NCBI RefSeq assembly: GCF_003473485.1
Contig: NC_053045.1
Coordinates: 31,346,494-31,410,493 of the forward strand
Source of the DNA: Medicago truncatula
Taxonomy: Eukaryota > Streptophyta > Magnoliopsida > Fabales > Fabaceae
Direction: 5' to 3'
Length of the DNA stretch: 64,000 nt
Positions 1 through 64,000 of the stretch are shown here, piece by piece. Both the position numbers and the translations under genes were made by a program. Position 1 is the stretch's first letter; each line of letters begins with the position of its first letter. The notes below the pieces were generated by a model, which worked only from the letters and a program-made list of their open reading frames with translations, was not told where the DNA came from and searched no databases.

Positions 1-2111
1 CATCATCCGTCTTCCTTTTTGCCTTTCCTTCACACTCTGCAGCCATATGACCCATCTGACCACACAGGAAGCATTTGTCTTGTCCAGGAGTAAACACAAC
101 CTGCAATAACCAACGATCATTCTTTTATAATGAAGATTATGTAGTGATTTTACTATTAAATTCAGAGACGCAAAAGAAAATTTCAGTACGCACAAACCTC
201 TCTAAGAATTGAAAAATGGATTTCATGGGTAGCCAGACCCAACATGATCAAATCAGCATCCTGCCATAAGACACCAAAATGATATGAACAAGTTGATCAA
301 GTCGATGGTTAAATAATGCATAGAAAATATAGGAAGATACATACCAAACCATATAGGCAATGCTGTGTATTGGGATCATATCCTTTAAGATTTCTTTGAA
401 GACGAATGTAGGACGTAATCTTATGCTCCCCTTCGCCAGGAACATTTGCATCAGAAAGAATAACCTTCAGAAATATACATAAATCACAGTATTAAAAACC
501 TGTGCTCCACGGAGACACACATGATGCAGCCATACAATACAATTTAGATACAGTTGAATGAACTTGTTGTTACCTTGATATTTTTCCAACCAGGATCATT
601 GTTCAACCTAAGATGAATATAGTATTGAAGTGCAACTGACAGAACAGCCATGAATTTAGTTCCAGGTGTAATTACATTTGAATCGAAAATCTGTGACTCT
701 TGTTTAGGAGGAAGCTTTCTGCCCTCCATCTCAAATTCATCCCTTAACCTTGATTCTTCAGCAGCCTACACATTAGGTAGCATTAAAAATTAAAGTCTGT
801 AATAAACCAAAATCCAAAGTATGAAAACACTGATTGGCATCATAAAATACTTACTGCATCAGATGCGTCTTTAGCCGCCCTAAACCGCCTAGACCGTTGT
901 TGGTTCATCTTAGCCCTTGGAGCAACACCATCTATGCAAATTTAAAAACCATTCAAAAAGAAAGGAAAAAAAAAATCAATCACCAAAAAACAATCCATAT
1001 ACTTGATTATAGTTTTTGCCCCGCTATGTTCACAATTTTACGCAATTGGTTCACCTATTTTAAAATTTACACCCTCCATCAAATATTTTGTCTAAAATAT
1101 GGTTATATAGGTGTTTTAAGTGCCCGCCTGTCACAGCTTTTTAAGTAAGAAATCAGTTTTTTAAAGAAATAATCACTTTTAAGAGTATTGCATCTATTTT
1201 TTACAGATTTTTTAAAAAAAATCACAATCTAAAAATAGCTTCAAATGACAAGCTGTTAAGACTTAAGAGTAGCTTCTTAGAAAATAGATGTTAAGAGTAG
1301 CTTCTCAAAAATAGATGTTAAGAGTAGCTTCTCTACTAGAGGTCCTTTAAGTTATTTAGCTATAACAAATTGGTCTTTTAAGCTTTTTTCGTACTAAAGT
1401 CCTTTTAGTTAATTAAAGATAACAAATTTGTCCTCTAATAAGTTTTTCCGTACCAATTAGGTCTTTAAGTTATTTAAAAGTAACAATTTGGAGGATTTCA
1501 AATCTTAAAAATATAAGTTATTCGAGGCCTTAAAATTGAAATTAAATAACTTAAAAGACCAAGTGTTGATCTTTTCTCATCATCAGATCATATAACACTT
1601 CATTTAAAACATCACACCAAATTTAGTTCAAAAATACGATAAAGGGACGAAAACTGTTAAAATAGGAGACCAAATCCGCAAAATTGAAAAATCAAAGAAA
1701 GAAATAACACAAACCAATAGCCATAAAGAGCAGCTTCCTAGGCCTCACTATGACAAACAGCCTATCAATGTAAGCAAATATGGACTCAAACACTTGATCG
1801 AAAGAGGTAGGAGATGGCTGCAAGCAATCAAATAAATCGTCAAGTACGTTTTTACGTGTCTAATAATAGCAATAGTAATCATAATAATCGAAAGAGAAAT
1901 ATTTTACCCTATTCTCGGGGTGGAAGCAAGGGTGAATGACGCCGTTCATGTCAAGGTAAAGGTTGTCGTATTCATTGTTGTTAGGGTTTTTCATACTTGT
2001 GTTGACAGGGATTTGAATGCCATCGATAACCACTGGTTCTTCCTCGACGGCGTCCACAACCACTTTAGGATATTTATCTGAAAGAAACCTGTAGAAGGCT
2101 GGGATTCCCAT
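1..2111 (-). CDS. 5'-3' exoribonuclease, XRN3/XRN4-like (5' part, seven exons, runs off left edge)
   Basis: XRN enzymes degrade 5'-monophosphorylated RNA processively; plant members act in the nucleus (XRN2/3) or cytosol (XRN4). The start [15 protein letters not shown] is the invariant XRN N-terminus, followed by the acidic active-site segment [14 protein letters not shown] place the exons at 2111-1908, 1817-1715, 931-855, 765-574, 464-345, 260-198 and 100-1. All have GT-AG borders, and the reading frame joins correctly at every junction. Later exons carry [23 protein letters not shown], here split by a junction, then [18 protein letters not shown] and [15 protein letters not shown], all core XRN motifs. 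The last visible exon holds a CCHC zinc knuckle ([14 protein letters not shown]), typical of plant XRNs. No stop or frameshift is visible. Intron 2 (about 780 bp) contains a 27-bp tandem repeat and degenerate inverted-repeat DNA. Nuclear and cytosolic classes cannot be told apart from this part. Confidence 0.93.
1263..1333. repeat. Tandem repeat, 27-28 bp unit, about 2.6 copies
   Basis: The unit begins TTAAGAGTAGCTTCT and recurs at 1263, 1291 and 1318 with few changes. It lies in the long XRN intron 2. The following 1330-1570 is a degenerate inverted-repeat sequence rich in 'ggtccttt'/'aaaagacc' motifs, probably an old MITE. Confidence 0.7.
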
Positions 2112-2204
2112 CTTCCAATCGCACGCTATTCAAAAAACGAACACAGACTCTTTTGCGGATATTAGCGGGAGTATTTTAGTGCTTTCTAATCATCGAGGTA
2201 TATA

Positions 2205-3217
2205 TAGGGGTGTTTATGGGTTGGGTCAACCCAAAAAGACCGGTCAAACCCATCCAAAAACCCACAAAAATGGGTTGGGTTGGGTAATTGGGTGGGTATG
2301 CTTTCTAAAAACGAAAAATCCAAAAAAATAAATGGGTCTCGCGTAAAACCAGACCTAAACCCAAAAAATCCACTTATCCAATAATGTTAATATTTTTTAG
2401 GGTCAATAGTGTTTTAACCCACTGTAATATAGGTCTTTCCGGTTTTACCCCTTGTAAAATATTTTTTTTTGGATTTCGTCCTTGTAATTTGAAGATTTTT
2501 GGTTTGGACCTTCATGAATTTTGACTGTACAAAATCGAAGATATGACAGGGGGTAAACCGAAGTTTGCTCAAATTAACAAGAGGTAAACCTAAATTTTCT
2601 CAAATTACAAGGGGTGAAATTTTTCATGAAGGTCCAAAACCAAAAAAATTTCAAATTACAAGGATGAAATTAAAAAAAAATATATATATTTTACAGGGGT
2701 AAAACACTATTAACCCTATTTCTTATCTTTATTTTTATAGGGTAGAAGAAAGTTATATTTTCAAAACATACACATTGTACCTTATATAATAAAAATCAAA
2801 ACATACTAGAGTTACAGATTAATATGTTGCACTTTTTGGTTATTTTGATACTAATGCAATTTTATGTCATACAACTTTAGTTTGTTGCAAGTATTTTATG
2901 ATGGAGTTTATTATTTGATATTCTATGATGCATAAAAATTTAGTAAAATAAGTTAAACATTTTTTTAAGAAAATTTAAAAGTAGAGTACTATTTTAAAAC
3001 AAAATTACGAGGACTTGTCATTTAGTCATTTAATATTAAAAAGATAGAAGAAAAAAAAGTTGGGTAACCCATTACCCAATCCAACCCAACCCAAAAATTA
3101 GTGGGTTTGTCCAAACCCGCCCAATAGTATAACATGTGGTTATTTTACCTCACCCAAACCGGAGTATCCTATTTGGTTTGATTTTGGGTTTGGCCAAACT
3201 CAACCCAAACCCACCCA
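2205..3217. mobile_element. hAT-like non-autonomous DNA element upstream of XRN
   Basis: The two ends are imperfect inverted repeats rich in GGGTTGGGT/ACCCAACCC. The left end starts TAGGGGTGTTTATGGG, a look common in plant hAT elements. The element is flanked by an 11-bp direct repeat, CGAGGTATATA (2194-2204 and 3218-3228), which contains a plausible 8-bp hAT target duplication. No transposase reading frame is present. It sits about 90 bp upstream of the XRN start codon, so it has become part of that gene's promoter-proximal DNA. Assignment to hAT is inferred from end sequence and duplication length. Confidence 0.6.
2399..2717. mobile_element. Foldback MITE nested in the hAT-like element
   Basis: The ends AGGGTCAATAGTGTTTTA and TAAAACACTATTAACCCT are near-perfect inverted repeats. 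Inside, further arms pair (GGTTTTACCCCTTGTAA-type against TTACAAGGGGTGAAA-type sequence), so most of the 319 bp can fold on itself. I could not find a clear target duplication. It is nested in the larger element at 2205-3217. Confidence 0.6.
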
Positions 3218-3434
3218 CGAGGTATATACATGAGTTTGAAGTAGAGACTTCGCGGGCCGGTTTAGTTTGATAATTTCCTTTTCCACCCTACTCTCTTTTC
3301 ATTTACCTTCCAAAAATATATATATTATTTAGATATTATTTAAAACATAATAAAACATCTTAGTTGAACAACATATAACTAATACGTAATAAAAACAACA
3401 TAAAACACGTAATTAAATAAAATATAACACATCA

Positions 3435-3869
3435 TCATGGATAATTTAAATTAATGTTTTTGTCTGGTGCGTCCATTAGTGCCCTGATCTCTCTGTAATT
3501 CCTTAGTTGGATCGAACTTTGTTGAATATGTTCAACAGATCTGACCAACGAAGCGTCCAACTCGATCGACCCTCTAGTACTGTACTGATCAAAGATCGAG
3601 AACATGGTTCTAACGTCGTCGTCATCGTTCACGAGCTTCATCTGGCTGAACTGCACACTCCCAACTGAGTCGGTGGACGGACGTCAATACTCAACACCAT
3701 CCACCCTCAGTCTGTCTCTATAGTTTAGTTCGAGGTTGATTTGATTCAGCTGACTCTTCAACCCGGAGAGTGTGACATCAGCGGGAATCATGATTAGATG
3801 GGGGTGGTTTCCCCCGTTGTAGTAAACTGCAATTAGCTTGGTGTTCGGATCAAAGACAATGTTTTTCAT
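3435..3869 (-). pseudogene. Transposon-associated N-terminal (PB1-like) gene remnant with one in-frame stop
   Basis: Two reading frames, 3869-3684 (MKNIVFDPNTKLIAVYY...) and 3656-3435, are in the same frame and read through continuously except for a TGA at the join. In relatives I recall from legume genomes this position is arginine (EYRRPST), so the stop fits CGA changed to TGA. The family is a repetitive legume protein linked to Mutator-like or plant-mobile-domain transposons; this assignment is from memory. The frame ends early at 3435 after 144 codons, so it is truncated as well as interrupted. A TATA box lies about 45 bp upstream of the ATG. Confidence 0.5.
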
Positions 3870-3910
3870 GGTTTTCTTTTGTGTGGTTTCTGGTTATGAA
3901 CACAGGGACA

Positions 3911-3921
3911 CCTATTTATAG
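3911..3921 (-). promoter_or_regulatory. TATA box for the remnant at 3435-3869
   Basis: On the minus strand this reads CTATAAATAGG, an almost ideal plant TATA box, about 45 bp upstream of the ATG at 3869. A leader without upstream ATG follows it. Confidence 0.5.
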
Positions 3922-4270
3922 AGGTCTTTGGGCGGCCTGAACCATATAAATTGTCGGTGCAATGTGGACCACATGAAAAAAATCATGTTTCGGATTGTAT
4001 AATCTGAAATGTCCCTCACCCTACATAAGGTGTGCAATTTCCTTCACATATTCACCAGTAACGAATAAATTCGGAATATATAATCTAAAAACCATATGAG
4101 GATTTCAGATTATATAATCCGAAAATAGTCAGTTTCTTTGGTCGTTGGTCTGCACCACAAGCAACACGTTTTCAAAGGTTTTTACCAGCATTAATGGCTG
4201 GTAAAACCCCTTTGAATGCGTTTTTTTGACTCACCATTATGGGGAGTTACACTCTAGGCGTAATTTTTTT

Positions 4271-4282
4271 CCTATAAATAGC
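4271..4282 (+). promoter_or_regulatory. TATA box facing right, possible divergent promoter
   Basis: CCTATAAATAGC lies 350 bp from the opposite-facing TATA box at 3911-3921 and is followed by a pyrimidine-rich leader. Between them are three related motifs around ATTATATAATCCGAAA (near 3993, 4069 and 4103). No intact reading frame follows on the right, so this may be the other half of a decayed divergent transposon promoter. Confidence 0.3.
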
Positions 4283-4299
4283 CTCCAAAATCCCACCAT

Positions 4300-5420
4300 T
4301 TCTCACCGGATCACACCCTTTCATCCTCTTCCTTCTATGCACAATGTGTTTCAGTCATTGGCCTTTCATAAAAAGATGCTACTTTGGAAACTCTGAGTTT
4401 GTATAAATGGTCAGCAGGTAAGGCAACATGCTGCAAAGAAGCACGGTCTATCTTGATGCAAGGTTAGTTTGTTTTGGTGTAAGGTTGACCATCAATGTCT
4501 ATTTCGCCCTGAAAACAAACCTTATCACATTAGCCTCCCCCCGAAACATATCTTTCCCCCTCCCCCCTCCCCCAACATCTATTTACTGTATTTTGTGAAA
4601 AACTAAATAGTCATCTTCTAAATACAATTTAATGTGTAGTTGAGCTTTTTTCTTTCACTGTATTTTTTTTTTGCTTTTGCGTTAATTTTTTTTTTTTCTG
4701 AAGATATGACAAGTGCTCAAAACTCACTCATTTGTTCTTATGTGGCAGCTATACCACATTAACTTATATAATTACTTTCTTTCAATTTTTTACGCTTTTC
4801 TCATATGTTCTCAACTAATTTCTTATTTACGATTTCATTGAGTCACACAAGCGTATATTACGTTTTTCTTAGGCACGCACAAACACCGCTTAAATGGCCA
4901 CTGCAGATCAATATGACTAACTTCTTATGTCTATATTTGTTTTTTTTTTTTTTTTATATTAAAAAAGTAGTATTTCTTCTGATGATGATATGCGCCACAA
5001 GCCCTCAACAATTTTTCTCAATTTCTTTCATTGAGTCATACAGACATTTCTTTAACGTTTTCTCAATTTCTCTCATTGAATCACACATGCATATTATTAC
5101 AAAGAAATATCGTTCATGAATAATTCCAAAAAATAAGTAAGAAAAAATAAAAAAAATAAAAAAGGATTGTTCTCCATGCACCCATTTAAAAACAAAGAAA
5201 TATCGTTCATGACACCCATTTAATTCATGGATAATTCTCCATCCACTTATCACTAGATGTAGTCATTATTTTTGTAGTAAATATAGTTATATAAAAAATT
5301 AGAATGATTAATAGGATAGAGAAAATTATCATTTTTCAAGAAAAGGATAATTAATATGATTGTTTTTGTTTTAAAAAAGTGGTACACGTACCTTATCCTA
5401 TACAATGTTGCATAGGTTAG
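4300..5420. other. AT-rich intergenic stretch with small direct repeats
   Basis: I see no gene here. The stretch contains long T tracts and short repeats, for example 'tttcattgagtcac'-type sequence near 4835, 5028 and 5080, and AAAGAAATATCGTTCATGA near 5101 and 5195. They look like decayed repeat DNA. Confidence 0.5.
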
Positions 5421-5434
5421 AAAAACCCTTATTA

Positions 5435-5527
5435 ATCTTTGTGAGCTTAGCTCAGTTAGTTTGAATAATGCATAAAAATATGCAATGTTTGGGTTCAAAC
5501 CCCGACCACCACAAAAAAAAAAAAAAA
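5435..5527 (+). mobile_element. tRNA-derived SINE with A tail and target duplication
   Basis: The body has a polymerase III box A (TAGCTCAGTTAG, 5448-5459) and box B (GGTTCAAACC, 5492-5501), then an A-rich tail. The flanking repeat AAAAACCCTTATTA occurs at 5421-5434 and again at 5523-5536, overlapping the tail. It is related to the copies at 37025 and 58737. Confidence 0.8.
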
Positions 5528-5604
5528 CCCTTATTATATAATAAAAATTGAAGAGCTGTGGAAATAAAATGAAAAATTGAAACTATCTTGAAAAATTCTA
5601 CATG

Positions 5605-5821
5605 TGTTATAAATATTAATAGTGGATGTCCAAATAGCAAATGTGTTAGTGGACCATACTACTAGTTTATTGAGCTTAGTTCATAAGCTACTCTATTTCC
5701 CTATAAATAGAGCTCATTTGTAACATTGATAGACAGATAAGTGAATAAGAATACTGTTCCTATTCTCACTTCTTCTCCTTCTCTCTATTATTATCATCTC
5801 AATTTACTTGTATTCATAACA
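5605..5821 (+). repeat. 5' LTR of copia element
   Basis: It begins TGTTATAAAT and ends TTCATAACA, the TG...CA form expected of an LTR. It contains a TATA-like CCCTATAAATAGAG near 5700 and a pyrimidine-rich segment before the end. Confidence 0.95.
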
Positions 5822-6189
5822 CGTTATTAATATAATCTATTTAACTGATTCGTGGTTTGTATGCTATTCAACGTGATCGCATAGAATTATTAAAATTGGT
5901 TTCTTTGTTTTCTCTTGGCATTCGATTATGATATTCATGGTATCTATGTGCCCTGTTTAATTGTTCTTATGAATTCATATATGTTTGTGTTTTTGAATCC
6001 GTAGTAAATAATTTATTATGAAGGTACATGACTCTTCTTTATCAATAATATATAGATATATGCTTAATTTTGTATCGATGATTTTAGGTCACTGTTACAA
6101 TTCCATCAATTGGAATCAGGACCTAATAGATACACATCATTGTTATTTTACAAATTATACAGTGTTTATTTATTTTAATTCAACATACA

Positions 6190-7279
6190 TGCATCCTTGA
6201 AGGACCGCTTCAAAGTAAATAAAGCAACTCTAATGAATTCTTGAAGAATTCAATCCTAATGCATCCCGGAAGGTTTGCACATACAAAATTTTCTTAATGA
6301 ATTCCTGAAGAATTCAACATTAGTATTAATGAATCCCTGAAGGATTGCACATACAAAATTTTCTTCATGAATTCCTGAAAAATTCAACACTATACTAATG
6401 CATCTTTGAAAGATTGCACATACAAATTAAATTTTTTTTTAATGAATTCATGAAGAATTCAATACTAGTGCATCTCTGAAGGATCAGTTAAAAATCATTT
6501 TTTTATTTTATTTTATGAATTCTTGATGAATTCAACGTTGATTAATCTCTAAAGGATGGGGCAGATGATTTATCAAACTTAGTATATAGTTCTTATAGAA
6601 CTCAAATATTTAATAAATATACATCCCTGAAGGATTGCAAAAGTATTGCGTAAAAGATTGATCACATGTATAATATATTTCTCGAACAACTATATTCAAA
6701 AAGGAACGCATCCCCAAAGAATTGCTTAAAAATTCAACTTTATTTTCTGTGAATTCCGGAAGAATTCAAATTTGTTGCATCCATGGAGGATTTCTTAGAG
6801 AATTGATTTTATATTTTAAGTTGGTTACATGGTTCCTGGAGAACTTAAAAATATTGATTTTATTATCTGTGTTTTCCTGAAGAATTTGGTACTGATTAGA
6901 TCAATTATTTAGTTCTTGTATAACTTACAAAAATAATTTTTTTTCTCCATGAATCCTTAAAGAATTCAGTACTGAAGGATCCTAAATCCTTTTTCCATGA
7001 ATTCTTGAAAACTTGTGATGAATCCCTAAATGATTACACAATAAATGATTGATTGTGAACAGAAATTGGATTTTTATCTATGAATTCCATAAGAATTCAA
7101 TAGCAATGCATCTATGTTGAATAGTTCATGAATAACTTCAAAACTCGGTTTATATAAATTCTTGAAGAATTTGGTGATGATACATACTAAAGTATCATAT
7201 GGTTATATAGTTCTTGAAGGATTCCACGTAATTGGTTTGATCGTAAATAATATTAGCCTTGAATTCTTGAAGAATTCAA
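6190..7279 (+). repeat. Hairpin array in the copia leader region
   Basis: From 6234 to 6534 two hairpin types alternate. Type 1 is TGAATTC-CTGAA-GAATTCA, starting at 6234, 6298, 6368, 6443 and 6516. Type 2 is TGCATCC-CTGAA-GGATTGCA, starting at 6260, 6330, 6399 and 6469. Each type recurs about every 70 bp. Scattered copies continue to 7279 (for example 6750-6768 and 7259-7279). Several differ by paired changes that keep the stem. The region has no reading frame and lies where an untranslated leader upstream of gag would be expected. Confidence 0.85.
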
Positions 7280-8757
7280 TACAATATTAAGACCAAATAT
7301 CAGTTGGTTTGGACTTGAATCTAAATATGATAATTGGTTTATTCTCAACAAATCTCTCATTAAAATGATCAGCACATGGTTCATAAGGTTTGAATCAAAT
7401 ACATACATATTTCTAAAATATGTACGATATTATTTTACTTTTAAACTGCAGTATTGGATCCTGCTTCATCATTGAATTTACTGTTATTTAATGAGATTAA
7501 TTTTTGAATATTATGATTATGTTTTTAGAGAAACATTATGATTCATTATTGCCTTCAATTACCATGAGTTTAATTTGATTAAATGACATGTTTGGCCGAA
7601 GATGAATACAAAAGGAAATACATTTTTCTAAGGAAAATCTGTTATTTTAGAATAACTATGATTAACTTAATGCTATATTTTGATTGTATCTTAAGTCTTT
7701 TTAATGTGTTAAAAGAATTTTGAAAGGATGTGTTAGACAATTTTGTTTTATTTTGAAAACTGTAAGTTATTTTTCGCTAAAATTATGGATTCAGTTTGGC
7801 ACGTCAGTGTATATCTAAAAAGTGGTTGTTTCCTTAATCTTGGTAGCTAATTTTTTTTGCATAACAAATCTGATTTTTTTTTATATTGATGTATAAATTT
7901 GATTGTATGTTTCCGAATAACTACACATATACATCCATGAATATATGAGTTCTTGAAGAACTATACATTTAGATCTTCATAAAAGTTTAAAAGATCTATT
8001 TGATCTTCGCATTGATGCGGAAAAAAAAGGAAAAGAGAAAGAAAAAAAAAGACAATATGTTAATTTAAACACCACTCAAATATGCTCCTGAAGTAGCACA
8101 ATTGAGAAAACATCTTCAAGAATATTTATGAAATATTAGTTACATTTATAATTAAGAAAAGAGTGGTTATTGATTAAAATAGTGAAAGATCACATGCTAT
8201 TTGTTTTATATAACCAACATTGTGGTTATGGTAGTTGATTTATTAGATATTACTATTGATATGTTATATGTCAAAGTCATAAAGTTCTGCTAGTATGATG
8301 AACTTAGACGAGTTTAAAATTTAGTATTTGATCAAAAATATATATTTTTTCATATTTGACCAAGAATTTTCTACGAGGTAATGTTTTAAACTCCTTTCTT
8401 TTAGAATATTTGATTATGATTTTATTCTTTCTTATTCCACAAGATTATAATCTCATAAATATTATATGGAAGATATGCATACTTTCTTATGAAATAAACT
8501 TATTTTGATTTTGATCTTACAGATAATATAAATTTTGAAGATGGCAAACTTTGAAAATATATCTCATTGAAAATATGTGTTGCCTAACTACTCACTTGAT
8601 GTTTATCCTTTTTTTTTTTTTTTTTTTTTTCTATCTATGGTAATGTAAAAGATAAATCAAGGCTTTAGAATATTTATTATACAGATTCACTTGGATACAT
8701 TATTTTCTTGTTCATTGTTGTTTTCAAATAGATTAGAACAAATGAATCATATGTTAT

Positions 8758-9988
8758 TGTAAATCAGAAATTTACAAATCATGTTTTAAATGCTCATTCT
8801 TGAGTGTATCAAACAACCCCGAAAGGGTTGCTCAAATAATGATTTATCTCGATCATTTTTGATATTGTTCCCGAAGAACTGCATGACTAATGAAGGCTCC
8901 TGAAGAGCATTTGTACTGTTAAAAGGAACAAAATTACACATTGATGTTGCATTCTAATATAATTTTATTGAGTTTTAAGATGTCCATCTAAATGGATATC
9001 ATATTGAAAAAAATATATGGTAAATATCTCTATATTACGAGATATGCTATGGAGAAAATAAGTGTTGTGGAAAAGTTTATTTTTCTCTCATTTGTACTAC
9101 ACTAATATTAGTGCAATGATAACACATATTATTGTAAACCAGAAGTTTACATATTATATTAAGTTTGTTGTTGGCAAGACCGGTTGTGTTATCCCAGATT
9201 CATTATGATGAGAAAATAGTTAATTTTAATGGATTTGTGTTGAAGAGGCATAAGATTCTTCAATCAAATAAGTATAAGGTGATATTAGTTCAATCAAAAT
9301 AGTTAATTTCATTATGATGTAGAAAATTTGAAGATTTTAGTTTCTCAATATATGTAAATGTGTATAAGGTGATATTTTTGAATCAATACACAGAAAATAT
9401 GGATCAACTAAATGACATGTATGGTTATTGTTAACTCACAAACCAGAAGTTTGTGAGATTATTATGTCAACGAATTTGACAAAGAATTTATTTTCTGAAT
9501 TTTTCAAAAAGCATTTGATAAGTATCATTTGTCAATTGAAACTGATATTGAATAGCTGCTAGCATATGCTTAAAAAATGGACTTGAATATTCATTCTTTA
9601 GACGTCTAAAGTATATTGTATGATTGATACTTATGAAACCATACATAATAAACTCTACTTTGGAAATCAACAATCATGAATGTTGATATATTGATCCGCA
9701 TCAAGCCAACAAGTTACCATATGTAAGTCGTCCCCTTATAATTTATTTTAGGTTAACAACTTAATATTTCTTGTCTAAGTAAATTTTTGGATGTGTTGTG
9801 TCTATTACAATTGCTCCAATATAATGCACTTAGATAGATCTTGAAAGAATATTGGGAAAATCTATTTGATATAAATCCTCATCTATTATAAATTGTATTG
9901 AGCCAACTTGTACAGCCTAGTAGGCTGATTAGTTTTCCCAATATTAGGGGGAGAGAATAAGCAGCTGAAAATGTGAACCTGAAGTTCA
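8758..9988 (+). repeat. Further short hairpins with NNGAA loops inside the copia element
   Basis: Stem arms TGTAAAT/ATTTACA flank loop CAGAA at 8758-8776. Arms TGTAAAC/GTTTACA flank the same loop at 9133-9151, and 9-bp arms CTCACAAAC/GTTTGTGAG flank it at 9435-9457. Arms CAACCC/GGGTTG flank CGAAA at 8814-8830. Arms GCTC/GAGC flank CTGAA at 8896-8908, and TGAAC/GTTCA flank CTGAA at 9974-9988. Loops are similar while stems differ. Confidence 0.75.
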
Positions 9989-11730
9989 AATGAATTATTT
10001 GAAAGAAAATATTATTGTCTCATCTTGATCCTCAAAATATAACTCGTTTGCAAAGTTAAACAAATAAAATAAGCAGCTGCTAATGCTCCAATCGAAATAG
10101 ATGTCCCTGTCGATTATTGCAAATGAGTCTCAACTGCGCATGAAGCGTGGTAGACCAATCAGTTCCACATATAAAATCCTCAAACAATAAAAGGAGCTAA
10201 AAATAAAGATAACCCAAATAAGGATGTGTAAACTCTAAAAGAGTCATCTGACATATTTGATTTTAAGTTCCAGAAGAACCGACTAGGTACCTGAGATGTA
10301 TGAAAAATAAAGAGATCTCGATAAATTATGTCATGAATGGAATGAGGTGGAACAAAATTTAAAGTCAACGTTGACGATGTTTTTGCTTATAACATAGCGC
10401 TATATGTGATGAGTGTTAACGAGGATCATGGATTAAAACATGAAATCAAACTCGCTTTATAAAGTCGAACTTTTTGGACTTGTGGTCCTCACACTTGAAG
10501 ATGTGAAGTTAATTAGATATATAAGATTTTTCGCGCGAAAGAGAATTACATTGATAAAATACATATGTAAAGAGTTTGATATGTTCACCGGAAGTGAGCT
10601 GATATATGTCTAACGTTTATGTTTAAGAGACATATTTACCTGAAGTGAATTCAAGAACTTTTTCTTGTTTGATTAAGTTTAGTATTACATGAAAGGCTCA
10701 ATTTATATGAAAGATGTGTTGCAATATAGTTGTATGACTCACGTGATAATGATGAGTATATGAAACTCTCTGATAAAATTAATTTTTGTGAGATATTGAA
10801 GAAATGACATCATATGTCCATTTTAAATCTTTGAAAATAAATTTGTTATAATCATTTTAATGATGATGGTATAAATATTATTGAACTCCTGAAGAGATTC
10901 TAACATCTATTGATTATAGAAATATTTGAAATTAAATATGTTGCATGCACAAAGTTTGTTTGGATTTGCAGATTTATTATTTAAACGAGATTTCATGCAT
11001 CAAGAAACTTATATAACAAATGTATTTGATATGGACATATCTAGTTGACTGTGTACTATAATGATTGTGATGTCACTTGATATTAGTATAAATCATGTCC
11101 TCAAGAAAATGATAAACAGCTTGAATTGATCCTGAAGTACCATATCTTAGTTCAAACGAGGACATCAATGTATTTTGTTAATGATATTTATTGTGGTATT
11201 TTGGTTTGCCAATGTTAGTAAATACAGATATCAGAATAAAGTCAAACATATATTTTGTATCTTAAAGAAGCAACATAATTAAGGAAGTGAAGAACGCTCT
11301 TTTATCAAGGATGATGATTTTACAAGTACAAGAAACTTGTTGATTTCTTAATAGGGGTCTTACAACAACTCAATATAAAGAAACTTCTCAAGCACTACTA
11401 ATTTGAAGAAGACTATGAAGATAAACCAGATATTTCAACAAAGTCGCTGCAAGTAAACTTTTGAGTAACTAGAACAAATATTATTTGACTTTCTTCGTCT
11501 CATAGATGATTGTCTTTATGAGGGGGAGACATAAATGTGTTATGCACTCTTTTTCCCTTAACCATGGTTTTGTCCCATTGGGTTTTCCTGGTAAGGTTTT
11601 TAACGAGGCAGATTATCATACACAAAAGGGATATTGTACTCTTTTTCCTTCACTAGAATTTTTCTCCTATTAGGTTTTTCTCTAGTAAGGTTTTAATGAG
11701 GCATATCCTCAATGGACATCTAAGGGGGAG

Positions 11731-11947
11731 TGTTATAAATATTAATAGTGGATGTCCAAATAGCAAATGTGTTAGTGGGCCATACTACTAGTTTATTGGG
11801 CTTAGTTCATAAGTTACTCTACTTCCCTATAAATAGAACTCATTTGTAACATTGATAGACAGATCAGCGAATACGAATACTGTTCCTATTCTCTCTTCTT
11901 CTCCTTCTCTCTATTATTATCCTCTCAATTTACTTGTATTCATAACA
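11731..11947 (+). repeat. 3' LTR of copia element
   Basis: It is the same length as the 5' LTR and differs at 10 positions by direct comparison. It is preceded by the polypurine tract and followed by ACATG, the right-hand target duplication. Confidence 0.95.
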
Positions 11948-12180
11948 ACATGTTAATTATTAAGTCATTATTACATGAATCCAACGAAAAAAGAGTCCCG
12001 TAACAAACAATGAACAAAATAATTTCTTTTTTCCTTCTAAATAATAATTTCCTTTTAAAAAAATCGATAAAATGTAACGTATGAATTTCAATTAAATGGA
12101 TTTAAGCTGTATACATTAAACAACACATGTATGACTTCTATTTAATGAACAATTTCTAACCGTGGGAAAATGAGTTTGCG

Positions 12181-12991
12181 TTTGGCCCTACTTTTTTAAG
12201 GTCTAAAAGTTACTTTTAGAATAAAGTTGAAAATTGAAACTTTTAAATTAAAGTTAAAGTTGTTTGGTAATTATTGTTTTTTGCAACTTAATTAGTATTT
12301 TTAAGTTTTTTTTTTTTCTGATAAAAATTAGTATTTTTAAGTTGAAATTTGTTTGTTAAAATACTTTTTATAAATGTTTGAGATTTTATTACAAATTATC
12401 ATAAATGAAATAAAAGAATTTTCTTTATATAAAACTAAATTATGTAAAGACCTGATTATATAAAACATTGTTATAGAATAAATTGAAAGATTCTGTCCAA
12501 AAAAAAAATGAAAGAGTTTGGAAAATAATCCATTGTTAGAAACATAATTCATCATCTATTAAAAAAATACACAAGAACAGGTTAGATCAATTGAGGATCA
12601 TTTGTTTTTCTATTTGTATTAGTTTTTCTTTTCGTACTGCTTTGGTTATGATCCAATAAAATATGAGCAATTGCAAGGTACTAAAGAAAATGCAATGAAT
12701 ATATGCAATGAATAGGATCCAATAAAATAAAGTTTTAGCAAGTTTCCTTAAAAAAAATAGTGGGAATAATAAAATAAAATAAAAAATGGTTTATGTGGGA
12801 ATCGATGGGTGGGAGCCCAACAGTAGCTCCGAAAAAGTTATGCAAAAGTTCAATTTTATATCTTATTTTGGAAGTCACTTTTATTTGACTTCATTCTTTA
12901 AAAAAAGATACTTTTACTTTATTAAAATTATGTTTGGCCCTACTTCTCCTTAGAAGTAGAAGAGAAGTGGAAAATAAGGAGGGCCAAACAT
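12181..12991. mobile_element. Candidate non-autonomous DNA element with TTTGGCCCTAC ends
   Basis: The left end reads TTTGGCCCTACTTTTTTAAGG and the right end is its partial inverse, GGAGGGCCAAACATGC. A second copy of the left-end motif at 12930 forms a small palindrome with the right end, so the true unit may be only 12930-12991. No target duplication was found. The flanking 11953-12180 holds nothing recognisable. Confidence 0.35.
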
Positions 12992-13437
12992 GCTCTCAGA
13001 GAAACTTTTGCTATTCAATAAGCTGAGAAACTTTTGCTAAAAAAAAAGGCTTATTAGATTGTTTGGTCCCTTATTTAATTTCATGTTTTTATTTTGGTCC
13101 CACATTTAATAAAAATGGCATTTTGGTCCCTCACCTTTTCCTCCGTTTGCCAAATAAATCCCAACCGTTAAGTTTAATAAAAATGATGTTTATGGTGGAT
13201 CATCTTTAAGAGTGGTACACCATAGGTCCTATTAATTATTTTAATTTCGACCGTTTGATTTAAAAAAAAAAAAGAGAACCATTGAATTAAGCAGGTCTAT
13301 TTTATCTTACGATGTACCACCAACACCTAATTTTTTCTTTTCTTCATCTTCTATATTTTTCATCTTCATCAATCATATTCATACAAACATACTCAGAAAA
13401 ATAATGTGTAAAAAATAACCCAGAAAAATAAATTAAA

Positions 13438-13665
13438 GGCTTAATACATGCTTTGGTCCCTTAATTTATTTTTGAATTTCATTTTGGTCCCTTAACTTTA
13501 AACCGTCTCAATTTGGTCCCATAACTTTACCTCCGTTTACCTAAGTGTCCCTTCTGTTAAAAAAACTAACAGAAGGGACCACTTAGGTAAACGGAGGTAA
13601 AGTTATGGGACCAAACTGAGACGGTTTAAAGTTAAGGGACCAAAATGAAATTCAAAAATAAGTTA
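13438..13665. mobile_element. Foldback MITE copy 1 (right end truncated)
   Basis: An almost perfect palindrome: the left arm runs from GGCTTAATACATGC through repeated 'ggtccc' motifs to the CTTCTGTTA centre, and the right arm returns with AACAGAAGGGACCA. The final arm matching the left end is missing, so this copy is truncated. Confidence 0.8.
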
Positions 13666-13884
13666 ATATACCTTCCAATATATATATTTTTTTTTTACAT
13701 TTGACTCATTAGAAAAAAAGTGTTATAGTATAATATACCATTCGATTTTGAAGAAAGAAGTAGTGGTAATTTGAAGTTCGATTAATAGGTAGGAAAGTCT
13801 GATCAATAATTATTCTACTCAATAATTAAATTTAGATTCTTATTATATAGATTTTGGAATATATTTCTTTTGTATATGTTAATT

Positions 13885-13886
<2 letters not shown>

Positions 13887-13953
<67 letters not shown>
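13887..13953. repeat. (TTA)n microsatellite, about 22 units
   Basis: An uninterrupted ATT/TTA trinucleotide run of 67 bp lies between the two foldback MITEs. Confidence 0.98.
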
Positions 13954-13957
<4 letters not shown>

Positions 13958-14032
13958 TAAATTTTGTTTTTAATTGAAATTATTTTGATTTAGATTAAAA
14001 TTATTGGTATAGATATTAAAATTATTTTTATT

Positions 14033-14287
14033 AGGCTTAATACATGCTTTGGTCCCTCAACTTATTTTTGAATTTCATTTTGATCCCTTAACTTTAAACC
14101 GTCTAAATTTGGTCCCATAACTTTACCTCCGTTTACCTAAGTGGTCCATTCTGTTAGTTTTTTTAACAGAAGGGACGACTTAGGTAAACGGAGGTAAAGT
14201 TATGGGACCAAATTGAGACGGTTTAAAGTTAAGGGACCAAAATGAAATTCAAAAATAAGTTAAGGGACCAAAGCATGTATTAAACCT
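14033..14287. mobile_element. Foldback MITE copy 2 (complete)
   Basis: The same family as the copy at 13438 but with both ends: AGGCTTAATACATGC at the left and GCATGTATTAAACCT at the right. Almost the whole 255 bp pairs with itself. No convincing 9-bp duplication was seen. Confidence 0.82.
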
Positions 14288-15274
14288 AAATTAAAACAAG
14301 AAACCAGAAAAAAGAAAAATATCATCATCAACACTATAATCATCCTTTCTCTCTAAAAAAAAAAGTTGCCCAGAACAACATCAACAATGTATCGTTTAAA
14401 AACAAATCTAATTCTCTATTTTCCTCTTTGCATCAACAGAACAAGATCAACATCTATTTTCCTCTTTCCTTCTCTTCTCTTCCCAAACCCATAAACACAG
14501 ATCTATGCAGAACGAACTGGCAGCTGACAGTGATGGATCTGTGGTGGTTCAAGGTCGCACGCGGTGGGAACAATGGGTTTAACGGCGGCGATGGGTTGAA
14601 CGGCGGTGACATGAACGACGACGACATGAACGGCGGTGATGGTTTTTTAGCCGCGGTGACACTTTTTCCCCTTCCTGCTTCATGAATCACATGCTTTTCA
14701 TGTGGTTCTTGGATTATGTTTTTTTAGTTTGAGAACAGATGGAGATGATGATGATGATGAGAATGGATGGATTTTGGTTTGATTTTGTGTTTGTTGATGT
14801 TGTACGAATTATTTGATATGAGAAGAGATTAATCTGAATTTGTTTGGATTTCTTGTTGTTTGTTGTTGAACCTGTGTTGATTGTTGTTGCTATGCTTTCC
14901 CCAAATTTTTCTTTGTTGTTGCTCGTTGGAGAAGAACATGAAAAGAAATTGGAATTTTTAATTTGGCATTATGGGTATTTTAGGTATTTCACTTATTTAC
15001 CATTATTTTATGAAGATCATGAATAAGAAGGTGAAGATCTAATGGTCCATTTTATGATAAATATATCGAATGGTTAAAATTAACAAAATTAATAAGGTCT
15101 ACAATAGACCACTTTTAAGGTTGATCCACCATAGATATTTAGAGTTAAAGTTAATACTTGGGATTTAATTGGCAAACGGAGAAAAAGATGACGGACCAAA
15201 ACGCCATTTTTATTAAATGTGGGACCAAAATGAAAATATGAAATTAAATAAGGGACCAAACGATCTAATAAGCC

Positions 15275-16892
15275 AAAGAAAAAAAGATGAGAAACTTTTG
15301 AAAAAAGTATATTATAGATAATAAAGATTTGAGAGATCATTGGAAGTTTTTCTAGAGTGTCACATAATCACAAAGCTTGTATGAGAATAACTCAATTTTC
15401 CTTTACAAAAATAGAAAGATAGATATGTTATTAAGTGTATCAATTTCACAAATAATAAGTCAATTTGTTGATCATCTCATCCAACAAATTAATTTTATAT
15501 TTGTATCTTTCCTTTTCTTCACTTTTGTTTTTTCAATTATTTTTCGCTCTCGATACACATAATCTTGAAAAACGATTTTTAAGTCTTCAGATAAATTCAA
15601 TATATGTAAAACTCATGACTATCATCAAATAATATATATTTAAGGGTGCATTTTCTAAAAGCAAAATTTTGTGTATAAAGAAACAATAATTAAACCTTTA
15701 AAAATTGAATGCAAATTTAGGAACACATTATGTTGGAAAAGTTTTTTGTGTTGTTCTTGTTGACAAATTATATTGGAGAAGTTTGATACTTTGATTTAAA
15801 ACTTTCATTTTTCAACTGGTATATGACCCACATCTTTATACGCGTGATTATATATATAAAAATCCAGGCTTGAATTCACTAGAAGTATGAGTGATGATAC
15901 ACGTACCATCCCATGTGGCAATATATCCTTTACACCCACATAAAATTCTGACATGTGGCAACCTGGACCCCACATAAATAGAAGATAAAGTGTGGTTGTG
16001 ACATGAACTTACAAAAATATCCCTAATACATAGGATGTACAATGGGATGTAGGAATAAAGAGTGTTCATGTAACATTTATACCCAAAGGTTCACACATGA
16101 AAAGCAATATTAGGTTTCAATTCAAAGTAGAAGTAACTAAATATCACATCATTGAATAATAATACACGGATTTACATAGCTAATGTCTTAATATTTTGGA
16201 TGAATGTATGATATCTTTATATCTTATGATATTTCTAATCCGTTGTTTCTCCTGTGACCCCGACTCTCCAACAACCTAATTCATTTTAAAAATGAATGAG
16301 ATAATAAAGGCTATTTTAATGCAATCAGATAAAGGTTGGCAAAGAAAAACCTCATATCGTGGTGCAATGGTGTCTTTCATTTTGCATTAATTCCCACCGG
16401 AGCTAGCTAGGTAAGAGTCTATGTGCAGTTGAATACATATACGTATTGAACTTATTTGTCATAATGTGCTGTCTTCACTCCGTTTGATTTCAATGAATGA
16501 ATATGAGTATTATCTATGCACATATATATAAGAGGAAAACAAAAATCACAAACAAGGAACCATGTTCATTTATTGGATCATGCATGAAAGGAGAGAAACA
16601 TTAATTAAGAAGGCAATGTTTGACACATCTACAAGGGATTTGAATTTGTAAATATTGACACCAACACACTGTACATGAATTAAATTATTTTTGTTCGTTG
16701 ACATGAAAGATTAAGTTAACCAGTAAAGTAAATTCGTGTACAATTATTTTACACATGTATCTAATAAATGTGTTTTTTTTTAAGGATGTATCTAATAATG
16801 TGTTATCACGTCAATTAATTATTATGAAAACATATATAGTTGTCATATTTATTAATTGATATACTAACACATCATTGAATTGAATGTATGTA
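15275..16892. other. Intergenic, no gene seen
   Basis: AT-rich DNA without coding signature. Short CCACAT/ATGTGG motifs occur near 15900-15980, but I assign no element. Confidence 0.5.
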
Positions 16893-16901
16893 TAAAATAA
16901 T

Positions 16902-17279
16902 GGTTTAAATGTGTCATTGGTCCCTGCACTTTCATCAGATTTTGGCATTGGTCCCTGCACTTTTTTTGTTTGACATTGGTCCCTGCACTTTGTAAAAATA
17001 TTGGTATTGATCCCTCTGTTAACTTTCTGTTAAAAAAAAAACAAAAAACCAACGGAGTGCCACGTGGCCCAATCATTTCACGCCACGTGGCACTAATATC
17101 AATATTTTTACAAAGTGCAGGACCAATACCAATAGTTTTGTGTTTTTTTAATAGAAAGTTAATAGAGGGATCAATACCAATATTTTTACAAAGTGCAGGG
17201 ACCAATTCCAAATAAAAAAAGTGTAGGGACTAATGCCAAAATCTGATGAAAGTGAAAGGACTAAAGACATATTTAAACC
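16902..17279. mobile_element. Mutator-like foldback MITE with 9-bp target duplication
   Basis: The ends GGTTTAAAT and ATTTAAACC are inverted, and internal 'ggtccctgcactt' arms pair with 'aagtgcagggacc' arms. The flanks carry a perfect 9-bp duplication, TAAAATAAT (16893-16901 and 17280-17288), which points to Mutator-type insertion. The loop holds two G-boxes within a 12-bp perfect inverted repeat. Confidence 0.88.
17056..17094. promoter_or_regulatory. Paired G-box motifs inside the MITE loop
   Basis: AGTGCCACGTGG (17056-17067) and its exact inverse CCACGTGGCACT (17083-17094) each contain CACGTG, the core bound by plant bZIP and bHLH factors. They lie 2 kb upstream of the NaKR-like gene. A regulatory effect is only inferred. 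Confidence 0.35.
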
Positions 17280-17288
17280 TAAAATAAT

Positions 17289-19110
17289 TATACATACAAA
17301 TCCTACTAATTAATTAGATTTGTTGATGTATTTATGCAGTAATCAATCCTCTAGAAAAACTGCTTTTACTAAATTCCTGCGGCTAAATTAAAAAATCTCC
17401 AACTTTTATCTTTGTTGAAACTTTTGCGTATTGCTCAACCGACCTTTTACCCATTATTCGTCCTCTCTCTCATCAAGCATTCCCCAAGTGTTTCAAGGTT
17501 CAAAGGGATAACTATTTTTATTTATAAAACAACGTCAACAACTTAAAAACATAGCGTGTACCATGAAAACTTTAGTCATGACTTCATTGTTCAAGTTTTC
17601 TTTTTCTTTTGAAATGTCAAACAAGTGAACCTATTGAATTTAATGAAATGTTGTTACACATCATCATGTTGTATATATGTCGTTTAGTTGTCTTCTTTTT
17701 TGTAAATTCCAAAATTTGATCTTAAACGTGTCTTCCCAAGTTTGTTGGTTGAAAATGAACCAAAACATGACTTGTTAATTTATAGTCTCATATCCACAGC
17801 GCACCCGGCCACAAATTTGCATCCAAAACATGAAAAGTAATAGGAATACAATTAACAAAATGAAATGTGGAGCCTAGTGTTTTGTGGAAAATATAGGCCT
17901 CTAAGAAAAACAATGATGCACCAATAATAGAAGTCGGTAGTCTTCCCTAAACTTTTGTTAATTCCACAACTAGTGGTAGTAATCATATCACAGCAAAGAC
18001 TAGCTAGCACACTTTCTAATTCCTAAACAACTAAAAAAACATAATAATGAGTAAAAAGTTATGCTAAAATATTCTTTTGCTCCTTCAAATTCATCTTTTA
18101 TTCGAAATTCATTTTAGTTTTTTATGTTTTAAGAAATTTTAACATAAGAAAATATACGGTGTATCACAAGTCTGATGTCTACACTTTAAAATCATGAATC
18201 ATAATTTTAATTAGAGATTTTTTGAAAAGATGACACTCATTTTAGTGAGTTTAGAAGAATATTTTGACATGTTACTAACTATGAAGGCAAGTGTGATATA
18301 TATTCCACGACTAGTTCAATCTAAGATAAATATAATTTTTTTTTTTTTTTATCAAGTGGTCAAGCGACTAGATTCACATACATTATATGTGAAAAAAAAT
18401 GATAAATCTGTGGTTCAAACCCCGACCCTGCACATAATATCTTTAGTAGGTACCAACTGAATTACATTTATGAGATTGATAAGTACAAATTTAAGATAGA
18501 TGAATTTGTATATGATTGGTGTTATTTTAGTATAAAAAGTGACATTGTACATCAACATCTATAAAAATACAACACTATGAAATTGTTAAAGAGAAAAAAA
18601 AAAGTAGTGTAAAAATACCATATAACAACAAGTATACAAGAATAACATTTTTATTCCTTAAAAAAAGTACAACATTTTAATTGTTCACATAACAATTTTT
18701 TTCATATAAAGTTGCCAAGATAAACAACTAAAATGAATATTCTAAAAAATCAAGGAGAAAATTGAATTTTGAGCAATATATACAAAGGATACAAATGATA
18801 CTTTAGGCAAAGAAATAAGGATCAAAGAGAAAATACAATTGCCATAAAAAAAAGAAGAGAAAATACAACTTTGAATATCGAGATTAATCCCAAATCTTCC
18901 AAGACATCATTACAGTGGGACCTAATAATGCATTATCTCTTCTTTTTCCCTCCCTCAATATTAGAAAGATCTTTCAATTACACTCCCTTTAGCCTTCATT
19001 ACATTCAGCTACTACTACTTAAAAAGCCATTGCTTCCAACAATAACTCATTCTCTCAATATCTACAAACCAAACAAATCAATCAACTTAACTTCAATTCA
19101 ACTTATATCC
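17289..19110. other. Upstream flank of NaKR-like gene, with one SINE-like fragment
   Basis: AT-rich with no gene seen. At about 18343-18450 a tRNA-like segment (AGTGGTCAAGCGACTAG as box A, GTGGTTCAAACCCC as box B) resembles a degenerate SINE. The last 240 bp before the ATG is open in frame with the gene but lacks the family's sequence, so I take it as leader. Confidence 0.4.
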
Positions 19111-20436
19111 ATGAAAGGAATGGACATGTTTTGTTCTTCTCCTTCTTCAACAGCAATAATACATAGTAGTATAGATCAACGTTCTATACTAAGAAGAAGT
19201 AGAACCACCAAAAACTATGATCATGAAAGAAGGAAAAATCAACTTCATCATGTTCCTTGTTCATCTCAATTACCTATCAATCCTATGCCTTACTTTGAGA
19301 AGCATAGAAAGAGTACAACAGATAAACAAAAACAAAGTAGTAGTACCGAGATACGTAGAAAAAGCTCCAGTCATGTTAATGACATGTCTTCGACAAGATA
19401 TCTCCTCGATGACGCGCCTGCGCCATTCATCGATTGGATATCTGAGTCCAGCAAAATGGTTTCTATGCATGATGTTAAAGACATGTCCTTGGATATGAAA
19501 AGAAAAAACGATTCTCATGCCCTAATTAGGACCTCTTCTTCACCTCTTGCTTCCAAGGACCAGGTTTTTGTTTTAGTTTTAATTATGTTTTATGTTTGTT
19601 ATTGTTTCTCAAAATAATGTGAAAAGTGAGAGTAAATTTTGTTTTTCTTTTATAATAGTAGTTCTACTTCTAATTAATTGCGGTATGCAACTGTAATTGT
19701 TGTCGCAATATAAAAGTTTTAGAGGTCTCCACAACGATATCACAATCGCAGTTGCAATAGTATTGGTTGTAGTTGCTCTTATTTTGTCGCAATATTAAAG
19801 TTTGCGGCATAACTTGATCATAATTCACAGTTGCATACTTCTTTCAATTCTTATTATGAAAAACAATTAACTTTTTAGGTTCATTGTATAATTGATGTAT
19901 TTAATTTATAATATAGATCAGATATATCAGTTATTCAACTAACCTAAAAAATGAATTCTTTCTTATAATAAGGACCGGAGAGATTACTTATATATAGTTT
20001 TAAATTACTTTGATTTTTGGTTACTTGTTGCAGTAATGATCTATCTTTATGAAACCTATAGGTTGTGGTACTAAGGGTGTCATTGCATTGCAAAGCTTGC
20101 GAAGGAAAAGTTAGAAAACATATCTCAAAAATGGAAGGTGAGTTCTTGTTATATTAAATCATGAATAGTTTTTCTTTCCTTGTATTAAGTGTATAAAAAT
20201 TTATGCTAAGCACAAATTATTTGGGTTAATAATGTTGTGTAGGAGTGAGATCATTCACCATAGAAATGGAGACAAAAAAAGTAACAATTATCGGAGACGT
20301 GACACCATTAGACGTATTGGCGAGTGTATCCAAGGTGAAGAGTGCACAACTATGGTCATCTACGATATCTTCATCCTCATCATCATTATCATCATCGTCA
20401 TCTTCTACTCTAGCATTTCCACGATTGACACAATGA
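19111..20436 (+). CDS. NaKR-like protein with C-terminal heavy-metal-associated domain (three exons)
   Basis: Exons are 19111-19563, 20062-20137 and 20243-20436, joined by GT-AG introns without frame loss, giving 240 residues. The start is set at MKGMDMFCSSPSSTAI because this is the conserved beginning of the SODIUM POTASSIUM ROOT DEFECTIVE (NaKR) family; in-frame sequence upstream is not family-like. The middle has PINPMPYFEK and RYLLDDAPAPFIDW, both family blocks. The C-terminal HMA fold reads VVVLRVSLHCKACEGKVRK, with the metal-binding CxxC, then KKVTIIGDVTPLDVLASVSK and QLW, ending in a serine-rich tail. No CaaX prenylation box is present. Arabidopsis NaKR1 acts in phloem and affects Na/K balance; that role is by analogy. 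Confidence 0.92.
19847..19985. mobile_element. Small inverted-repeat MITE in NaKR intron 1
   Basis: The ends CAATTCTTATTATGAAAAA and TTCTTTCTTATAATAAGGA are roughly inverted. Internal arms AACTTTTTAGGTTCATT and AACCTAAAAAATGAATT pair. It resembles the Stowaway-like fragment at 38114-38260. Confidence 0.45.
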
Positions 20437-20560
20437 GTTACTTATATAAGAAAATGTTTGATCAACAAAAGTTGATATATTTGGATCAATTTTAGATCAA
20501 ATATATCAACTTTTATTGACGGGATATTTTTTATTTATATAAACGTAGATTTCCCTCTCA
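20437..20560. repeat. Inverted repeat just after the NaKR stop codon
   Basis: TTGATCAACAAAAGTTGATATATTTGGATC-type sequence is followed by its inverse. It shares the core (ATCAACAAAAxTTGAT ... AACTTTTxTTGAC) with the 127-bp Stowaway-like element at 37170. It probably lies in the 3' UTR or terminator region. Confidence 0.5.
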
Positions 20561-21012
20561 AGTTCACTTTTGTTTGGTGCGCACCTTTAGGAATGTGTGT
20601 TATTGTATGATAAGAAGCAAAATGCTATTTGGTATGTAGAAATTGTCAAGAATGTGAGTACAAAAAAGTGGAAATGGATAATAACATGGTGGGGTCGTAA
20701 CTCTAAACCTCCCTTTCAGTTCCTCAACTTCATGACTTATCAATCTTAATGTATGTTATGTAAATGAATAGTACTATTTTAGGTTAGATGGGTCACCATT
20801 TAACTTGTAATGCAGGCTTTCTTTCCGTATTTAATTTACTGATGACTCCTCCTCATTGAAGTAGAAGTACTTACAAGTTTTTTTTTATTTTCATCATGTA
20901 ATATTATGAATTGGATTGTTTGATCAAGATTAGAGAGATCTATATTTCAGTGTGAATTTTGATTGATTTAAAAAAAAAAATCTAAATTATGAGTTTAAAT
21001 ATAAATTGTTTG

Positions 21013-21350
21013 TTAAAGAGTCTTATATCGGACAAAATATGACTGAACATGTGTTTATAAGTGAGTGTAATCCTCACATCACAAGCTGAATTTGTAGGGT
21101 TGAGTTAGGCCCAATCACGATTTCTAAGATGATATCAAAATCTCTCCAAGATACATTGGTCTATCTGCTATCCGTTTTCGCTATCGAGTCATCCACCAAT
21201 TATGTCCACAAACCAAACTCAATTGTTCTGGTTGTGAAGGGGTGTATTAAAGAGTCCCACATCAGACAAAATATAAGTGGGGGTAATTCTCACCTCACAA
21301 GCCGGTTTTGTGATGTTATGTTAGACATAACCACGATTTCTAAGACCGTT
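21013..21350 (+). repeat. Two direct copies of a 'gagtcccacat' dispersed repeat
   Basis: TTAAAGAGTCTTATATCGGAC (21013) and TTAAAGAGTCCCACATCAGAC (21246) each lead through 'caaaatat...cctcac...caagc' to 'ccacgatttctaaga'. The spacing is about 233 bp. A related inverted copy seems to occupy 24770-24960. The type is a common legume repeat, identity from memory. Confidence 0.5.
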
Positions 21351-21359
21351 CAAACTTGA

Positions 21360-23030
21360 TCGAACGACCACCTACACGATTTTGTGGCTGCACACACAAC
21401 CCAAATCTACCAGCCATTTCGAACATGAACAACAGGAGAAGAAGGAGTACATAATTATCAATACCTTGAAATTGATCATCACTTGAAATTAGCAATCATA
21501 TGGTTCTTCACTAAGCATGAGAACCTTAATTTAAAAATAAGTTGAGGAGACAATGTAATGCATGCGAGACTGACAGTGGTAGCAGGGAGCACTTAAGGAC
21601 AGGCTGGTTTGGGACGCATTCTTTTGCAGCAAACTTTTTCATTGTATTTTCTTTTTCACCTAATGATCAATGTTTGCTACTAAATGCTTGTGGGTCATAC
21701 CAAAGGGACCGATTTTTCCTGCACTCTTCACATTTAGTAGCATTTCAAACGGGTGATAAAACTTTGGTGCTTCAAATCAATTCAACCTCTCAACTAAAAC
21801 TCATTAACACTTTTGTAATATACATAGTTTTGTTTGATTTTTTATGTTAATATTGTACATTGTACATTCTTTACAGGTGAGGAATAACGATATCAGGTTT
21901 CCTTTATCTCCAAAAAAAATGATAGCAGGTTCACTTTATTGTTGCATTATCTAAGTCAAACTTGATGGTAGTGTCTTGAGTGCTAAGGCGAGTCTGAGAG
22001 ATCATCTATAAAGTGTCAAAATTAACCATACAAGTGAGTTGGACATCACATCTTAACCTAAATCTTAAGACATTGAGTTACGGGTCTTATAACTTATATA
22101 GTGTTCAACATCCATTTTTTCATCTAATATGAGACTTCTGCGTACACTTGTTACATAATAACCTCTCATCCATCCATTCATATGTGTACATGCTCCTCCT
22201 CAATTGGCCGCACTAAACATGACACATTGCCCTACCATTATTGTTAGGAAGACTTCCGGCATAATGAGTCATTCGGCGAACCAATGACTATGATATCACT
22301 GTAGGATCATCAGGGGAGCTCGAGAAACATCCACATTGGGTCAAGAATAACCATATAAATGAGTTGGACACTTCAACTTAACCCTACAAGTATCTACGCA
22401 ACAAAATAAAAATCTTCATTATACAAACATAGAAATTCAAATTTCATTGAAAATATCTCATAAAAAGGATAACAATGTTTGAAAGATGATGTACATGTTA
22501 GATATGTATCCATCATTTATTTATTTTAGGCTTAATAGCAGTTTTACCCCTTTAACTTTCTTAATTTGAGAGTTTGGGATGGTAATAAAAACATAATTAT
22601 TACACGAGAAGAACAGCCTCTTCATTGTACCAAAAAGATAAAAAGCCTCTTCATGCCTTTTGTGTGTACTCTTCATTTTGCTTTAATTTGGAAATCTACT
22701 CCTTCTGACCAATTTATGAGAAGAAAGGTAACCATGTGAAATCAACGAGAATTTTATGCAATTCTCTCTCTGTGATTGATTTATTTTAATTATTACTGGT
22801 CAGCTAGTATGTTTATCTCTAACTCTCTTACTTTTTATCTTCTACAACTTACATACACCAGCTTCAAAAATATTGATGTAAATTATCATTTCTTCTTAAA
22901 ATCATATGCCATTAGCCACTCCACTTTTGAAAGCTGATTTGGTGAGCAACAACTCCAATTGAAAATATAGTCCAACCTCAATGCAAAATAACCTGCCCCA
23001 TTCCAACTCCTTTACAATCTCAAAATCTCT
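21360..23030. other. Repeat-derived intergenic DNA
   Basis: No real gene is seen. A 102-codon plus-strand frame at 21542-21850 has no recognisable domain and lies in repeat-like sequence. Two segments near 22025 and 22355 share 'aaccatacaagtgagttggaca'-type sequence, again dispersed-repeat DNA. Confidence 0.45.
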
Positions 23031-23033
23031 CCT

Positions 23034-23048
23034 ATAAACTATATATAC
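23034..23048 (+). promoter_or_regulatory. TATA region of first dirigent gene
   Basis: TATAAACTATATATA lies about 75-85 bp upstream of the ATG at 23120, which is a normal plant promoter distance including a short leader. Confidence 0.55.
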
Positions 23049-23119
23049 AAATGTTGCTAGTACATCCTTACAAATATCACACCAATAATGAATCCCATCT
23101 AATCAAGACTAAAAATCAA

Positions 23120-23893
23120 ATGGCCATAAAGTTCTCATTCACTTCTTTTTCCTTTAAAATCATTGTAATCCACCTTTCCCTCTTTAGCATCACCCTAAAG
23201 TATGCCAAAACAGAAGAGTATCCTCCACCACTCACTTTCTACATGCATGACATTCTAGGTGGATCAAACCCATCAGAAAGAATTATGAATGGCATAATTG
23301 TCAACACACAACAAACCACTAACATTCCTTTCTCAAAACCAAATAACAAAATACTCCCTAATAAAGGTAGCATACCAATTTTTGACACTAGTATTAGTAC
23401 AAATGGTTCTCCCTCAACCAAAACAATTATAAAAAACATTGACAAAAACAAGGTGGTTATAGATACTAACTCTAACTCACTTCCTTACGTTACGTCGAAT
23501 CAACTTCCACTAGGAGTAACAATACAGAAGCTTTTATTTGGAAGAATTACAGTGATTGATGATGAAATTACAAAAGGTTATGAGTTGAATTCAGATGTTA
23601 TTGGTAAAGTACAAGGATTTCATTTGGTTAGTTCATTGGATGGAAGCAGTCAAACCATGGCATTTACTGCTTTGTTTGGTGATGAAAGTCATGATGATGA
23701 TGATGATGCTATTAATTTCTTTGGTGTGCATAGAATGGCTACACATGAGTCCTATATTGCCGTTGTTGGAGGTACCGGAAAATATGAAAATGCAAGAGGG
23801 TATGCCAAAATTGAGACGTTACAGTTGCCTTATCAGCACAGAAGTACTAATAATGGAATGGAAACACTTTTTCAGATTACTGTTTATTTATGA
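23120..23893 (+). CDS. Dirigent protein, ESB1-like class with extended variable region
   Basis: Dirigent proteins steer coupling of phenoxy radicals, or in the ESB1 class organise lignin at Casparian-type barriers; they act in the cell wall. I choose the start MAIKFSFTSFSF (23120) rather than the in-frame ATG at 23051. It gives a direct hydrophobic signal peptide ending before KTEEYPPPLTF, and the upstream residues are hydrophilic. The protein is 257 residues. The dirigent domain begins LTFYMHDILGGSNPS, is interrupted by a variable S/T/N-rich region, and resumes at LPLGVTIQKLLFGRITVIDDE. It continues through GKVQGFHLVSS and FGVHRMATHESYIAVVGGTG to a C-terminal FQITVYL. An acidic DDDDD run replaces part of the NGYEDS loop of its neighbours. 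Single exon, intact. It is a diverged paralogue of the genes at 25339 and 49233. Confidence 0.9.
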   Translation: MAIKFSFTSFSFKIIVIHLSLFSITLKYAKTEEYPPPLTFYMHDILGGSNPSERIMNGIIVNTQQTTNIPFSKPNNKILPNKGSIPIFDTSISTNGSPSTKTIIKNIDKNKVVIDTNSNSLPYVTSNQLPLGVTIQKLLFGRITVIDDEITKGYELNSDVIGKVQGFHLVSSLDGSSQTMAFTALFGDESHDDDDDAINFFGVHRMATHESYIAVVGGTGKYENARGYAKIETLQLPYQHRSTNNGMETLFQITVYL

Positions 23894-24239
23894 TTATGAT
23901 AGATAGTTCTTTTTACTCTTCTTTTTATAGAAGAGAAGATCTCAGCTATTCTTAATATGAAAAAGATGTAATACTACTATGTATCTGGATGGATGAATGT
24001 GTAAATAAATATATACCTTTAGGTGCTTATCGTTACGATTATTTTGTTGATAAAATTGTTACAAAACTAACTCACAAAAAGCGATGAAATATCTTAATTG
24101 GTTGTTTTATCCACCATTGCATGATTTCCGCAAGCAAGGCATCTTAATGGGCTTATGTTATGATTGAGGAGTTAGAAGTAACTTGCTGAAAACAGAAAAA
24201 TCTGTCACCAACTAACCTATCTAGCAAATTAGTCATCAA

Positions 24240-24600
24240 AGCTAACTGTGAAAAGATGAATATCAATCATTTCAAGTTTGCTGTGCAAAGATGAAAATGA
24301 CTCTGGATGGAGACTTGGTGAGGATATTTCCACTTGGTCCTTGGATAGGATAGGCAGCAGATGTAACAAACCGTGCTTGGATCTCGTCTTGCACTACAAT
24401 GCACAGGATTGGCTGAAACGCACAGACCAAATTTGTCATTACAGTAGACAACCATGGGTAAGGGTTAGGAACCTGCAAGTATCTCATGAGAAACAGAAAC
24501 CATTGAGCTTCACAAGCGGGAGCCAGGGTCCTGTATTCTACTTCAGAGGAGGACCAAGACACGATGGTTGCTTCTTTCTTTTCCAAAGATACCAATGAGA
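24240..24600 (-). pseudogene. Copia RNase H fragment
   Basis: Reading leftwards, LEKKEATIVSWSSSEVEYRTLA matches the copia RNase H signature (KKQATVSRSSSEAEYRALA type), followed by LQVPNPYP and ILTKSPSRV, corresponding to the LQVP and DILTK blocks. Internal residues are scrambled by frame shifts, and no LTR or other pol domain is seen. It lies between two dirigent genes. Confidence 0.75.
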
Positions 24601-25250
24601 AGCTAAGGAAGAAGCAAAAACTAGTGGTAAACCTTCTTGTATCAAGGCATGCTCCTCAGCCAGAATCATAAAATCCTTAAGGGTAAGTTGAGAGGCGGAA
24701 CTGATTTTTTATTTTCTATGAATTATGTACACACACATAGCAGCTAGTAGGTGAGAATCTATGGGGCATCCAACATTGGCTAAGTTTACTAACAACATAG
24801 GATATTTTAGGCCTAGAGTGTGAGGTATAGGAGTTCCCAATCGTGTAACTCAACTCTACAAAACTGATTTGTAAAATCATAGACGTCTCCTAGTTACAAA
24901 GTCATTTATAAGTCATATCTCATCATATGTTAGACTATTAACACACCCCTCACACCCACAATTAGATATCTGGAGTGTGACCCGAGTGACCCAATAGTGG
25001 ATGACCAAACTTATCTAAGAACCTATGAGTAAAAATCATCATAGTACAGTAAATGTAATGACGACAAAACATGTTCCAGTCTCTGGACAGGAAGTGTTTC
25101 AAGGCCTTCCATTCTAGTTTTGGTATTCATAAAACCGAGAATACAACGTAAAAGCACTACAGTTAGGTCATGGTTTGTGGTAAAGTCAAATTCATGCATA
25201 ACATATTTTGATTCCTTTTCAAAAGTACAATACAATCACTAATTGATATT
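24601..25250. other. Intergenic between copia fragment and dirigent 3' end
   Basis: It holds a dispersed-repeat segment at about 24770-24960 (inverse of the type at 21013) and otherwise nothing recognisable. The dirigent 3' UTR probably ends between 25200 and 25260. Confidence 0.4.
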
Positions 25251-25338
25251 CATTACACAAAAGACAAATTTTTTGCAATAGTTTTGTAAAGTGAAAACAT
25301 AAAGTTCATTCACAACACATAATTAAAAGACAACGCTA

Positions 25339-26253
25339 CTAATAGGAAAGATAGGCAGTGAGGTGCAAGAGAGTTTCAAGTCCATCAGTGTTATGTTGCT
25401 GACCGTTGACCGGAAATGTCTTAATAATAGCAAATCCATTAGCATTCACATACTTTCCGGTTCCTCCAATGATTGCAAGTTGTGATTGTGAAACTTGTGT
25501 TGTTCTGTGGACTCCAAAGAAGCTGAGACTATCTTCATAACCATTCTCTTCAAACTTTGCAGTGAATGCCATTACTTGACTTGTTCCTTCCGTTGAACTT
25601 GCTATATAAAATCCTTGTGCTTTTCCAACTAATCCTGATCCCAACTCTTCACCTTCTGTCAGTTCATCATCAAACACTGTCATTGTACCAAACATCAGCT
25701 CCTGCACCGTCGTTCCCTGCGGTATCTGATTCATATTCGTCACTGGGAAATTGTTCCCATTATTATTGTTATTGAACACGTTTCCTGTGTTCCCACTGAG
25801 TCCTGTTAGGAAAGGAAGGTTGTTGTTGTTTAGGATTCCGTTGTTGTTATTGTTCTGTGGAACACCGTTGTTTAGAGGAAGGTTTGCACCATTTGGCTTT
25901 GCAAATGCAACTTGAGCATTGAGGGCCGGATTTGTAACGACTCCGGTCACTGCTCTTGCTGTTGGATTGGAGCCACCTAGAATGTCATGCATGAAAAACG
26001 ATAGTGTGTGGTGCTGATCGGGAATATCAGTACTGGTTGTTGTGGCTGATGTTGGGGCTGTTGTTGGGGCAACAAATGGAGGGAGTATGGAAGAAACAGG
26101 GGACTCTGCAGAATCAGTAATTGGTTCTTCTGGTGTTTCTAGTTCACTGAGAATTCGACTTGAAGTTGTGAAAGTGAATGTAAGGAATATCAATGCCATA
26201 AACATTATAGCTTTGAGGGGCATAGTGGTAGCGAGAGTTTCAGAGCGAGCCAT
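25339..26253 (-). CDS. Dirigent protein, ESB1-like, N-rich insert (converted paralogue A)
   Basis: A single-exon protein of 304 residues. Residues 1 to about 32 form a signal peptide (MFMALIFLTFTFTTSS). Residues about 35-78 are a variable P/T/S-rich segment. The dirigent domain starts at HTLSFFMHDILGGSNP and is split by an asparagine-rich insert (NNNNNGILNNNN, about 130-175). It resumes at VQELMFGTMTVFDDELTEG and ends GLETLLHLTAYLSY. FGVHR and AIIGGTGKYVNA are the conserved barrel strands. From codon 76 to about 120 bp past the stop the DNA is almost identical to the gene at 49233-50144, while the first 75 codons are clearly diverged. A TATA-like TATATACAAAAC lies near 26396-26410 on the minus strand. 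The role in a lignin or suberin barrier is by analogy with ESB1. Confidence 0.93.
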   Translation of the reverse strand: MARSETLATTMPLKAIMFMALIFLTFTFTTSSRILSELETPEEPITDSAESPVSSILPPFVAPTTAPTSATTTSTDIPDQHHTLSFFMHDILGGSNPTARAVTGVVTNPALNAQVAFAKPNGANLPLNNGVPQNNNNNGILNNNNLPFLTGLSGNTGNVFNNNNNGNNFPVTNMNQIPQGTTVQELMFGTMTVFDDELTEGEELGSGLVGKAQGFYIASSTEGTSQVMAFTAKFEENGYEDSLSFFGVHRTTQVSQSQLAIIGGTGKYVNANGFAIIKTFPVNGQQHNTDGLETLLHLTAYLSY

Positions 26254-27087
26254 GCTTGTTAGAGTTTGATAGTTTGTAATTGTGTTTTGATGAGATGGTA
26301 GAGTTATGGAGACAGATATAAATACTAAGATTTGAAACAGCCCTAGCAGTTAATATAATAATATATAACAAAATGATGGAGTTGATGAGTGGAGTTGTTT
26401 TGTATATATGGATGGAGCTGATAAATATCTCGTAGTAGTAGTTATAACTAAACAACAAGTATTATATATGAACATAGAAATAATTTGTCACTGGGAATCT
26501 GAAGCCAATAAAATATAAAATACTAACAAATTCTAAATAATAAGTAAAATCAGTTGGCTTATTGAAAAAGTATAACTAAATTCTTATAAAATCCATTCTT
26601 TAAAATAATTATGAAATTGCAACACAAGTTTACACCAGTATTGTTCTTATTTGGTAAATTACTAGATTACAATTCTACAAAGAGCTGAAAATTTAAAATT
26701 TAAATTAGTGTATGGTGTACATGTTCTTTAAGAACTTTAACGATTTCTTCAACCAAAATAGAGGCACGTAATTCAATCTGTGAGTCAACTTTCATCAGAA
26801 TATCTTTATGGCAAGAGACCAGGGAGAAAAAAAATCAGCAATTGCGGACTCCCTCTCCCGAGACTTCACTTTCATCTCATCTTTCACAGTAACATCTATA
26901 AACCCACTGAAAACAATTTGCTCTTCACCTTGAAATGAAATCAGTCGTTAATTGCCACCGGGAACTTCTGTGCCAGGAAAACCACCATCTCAGTGTCGTA
27001 TTAGAATCAGGGAAAAGGGAAATTCAAAATGATACCCCCGGAATGGAACAAACAAAATATTCACCACAAAAGATGTAGACAATTGCT
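26254..27087. other. Dirigent promoter and PPR 3' flank
   Basis: The segment 26254-26460 is homologous to the upstream region of the dirigent gene at 49233, sharing TTTAGTTATAACTACTACTA and CATATATACA motifs. The rest is AT-rich. A minus-strand stretch near 26790-26925 is open for 45 codons but unidentified. Confidence 0.5.
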
Positions 27088-28461
27088 TTAGACGGACATA
27101 CATGTAAGTATATTCGTAAGCATACTGCCACTCTTATCATCCTCACTGCAAGCATACTTTATCACAGCTTCCCAGCTCTCCAAATCAAAATCTACTTTTC
27201 TCTTCACCATCTCTTCCAAAACAAAGTATCCACCATCAATATTCCCAGACTTCAATAACCCAACAACCAAACAATTAAACGTATCCGATAGCGGGCAATG
27301 TCTACTCGCAAACATCAAATTCAAAACACTCAACCCACTCTCAAAATCCCCATTCCGACACAAACCATCAAGCAACATCCTATATGTGGCCGCATTCGGC
27401 TCACAACCACTAATCTGCATCTCAACCAACATCTTATAAGCTTCCGCCGTCTTCCCTTCCTTACAAAGATAATTCACAAACACGTTATACGTCACAACAT
27501 CCGGCTTAAGCCGTCTCTTTCTCATCTCCCGAAACAAAACCATCGCCTCATCAATCTTCCCTCTCTTCCCAAGATCATTCATCAAAACAGAAAAATTCAC
27601 AAGCTGAGGTTTACACCCACGATACGCCATATCAAACATCAACTTCTTAGCTTCCTCATACTTTCCCAAACTACACAAACCCTCCATCAAAAGCGCGTAC
27701 GTCACCCCATTCGCACGTTTCCCTTTCCGTCTCATATCCTCAACCAACCTCATCGCTTTATCCAAATCACCCTTCCTCGACAAAAACCCAATCAAACTAT
27801 TATAACTAACAACACTAGGCTGCACTTTTCTCTCAAGCATTTCATCAAACACCTTACACGCATTCTCCCATTCACCTTTTTTCAACCAACCCTTCATCAT
27901 AATATTAAAAGTAACGGTATTCGGACGAAAACCCATTTCATAACACCTCTCAAAAGCATCATTAGCCTCACAAAACATACCATGATCAACTAAAATATTC
28001 AGAAGTGCGTTAAAAGACTGCAATGTACGTGCACAGTTGAATTTCGGCATTGCCCGAAAGAGTTCAACGGCTTTTACTGGTCCATAATGCTGAAAAAGCG
28101 CGATGAAAACCGTTTCGTTGCATTGAATATCGGTGTTTTTCATTTGTGTGAGGATGGTTTCTACTGCATGGAAGTTTTTAGAACGGGCGAGTTTGTAGAG
28201 TAATGCGGCGTAAGAAGGGTAATAGTGTTTGTATCCGAGTTGGTTGTAATGGTGAAAGAGAGATAAAGCTTGTTCTGAGGTTTCGATTTGTTTGATTTCG
28301 GTTATGAAGGGAATGTGTTTGCGTTTGTGATGGTTTGGTTTTGGTTTTTGGTTTTGAGGTTGATGTGAGTGTGTGTGGATTAAGGTTTTTGCATGGTTTT
28401 TAGTGGAGTGATGATAATGGGATAATAGATTATGGTTAATCGATTTGGCTCTGTGATACAT
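27088..28461 (-). CDS. P-class pentatricopeptide repeat protein
   Basis: An intact single-exon protein of 457 residues. PPR proteins bind organellar RNA one base per repeat and guide its processing or stability. The first 50 residues are basic, with K/H/N and few acids, consistent with an organelle transit peptide. Degenerate repeats start near residue 65. About eight 35-residue P motifs run from near 150 (FNALLNILVDHGMFCEA) through TFNIMMKGWLKKGEWENA, SYNSLIGFLSRKGDLDKA, TYALLMEGLCSLGKYEEA, NFSVLMNDLGKRGKIDEA, TYNVFVNYLCKEGKTAEA, TYRMLLDGLCRNGDFESG and TFNCLVVGLLKSGNIDGG. No E or DYW editing domain follows. The layout recalls Arabidopsis At1g07740 (memory, unverified). A DNA transposon begins only 32 bp upstream of the start codon. 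Confidence 0.95.
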   Translation of the reverse strand: MYHRAKSINHNLLSHYHHSTKNHAKTLIHTHSHQPQNQKPKPNHHKRKHIPFITEIKQIETSEQALSLFHHYNQLGYKHYYPSYAALLYKLARSKNFHAVETILTQMKNTDIQCNETVFIALFQHYGPVKAVELFRAMPKFNCARTLQSFNALLNILVDHGMFCEANDAFERCYEMGFRPNTVTFNIMMKGWLKKGEWENACKVFDEMLERKVQPSVVSYNSLIGFLSRKGDLDKAMRLVEDMRRKGKRANGVTYALLMEGLCSLGKYEEAKKLMFDMAYRGCKPQLVNFSVLMNDLGKRGKIDEAMVLFREMRKRRLKPDVVTYNVFVNYLCKEGKTAEAYKMLVEMQISGCEPNAATYRMLLDGLCRNGDFESGLSVLNLMFASRHCPLSDTFNCLVVGLLKSGNIDGGYFVLEEMVKRKVDFDLESWEAVIKYACSEDDKSGSMLTNILTCMSV

Positions 28462-28493
28462 TGTTCAATCGTGGAAGAAGAAATCTTTATCAG

Positions 28494-29835
28494 CAGTGGC
28501 GGAGCCAGACAAAAAAGTTTGGGGTGGCTGCTATTAAAAAAACTTGAGGAAAAATCGGGAAAAAATACAAAGAGGTGCCGCCTAAATACGTAACACCAAT
28601 TCCCCGAGAAAACCCAAAACCAACAATGGCATCAAACAATGAGGCCGAAGTATATACTAGCATAGAGCAAGCATACCCCTACCTCACTCCTGAACTAGCC
28701 AAGCATCATTGAAAAGCAACCACCAAAGACAGAAAAACAGCTGCAAGCAGCGCTGATCTGCTACACCAGTAGCACCAAAAAACCAGTAAAAAACTGAAAA
28801 CAGCAGAAAATAAACTGGCAGTAAGGCACAGACAGCTCCGAATACTAAACCATGATCTCTCCTATGGCTCTTGCTCTAGCTAGTTGTCAAACTCAAAGTT
28901 CTTTTCTAAGGTTTCATTTTATCATAAATAACTCTTCTTCTCTTCTCCAACATTAAGCTACAACCACATAGCTATCTTCTTGCTCCAATTTATCTAACAT
29001 TACATAAAAATATTCACAATTTCAAACAACCATCAAATATATGGCATTTTAACTGCATATCTTCTTGAGTCATCATCCATTCCACTCCATTAGCTTTCAA
29101 TTTGGAGCAGTTTAAGATGTAAAAAGTTTAGTCCTACATCAATAATACTATATTTCACATAAAATTAATCAGTAGATTCCTCCAAGAATTTACCACAAAG
29201 ACTTAAACAAGTAATTTCATTAGAAAGTGAAACCATCACTAGGCTATGATTAAAACTATGATTAACAAAAAAATCTTTGTAAAGAGAGTAAAGGTTATGC
29301 AATTATGAATTTATCAATTAACAAAGGACAGTGAATATGGTTACGACCAAAGGGGCAAAGAACAACAGTCAACAGGTTTAACAATTAGAGTTGAAAATCA
29401 ACTAAAGAACTCATGGCAATCAACTAAAGAACATGTAATCATCAAATCATAATCATAATTGAAGGAAATTACATTCAATTTCACATTACCTTACAAGTTA
29501 CAACAATTAGGGTTTGTGGAGAGAGATGGAGATAACTCTCTAAACTGAAGAAGGAGGAGAGTAATCGCGGCGGCAGTGATGGATGGAGAAGGAGGAGAGT
29601 GGTCGCGGCTCACCGGCGGTGGTGGATCGATTTGCTTTGGTTGGGAGAAGAAAAGGATCGCGTTTCTCACTTGTTCTCAGATGAAAGAGAAACGGGAAGA
29701 GGAAATGAGACTGAATAGGAAATATTAGTACTATTGAAGGATATTTTTGTAATTTCCAGTATATAAAAAAATTTATTTATTTTTAGAATGGGGTGGCGGT
29801 GGCTCCCCTGCCACCCCCAGTTCCGCCACTGTTAA
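28494..29835. mobile_element. DNA transposon with CAGTGGCGGAGC ends, immediately upstream of PPR
   Basis: The left end CAGTGGCGGAGCCAG is inverted at the right end as TTCCGCCACTG. TTATCAG lies on both sides (28487-28493 and 29836-29842); with the next base this is a 7-of-8 match, suggesting hAT-type insertion. The interior of about 1.3 kb has no transposase frame. A GGCGG/GGAGAAGGAGGAG-rich part near 29540-29620 may be a promoter or leader kept from a parent element. A related short copy is nested at 48617-48826. Confidence 0.7.
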
Positions 29836-29967
29836 TTATCAGTGTGTTATTATTCAGTTCAAATCGAAAATTTGGAGGAGGATAACGTGGCATCCTTGTT
29901 GTGTAGCAAAAGCATTTTTAAAGAATTGGTGAGGTACCATTTTGTTTGGTGAATTTTTTTGGTTGCA

Positions 29968-30060
29968 TCAAGCAGTGTAGTGATTAAAGTGAACAACTTA
30001 GTTGTCTGGTGTTTAAATTCTAGTCCTATATATATTATGTAACGTCCTCACTTTATTTTT
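29968..30060 (+). repeat. SINE-like tRNA-derived fragment
   Basis: GCAGTGTAGTGATTAAAGTG resembles box A, and TGGTGTTTAAATTCTAGTCC a decayed box B. It is similar in layout to the segment at 37845. T/A-rich sequence follows. Confidence 0.35.
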
Positions 30061-30089
30061 TTTATTTTTTTTTTATAGAGCATTGATTC

Positions 30090-31455
30090 AGAGAAGTCAT
30101 GCAAGTTAGCGGTATTCACTGGCTACAACATGTCAATTATCATATCTTGACTATGGCATGTTATTTGCGTTGTTGAGAGATGGCACCAAGAGACGTTTAT
30201 CTTCCATCTTTCAATTGGAGAGATGACAGTTACACTTGATGATGTGTCATGTCAGCTGCATCTCTATATCGAGGGTCGCCTCCTGGACCATGATCTTTCT
30301 CTTACTAAGTCTGAGGTAGTTGATTTGATGGTAAGGCTGTTAGCATCTGATCTTGGGGGAGGCTGAGTACCAGATGAGAAAAATGAAGGGTGCTTATGCA
30401 CGTTTTCAGCTGGTTGAGGCAGGATTTTAAGAAACGTTTTGAGGAAGCAGCTGAAACTTGGGAGGATAGTGATGTTGAGGAGATGAAACTAAAGCCGAAC
30501 TAAGTTGTCTGCATCTATATGTTCTATTTGGTGGGTGTCACGCTCTTCATTGACAAGAGCATCAACTATGTCGACGTGACATACCTGAAGTACTTCCGTG
30601 ACCTGGAGCTGGTCTCCGATTATGCATGAGGAGCGACTGCCGTTGCTCACTTATACACAAAGCTTAATTGTGGATGTCATTATAAAGAGTTCATAGATGG
30701 CCGTATACTTGACCTTGTTACATGTATAATAATAAAATTCTTATTTATTTACATGTTAAACATGTTTTTTGTTCATGTATTTTTTACAGATACTTATATG
30801 TTGTTGTTGATACATGCTTGGATTTTTTTAGCATTTTCAGGCAGTTGGGGCCATGGATTATTGGGTTATTACCTGGGAGGATCTACACCCACATGACATG
30901 ATGTTTCTGGTCCATAAAGGTTTAGGTTGTCACGGATCCCATAAGATCACATATGGTTCACATGTATCTTAGTATCGTTGTCTTGAACCCGTATCAGCAG
31001 CACCACCATACATGTTTGTTTGAGCGAATCGTTCTTTACTTAGATGGCTCAGATACAGACCTCGTAGGGTCCAAAATCTGCTGAAGCAGGTGTTGTGCCA
31101 GTTTGGTTATGTACAGATCATCCACATACGCCCACATGAATCTGCACCACCTACGACGACTCGACAGGAGATCAGTCAACGCTATGTACAATATCATGAT
31201 TATGTGTTGTCTGAGTATGATTTAAGCTTGCTAGCTTCGACTGGTGAAGAGACGGAAACTGGATACATGAGATGATATTTTAAAATTTCAATTCCATACA
31301 TCACACCTCATCCGAAGAATGTTCATATCCCGAGACCAACTGAGCAGAAGGCCCTTAATGAGGTTGATGTTGAGGCCCTTAATGAGGGTAGATTTAGCAC
31401 CATGTACGTGTTAGGGGTGGTCATGTTATCCAATAGTTTTATGACTATGTTGTAA
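30090..31455 (+). pseudogene. Plant mobile domain (MAIN-LIKE type) gene remnant
   Basis: The plus strand encodes pieces of the transposon-related plant mobile domain: LSIGEMTVTLDDVSCQLHL and EGRLLDHDLSLTKSEV, then LVGVTLFIDKSINYVDVTYL and YFRDLELVSDYA. Further on are DYWVITWEDLHPHD, VLCQFGYVQIIHIRPHES and RPTEQKALNEV. Stops (for example after KLKPN and SDYA) and frame changes interrupt it, and an apparent intron lies at about 30720-30838. Arabidopsis MAIN proteins with this domain act in silencing and genome stability; most legume copies are transposon cargo. This copy cannot make the full protein. Confidence 0.75.
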
Positions 31456-31542
31456 CATTTGGATAATAATTTATATATTTAATTTTTATTTGAATTTGAT
31501 TGTAACCTTTGAATATTGGTGACACTATTTTAATTTTGAGAA

Positions 31543-31718
31543 ATGATATTTGTACAACCATTTTTTGACAACTTTTAAATAACTTTATCTCTTATACTCA
31601 CATTATATTTTTATTTTTTCTCTTCCTTTTTCTCTCTTCATTGTTTTTGACCCAATGAAAACAGAGAAAAATGAGGTTGTCATGAAAGTTGTTAGCAAAT
31701 GGTTGTTCAAATATCATT
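31543..31718. mobile_element. Short MITE with AATGATATTTG ends
   Basis: The ends AATGATATTTGTACAACCA and TGGTTGTTCAAATATCATT are near-perfect inverses, with inner arms TTGACAACTTT and AAGTTGTTAGC. It has no coding content and sits between the plant mobile domain remnant and the palindromic element. Confidence 0.75.
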
Positions 31719-31801
31719 GCTCTTTAATTTTATGTTACATGTGTATTATTTCATAGGCTCTCATTAAAAAAATTTGTTATAATTTTCTTGTATGCATGTT
31801 C

Positions 31802-32980
31802 AAACCAACTTGGTTGAGAATTGTTGTTCCCACTTTTGGTTTGGCTGTGCCACACGAGTAAATTACTCAAATACCCTTTGGCAGTTAACTGCCGAAGTTT
31901 TAGAAATACGGCTGCAGTTAACTGCCGATGAAAACTTCGGCAGTAAACTACCGAGGAAAAAAAAACTTCGGCAGTTAACTGCCGAGGAAATCTCAAACCT
32001 GATTTTTTTTTTTTTTTTTGACAAAATCCATAAATTGTCATTAATATCAATTTTTTTTTTTTGACAAAAACCATAAATTGTCTTTAATAATATTTATTGA
32101 TTTTGAATGTTTCAATCATTATTTTGGTACGTTTTAAACAATTGGAGTATTATACTTATGTCTATATATCTTAATAAGAATAACATTTAAATCAGTGTAA
32201 AAATTAAGCATTTGAATATTGTTTTGCACATTACTTAAATACAAATAACAATAAAAAAATCGTTAAAATAATTGTGCACAACAATTTTTTTTAAGGTATA
32301 ATATGTTGTTATATTTTCTACATTAAAATAATTGTGTACAAAGATTTTTTTTTTATTTAAGTAATTTGCAAAACAATATTCAAATACTTAATTTTTACAC
32401 TTATTGAAATGGTTTTTGAGGACTAAAATGTTAAGCCTAAAACAAAGAAAAAGGAAATAAAAGAAGAAAATTTCGTGAAAGTTCTTTGGAAATAAAATAG
32501 GCAAAAAAAGAAGAAGATCAAATGAGTAATACAATTAAAATAATTGTGAATATTTCCGTAAAAAGGAAGTAAAAGAAGAAAATTCCGAGAAAGTTCTTTG
32601 GAAATAAAATATTCACTATTGTTGAAGATCAAAGCAGTTATAACAAAAAAAAAATTAAAGGAGTAATACATTTAAAATAAATAAGGAAGGCAAATCAATA
32701 AAATTAAAAACGAATTATTAAGAAAAATCAATCAAAAATGATAAAGACCGCGGAATATTCTCAAAGAATAAAAAAAAAAAAAAAAACAGATTTGAGGTTT
32801 CCTCGGCAGTTAACTGCCGAAGTTTTCAGTTTCCTCGGTAGTTTACTACCGAAGTTTTCCTCGGCAGTTAACTGCAGCCGGTTTCATAATTCGGCAGTTA
32901 ACTGCCGAAGGGCATTTGGATAAATTACTCGTGTGGCATAGCCAAACCAAATGTGGGAACAACAATTCTCAACTTGGTTT
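31802..32980. mobile_element. Non-autonomous DNA element with palindrome-rich terminal inverted repeats
   Basis: The left TIR (31802 to about 32010) and right TIR (about 32790 to 32980) are about 200 bp and mostly identical as inverses, starting AAACCAA and sharing GTTGAGAATTGTTGTTCCCA. Each TIR carries four palindromes around CGGCAGTTAACTGCCG: left at 31880, 31914, 31938 and 31969; right at 32804, 32836, 32862 and 32892. The interior has a direct duplication of about 118 bp (AAGAAGAAAATTTCGTGAAAG type, 32461 and 32573) and an older nested inverted repeat (about 32190-32405). There is no transposase frame and no clear target duplication. The superfamily is unassigned. Confidence 0.75.
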
Positions 32981-33637
32981 CCCCATTTTGCCAAAAAAGT
33001 AAATGTGTAAGCTAAACAACATACACTTTTCTCTCTGTGTTGACACAGTTCAAATTATATAATTCAAATTGTTAACCATATTTGTCCAGGAATGATGACT
33101 CGAGTCAACATGACATTGACTTTATGTTGACAGTAGAGCTTAGTCTTTGAACTCTCATGTTTATACTTTCACAAGTCAGAAGGTCGACTTCTAGTCTAGT
33201 GTGTTTGCCCCAAATGATCAACTGCGTGTATTTTTCTACACATTTAAACAAACATCATAGTATCCAATTATTTTTAAATACTTTGTTATCATGAAAATAC
33301 CCCTATACATAGTCATCAACGATTGTGTTTCGATTTGTTCTCAAAAATTACATTATAATATTCTCGGAAGTTGTCTTCCGATGCGTGAGTCAGTCAAGTA
33401 TTTTTCAAAGAATATATTCTCAGCCTCTCAGGAGTAGTTGTGGAGCACTCTCTATGTACGTTGGTTTTTTGCTAACCAGATCAATGGTTGAGCACCCTCT
33501 ACATTGATTCGTGGAAATGCATCTACTTTGAAATTAAATCAACAAGTTGCTTATGAGAGTTGAATCATTTATCTTAAATAGAAATAATAATTTATAAATA
33601 AATTTTGTAAGAAGATTGTACTTAAACTTCATCTTTA

Positions 33638-33918
33638 CTCCCTCCGTCCCAAATTGTATGTCGCTTTAGGAAAAAAATTTGTCCCAAATTGTATGTCACT
33701 TTACAATACCAATGAAACATTAATGTTACTTTTCCTGTTATATCCTTAACTATCTATTACTCTTTCTTCTTTCAATTCTTTCATTTATCTTTCTCGTATC
33801 ATTTATTAAGGACAATTTTGTAAAATAACTCATAATATCTATTTTCCACACAATATTAATTATATTTCTTAATATATGTTAAATGCTCAAAACGTCGTAC
33901 AATTTGGGACGGAGTGAG
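33638..33918. mobile_element. Stowaway-type MITE (CTCCCTCCGTCCC ends, TA target)
   Basis: TA-CTCCCTCCGTCCCAAATTG at the left is mirrored by CAATTTGGGACGGAGTGAG-TA at the right, with inner 'gtcgcttta' repeats. The ends and TA duplication define a Tc1/mariner-related Stowaway MITE. A near-identical copy in the same orientation lies at 48159. Confidence 0.92.
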
Positions 33919-34029
33919 TATTAAATTAAAATAAACATACAATAAATAAAGTTATCTTATATTAGGCCCTTGGCCCAGAAAAACAATTTGAAAGAAATTT
34001 TCATAATACCTTATCGCAATTGCTTTACA

Positions 34030-36227
34030 CTACAATTGAACCAAAGGAATCAAATTCAATCTTGCAACTGGAATGCAAAAAAGATCATTGGCTCTAGGAG
34101 CAGTCAATCCAGGCCGTTCATCCATATCGATTGTTTTGCCTTGATCTAATAATTTACCTTCAGAGTCAAGCATCTTCCACTCAAAGCATTGTACTAAAGC
34201 TCCAATCACAGTCGGCAATTCGCGCATGGCCAAAGGCATCCCCGGGCAACCTCTCCTTCCAGAACCAAATGGCAACAACTCAAAGTCATGCCCTTTGATA
34301 TCTATCTCACTCTCTTTTCCAGATTCTAAAAACCTTTCAGGCCTAAACTCTAGTGGGTTTTTCCAAGTCTTTGAGTCCCTTCCAATAGCCCAAATGTTCA
34401 CACAAACTATTGAGCCTTTTTTGATCATTTTCCCATCGACCACACAATCTTTTGTTCCTTTCCTAGCAATCATCGGTAGTGGTGGGTGAAGCCTCAATGT
34501 TTCTTTTATAATGGCTTGTATATAAGGAAGGTTTGGAATGTCTGCTTCACATACTAGTCTTTCCTTCCCTATTATTCTCTCCACCTCTTCTTGTGCTTTC
34601 TTCAGTACTATTGGATTGTTGAACAGTTCTGCTATTGTCCATTCCAATGAAATGGCAGTTGTATCTGTAGCTGCTGTGAAGTAATCCTGAAATTATTAAT
34701 AATAAACAAGATTTAAATGTTAGAATATAGTTTCTCACTTAAAGTTGGTATAAAAGTCAGTGAATATAACTCAATTGGCAAAGACATTGTAATGTATAAG
34801 GGTCGGGGTTCGAACTCAGGATTCGCCACTTATTCAGCTTAAGAAGTGAAATTCTTGCGACTAAAGTATTTGAAAAAAATAGTTGTTCTAAATGTACTGA
34901 GAGTTAGTTTTATTAATAAACAAAAAGATATACTAGCAACAACTGAATAATCTATTTTCACACATTGAATATAATTCATATGCGTCTCACTGAACTTATA
35001 TGCGATACATGTGATTTGGTAGAATCCATAGTCAAAATTGTGGAACATTTAGAAGTCCCAACCAATATAAATAAGAAAAATTATCAATGGACACTCATAC
35101 ATCTTGTGTGTATATATACATTCAAAGAGAAATAAATAGAGAGTGGTTAGATATATGTTATAAATTATGATGTCATAAGATGAGAGTGATAGATAGAAAA
35201 TAAGATGTTGAATGAATATAGAAAAAAATAGTGTCTACATATCATTGTTGTATATATAATCCTAGAGTGTATAAAAGCGTGAGAAGAAGGTATATATACG
35301 TACCAAGATCAACGATTTGATATGGTTCCTAGTAAAGTCGACCTCACATTCTTTGGCCTCGAAAACATCAAGCAACATATCAAGAAAATCCTTCACTTTT
35401 TCGTCTCTATCCTCACAACCACCCTCAACCTTGGCTTTCCTTCGTGATTCCTCACGATCACAAATTAACTTCTCCAGAAAAGCATCATACCTCTTATGTA
35501 TATCCAATGCCCTCTTTTTGAGACCTTGAAAGTCCAAGTTCTTGCAAAATCCTATAAAATCCGAAATGTTAAATTCCCCGAAAATTTGGGTCACATCTCG
35601 AACCAACGTCCTCGCCTGTTCAGCCTGACTATCCGTTCCTGAGCTCTCAATGCTCAACATCATCCGTGATATTATGTTGTTGGAAAGCTTCAACAAAGCT
35701 TGAGTGAGGTTCACGCTTTCTTCAACCTTGGATTTATTTTCCAAAGTTTGAATGAACTCGTTGAGTTCTCGAGTTCGAATTGGTAAGAATTGTCCAATAG
35801 TCCGGTTGCCTAAGAGCTCAAAGGTACTAAGCTTTTTGATGAATTTCCAATATGCCCCATAAGGGGCAAAAGCAAAAGTAGCATCATCGTAGACAACTGT
35901 GTTGATGGCAATGTTCATTTTACGGGAAGAATAAACAAGCTCGTTTGTTTTGAGAAACTCTTTTGCGAGTGATGGGGAACTAACAACGATAAATGGAACA
36001 GAACCAAGTCGAAGGGATATAAGGGGTCCATATCGATCAGAGAGGTCGCGAAAGGCTTGATGAACGAGGGGTTTGAGGAGATGAAGATGACCAATTATTG
36101 GTATTGCTAGTGGACTTGGAGGGTAAGGTAAGTGCTCCTTTGCTCTGTTGTTTCTCTTAAACAAAAAGAGTTGGAGAAGGAAGAGGAGGAATAGAATCAA
36201 AGCTAATAAGATTGGCTGAGAAATCAT
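34030..36227 (-). CDS. CYP93B cytochrome P450, flavone synthase II type (copy 1)
   Basis: Flavone synthase II oxidises flavanones to flavones (in some legumes via 2-hydroxyflavanones) at the ER membrane, using NADPH-P450 reductase. Exons 36227-35304 and 34686-34030 join in frame to give 526 residues. The N-terminus has a hydrophobic anchor (ILLALILFLLFLLQLFLF) and a proline hinge (LPYPPSPLAIPIIGH). The I-helix reads DYFTAATDTTA at about 309, the ExxR motif is ETLR at 370-373, the PERF block is FRPERFL, and the heme loop is FGSGRRGCPG with Cys455. Sequence and two-exon form fit Medicago CYP93B enzymes (the FNSII group), from family memory. The 617-bp intron contains a SINE in antisense. Minus-strand TATA CTATAAAA lies at 36312-36319. 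The neighbour at 41772 is a close tandem paralogue. Confidence 0.93.
34758..34868 (+). mobile_element. SINE in CYP93B copy 1 intron
   Basis: The tRNA-like head has box A ATAACTCAATTGGCAAAG and box B GGGGTTCGAACTC, followed by a 'cacttattcagcttaagaagtgaaat' body. It is oriented opposite to the host gene. It is the same family as the copy at 52668. Confidence 0.65.
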
Positions 36228-36311
36228 CTTGGTTATTGTCTTTATATTGGAAATGAAAACTCATGAGAATAGTTGAGAAATGATTGTGGGATTTGGATTA
36301 CCTCCTTGAGC

Positions 36312-36319
36312 ATTTTATA
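36312..36319 (-). promoter_or_regulatory. TATA box, CYP93B copy 1
   Basis: On the minus strand GTATACACTATAAAATG lies about 90 bp upstream of the ATG. Copy 2 has a matching ACTATAAAAG at 43649-43658, so the promoter core is shared by the paralogues. Confidence 0.6.
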
Positions 36320-36684
36320 GTGTATACGTTACACTAATGAAACCATCTCTAGAGAGGAAAGTAGTGGTAAGCACTAACTAACTACACTAATGAAACCACC
36401 TAGGGGTACAAGTAAAATAGACCATGTGAGGTGCACCGTCCAACATTTTGTCCAATCTTGGAATAATATTTATAAACTTTTTTTTTTCTTTTCAACTTTG
36501 TCATTTAAGATTGATAAAAATACAAATACTTTTTTTTTGGTGCAAATAAAAATACATATACTATCAACGGTATGATGTAAAACAGCTGACAAATCATTAA
36601 ATCTTTTAAATATATATGTGGATTAGGGTTTCGGTCTTTCGTTGATAATATAGAAAAACATCTATTAACATCATATATAATAGC

Positions 36685-36948
36685 TGTGTGAAACCATAAG
36701 CTTGAACTCCATGAAGGAAAGAATGGAAGATAGATAGATTTTCAAGTATAGAGACTAAGATGAAAATAGTTGCATTCACAAATCTAATTTATACACTGCA
36801 GTGATAGAATTATTTATACTAGTATCGATCCTTTGTATCTCTAACTAAGGGTAGTTGCATATCATAACTAACTCCTAGTAAACAGTTAGATAACTAACAA
36901 CTAGTTATTCAACTAGTTTCTAACTAATGTCTGCTTCAAGTAATCACA
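36685..36948 (-). repeat. Probable LTR-retrotransposon 3' LTR remnant
   Basis: Read on the minus strand it begins TGTGATTACTTG, ends GGTTTCACACA and holds a TATAAATAATTC box. A purine tract, GAGAAGGGTAAAG, directly precedes it, as expected for a polypurine tract before a 3' LTR. No second LTR or target duplication was found. Confidence 0.4.
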
Positions 36949-37024
36949 CTTTACCCTTCTCAGTTCCACAATTAACAAGCTGGACAAAAACATATATACA
37001 TACTAATATACTAGTGTGAAGACG

Positions 37025-37114
37025 TCCTCGTGAACTTAACTCAGTTGGTAGGAACAATTCATAATATATGCAAGATTCGGGGTTCAAACCCTGACCACAA
37101 AAAAAAAAAAAAAA
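37025..37114 (+). mobile_element. tRNA-derived SINE with target duplication
   Basis: Box A TTAACTCAGTTGGTAGG and box B GGGTTCAAACCC are followed by a long A tail. The flanks TACTAGTGTGAAGACG (37009-37024) and TACTAGCATGAAGACG (37116-37131) match at 14 of 16 positions, so this is an older insertion. Confidence 0.85.
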
Positions 37115-37169
37115 GTACTAGCATGAAGACGAACACCGATTTGTCCTTGTGTCCGTTTTTTTAATGATA

Positions 37170-37296
37170 CTTCATCTAATCTTATTTATAAGAGATATTT
37201 AGATCAACAAAAATTGATGTATCCAGTTCAAAATTTGGATCAGATACATAAACTTTTGTTGACCCAAATATCTTCTATAAATAGGATTGGAGGAAG
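37170..37296. mobile_element. Small Stowaway-like MITE
   Basis: CTTCATCTAATCTTATTTAT at the left and ATAAATAGGATTGGAGGAAG at the right are imperfect inverses flanked by TA. The core is a palindrome around ATCAACAAAAATTGAT. It is related to the repeat at 20437. Confidence 0.65.
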
Positions 37297-37844
37297 TAGT
37301 ATAGTTGATATTCATCGTAAAGAAAACTAATTTTAAACTATCAAGAAACAAAGTTGGTGTATACTTGTACACTAAATAACAAAGGCAAAGGAAGTTAATT
37401 TTTTTACTTATTTTGTACTCAATTTATTTATATGCGTAAATAAATTTAAATGGCTTACTAGGAAATATTATAATAGTTGATAAAAAATATTTTATAAAAT
37501 TGTAATATTCGTATTTCCTCAAAAAAAAATTGTAATATTCGTATATTTATTTGCATTTTTTTAAATATTTATTTTTTGTTTTTCGTAATATATTTGAGCC
37601 AACTTAAAATCAATTTACAATAAATTTTTCTATATATTTATTATGAAAAAAATAATTGAGTTCCAAAAAAAATATTTACAAATTTATAAAATCCTTTTTT
37701 TTTTAGCTTATAAAATCCTTTTTATCAACTATTATAATACTATATATTTATCTCCCTTAAAAAAAACTATATAGTTGTTAAAAAAAAAAAAAAAAACTAT
37801 TACAATACTTCCTTCGTTCATTTTAAGTTTTTTTTTTTTGTTTT

Positions 37845-37975
37845 TGTCAAGTAGTATAGTGGCTATAATTCACATTTTTTAAGGTGAATAAGTGAGATGT
37901 CCGGTGTTCGAACCCCAACTCCTGCATATAACAATGCATGTCCCTGTCAACTTATACTCACGGGAACTTTTAAAT
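37845..37975 (+). repeat. SINE-like tRNA-derived segment
   Basis: AAGTAGTATAGTGGCTATAATTC-type box A and GGTGTTCGAACCCC box B are followed by 'aactcctgcatataacaatgcatg'. It is a second SINE family in the window, related to segments near 18343, 29968 and 45110. Confidence 0.55.
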
Positions 37976-38254
37976 TTCCATTTTAAATGGTGTATGCAGT
38001 AATGTACAGCACTACGTCTAAGCTTACAAGTTACACCTAGAAAAATCAATTAATTTTGAGCTCATTCATCCACTCCGATTTGAAATTTGAAACTCATATA
38101 TTGATGATAAATTGCTACTCTCCGATTTTATTTATAAGAAAAAATTGACTTTTTAGATTCATTATGTAATTAATGTATCTTGTCTAAAAAATAGACCAAA
38201 TACATCGTTATGATTATGAATAAAAAAGTTAAATATTTTTTATAAATAGAATCA

Positions 38255-38400
38255 ACAAATTCTATATAAAAGTCAAATTCAGATCTATGGTAGCTTCAAA
38301 ACCTTACAAATTCTATATAAAACTCAAATCCAGATCTCTGGTAGCTTCCAACTTACAAATTCTATGTAAAAGTGAAATCCAGCTAAGCGTACACAAGTAT
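38255..38400 (+). repeat. Tandem repeat, unit about 50 bp, three copies
   Basis: ACAAATTCTATATAAAAGTC starts copies at 38255, 38306 and 38355, each continuing with 'aaatccagatctctggtagcttc' except for the shortened last one. The rest of 37976-39260 is AT-rich with a degenerate Stowaway-like inverted repeat at about 38114-38260 and no gene. Confidence 0.75.
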
Positions 38401-39275
38401 CTCTGTATCATGTCTACCAAAACCAACCAATTGGACATTATTTTAAAGAGTTGACCATCAAAATCTCAACTATGTTCAAAGCAAAAAACTATATCCTTTA
38501 ATCTATTCAGTTTGCTTTTTTTTCTTTTTTCTTTTTTCTTTTATACTAATTTATTTTTAGTTTCAAAAGGAAATGGTTAAATTAAATAAGATAGTGAAGT
38601 CAAGGTGAGCCAGACTTATATATGAATCAAATCCTCTTTTCCCTTTTTTCTTTTGTTTTTTAAAAATAAAAACCTCTCAAACATTTAGGATTGAAAATGA
38701 GTCTAGCCGAGTCTAACATGGTTGGTTCTATTCGACCCGATAATCATTGAATTGGTTTAAAACTCAACTCAAGTTGTCGCAAACATTTTTTTCATGCTCG
38801 AAATCAACTGGATTCAAGTTCATGAACAACTTGGTTCATTTTGATAAGATCAAATGAACCAAAAGAGAAAGGAAAAAAAGGACTGCATGTTTTTCTTCAA
38901 TTAATCTCAAATTATGGGTCACATAATTCAAAATAGGCTCAATGATCAATTTTCTCATTACTCTGCAATATGTCCTCTTTCTTAATAAATTCTAGCTAAA
39001 ACCTTTTTTTTTATTGTTAGTATTTTGCAAAAATATAACAAGAAAATTATATAATGACATGGATTTATTTTTATCCATCGAGGACGTATCCAGGAATTTT
39101 AATCAGTAAGGGTGTCATAATTTATATAAATAATTACACAACAAATATATAAAGACAAGTGATAAAACGACAACATTGATAATTTTCATTATGTAAAATA
39201 TTGGAGATTACAAAAAAAATAAATTGCATTGAATATATAAAAGTTAAAGTCACCTTAACATTCTAAGATTATTTT

Positions 39276-40902
39276 TTTTTTAAAGACTAAACGAATATAT
39301 TAATAAACCAAAGTAAGCCTCTCTAGTATAAGATGTACCAAAAATTATAGAAAACAAACTAAGCTACAACAAGTAGCCAAAAACCCAAAAATTATAAAAA
39401 AAAAAAAAAATACGAGAGAGCCCGTAAACACAACAAAGGGTTCAATCTTCAAGTAGAGTAATAAAAATCGAATAAAATGTAATACAATTTTGACCACCAG
39501 AAAGTTTGGAGTTTAACCTTTTCAGATAAAGATAGAAGATGTTCCGTCTTATTATAAAAAATCTCTTTCGTTGCGCGTCTTCCAAATAGTAAAAAGCACC
39601 GAAATCCATATTATGTTAAAAGTCAAGTGAGACTTCTTGGAAAATCTCCATAGCCCACTAAACCGAATAGAATGATCTATTAAAGTACCATAAAAAACCG
39701 TTGAAATTCCTAACCATCCTGATATAACGAGCCTAAGTCGACCATATAAATCACAATTAATAAATAAATGGCCCCGATCTTCCACAAAACTACAATCAAT
39801 CGAACAAAAAGTATCAGAATTCACCAAAATATGCCATCTAAACAAGTTATCATTTATTGCTAAATGATTCAAGAAAAAAAAAACTCCGAATAAAAATATT
39901 AACCTTGAGCGTAACCGCCTTGAGCCACAACACATGATTGAAACCTTCATTATAAACAACTTTAGCAGCAGTCAAGTTATTATAAGCACTTTTGACCACC
40001 GTTGTGGAGAATAAAGCTTCCAAACCCACCAATCTGCCACTCCAACCTGCAAAACAACATGAGGCAACCGACCCATACACCTGCTCACCAATCCCTCCTC
40101 CCACGCAAACAACCTCCTTCGCCATTTCACACCTCACCTTTAACCTCCCAACCCAAAAAGTTCATCTCTGCAACAGTAGTTAATTTATTGTCAGCCAAAT
40201 AAAAAAGCCTACTACTACAATGAGCTTCTAAAGTGGATCCATCAAGCCTGGGATCCTTTCAAAACAACATAGACATCTCATCCCATACATCTATAGTAAT
40301 ATTATCCAACAACCACTGCTCGTCTAACATGCCAACCCCCATTCTAATTAGGTTCAAGTTTTGCCACCAAACCCATCCTCCAAAACATAACTCCCCACCC
40401 CCATACATATCTCGCACAAGGCACTTTATACCACATACTCTCCCTTTCCTCCAACACCTTCAAAACTCATTTCTCAAGTAAAGATAAATTAAACTCCTTC
40501 AACCTCATCACCCCCAGACCTCCATTCTCCCTTTGTAAACATAAAATATCATATTTGATCCAAGACAATTTCCTAAAATCCTCACAACCTCTTCCATCCA
40601 CAGTACAAACCGATATGGACGACAGTACAAACCGATCCCCCACATAAATATTTTTACTCTTCCATCTAGACAGTCTACTACGAATACGCTCAACAAAAGA
40701 GTACCAAACTGAAGCTTTCTTGGATCCCACCAATGGGCAACCCCAAGTATAAAAAAGGGATTCAACCATGATTACAATTCATTACCACCGTCGCCTCATG
40801 TAACCACGACTCAGCCACATTTACCCCAAACAACATACTTCTTTGAAAATTCAATTTTAAACCAAAAATCCGCTCAAACAAAATTAAAATTGTCTTCAAC
40901 GC
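39276..40902 (-). mobile_element. 5'-truncated LINE (non-LTR retrotransposon)
   Basis: On the minus strand the C-terminal part of ORF2 is readable in pieces: RIRSRLSRWKSKNIYVG and RENGGLGVMRLKEFNLSLLEK (end of the reverse transcriptase), then LWLKAVTLKVNIFI and RGHLFINCDLYGRL, the zinc-finger-like zf-RVT region. Stops and frame changes break it. A poly(A) appears as a T run at 39272-39283. Flanks TCTAAGATTAT and TCTAAGAATTAT suggest a target duplication. It lies between the two CYP93B genes. Confidence 0.8.
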
Positions 40903-41381
40903 TCTAAGAATTATATTTGTTTTATATGTCACTTCATTTTTTTTTTAATAGATGCAAGATTTTTATTTTTAATATTATCAAATATATCACTCTCTATCAA
41001 CTAGAAGGGAGACAAGTAGAAGGGAGTTAGTGTTAATTTCTTAACGTGGGGGTGGTGCATGTGTGAAGTTCATTTTTTAATTTCATTTGCTGCTTTAGAA
41101 AGAAACAACAATGGTTTCTGTTGAAATTTGAAAACATTTTAATCCCTTGAGGCAAAGTCGTTGATTTTTCAAAGTATACACAACACCAATATTTCAACAA
41201 ACATGATATTAGTTTGTTTAGGCTTTATTAGGGCCTTTGAGAAGACATATCACTATTCGAGGTGGATCCTTGTGTTGCACCGCATAGAAAACCAAATACA
41301 GTAAATTGCATGACTTTATTTTTGACAACATGATAGCCATTGTGATTTTACGTCACAAATTTTTTTATAATACGGGAAATT

Positions 41382-41540
41382 TTAACGAGTGTCATGGGGC
41401 ACAGACCTTTAAAAGGTAACTTTTAAAAAAAAATTATAATCAATGCATTGAAAATTGAAACATTTAACTTTTTTCATGGAATAATTTCTCCTTTTGGAAT
41501 GCTTAAAGAGTGTCTCGGAGACACTCGTTAATAAGACCCT
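41382..41540. mobile_element. MITE with AACGAGTGTC/GACACTCGTT ends
   Basis: TTTTAACGAGTGTC and GACACTCGTTAATAAG are inverted. A related copy (ATCGAGTGTC ... GACGTTCGTTAG) lies at about 43873-44030, so the pair flanks CYP93B copy 2 on either side. The 40915-41380 stretch holds nothing else recognisable. Confidence 0.55.
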
Positions 41541-41771
41541 TATTATACAACACAAAGCATAAAAAAGATATATTAATTGAACTATACATCCATAATTTTT
41601 TCCTTCTATTTGTCATAGGTTCTCTACATGGGAGATAGTTTTTTACGACAAAATGCAAGACACTACATATTGACACATCTCCCTACTAGGATGCTACATT
41701 AATGGTATGAGAATAGATCCTTCCGCCTGACATAACCTTTGTTCCATCTCTAAAATGTCACAAATTCCCTT

Positions 41772-43563
41772 TTACAAAAGCTGAAGAAAAGTATTTGGGT
41801 TCATTCTTGAAATCGGAATACAAATAAGATCATTGGCTCTAGGAGCGGTCAATCCAGGTCTTTCATCCATATCGATTGTTTTGCCTCGATCTAATATTTT
41901 ACCTTCGGAGTCAAGCATTTTCCACTCAAAGCATTGCACCAAAGCCCCGACTACGGTGGGCAATTGGCGCATGGCCAACGGCATACCAGGGCAGCCTCTC
42001 CTTCCAGAACCAAATGGTAGCAACTCATAGTGATGCCCTTTCATATCTATATTGTTTCCTTCTTTGTTTTCTAAAAACCTTTCTGGCTTAAAATCTAATG
42101 CATTTTCCCATATCTTTTGGTCTCTTCCCATAGCCCAAATGTTCACACAAACCATTGATCCTTTTGGAACCATTTTACCATCAACAACACAATCTTCCAT
42201 TCCTTTCCTCATAATCATCGGTATCGGAGGGTGAAGCCTCATGGTTTCTTTTATGATGGCATGTATATAAGGAAGGTTTGGACTGTCTTCTTCACACACT
42301 AATCTTTCCTTTCCTACAACTCTCTCTACCTCCTCTTGAGCTTTTTTCAACACCCTTGGATTGTTAAACAGTTCTGATATTGCCCATTCGACTGAGATGG
42401 CAGTAGTGTCGGTAGCTGCTGTGAAGTAATCCTGAAATATATATCAACAATAATCGATAGATATAAACATCAAAAGTAAAAACTGTAGAAATAAAAATTA
42501 GTTATTGTTGTTATTATTATTGAAAATATTGGTTTAAGTGTATTTTTGTGTGTATTTCTAAAAATGAGTTGGATTTGTAGTTGTGACCATATAAAAACAT
42601 AATAAACATGAGGAGAAGATGTATATGTACCAAGATCAATGATTTGATATGACTTCTAGTAAAATTGACTTCAAGGTCTTTCTCCTCAAAGACATTAAGC
42701 AAAATGTCAAGAAAATCTTTGAGTCTCTCTTCTCCATTTAGAGAACCATCCTCTATTACCTTGGTTTTCCTTCTTGATTCCTCCCGATCGGAAATTATCT
42801 TCTCCAACAAAGCATCATACCTCTTGTGTATGTCCAAGGCCCTTTTTTTAAAACCTTGCAAGTCAAAGTTCTTGAAAAATCCTATAAAATCCGAAACATT
42901 AAATTCTCCAAAAATTTGTGTTACCTCGCGAACCAAAGCCCTAGCTTGTTCTGCCTGGTTGTCTGTCCCTGAGGTTTCAATGCTCAACATCATTCGTGAT
43001 ATTATGTTGTTTGAAAGCTTCAACAAAGCTTGTGTGAGGTTCAAACTTTCTCTGGCCTTAGATTTATTTGTCAATGTTTGAATGAATTCATCGAGTTCTT
43101 GGGTTCGAATCGGTAGGAATTGCCCAATGGTTCGGTTACCCAAGAGCTCAGTGGTGCTGAGCTTTTTAATAAATTTCCAATATGAACCATAAGGGGCGAA
43201 TGCAAAAGTGGCGTCGTCATAGACAACCATGTTGATGGCTATGTTCATTTTACGATGGGAATACACAAGCTCGTGCGTCTTGAGAAACTCTTTGGCGAGT
43301 GATGGAGTGTTAACAACTATAAATCGAGCAGAGCCAAGTCGAAGGGATATAAGAGGTCCATATCGCTCAGAGAGGTCGCGGAAGGCATGATGAATAAGTG
43401 GTTTAAGGAGATGAAGATGTCCAATTATTGGTATTGTTGGTGGACTTGGAGGGAGGGGTAAATGTGGTTGTGATTTCTTGTTTCTCTTAAAGACGGAGAA
43501 AAGTGGGAGAAGGAAAAGAAGAAGGAGCACAATCATAGCTAATAAGAAGGAATGAGAAATCAT
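41772..43563 (-). CDS. CYP93B cytochrome P450, flavone synthase II type (copy 2)
   Basis: Exons 43563-42631 and 42431-41772 join in frame to 530 residues; the intron (199 bp) is at the same place as in copy 1 but much shorter. It carries the membrane anchor (FLLAMIVLLLLFLLPLF), hinge LPLPPSPPTIPIIGH, I-helix DYFTAATDTTA at about 312, ExxR as ETMR at 373-376, KPERFLE, and heme loop FGSGRRGCPG with Cys458. The reading frame is intact. Most positions match copy 1, and differences concentrate in the anchor, residues about 245-290 and the C-terminus. The pair is a tandem duplication on the same strand. Promoter TATA is at 43649-43658. The function as flavone synthase is inferred from family; a product difference between the copies cannot be read from sequence. 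Confidence 0.93.
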
Positions 43564-43872
43564 CTTGTTTTATTAGCTTTGAAAATAATAATTGGGAAGT
43601 GCCAAACTATATATATGCATGGTATATATTTTGGATTACCACTAACATCTTTTATAGTATGTACATGCGTTGACATTTGCAATCAAAGAAATCTTTTCAA
43701 AAATTGTAGGTGCATCTTGGTAGAGAAGATAACATAATGAAGAAAAACTTTAAAAGGAACATTCATATGTAGGCTGCGTGTAATTAATTAGAGTTTGAAA
43801 AACGTAAGGATCGCTTGACATTTTAAAAAGCTGGTTGGGTACGTAGGGACGTGATATCCCACTAATAGGATT

Positions 43873-44030
43873 ATCGAGTGTCTTTAGACACTTTTAAATA
43901 CCTAAAATGGTAAGGTTTTATGAGAATTTTTATATTTAATGCGTTGGAAATTAAAGTATTTAAGTTTTATAAAAAATAATTTTTTAATTATAAGTCTCTA
44001 GAGTACTCTAGAGACGTTCGTTAGCAAAAT
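43873..44030. mobile_element. Second MITE of the CGAGTGTC type
   Basis: ATCGAGTGTCTTTAGACAC at the left and CTCTAGAGACGTTCGTTAG at the right are related to the element at 41382, with a shared AT-rich middle ('aatgcgttggaaattaaagtatttaa'). Confidence 0.5.
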
Positions 44031-45516
44031 ATTAATTAATTATTACCGTTAATTCTTTTGATTATATATATTTTTTTAAATTAGTTGTGTATTATAGACC
44101 AAGGAAAACATATTTATTTGTGGGACTATATTATATCTGAAGAAAATATATAAATGGTGTGGGGGTGACCAGGTATAGCCCATGCCTACCTCTCTATTAT
44201 TATTGTTTGTATCATCAGCTTGCAAGCAACGGTAAACTAGCCAACCAATTATGTATATACAAACTTTTCAAGACCAAGCTAGAGGCTCAATAATTACGTG
44301 CAATGCCCTTATGTAGAGGAATTGGATGTGAATTGAACGGTTCATATTTAATGTAAGTTTATTCTTTTATTAACCTTCTACGTAGAGTTCAAGGGTCATG
44401 CATAATAATGTCATGTTTCCTAGATTCATGAATGTTGTCTTTATGAGGATTGATTTGGCTATCCAAAAAGGCTTAGCAGCACAGCTTGTTGCCGCTTGCC
44501 TTTAAAATCTGAATTGTCGAATCTTCATCAAACAATTGAATGACAAATTTTAATAGTTATTTGTTAGGTTAGTTTCCCTCAAACTTATTTTCTCTTAGCT
44601 CAAATTAGTTGAGATACCCAACTCCCTTCATCACCCCATCTTAACTGCAAGTTGCTTTCAAATAATAAATTGATGATATGATCCTCCTCAAGGTTTTAAG
44701 TTGGATTCTTCTCGAAGTCAATTTCAGTGGGCTAATATAGCTTCTTTAAAAAAAAATGATGATATGATGTGTACATATACATTGATGATATATGAAAAAC
44801 CCAAATAAATTTATCTTCATGTTCTATAATTAATCAAAAGGAACATGTTTCGTGTACACTCGTATGATTGTATACACCTTGAGAGAGAAAGATAGAGTGT
44901 GATTGGTTGAGATGTTGTGATATTAAAAAGTGATATAAGTAACTATTCATTTGTCATCTTCATATTAAGTGATTGGTTGAGATGTTGTTATATAAAAGAG
45001 TGATAGAGATAAAGTAAGACGTTGCATAAGTGTAAAAATAAATTATGAGATGTTCAAATATCATTGTTAAGAAATCATTTATTTGTCATCTTCATATTAG
45101 TGGCTAGAAAAATTCACTTTTAATATGAATAAGTGGGGTGTTTGGAGTTTGAACCACAACCCCTGCACAAATTGTGCATTATTTCTTATAAAATGAGTTA
45201 AGCTCGTGGAGACATTGTCTCATAAAACTTAACTATGAGCATCGTGCATAACTTCCACACCACGTAATTAGCTTGATTAATAATATCCAGCTATGTGTTA
45301 ATTCTATCGCCTTTACTTTTAGTAGACATAATATTAATATATTCGTTGAAATTAAACATACTAGTCGTTTTACTACCTACTACTATATTGACTATATCTA
45401 TAGCCATAGGTTAATTGAAACGATCGCATCGTTGAAAACTCTAATTTAGTTTCTTTCATCTGCTTATCTATTCCCTCCCTTGCTTTATTCATTATTTGGT
45501 TTACATTGGACTCTTT
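44031..45516. other. Intergenic with partial duplication and SINE-like piece
   Basis: No gene seen. GTGATTGGTTGAGATGTTGT occurs near 44900 and 44971, a local duplication. At about 45110-45235 a tRNA-like segment (AGTGGCTAGAAAAATTC, GGAGTTTGAACCACAACC) is a decayed SINE. Confidence 0.45.
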
Positions 45517-45645
45517 TGTGATATAGAATAGTTCAGTTGGTAAGGACATGCATTGTTATATGTAGGTGTTGGAGTTTAAATCTTGGACACCATACTTATT
45601 CACCTTGAAAAAAGTGAATTTTAGTCACTAAACTACATGGCAAAA
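45517..45645 (+). repeat. SINE-like segment
   Basis: ATAGAATAGTTCAGTTGG (box A) and TTGGAGTTTAAATCTTGG (decayed box B) lead into 'cacttattcaccttgaaaaaagtgaattttagtcac'. It is the same type as the SINE at 34758. Confidence 0.5.
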
Positions 45646-45878
45646 AATAAATATAAAAAAATAACCCCCTAAAAGCAATACAAGGGTATGAAGTTTCCAT
45701 CCATCAATGGTGCATGCAAAGAATTACTTTACAAGATACGTAAGAACAAAAGGTCATAGCTTTCTATTGAGTTTTATTATTAAATTAAGAACAAATTATG
45801 GTATGGTAATAGGCGAAGAGATCCTTTGTTCTAAGGAGGGGGTTTCGGGAAAAAGAAAATGTGAAAAGAGATGATATG

Positions 45879-45879
<1 letters not shown>

Positions 45880-45925
<46 letters not shown>
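45880..45925. repeat. (AAT)n microsatellite, about 15 units
   Basis: A perfect AAT/ATA trinucleotide run. The minus-strand leucine-rich frame through it is an artefact of the repeat. Confidence 0.97.
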
Positions 45926-46054
45926 CTTCTGTAACAATACATAAAGGGATATTCTCTTTTGAGTTTTTTTTTCCTTTCATTTTTACCCTTCATTTAATTT
46001 TTTTTTTTCATTTTTATAATACTATAATTTCAACTATCAATTAAAAATTAGTTA

Positions 46055-46985
46055 AATATGATCAAAATAAGATCTTCCGGCACAAGCTGTACAAGAAAGA
46101 ACTTATTAACCAAGCCAAGTTACATCACAATTAAGTCCAAAAAACAAAAATCAGAAAACAAACTAATTTACAACAATTATACAAGAAATGAGGTTACGCC
46201 TCCAAACATGATAATAAAAATCGAAAGTAACATACTTTGATTTTAACCACCGAAATGAACGAAGCTTAACCTTTTCACATAAAGAAAGTGAATAATCTTC
46301 TTTATGTCGGAAAAAACATCTATTTTTCTTCTTTCAAATAGTCCAAACCACATAAAGCCAAATAATTTTAAGAGACAACCGAACATTTTTCGAATGGCCC
46401 TCTGGCCCACCAAACTGCACCAAATGATCATTTTAAAATCCTTGAGTCGCCATTGAGAAACCTAACTATCATTATGGAGCAAGAGGTCAATTTCTACCAT
46501 AAAAGCTAAGTCACATTTAACGAACAAATGGTCCATGTCTTCGATGTAGCCACAACTTGTCGAATAACCTTGATCATTTTTTATATATAATACGACGCAA
46601 AGCCAAATTAACTTTTTTTGGGACAGAGTTAAAAAGCAACCGCCAATCAAAAATATTAATCTTTAGAGGAACTTCTTTTAACCACCGACCATGAGTATTT
46701 GCCGGAATAATAATTGTCTTCCCCTTCAGTTATGTTAGCATAAGCACTACTAACCATATAACTTTGTGAGGCATGTAATTTCCAAGACCAATGATCCTCC
46801 ACCTCATCCTGCAAAACAACTGAAAATAAATGCTCCACACCCAACAACTACTCCTTCCACGCAAACAGTCTCCTCTTCCACATGATGTAACAAGAGTGGA
46901 ATGCAAGACAATGTTGTATGACGTACCGAAAAACATATTATTTCTAATTTGTAAGAGACCATAATCACAATTTTTCCTCAAAAAA
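46055..46985 (-). mobile_element. LINE fragment, C-terminal ORF2 region
   Basis: Minus-strand pieces LQDEVEDHWSWKLHASQSYMV, then SSAYANIT, then GYIEDMDHLFVKCDL correspond to the region after the reverse transcriptase in plant LINEs. The last is the HLFxxC block also seen in the element at 39276. Several stops interrupt it. T-rich sequence near 46001 may be its poly(A). It is a different copy from the one at 39276. Confidence 0.65.
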
Positions 46986-48156
46986 GTGTTGTGTCAAACT
47001 AGATACTTACCACCAAGTCCTACATTGAGTAGTGCGGAAAAAAAAATGGGAGTCAAAGAGAATTTTTAAGTGTCATTTGAAATTTCCTATATTTATATTG
47101 AACATAATACTTTTTAAATTCTCATTATTTTGAAAAGTCTCAAACTTAATCATCCAAACAGTAAAATTTACATAGAACAATTAAAATTGCCTCGAAAAAT
47201 TACATTATCTTAAAATATTGCATAGCACACTCTAAAGAATGTAGAAAGGTTAAAGAGTACTCATTCTACAAATTAAATATAATGAGCTTAATCATCATGA
47301 GAACGATCCTTCAACTCAACAAAACTTGATATATTTTCCAAAGACTCGTGAAGCCTTGGACTCAGGACTTGCAAACTAGCAAATGAAAGATTTTGAAAGT
47401 GACACCAATATTTAAAAAAATCAAACATGTCTTTATATGAATCTAATGTTATTATCTTGGGCTATGTTTGTTTTGATTGGTTTTTTATTTGCCTAGAAAA
47501 TGTAAAAAAACAATAGTCAAATGTTAGTATTTAGAAGAATTGAGAGGTTATTATTATTATTAAGTGTATAGTGGTACAAATTTTTGTAATTTTGAACTAT
47601 GACATATATTGGTCTATTGATGTAATTTTAAGCCAAATATATTTTGGTCCTTTAAATTTGATAAAAATATTGGGTTAATTCTTTATGTTTTTAAGTTTTA
47701 AATAGGTGATTTACGTTGTTAATTTAATACACTATTACTCTTTTAAGGACTCATTTGAAACTTCAAAACTTTAAATAAGTGCATAAAATTAACAACTTAA
47801 AAGGATATATTTAAAACTTAACAAAAACTTAAATACCTATTTAAAACTTAAAATTAAAACTTAAAGGATTAATTTGGCATTTTTGTCAAACTTAAATGAC
47901 AAAAAAAGATATTTGGCCGTAACTTTATGTCAACCATGTGAGGTGACTTATAATGAAGGTTTGATTGGTGTCTCATTCAAAATATGATCTAGTATTGTTG
48001 TATACAAACATGCAATTAGATATTTGTGTATGTTTTGCAACTATGCTTCAGCATTTCAAGAAGTAACTTCAATGCTGATGAAGTGGGGTTGGATGTGGTT
48101 TTGGTGCTTGTGTTTGTTTTTGTAGTAATATAATGCCCTTCGGTTTCTTTGCTTAT
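46986..48156. other. Intergenic with a degenerate foldback
   Basis: No gene seen. At about 47630-47925 'ttggtcctttaaatttgataaaaat' is mirrored by 'atttttgtcaaacttaaatgac', and inner 'aacttaaaagg' motifs pair, an old foldback MITE resembling that in XRN intron 2. Confidence 0.4.
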
Positions 48157-48158
48157 TA

Positions 48159-48441
48159 CTCCCTCCGTCCCAAATTGTATGTCGCTTTAGGGAAAAAAAA
48201 TTTGTCCCAAATTATATGTCGCTTTACAATACCAATGTAACATTAATGTTACTTTTCCTATTATAACCTTAGTTATTTATTACTCTCTCTTCTTTCAATT
48301 CTTTCATTTATCTTTCCTATATTATTTATTAAGGACAATTTTGTAAAACAACTCATAATATCTCTTTTCCATACAATATTAATTGCATTTCTTAATATGT
48401 GTGAAATACCTAAAACGTCATACAATTTGGGACGGAGGGAG
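48159..48441. mobile_element. Stowaway-type MITE, second copy
   Basis: TA-CTCCCTCCGTCCCAAATTG at the left and CAATTTGGGACGGAGGGAG-TA at the right. It is nearly the same sequence, length and orientation as 33638-33918. Confidence 0.92.
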
Positions 48442-48557
48442 TAGTATATATCACTTTTGCATATTGAAAACACCAAAAATATTTAAAATAAATTAGTATT
48501 TTATAACTTATTGGCTGCAGGTTCCAAGTGACATAGATTATTTAAAAGTTTCATATA

Positions 48558-49044
48558 CTCCGTTCCTTTTTAAGTGTCATTTTTGGAGAATTTTTTTGTT
48601 CCTATTTATCTGTCACCAGCGGCGAAGCTAGCAATAATTTTATGAGGTGGCCACCCAAAAGTAACCAAAGTCATAAAAAATTATTACATCTAAAATCGAA
48701 CTTGGGGCAGCCAAATATATATTATTAGGGGTAGCTAAACATAAAAATATACCTACAAATTCAATAAAATTTATTTTTTTGGGGTAGCCATAGCTACCCC
48801 TCTCTTGTACAAGCATTCGCCCATGACTGTCACTTTCAAAGTTCAATGCAACATTAAATGTTATTTTACCAATATTGTCCTTAATTATTTATTGCGGAGA
48901 GATTATAAATATATGAAATGAGATATTAAATGAATAAGGTCATTATAGTAAAAGTATAGCTTATCGCATCAAAAGTAGTATCAATTGTTGATTGTTCTAG
49001 TTTGTGTAAAATGTTAAAATGTAACAATTAAAAAGGAACGGAAG
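48558..49044. mobile_element. Stowaway-like MITE split by another element
   Basis: CTCCGTTCCTTTTTAAGTG at the left and TTAAAAAGGAACGGAAG at the right are inverted ends. The middle is interrupted by a 210-bp insert at 48617-48826. It ends about 190 bp upstream of the dirigent gene at 49233. Confidence 0.6.
48617..48826. mobile_element. Short CAGCGGCGAAGC element nested in the MITE
   Basis: CAGCGGCGAAGC at the left and GCATTCGCCCATGA at the right are imperfect inverses. CTGTCAC flanks both sides (48610-48616, 48827-48833). The ends resemble the PPR-upstream element at 28494, and the duplication pattern (7 of 8) is the same. Confidence 0.6.
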
Positions 49045-49232
49045 TGTATAATATTTGTTGCTGTTTAGTTATAACTACTACTACTACAAAGAGAGATATC
49101 AGCTCCATATATACACAACAACTCCTCTCATCAACTCCATATCATTGAATTCATAGTATTTGTATCAGCTCCCATAACTCTATCATATCATCTCATCAAA
49201 ACACAAAATCAAATTATCAAACCTTAGCAAAC

Positions 49233-50144
49233 ATGGCACGCTTTGAAACTTTTTTTACCACTATGCCTCTCAAATCCATTATGCTTATGGCATTGATATT
49301 ATTCCTTACATTAACTTCCACAACTTCAACTCGAATTCTCAGTGAACAAGAAACACCAGAAGAACCAATTGTTGATTCAGCAGAATCTCCTGTATCTTCC
49401 ACAATTCTCCCTCCACTTGCTGCCCCGACAACAGCCACAACAACCAGTACTGATATTCCCGATCAGCACCACACACTATCATTTTTCATGCATGACATTC
49501 TAGGTGGCTCCAATCCAACAGCAAGAGCAGTGACCGGAGTCGTTACAAATCCGGCCCTCAATGCTCAAGTTGCATTTGCAAAGCCAAATGGCGCAAACCT
49601 TCCTCTAAACAACGGTGTTCCACAGAACAATAACAACAACGGAATCCTAAACAACAACAACCTTCCTTTCCTAACAGGACTCAGTGGGAACACAGGAAAC
49701 GTGTTCAATAACAATAATAATGGGAACAACAATTTCCCAGTGACGAATATGAATCAGATACCGCAGGGAACGACGGTGCAGGAGCTGATGTTTGGTACAA
49801 TGACAGTGTTTGATGATGAACTGACAGAAGGTGAAGAGTTGGGATCAGGATTAGTTGGAAAAGCACAAGGATTTTATATAGCAAGTTCAACGGAAGGAAC
49901 AAGTCAAGTAATGGCATTCACTGCAAAGTTTGAAGAGAATGGTTATGAAGATAGTCTCAGCTTCTTTGGAGTCCACAGAACAACACAAGTTTCACAATCA
50001 CAACTTGCAATCATTGGAGGAACCGGAAAGTATGTGAATGCTAATGGATTTGCTATTATTAAGACATTTCCGGTCAACGGTCAGCAACATAACACTGATG
50101 GACTTGAAACTCTCTTGCACCTCACTGCCTATCTTTCCTATTAG
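49233..50144 (+). CDS. Dirigent protein, ESB1-like, N-rich insert (converted paralogue B)
   Basis: An intact single-exon protein of 303 residues with the same layout as the gene at 25339-26253: signal peptide (LMALILFLTLTSTTSTR), T/P-rich segment, dirigent domain split by an asparagine-rich insert, and C-terminal HLTAYLSY. From DIPDQHHTL to the stop the protein is identical except for one extra asparagine. The DNA matches with only a few silent changes, and the match continues about 120 bp into the 3' flank. The first 70-75 residues differ at many sites. The gene is in opposite orientation to its partner, about 24 kb away. Upstream DNA shares the TAGTTATAACTACTACTAC and CATATATACACAAC blocks, so both copies probably have similar control. 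Confidence 0.93.
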   Translation: MARFETFFTTMPLKSIMLMALILFLTLTSTTSTRILSEQETPEEPIVDSAESPVSSTILPPLAAPTTATTTSTDIPDQHHTLSFFMHDILGGSNPTARAVTGVVTNPALNAQVAFAKPNGANLPLNNGVPQNNNNNGILNNNNLPFLTGLSGNTGNVFNNNNNGNNNFPVTNMNQIPQGTTVQELMFGTMTVFDDELTEGEELGSGLVGKAQGFYIASSTEGTSQVMAFTAKFEENGYEDSLSFFGVHRTTQVSQSQLAIIGGTGKYVNANGFAIIKTFPVNGQQHNTDGLETLLHLTAYLSY

Positions 50145-50549
50145 TAGCGTTGTCTTTTAATTATGTGTTGTGAATGAACTTTATGTTTTCACTTTACAAA
50201 ACTATTGCAAAAAATTTGTCTTTTGTGTGATAAATCTTAACTAGTGATTACATTGTACTTTTGGAAAAACAAATATAAATGTTATATATCCTTTTGAGAG
50301 AGCCATAAACCTAGAACGAATTTTGTTGCTCTGATTTTGTACTAAAATCTTTAGTCATATTGCATCTCATCATTCATAAACTTTGTTACATATATGGCTA
50401 GATGTATCCATTGAAAAATAATAATAGATGGATTGAAATGATTTTTATGTTCAGATTAGGGGTGGCAAATATATATTTGATCAATGCATCACCTAGATTA
50501 TGATGTGAGTCCTGTAGATGTTGTTGATGAGCTTGGAATCGTACGTCAA

Positions 50550-51347
50550 GAAAATGCACTTGCCGCATTCCATCTAGATTGTAACAAGTGGGGTGTAAAT
50601 GTTCATGTTAAACTTCTTATTGTTGTTTAGTACTTAACTTGCTGTGCAAGTTTCCTTGCTTACCTAGAGTATCTACTATGTACCTTCTCTAGATGATTGT
50701 ATCCTAGTTAAGAGTTTGTTAGCTTTCCATAGTACTATATATAGTTCCTTTGTAACAAACTCATAACTAATTGAATAATATACAGATTTTCTCTTTCTTC
50801 CTCTCCAAGTTTTCTGTTTTCTCTCACACTCTTCCATGGAAATGGTGAAGTTTATGAGTTCAAATACATATAGCCAATTTAAAAGCGTACGCAATCGAAT
50901 AATGGTAAACTATCGTTTGGTTTTTCCAACTTCCAAACTGGAAATCCATTGCATTGTTGTTCTAGTTAATCAATTAAGAAAGCATCGATATCACCTGCTT
51001 TCTTGCGGTATTGATTCTCACATGTTTCTTGTTGATCTCAGGAGATATGTAAGCTTCTTACTCTTTTGTTTTTTCCGTGTCAATAAAATGATAATTCTCG
51101 TGTGTCCCCCCTTCTTAATCCGTTGTAGAAAGAAATGATGCAACGGCGTGAAATTTTCTCATAAATTTACTGACAAGTTTTTAAGTGTGAAAATAGACGA
51201 GATTTTGCTTATTGATGTATATTCTTTTTAGAACAATGATTGTAATTCATATTAATCAACATCGCATCTTTTAGGGTATTGATGCTGCTCGGGTGGAGAA
51301 AATTCTTGACATGGCTTTTATAACTCTCAACAAGAATTTAGTGCCTG
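50550..51347 (+). pseudogene. Serine hydroxymethyltransferase (SHMT) exon remnants
   Basis: Three plus-strand pieces resemble SHMT, the PLP enzyme interconverting serine and glycine. ENALAAFHLDCNKWGVNV lies at 50552-50605, LVNQLRKHRYHLLSCGIDSH and MFLVDLR at about 50958-51039, and GIDAARVEKILDMAF followed by TLNKNLVPG at 51275-51347. In SHMT the last two are adjacent (VDLRxxGIDGARVEKILD). Here they are separated by an intron-like gap with GTAAGC and TTTTAG borders, and the third ends at a GTGAGT donor, so this is a genomic, not processed, copy. About 350 bp of foreign sequence with a TATA-like block and a pyrimidine tract separates the first two pieces. No catalytic lysine region is seen. Confidence 0.6.
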
Positions 51348-52651
51348 GTGAGTGACTTGTTGCTCATCATTTATAGGGAGTTTTCGGTATGTGGAGGCAT
51401 TTTTTCTTCCTACAAATCATTGTTCTTAGGATTGCCATAATATTTTGGTAAAAAAGAAGGCATGACATCATAATATTTTATTGAGAAATAGAACTAGAGA
51501 GTTATTTGTTAAAAAAAAAAAATCATACCAATTTGGTCAATTTAAGATTCTAAGTTAAGAGAGTTAACCAAATCTCACTATCAACATCGCCGTTAATTTG
51601 CATTTTTGCTCATCTCTATGATTATTACTAACATGTGCTTATTACAAGTATGCGTAATCCTATTAACATGCAATTTAGTTTGATTAGGGTATTAATTTTG
51701 ATAAATTTAGCAAAATGTTAGGGTTTAGGTTAGTTTGAAAATCTCATTAGCTTGTTAGATCATGATGTTAAGATGGAATGTTATTGCTGGCATTGTTGTT
51801 TAGAGTATGTTTAGATACAATTTGGTTGTTTTGAACTTCAATTAATAATACTAATTGTGATAGTTTCATAAAAAGCATTCAAGGTGTTTGATAAAATGCC
51901 CATATGAATAATACATTGTTTTTTGAGATTTTCATAGACAAATCTCACGTGGGATCTTTATGAATTCAGTATAAAATCATTCGAAAAAATAACCAATGGT
52001 ATAATAAAGTTAGAAAAGCATTTGTACCAAAAAAAAAAAAAAAAGTTAGAAAAGCACTATATAGTCAATTTAGTTTAGTTACTTTCAATATCTTGAATGG
52101 TTGTTCCTATGTTAATGTTCCATTCCGAATGATTTTTTGTATTCTTTTGTAGAAAATGTTAATTTGTGTCTTTTAAGCATAAGTTAATGAGTTAAAAGTA
52201 AAAATATTTTGTTACAATTAATGCATTTGAATTTAATTTTTATACTTTTAATTAATTGAAGGCACAAAATTTAAGAAAAAGTTTTTACTTTTGGTAGCAT
52301 GACCCTTGTTTTATTTGTGTAGATATGGTAATAGCAATTGTCACTTATCTTTTCACAAATTGAACTAAAATTTCAAGTATTTACACCCTTAATTTGATAA
52401 AATAATAGATAATCATGATCACTTAACAGCCAAACTAAGGAGTTAGACTATATTACCAAATGAACGGTTACAAATTTTGCAGATCTATTTCAGTTTAGGT
52501 GTATAGTACACGTACGTGACGACAAGTAATTGATTCATACAATAAATTTTTTGCCAACTAAATTAGGGTACATACATGCTCAGAAATAATCTGTGTGAAC
52601 TGTGAGCCCGTTTCCATTTAATTAAATAAGTAAATTAAATTTTGTTAAATA
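51348..52651. other. Intergenic, no gene seen
   Basis: AT-rich without recognisable coding or repeat structure beyond A tracts. Confidence 0.5.
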
Positions 52652-52667
52652 AAAGTAATTTAAATTT

Positions 52668-52802
52668 TGTAATCGTAAACTTAATTCAGTTGACAGAGAT
52701 ATTGCATATTATATGCAGAGTCGGGGTTCGTCGAACCCCAAACACCCAACTTCTTCACATTTAATATGTGTGAGCTCATGTCATTAGGTTACTTGACAAA
52801 AT
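52668..52802 (+). mobile_element. SINE with perfect 16-bp target duplication
   Basis: Box A TTAATTCAGTTGACAGAG and box B GGGGTTCGTCGAACCCC (with a small insertion) are followed by a body ending in 'gttacttgacaaaata'. AAAGTAATTTAAATTT flanks both sides (52652-52667, 52803-52818), indicating a fairly recent insertion. Confidence 0.88.
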
Positions 52803-53146
52803 AAAGTAATTTAAATTTCAAACTTGGAGACGTATCTGTATCGGATGCGTATTGAATATCAATATTCTATGGATACTCGCGGATATGTACCCACAAAGTA
52901 TTAGAGTTAATTATTTTAATTAGTTAAAAATATTTTATCGAATATTTATAGGATACTCCACAAATACATAAGGATACTTATATGATACTTTACAGTTACG
53001 TATTCTAGAAAAGATGAGTGTAAAAAAGTAAGATAATGTTATAAAAATTCGATGGAGATGCATATGTTTCGATTTTAGATATAATTTTGTAGAATTGTTT
53101 TTCAGTGAACCACTTAAAATATTATTTTTTTTGTGGACAAATGTAA

Positions 53147-53148
<2 letters not shown>

Positions 53149-53194
<46 letters not shown>
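53149..53194. repeat. (AT)n microsatellite, 23 units
   Basis: A perfect AT dinucleotide run. Flanking 52819-54180 has no gene. At about 53427-53480 'aagtggcggagccacattcatc' is one end of a CAGTGGCGGAGC-type element. Confidence 0.97.
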
Positions 53195-53197
<3 letters not shown>

Positions 53198-54182
53198 GAG
53201 TTTATGTTGAGTTTTGTTTAAAGATGTTCATGTAAATATTGTAACATATGAATGAAGACTAAAATGATTTATACGAAAATTTTACATTTTTATTTATTTT
53301 AATCACATGTATTATTCCAAAAATTATGACTTTTATAATAAGGAAAAATAATCAATGCGTATTTTCTTCAAGTATTTACATGCATATACATTTTAGTATA
53401 AAAAAATTGTTAACGTATCTTAGTAAGTGGCGGAGCCACATTCATCTTAGGAGATGCACATACACCTCCTCACGTTTGTAATTTTGCACCTACTATTCTA
53501 TTGTATTTCTACGTTGAATCCCCTTAATTTTCTTATTTGCACCTCCTTTGCATCTTACTTTAAAATCTCTTTAGAGAGTTAGGCCCACATGTTTTTTTTT
53601 CTATTCAATTTAGAATTCTGCTCTTTATCCAACATAAATTGCTCGCTCCCAACTAAGAATACAAAAGTATTATGTATGAGTTAACTCACGCCAGTGTAAA
53701 TCTCTACGTGAGTTAACTCACGTTAGTTTTTAATTTTTACACGAGTTAACTCGCGTAGTTTTAAACAATCAAAATACAATTCTTATTTCATACTGTGAAG
53801 TGTGAACCGGTGCACTTGTGGCTCCTTTGTTGAGACAACAAATTATTCATTGACGAAGATAATTATCCCACATGCATATGAAATTAATATATCTTCATTC
53901 AATTGTTTGATTAAGATTCAACAATTCAATTTTTAAAGGCAAGCGAACAATAAGTTGTGCCGTTAGAGCTTTTTGGATAACAAAATCAATCATCGTAAAC
54001 ACAATATTTATGGACCTAAGAGAAATGACATTGTTATGCATGACCCTTTAAACTCAAACGTAGAAGGTCAATAAAAGAACAAACTTACATTAAATATGCA
54101 CCGTTCAATTCACATCCAATTCCTCTACATAAGGACTTCGATTCACTTAGCTTCCATCAATGAGAAAAGAAAAATTAAAGAA

Positions 54183-56079
54183 ATGGAATTTCAAGTATTA
54201 TTGGCATTTTCTTTCTTGCTTTCAGTTTTTGTTTGCTACTTACTTTTACGACCACATTTGAACCGTCGCAATCACAAATACCTCCCTCCATCACCTCCTC
54301 TCAAACTTCCAATTATTGGCCATATGCACCTCTTAGGTCCTCTCCTCCATCAATCCCTCCACAATCTCTCCACCAAATACGGTCCATTATTCACTCTTAA
54401 CATGGGTTCCGTCCTCTGCGTGATCGCTTCCACCCCTCACTCCGCCAAACAATTCCTCCAAATCAACGAACTCGCCTTTATTCGCCGCATTGAAACCGCA
54501 GCAATCAAACGTCTAACTTATGATTCATCTCTAGCTTTCGCGCCCTACGGTGATTATTGGAGGTTCATTAAAAAACTTAGCATGAATGAACTTTTAGGCT
54601 CTCGTGGTATAAGCAACTTCCAGCACTTGAGATCGCAAGAGACACAAAGTTTTATGAAACTTTTGGCTAAGAAAGCCAAAACATGTGAGGTTGTGAATGT
54701 AACCGAGGAATTATTGAAGTTGACGAATAATGTTATTTCTAAGATGATGTTAGGGGAAGCTGAGGAAGCCAGGGAAGTTGTCCGTGGCGTGACCGAGATT
54801 TTCGGGGAGTTTAATGTTTCGGATTTTATTTGGTTGTTTAAGAAAGTTGACTTCCAAGGGTTTGGGAAGAGGATAGAAGACTTGTTTTTTAAGTTTGATA
54901 CGTTGGTGGAAAGGATTATTTGTAAACGTGAGGAGATAAGGAAGAAGAGAAATGGAGAGAGTAGAAAGGGGGAGATAAGAGACTTTCTTGATATCCTACT
55001 TGATTATGTCGAGGATGAAAGCTCTGAGATGAAAATTCAAAGGGTTCACGTTAAGGCCTTGATTATGGTAAATCCATTATATATGCATGCATACATATTT
55101 ATCATTTATGTCATTTTAAGTATATTCTTCTTTTTTTAGCAAAAAGAAAATATACATTATCATTTTTGTGTCGAAAAACAAAATATATTCTTCTTTAGTC
55201 TTAATTTATAAATCATTTAAGTTTTGACGTCACATCATCTAAAAAATGTAATTAATATTATATCATTTATTGTTTAGTGTCTAACACATCTCAAATAAAA
55301 TTATATCAAAGAAAAATCATTATGGAAAACCAATACAACATCAACATTTATGCAAAATGTATTTGAATGTTTGAAGAAAGTTTGAGTCACAAATTATTTT
55401 TTTTTTTAACAATGCCTTGGATTTGTAGGATTTCTTCACAGCAGGAACAGATACAACAGCAATATCAACAGAATGGGCATTAGTAGAACTCATAAAAAAA
55501 CCCATCTTTACTCCAAAAAGCTCGTGAAGAAATCGACAACATAGTAGGCAAAAACAGAACAGTTGAAGAATCCGACATTTCAAATATGCCATATCTACAA
55601 GCAATCATAAGAGAAACATTTCGTCTTCACCCACCAGTTCCTATGGTTACAAGAAGATGTGTAGCAGAATGCAAAGTTGAAAACTATGTGATCCCAGAAA
55701 ACACATTACTCTTTGTCAATGTTTGGTCCATTGGAGAAATCCAAAATTATGGAAAAACCCATTAGAGTTTCGTCCTGAAAGATTCTTGAAAAATGGTGAA
55801 GGAGATTCAATTGATGTTAGGGGACAACATTTTCAACTTCTACCATTTGGATCTGGAAGAAGAATGTGTCCTGGTGTTTCGTTAGCCATGCAAGAAGTGC
55901 CAGCATTGCTTGGTGCAATTATTCAGTGTTTTGATTTTAAGGTTGTGGACCACAAAACTGGGATGATTTTAAATGATGTTGGTGATATTGATGTTGATGA
56001 ACGGCCAGGTTTGACTGCTCCAAGAGTTAATAATCTTCTGTGTGTTCCTGTTGAGAGGACAAAATGTGGGGCCACTTGA
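54183..56079 (+). pseudogene. CYP93-family P450 with two single-base frameshifts in exon 2
   Basis: Exon 1 (54183-55067) encodes 295 residues: anchor ([18 protein letters not shown]), hinge [14 protein letters not shown], and [20 protein letters not shown]. Exon 2 (55429-56079) starts [13 protein letters not shown]. After ELIK a run of seven A residues (about 55494-55500) holds one base too many. The shifted frame then reads [10 protein letters not shown] and ETFRLHPP correctly. A missing base at VWSIG (about 55733) returns to the original frame, giving RPERFL and heme loop [10 protein letters not shown]. The original frame meets TGA soon after the first shift. Overall sequence lies between CYP93A and CYP93C types. 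Without the indels it would be a normal-length P450 of about 511 residues, so recent loss or sequencing error are both possible. I start at MEFQVLLAF, not the in-frame ATG at 54096. Confidence 0.85.
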
Positions 56080-56386
56080 AATTATTAATCCTTGGATTTT
56101 AGTAGATATTTGAATAACACGTGTAGGATGTATGAGGTATCATGGATTCATGTACGTGCTTCCTTTTTTAATGTTGTTCCATGCATGACACAAGTGTTAA
56201 TTGGATTCATGTATAAATGAACATCTTGTGGTTCAGAAATAATTGTGCAGTGTTTCGTCAATTTCAGAGTAATTTGTGTGTTTTTCCATTTAATAAAATG
56301 GCGATTTTGCAATATAATCTCCTCTTGCAAGATTCACCCTCACCTATGTTAGTCATGCTGATCGAGTGCTGTGTGCATAGTTTTTT

Positions 56387-56751
56387 GGCTAAAATATGGT
56401 TTTGGTCCCTGCAAATATGCCTCGTTTTGGTTTTAGTCCCTGCAAAAAAAATTTGTTGTTTTTGGTCCCTGCAAATATGTCTCATTTTGGTTTTGGTCCC
56501 TGACTCCACTTTTGTGATAATTTGCACACATGTCACATGATGACTGAACCATTTATTAGAGAAATAGTCCTTGCAAAATCTTTTGATTTTGAAAAAGGTC
56601 CCTGCAAAATATTTTGATTTTGAAAATAGTCCCTGCAGGGACCATTTCCAAAAACAAAATATTTTGCGGGGACCAAAAACAACAATTTTTTTTTACAGGG
56701 ACTAAAACCAAAACGAGACATATTTGCAGGGATCAAAACCATATTTTAGCC
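56387..56751. mobile_element. Mutator-like foldback MITE with 9-bp target duplication
   Basis: GGCTAAAATATGGTTTTGGT and CCATATTTTAGCC form the ends, and several 'ggtccctgcaaa' arms pair with 'ttgcagggac' arms. TAGTTTTTT flanks both sides (56378-56386 and 56752-56760), a perfect 9-bp duplication. It is about 300 bp downstream of the CYP93 pseudogene. Confidence 0.88.
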
Positions 56752-56760
56752 TAGTTTTTT

Positions 56761-57464
56761 TTAACAAAAAAAAATATTAAGAACATAATAACCAGAACCC
56801 TCTATAAACTTAAGTCATAATTACAGGAGGATTCTTGATAAAAATTTGTATGTTTTTCTTGCGTAGGGAGTTGAATAAGTGAGAGGTTAGAAACTTGGAG
56901 ACAAGTTCTAAAAGTGTATAATAACTTATCTTCAAGTTGAAGTAGGAGTACAAAGTATTTTCAAATGTAACTTAACAAAGGTTGAAACATACCTAGCTAG
57001 AGGTGAAAGATTGAGACCATATCATACCATATATGTCACATAGTTTAAATATCTAGAGTCTATTCTTAAAAAGAAAATATCTTAGATCTATTGTAAAAAG
57101 TAATAGAGAAATAGAGGTGATTGAAAGTGAGGAGAGATAGGTGATTTATGTAATAAAAAATACTGCTCAAGCCAAAGGAAAAATTTTGTAGCACGATCAA
57201 AGATGTTGTACAATGGGATAGAATGTTGGACAATAAAATGCCAACACGAGTAAACTCAATGTAACAATGTTGCACTAATGTGTCGAAATACAGTAAGATA
57301 TAGAATTAGGAATGACAGCATTTGCGAGTGAGTTAGGGTTAGCACCTATTAAGAAAGATTGTAGGACTCACTCCTTTGACAAAAGTAACAAAAACAAGTT
57401 TCTCCATGCACTTCTATGAAAGGCTATTCCTTTGATGAATCACCAATTAGCGGTGAGAATAGTT
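56761..57464. other. Intergenic, no gene seen
   Basis: AT-rich sequence between the MITE and the last RAD51D exon. Part of 57250-57464 may be the RAD51D 3' UTR. Confidence 0.4.
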
Positions 57465-58874
57465 TCAAACAAACAGACGGGTCGAAGTTGCAGACCTACC
57501 AGAAGCCTGAAACAGAACAGTAAATTCAGACTGATTAATTTCCATTTTCAACAACAGCTGGTTCAAATCTTTTAAAGATGAACAGACTACCCTTTAATGA
57601 CAAACACTTAAGAGGAAATTAGAATCCCAATGGTGCCCAAGAATAATGCAGTTCCAATAAATTGAAAGTAAGAAACCCATAAATCAACAGTTAGTTCAAA
57701 AATAGAAACAAAAAACAGTATTAACATATAGAAACAAAAAACACACAATAAAGAAACTTTCTAATCAGGCACCTACCATAGCTGGATGTTTTATTATTGA
57801 GATGTTGCTGACATTGCTTCTACAATCACGTGAAAGTAAAAGCCGTACATGAGGGACACTCTTCCAACTCTCTCCAAGTGCTGGTTTAGGATTACCGTCA
57901 TCCCCACCCACCACATGATTTGTCACCTACAAAATATTTACCATTGAATGTATCATCTGAAGGATGTATAGCTGCCCGGCCAATACTAATCATTGCAGTT
58001 ATGTTTGAAATTTTCTAAAAAAATATTGAGCCAAGTTTTAACTCAACCCTTGTCTGCCTTTACAGTGCCCTCGCTACTTCTGTCTTCTTGTTTTGTTTAA
58101 TCCGCAAAAGCAAAATAGTACTTTTGTAACACTTTTTTCTGGATACTGTTTATTATAAGGCTAAGTTTGACACAAGCTCACCAGACAGAAACCACCTTAC
58201 TTCTCTCCGATACATCATTGTCTCATTAAGATATGATTCAAGCACATCAAACGGGGGGCTTTTTGAAGGTTCTTGTTAGAATATATTGTATAGGTTAATT
58301 AGGGTAGTTAAGAATTAAAGTAGAAGTTAGTTAGTAAGTCGATAAGCTTGTTAGGTGGTTGTTAAGGGTAGTTATTTTGGTTATTCTTAAAAAGTCTTTA
58401 AATAGTCCTCAATTCGTAGAGGGAAAAGATAGCTTTGAATAATTAAATTTAGTGGCTCGAGATAGCTCTAGTGTGAAAAGAAGAGAGCTCCTTTGGTTTG
58501 GGGTAGCCTTGTGTGCAAGGTTATCATCTTCATTGTATACCTTTTGTATCTTCTCTTTCAATCTCACCACATCAATAGGAAATTTTCAATTGTTTGCAAT
58601 CTTTTTTCATTTCCATCTGTTTTTACACCATTATTCTAGGACAAGCAGACCCTAGCAGTTCTAGCATAACCACCACTTTGACCTTATGAGCAAGCAAACA
58701 AGGTAAATCGCATCTGACTGTAGAAGTTATGGGTTTTTTTTTTGTGGTGGCCGGGGTTTAAACCCCAGACCTTGCATATATTATGCGTTGTCCATACCAA
58801 CCGAGCTAAGCTCACGAGGACTGAAGTTATGGGTTTAGATAAAAGAAGAAAAAGAAGAAATATAATTGTTGTTG

Positions 58875-58925
<51 letters not shown>

Positions 58926-59135
58926 GTAATACTAATAGTAATAATAATAATAGTAGTAATAATAGTAATAGTAATAGTAATACTAATAATAGTAATAGTA
59001 ATAATAATAATAGTAATAGTAATAGTAATAATAATACTAGTAATAGTAATAGTAATAATAATAGTAATACTAGTAATAGTAATAGTAATAGTAATAATAA
59101 TAATAGTAATAGTAATAATAATAGTAATACTAGTA

Positions 59136-59186
<51 letters not shown>

Positions 59187-59231
59187 GTAATAGTAATACT
59201 AATAATAATAATAATAGTAATAATAATAATA

Positions 59232-59274
<43 letters not shown>

Positions 59275-62200
59275 GTAATATAAAAAATAAACCTAAGAAT
59301 TAATCTAAGTTCAGTGCTATTCCTAGGAAAAAACATACACTAATATATTATCAAAGATATTATAAGATATTTTCTTATGTTTTAATGGTGAACAAACTTG
59401 AAGGTGCCTTCAGTAATTCAGCCTTACTATAATATATAAAACAATGTTGAGCTGAATCGCTACAAAATAATACAATTAAGATGATCATCTGTGGACAGTA
59501 ATCATTTTAGAGCCAAATTATAGAGCACAAAAATGTTTATAAAAACCATTGATTGTTACCCATAGAAGCTTACGGCAGATAAGAGGTCATCTGACAACCA
59601 CCAATAATGATTGATATCTTAAAACTCAGTTGATTAAGAACGTAAGACACGTTGGTGGAGACCCTCGAGAGTTATGCAACATTTCGATGTAATTAAGAGT
59701 GAGGGGGTGTTCCTAGTTTTATCTGATATAATATTTGTAAGGTGAAATGTCCTAGAAGTAACTAAAAATACAGCTAAAAAAAATAATTGGCACTAAACTA
59801 TGGTAGAAACTATTAATATGAAAAAACAAATCTATAGAATTTACTGCTGCTAGAAACGTGATTTTAAAATAATATCGTAATAAATAACATCTCAGAAAAT
59901 AAAGGATGAGGAAGAAACAAGGAAGAGATGCGCAACAGCAAAGCATTAAGTCAGGTAATATGGTTTAGACAGTAGCCGGTTCCCATGATGAAGAACTCTA
60001 TAGAAGGAATCAATTTATTGTTTCTCAAACATATCAAAGATACAGGCCAAACCTTTTATTGAAATATCATATTTGGCCAAACAGATCAGATTGAAGAAAT
60101 TAAAAAAATTATATTTCCATATCAATTTGAATTAAGAGGAGCCGAGAAAAATTTCCAACTAATTAGAATTTTCTCACAATCATTGAAAGATTATCGTTGG
60201 CATTGGCAAGAAAGAAGCAAAATAAAAGTAAAACTTACCAACACTGCAATATTATGCTCATGTGCTAGCTGCTTCAGTAAAAAACCAGAAGATATCATTA
60301 AAGCGTGTCCTGAAATCACCCATAATATGCAAACAAAGTTTATGTACATGTCAATAATTATCCAACCTATTATCACAGCATATAAGCCTCTCTTAACCAA
60401 AAAAAAAAAAAGGAAAAACATCCTAGGAAAACGGTGGCATAAAAAATATCACAACAAAACTAAAATGCAGTAAGACATAATAGACAAGATCTCAACCTCA
60501 AAACAATTTGCAGAATGCCTTATGATCCATATCACCCGATTCCTCATTATGAAACAGTCCAATGGATCAATCTACCTTGACGGAAAAATATATATACTTT
60601 TTTAGGGAATATCTAGAGCCTGTTTGAAACAATTTTTGTTTTCGGTTTTTGAAATATACAAGCCCTCTTCTCACAATAGTTATCCTTTTACATGTTTTAG
60701 TTTTAGTCCCCAAAACTAAGAAATTCAAAACAGTTTCCAAAACTGTAATTTTAAAAATAGTTTAGCAAAAAAGTTTTTAATTTTCAAATTTTTAAAAACT
60801 AAAAAAGAGTTTTTAATCTCTTGTTTTTATGTTTTTCAGTGGAATAGAAATGGCAACTAGGGATTGAACTTTGAAACTATGATGACGCACTTGATTTGAT
60901 ACATGATTACAAAATGCTATAAGTGGTTACCAGATGATAGACGACTCTTATTGTATGCTTGAACATAAAACAGGATTCAGTTTTGACTTTTGAGGATGAA
61001 CTACCAGACTATAATACCTGAGACCTGGTCCTCAAAGTTGCTGTTTTGGCACATAGTAAGTAATAAGACGAACATCAAACCCATATGGTTGTCTAACTCG
61101 CAAGTTAACACAATGACTGTGCATTTCTAGGTATCAGACACAGGTTAATACTCCCAACAAACTTCCTTTTTGGTAAACTCAGGTAAACTATCTCAAACTC
61201 ATGAGTTTTATTTAATGACAAATATTAGAATGTTGGTCTATGTTAGTGTATGTTGTGGGTGGGGATAGAACCATCAACCTCCTTATCACTCCACTCCTTG
61301 ACTCTCCCACCCTAACCACTAAACCAATCTTATATCCCCACTCTCACGAGTTTACTAAGTCAGCAAATCTAACGACAGCACACAAAAAAGCCCCAAAACA
61401 CCTTTGACCGCATTTCATTTGTTCCCTTCAGCCTTTAAGATCAAAGTTCACCCAACCTCAAACCTTCAGGTAAAACCTCTGGCCTGCTACTCAAACCTTC
61501 AAACTGTTTACACTAAGTTTCACCCCGAGCTCATCGTAACCTTTTCCCCTCTTAGAAACTTTACCTCGGGTTCCCTTTGAACATAAGCCTCTCTTCTTCC
61601 AGCAAAGACCTTCAACCAACGAATCTCCAATGAAAATCAGAGGAAGGTGCTGTACAGTCTCTGACGAACCTCCTTAATCTGAATCTCCAAATTACGGTAA
61701 TGTTGTGTTTTGCTACTTTGCTTTATTATGAAGTTGAAATGTTTAATTATTAATATGTTACTAACTCAATATCATGTATAGATGTCATTTATCACTTTTT
61801 TAAGATTAATTTTATATTATATGAACTCTCTCCCCGAGTTTACATAACACTCAGAGTTGGACAGCCTTGCATATCCTTCTTAAAAATGTAGAAGAGCAAG
61901 CACTGCTCATTAACTCAGGCAATTTCCTTCACAACAAAAAATTATAACAAGTAAACTGATAAAAGGAATGCATTAGCATAGAAAATTATAAATAATGAAC
62001 ATGAACAACAACAGCACAACTGAGCCAATTACAGTCGGTACTTGACTCAAGGAAATTTGGGGATTAACATTAGATTATATAATTTGAATGGGGTCTAGGA
62101 CAACTAGAATGATCCGTGATTATGAATAACCGATAATATAAGTAGCCAAGTGCCCGATGGTATCTTTTAATTCTGAGCATGTCAAGAAAGCCAAGAGACT

Positions 62201-62815
62201 AGAAAAAAATATGAAGGTATACAAAAGAGAATAAAATCATAAATGGTAAGTATACCAAGAAATTTTGCATGCAAATATGTACTATACCCTGAGGACCATT
62301 GCCCCTGAGGATGGGAGTAATCAGTGAAGAAATTGAATCAACAATAAGTACTTGCACTTGATGATCTGATTTGACAATCTGTGCCAGTATACAGTAGCCA
62401 ATTATTTGATGGAAAGAAATACAAAACCAATTAAGTTGCATCAGGTACAAATATTCACGTCAATGAAAACCTGGGATCTCAGATTAATCTTCAGTTGATG
62501 CAGCAGATCAAACATCTGATATACATCAAACACTGGGTAGCAAATTATCCTGTCCAATATGTTCTGTAGAAGTCTATGATCAGCCTAAAAGATGGATTAT
62601 TTACAGACAATTTTATGACCAGTTAACAAACAAAAAAACAAGGACCAAACAATGGACAGTAAGTCTGAATCCAGACTAACCTGATTTACTGAGACATAAT
62701 CAGAAGACTGTCCAACAAAATATGCAATACGCTGGGGTGAAAAGGAGTTGCCAGTATCTAAATATATAACTGAACACTTATTCTTTGCAACAGTTGAGGA
62801 AGACATCAAGCAAAC
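57465..62815 (-). CDS. RAD51D: RAD51D, RecA-family recombination paralogue (3' part, six exons visible)
   Basis: RAD51D is a RAD51 paralogue that works with XRCC2 in homologous recombination. Exons in transcript order are 62815-62681, 62584-62471, 62378-62288, 60309-60239, 57926-57777 and 57506-57465, all with GT-AG borders and consistent frame. They encode [32 protein letters not shown], then [17 protein letters not shown] with the Walker B strand. Next come [20 protein letters not shown], and [20 protein letters not shown] followed by [13 protein letters not shown], the most diagnostic RAD51D block. The Walker A exon is not seen up to 64000, so the 5' end lies outside. The last exon ends [13 protein letters not shown], unlike the KFxI-type ending I recall in other plants. 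Intron 60238-57927 holds a solo LTR, a SINE and a large microsatellite. Confidence 0.92.
58274..58657 (+). mobile_element. Probable solo LTR in RAD51D intron
   Basis: A 384-bp unit starts TGTTAGAATATATTG and ends CCTAGCA, so it has TG...CA ends. GTTCT lies on both sides (58269-58273 and 58658-58662), matching a 5-bp LTR target duplication. TTTAAATAGTCC resembles a TATA box, followed by a pyrimidine-rich part. No internal domain remains, as expected after LTR-LTR recombination. Confidence 0.55.
58737..58822 (-). mobile_element. tRNA-derived SINE with 14-bp target duplication
   Basis: In minus orientation it reads GTGAGCTTAGCTCGGTTGG (box A) and GGGGTTTAAACCCC (box B), then an A tail. GAAGTTATGGGTTT flanks both sides (58723-58736 and 58823-58836). 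It is the same family as 5435 and 37025. Confidence 0.85.
58875..59274. repeat. 400-bp compound (TAA/TAG) trinucleotide microsatellite
   Basis: Nearly every triplet is AAT, AGT or ACT in one register for about 400 bp. Longer AAT runs sit at both ends and AAT/AGT mosaics in the middle. It lies in a RAD51D intron. All three frames on one strand and the leucine frame on the other stay open, but these are repeat artefacts. Confidence 0.97.
61245..61350 (-). repeat. SINE-like segment in RAD51D intron
   Basis: In minus orientation TTGGTTTAGTGGTTAGGG resembles box A and GATGGTTCTATCCCC box B. No target duplication was found. The rest of the 60310-62287 intron shows nothing else recognisable. Confidence 0.4.
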
Positions 62816-64000
62816 CTAATAATTATTCATAAACAAGCCAAGTTACACTTGAACAGAACAAATAGTAGATAAAAACTTACCGTATGTCTACCAAATAAGA
62901 GATGATTCAGTAGCGTCATGTGCATGTCAACGATAATATAGATGGAAACCTATGGTAGCGGAAAGATTATCAACAGAACAAAAGTAAAACATTTTGGTTT
63001 ACACGCTTATTCTTAAGACACCCAAAATTATGGATGAAATAAATGCCTTGATAGGGCAATTGAGATACTGACAGTACCCATTTGATAAACTAGGAGTAGG
63101 AGAAGAGATCATAACCATGCAAGTACCCATGCAATACATTTTTGTACTTGAGCTTTATTTATATTGTGATTTTTCTCTTATATCGGATGAATAAGAACAT
63201 AAATTTCTTATTCTTTTGTAGTGCACTTTCTTTTCTTCTTTTGCCAAGGTTATCGAATCAAGGTTCAAATTGTGAATAAGATGTCTTGCATTCTGAATCA
63301 TGAATCCATTTTTTTATAAATCGTATGGTATATAATCAAAAAGTATAAATTGATATATCTTATGTGTCTTCAAAATTCAAGTCACAAATCAAATGACAAA
63401 AAAGTGGGTGGATGTACAAAGTTTGAAAGTTCAACCCTTAAAAAAAACATAATCTACTCACTACACTATCTCCAAAGTCAAGGTCATTTAGTTCATCTTC
63501 ATCCTCTAATTTCATGATCTTCCACAGCACCTCCAACTCTCTTCAATTTCACCTCCCTTCATGCCAACCTCGGCTTTTAAGTTTCTTAGACCTATCTCTT
63601 TGAACAAGACAAGGGACCAAACCAGAGAATAATCGAGAAGAGAGGGTGTGAAAGGTGTAGGCAAGTGGGCTAGGACTCTTCGATGGTAAATTTGACTTGG
63701 GTTATTAGAAATTTGTTTTTGGCTGTATATGTCTGTTTTTAAAAACCAGTAACATGTATTTTGGAACACGGGTTGTGCAACCTAGCCTTTTTCAGGGCTG
63801 CCCCCGCATTATAAATATTTTTTCCACAAATAACCAATTGCATCACATTTGTATTACAAAAGTACCAAATTAATACCATTCCCCCCTCAAACCCACCCCC
63901 GCTGAATAAGCCTCTCCCTCCAATGATTAGAAATTGGCTGTGGATGAGGCAGACCTGCCCCAACCCGTTTATACTCCTACTCAATATATGAGTTACACGG
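62816..64000. other. RAD51D intron or upstream region, repeat-rich
   Basis: No RAD51D exon with the Walker A motif (GPSSSGKTQ type) is seen. At about 63240-63310 'aaggttatcgaatcaaggttcaaattgtg' and at 63740-64000 sequence open on the minus strand for 81 codons both look like dispersed repeats. I assign no gene. Confidence 0.4.

Follow-up and report, generated by a model that had tools for sequence, protein, structure and literature searches.

Short hairpins with a common NNGAA loop, dispersed through a Ty1/copia lineage, as candidate Gag sites on its sense RNA

Short hairpins that present a common NNGAA loop on stems of varying sequence are dispersed over the sense strand of a Ty1/copia element and its relatives, and, judged from these sequences, selection on them at the RNA level is well supported. 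The element lies in the window analysed here, a DNA stretch of 64,000 nucleotides, and is a non-coding derivative. RNA-level selection had been proposed in the original prediction, and strand bias, an excess over codon shuffles in two elements and conserved positions with some compensated stems all spoke for it. The accompanying suspicion that the pattern might be lineage-wide was borne out as well: relatives carried the array, and the signal was missing from five other copia elements in the same genome. We give an even chance to the reading that the hairpins work like dispersed packaging signals, with a trans-acting protein, Gag being the likeliest, binding them on the sense RNA. Slightly less confidence goes to the fuller proposal of a C-NNGAA-G code dispersed over the whole element genome and extending into the gag-pol codons, which would guide packaging by Gag and which non-coding parasites would keep for packing in trans. 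To our knowledge, how plant LTR retrotransposons choose RNA and how their gene-less derivatives are carried is largely open. With a countable RNA motif that is in excess in copies with and without coding capacity, the choice of RNA becomes testable, and the motif could act as a sequence signature matching non-autonomous families to their helpers.

The assignment to Ty1/copia was based on LTRs of the form TG...CA, a 5-bp target duplication and a polypurine tract (Table 1). Integrase lies upstream of RT in the coding relative L017, in the order gag_pre-integrs, rve and RVT_2 (rve match 31.7 bits, slightly under its cut-off of 32.6); the pol remnants of the window copy, though decayed, follow the same order. 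No open frame of more than 70 aa overlapped the window element. Large non-autonomous LTR elements (LARDs) have a non-coding interior of several kb, and the window family resembles them in this and in being apparently mobile without genes of its own; unlike LARDs, it still shows decayed remnants of pol and has coding relatives. Rfam gave 0 matches up to E 1 in 5500-12100, ARAGORN gave no tRNA gene within the window, and no relatives were found among viral contigs. Of the 19 fetched loci having a repeat pair, 16 had AAGGGGGAG next to the 3' LTR, and ATAACACGTTATCAGCACG stood at the junction of 5' LTR and primer site in 14/21 sequences. The CGTTATCAGCACG core, which we take to match tRNA-Ile, occurred in 14/21 sequences, the window copy not among them. 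In the Bianca lineage the primer site is described as pairing with a half tRNA-Ile (PMC6317226), and the primer site here suggests Bianca as a candidate lineage.

Table 1 Features of the window element and its hairpins (stem-loop-stem; positions are those of the window).
Feature	Position	Strand	Remark
Whole element	5605-11947		
Target-site duplication ACATG, left	5600..5604	none	identical five bases after 3' LTR
Target-site duplication ACATG, right	11948..11952	none	pairs with left copy
5' LTR, TGTTATAAAT...TTCATAACA	5605..5821	+	direct repeat, 95.4% identity to 3' LTR
Primer-binding-site region	5822..5840	+	mutated in window copy: CGTTATTAAT; relatives: CGTTATCAGCACG
TCC-TTGAA-GGA	6194..6204	+	3 bp
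TGAATTC-TTGAA-GAATTCA	6234..6252	+	
TGAATTC-CTGAA-GAATTCA	6298..6316	+	
AATCC-CTGAA-GGATT	6332..6346	+	
ATCT-TTGAA-AGAT	6402..6414	+	relatives: ATCC...GGAT
TGAATTC-ATGAA-GAATTCA	6443..6461	+	
ATCC-CTGAA-GGAT	6623..6635	+	
TGAATTC-CGGAA-GAATTCA	6750..6768	+	
TTC-CTGAA-GAA	6874..6884	+	3 bp
AAATTC-TTGAA-GAATTT	7156..7172	+	
TTGAATTC-TTGAA-GAATTCAA	7259..7279	+	
AGTTC-TTGAA-GAACT	7948..7962	+	
TTGTAAAT-CAGAA-ATTTACAA	8757..8777	+	relatives: TTGTAAAC...GTTTACAA
GTTC-CCGAA-GAAC	8867..8879	+	
Decayed pol remnants, total span	8892..10429	+	tblastn
Integrase pieces	8892-9172	+	decayed, tblastn
GCTC-CTGAA-GAGC	8896..8908	+	same place as L017 coding hairpin
TGTAAAC-CAGAA-GTTTACA	9133..9151	+	corresponding L017 place codes IVNQKFT
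CTCACAAAC-CAGAA-GTTTGTGAG	9435..9457	+	
ATT-GGGAA-AAT	9851..9861	+	weak 3-bp match; closing pair not C-G; doubtful member
TGAAC-CTGAA-GTTCA	9974..9988	+	L010 and L017: identical stem, homologous place
RT-frame piece	10076-10429	+	decayed, tblastn
CGC-ATGAA-GCG	10137..10147	+	G-U pairs extend stem; L017: CCACGC/GCGTGG
GTTC-CAGAA-GAAC	10267..10279	+	
AAAG-TCGAA-CTTT	10461..10473	+	closing pair G-C; doubtful member
TCAC-CGGAA-GTGA	10585..10597	+	
TGAA-GTGAA-TTCA	10641..10653	+	closing pair A-T; overlaps CTGAA site; doubtful member
CTC-CTGAA-GAG	10886..10896	+	3 bp
Polypurine tract TAAGGGGGAG	11721..11730	+	
3' LTR	11731..11947	+	direct repeat

NNGAA hairpins were defined as perfect inverted repeats with a stem of at least 4 bp, unless otherwise stated, around a five-base NNGAA loop. 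Between 6190 and 9990, 19 hairpins had a five-base loop and a stem of at least 6 bp, whereas 100 dinucleotide shuffles averaged 2.9 and reached 8 at most; the predicted excess was thereby confirmed. At the same stem length, loops of 4, 6 and 8 bases showed no excess over dinucleotide shuffles in this region; loops of 3 (10 vs 2.6) and 7 bases (12 vs 2.9) were also above shuffles, probably in part because the GAATTC stem is its own palindrome. Within the element interior, stems of at least 4 bp were formed at 20 of 173 NNGAA sites compared with 63 of 5,724 for all other 3' trinucleotides of the loop (Fisher test, p 1e-13, sites treated as independent). The whole element carried 20 NNGAA hairpins on the + strand and 0 on the - strand; the remaining 57.6 kb of the window carried 5 and 7, respectively.

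The hairpins had been described as dozens, with a loop nearly always of the GAA type. Both statements were too strong: 6190-9990 holds 16 NNGAA hairpins plus 3 with 3-bp stems, and NNGAA loops account for 16 of the 61 five-loop hairpins there with stems of at least 4 bp (9 of the 19 with stems of at least 6 bp). CGAAA, listed as a recurrent loop, occurs once, at 8814. The array is present in the region first described and also continues past 9990 to about 10896. Stems do vary between sites as claimed, but the closing pair is under constraint, 81 of the 93 homologous groups having C-G there, and the usual cap is C-NNGAA-G.

Across 17 element interiors (93 kb, the window's included), 248 NNGAA hairpins were sense and 9 antisense; the flanks of these elements (66 kb) had 5 and 6, and their LTRs (7.9 kb) had 0. 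This count was made without L026, L015 and L012, for which repeat pairing was unclear (the pair detected for L012 is not the element's own); no LTR pair exists in L011. As background we used the flanks of the elements, the window outside the element and stretches from other copia elements. Sixteen relatives were retrieved with the pattern of one hairpin of the array, so that their leader counts are not an unbiased sample; L044 was retrieved independently of it. L044 is a plant-like contig within a bacterial assembly. Elements carried 8 to 23 sites each, over leader and coding region, and some leader hairpins sit inside repeated units. The commonest loops among 200 distinct five-loop hairpins (stem at least 5 bp, 19 elements) were CTGAA (14), CAGAA (8), TTGAA (7) and ATGAA (5); L026 was omitted here and from the homologous groups. 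Loop-length counts pooled over 19 elements did not discriminate, all loop lengths being in excess, and were uninformative because copies are redundant; distinct, per-element and per-group counts replaced them. Median predicted pairing was higher for NNGAA than for other five-base loops in 5/5 elements tested, and predicted pair probability was at most 0.5 for 10/20, 5/13, 4/13, 5/14 and 2/10 hairpins in these five elements.

These distributions bear on whether the sites could instead work as double-stranded DNA bound by a transcription factor, for example as heat-shock elements. The heat-shock element motif is TTCNNGAA, and stems ending in TTC give it in 19 of 44 multi-copy groups; the other 25/44 groups and 10/10 L044 hairpins have other stems, and the LTRs, the expected place of a promoter, hold none. 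Heat-shock elements were rejected because the core is not in most sites and in no LTR, and we regard such DNA sites as very improbable.

GAA-loop hairpins in coding frames were compared with synonymous-codon shuffles in which the protein was kept. L017 had 6 (shuffle mean 1.15) and L044 had 8 (1.07), with 0/400 shuffles as high in either case; other five-base loops showed no clear excess in coding frames (24 vs 26.3 in L017, 23 vs 20.2 in L044). The coding excess is known from these two elements, and L044 frame 630-977, which overlaps another frame, was omitted from the final test (alone 1 vs 0.06). Some coding hairpins lie on conserved peptides such as IPEGF, as chance or protein-coding constraint alone might leave them, but the shuffles hold the protein and the excess disappears; this explanation was rejected and is scarcely credible. 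Reverse-transcriptase snap-back could also perfect imperfect palindromes, and duplication could spread them, by mutation bias and with no function. The leader hairpins in repeated units would suit this, as would covariation within the family, which was not above chance (see below). However, snap-back predicts no single loop, and the clear excess in coding frames was confined to GAA loops; with the C-G closing pair, this led us to reject snap-back alone, which we consider improbable.

Stretches of five other copia elements from the same genome contained 4 sense and 5 antisense NNGAA hairpins, and no stretch exceeded its own codon shuffles. The outgroup L045 (about 61% RT identity) had none with a stem of at least 4 bp (3 sense and 0 antisense at stems of at least 3 bp), so such elements manage without the array. 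A reader other than Gag, namely a host RNA-binding protein aiding export, stability, translation or silencing escape, is possible but doubtful. The sequence evidence is all equally compatible with it, and hairpins across leader and genes suit a role on the whole transcript; yet, with the array absent from the five copia elements and L045, an element-encoded partner fits better than a host protein.

Hairpin positions were partly conserved across elements taken from two sources. From L017 to L044, 4/6 coding hairpins were kept compared with 20/126 other hairpins (p 0.010), and from L044 to L017 4/8 compared with 20/137 (p 0.026; stems of at least 4 bp), the four sites being identical in both directions. 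Compensated stem changes were seen at 2 of these 4. At L017 site 3402 both elements have the loop CAGAA, with stems AAAC/GTTT in one and GAGC/GCTC in the other, and at site 2499 the stems are TCCAC/GTGGA vs ACCAC/GTGGT; at site 4571, L017 has CCACGC/GCGTGG and L010 has TCATGC/GCATGA. Over 18 relatives, whose copies are not independent, 49/61 NNGAA hairpins of the L017 leader were kept vs 159/364 others, and 22/41 vs 97/556 beyond it. This count covers 18 of 19 targets (L017 and L027 were excluded as targets and L011 had no aligned site), and 'coding' in it means past L017 position 1700, which includes some non-coding sequence. Losses comprised site 4404 in L044 and the IPEGF hairpin in L010; L028 keeps 0/2 and L012 0/3 beyond the leader, and the loop G is changed to T (CATAA) in several copies.

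The covariation looked for among family copies did not emerge: 4 compensated doubles and 1 other were found vs 5.64 doubles expected by independence, while single changes broke the pair in 58 cases and gave G-U in 36. Family copies probably record mostly decay after insertion. Changed pairs were G-U in 27 cases and A-C in 13, which fits pairing in sense RNA; misregistered variants (more than 8 differences) had been removed from the covariation, retention and G-U counts. The complementarity would work on either strand and every replicating copy would need cDNA synthesis, as expected if single-stranded cDNA used the hairpins, for instance in pacing reverse transcription or in strand transfer. 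We consider this quite unlikely, the G-U bias modestly favouring the sense strand.

We infer RNA rather than cDNA as the active strand, a protein as reader, Gag as that protein and packaging as the step. As Gag sites, the hairpins would act in cis on sense transcripts of a single Ty1/copia lineage. Each would present its NNGAA loop on a short stem whose sequence is free, in most cases with C-G as the closing pair. The protein would read loop and closing pair (C-NN-GAA-G), and the stem would only have to be paired. Sites over leader and coding region would work jointly, the lineage's own Gag most likely recognising full-length RNA and packing it into virus-like particles. Gene-less derivatives may keep the array because their packing would depend on the Gag of another copy.

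The literature searched contained no description of an NNGAA hairpin array. Smaug/Vts1 recognition hairpins have CNGG loops, and the likeness lies in a short loop that is recognised while the stem sequence is free; the loop letters differ. In RNA viruses and hepatitis B virus, multiple stem-loops (RGAG loop) spread along a genome show a common motif to the coat protein (PMC7612645). The array here is similar, judged by sequence alone, in that numerous stem-loops along one RNA share a loop motif; coat-protein binding is shown in the viral cases, whereas here protein binding is proposed, and the NNGAA loop, closed by C-G, sits in an LTR retrotransposon. Sireviruses, which are plant copia elements, carry symmetric motifs in their non-coding regions that are specific to the lineage and present in multiple copies; these have CGG-CCG cores and are located in the LTRs and close to env (PMC2829016). 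NNGAA hairpins, unlike these, occur in coding sequence and not in the 7.9 kb of LTR, on which Sirevirus repeated motifs were rejected as their identity. Ty1 is described with a cis-acting RNA packaging and dimerisation structure at the 5' end, with a pseudoknot and kissing loops (PMC8396678, PMC5454406), whereas the NNGAA array is dispersed and uses one loop.

The window element is a non-coding derivative: every open frame that overlaps it is 70 aa or shorter. A tblastn search using the reading frames of a coding relative, L017, recovered only decayed remnants of pol, amounting to 95 integrase and 121 RT-frame residues, and nothing of gag. By eye, its three alike segments look like duplications of the IVNQKFT-coding segment of L017. 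The sequence directly upstream we take to resemble a tRNA-derived SINE; ARAGORN identified no tRNA gene in the window.

Features of the window element and its neighbourhood
Feature	Position in window	Details
LTR retrotransposon	5605-11947	+ strand
Target-site duplication		ACATG, 5 bp, flanking the element on both sides
LTR pair		217 bp each, 95.4% identical
Polypurine tract		present
Three alike segments	8757, 9133, 9435	each around a CAGAA hairpin, stems different
Sequence directly upstream of the element	about 5440-5528	tRNA-like head, A- and B-box-like sequence, poly-A tail
Diverged repeats, dispersed	13047-17289	several have a GGGACCAAAATGAAA unit in common

The original observation of abundant five-base-loop hairpins was borne out by shuffling, with 19 such hairpins (stem ≥6) observed versus 2.9 in controls. 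This excess lay with loops ending in GAA. Among five elements compared, GAA had the highest rate in three and the second highest in L010 and L028, two further copies in which the loop ranked higher rests on one site each. Across 20 loci taken from the first matches of the leader-hairpin pattern, each of which has at least one NNGAA hairpin by way of selection, the strand of the element carried 281 such hairpins, the opposite strand 25. Clean LTR pairs delimit 17 elements, the one in the window and 16 from these loci; their sense/antisense counts were 248/9 in interiors, 0/0 in LTRs and 5/6 in flanks. A C-G pair closed the loop in 81/93 homologous hairpin groups, and the four inner stem bases took 15 forms among the 44 groups with at least three copies. 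This way of picking does not bear on the strand bias, on the remaining stems or on L044 (below).

The 17-base leader hairpin GAATTCNTGAAGAATTC occurred 216 times in the genome and TGTAAACCAGAAGTTTACA 72 times (backward controls, 0 each), demonstrating that the genome is rich in copies of the element. Several matches to the L017 RT piece were stop-free at 97-99%, hence coding relatives exist; L017 itself has identical LTRs and frames for gag (zinc knuckle), integrase and RT. The LTR pairs of L018 and L028, two further copies, are 100% identical and no open frame exceeds 107 aa or 84 aa, respectively, so members without coding capacity moved recently.

Six NNGAA hairpins (stem ≥4) fall within L017 coding sequence, among others on codons for HQKW, IVNQKFT, PRMKRG and IPEGF, versus a mean of 1.15 in synonymous-codon shuffles, 0/400 of which reached six; other five-base loops were close to chance (24 vs 26.3). 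L044, a plant-like copia relative in a bacterial assembly, was located via its RT and examined once the hypothesis had already been formed. It carried 10 sense and 0 antisense NNGAA hairpins, eight of them in two frames versus 1.07 under codon shuffles (other five-base loops, 23 vs 20.2). The long frame alone held 7 versus 0.78; in the short frame on the gag side the figures were 1 and 0.18, a result that is meaningless taken alone. As the coding test and L044 are independent of the hairpin-based choice of copies, that choice leaves the odds of the readings unaffected.

In codon alignments, 4/6 NNGAA hairpins of L017 were kept in L044 versus 20/126 other hairpins, and reciprocally 4/8 versus 20/137. 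Between the two, site 3402 retained its CAGAA loop while the stem changed from AAAC/GTTT to GAGC/GCTC, and at site 2499 a single T-A pair became A-T; at site 4571 in non-coding L010, two C-G pairs became T-A. The proposed RNA-level selection was not reflected in covariation among same-family copies (4 compensated doubles and 1 other, not above the 5.64 doubles expected). Changed stem pairs were G-U in 27 cases versus A-C in 13.

Five other copia elements of the same genome (L039-L043; control stretches of 5.3 kb, RT identity 40-43%) had 4 sense and 5 antisense NNGAA hairpins, in none exceeding their own codon shuffles, and six further copia loci of G001/G002 had two, both strands combined. More distant relatives had only 4/1 (L037) and 2/1 (L038), and in the outgroup L045 neither strand carried an NNGAA hairpin with stem ≥4.

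The combination of a constrained loop and a stem that is free in sequence but paired suggests a reader that recognises the loop and the shape of the RNA; the restriction of the hairpins to one lineage suggests that this reader is encoded by the element. Retention of the array in gene-less derivatives, two with identical LTRs (L018, L028), suggests that the sites serve their own carrier RNA. Gag would be the natural candidate reader, and the hairpins may form a packaging array, by analogy with the stem-loop arrays known from some viruses (PMC7612645). Among the papers that searches of an open-licence library listed, no title or abstract opening describes such hairpins. For Bianca, the primer type is given in PMC6317226, and PMC10373317 lists it as one of the legume lineages.

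Two loci encoding relatives, L044 (RT identity 74%) and L045 (about 61%), came from a single scan of contigs of bacterial genomes and are most likely plant contaminants. The assemblies with these plant-like copia elements are a Solirubrobacter genome and a Trichormus MAG, the latter with 25 RT matches.
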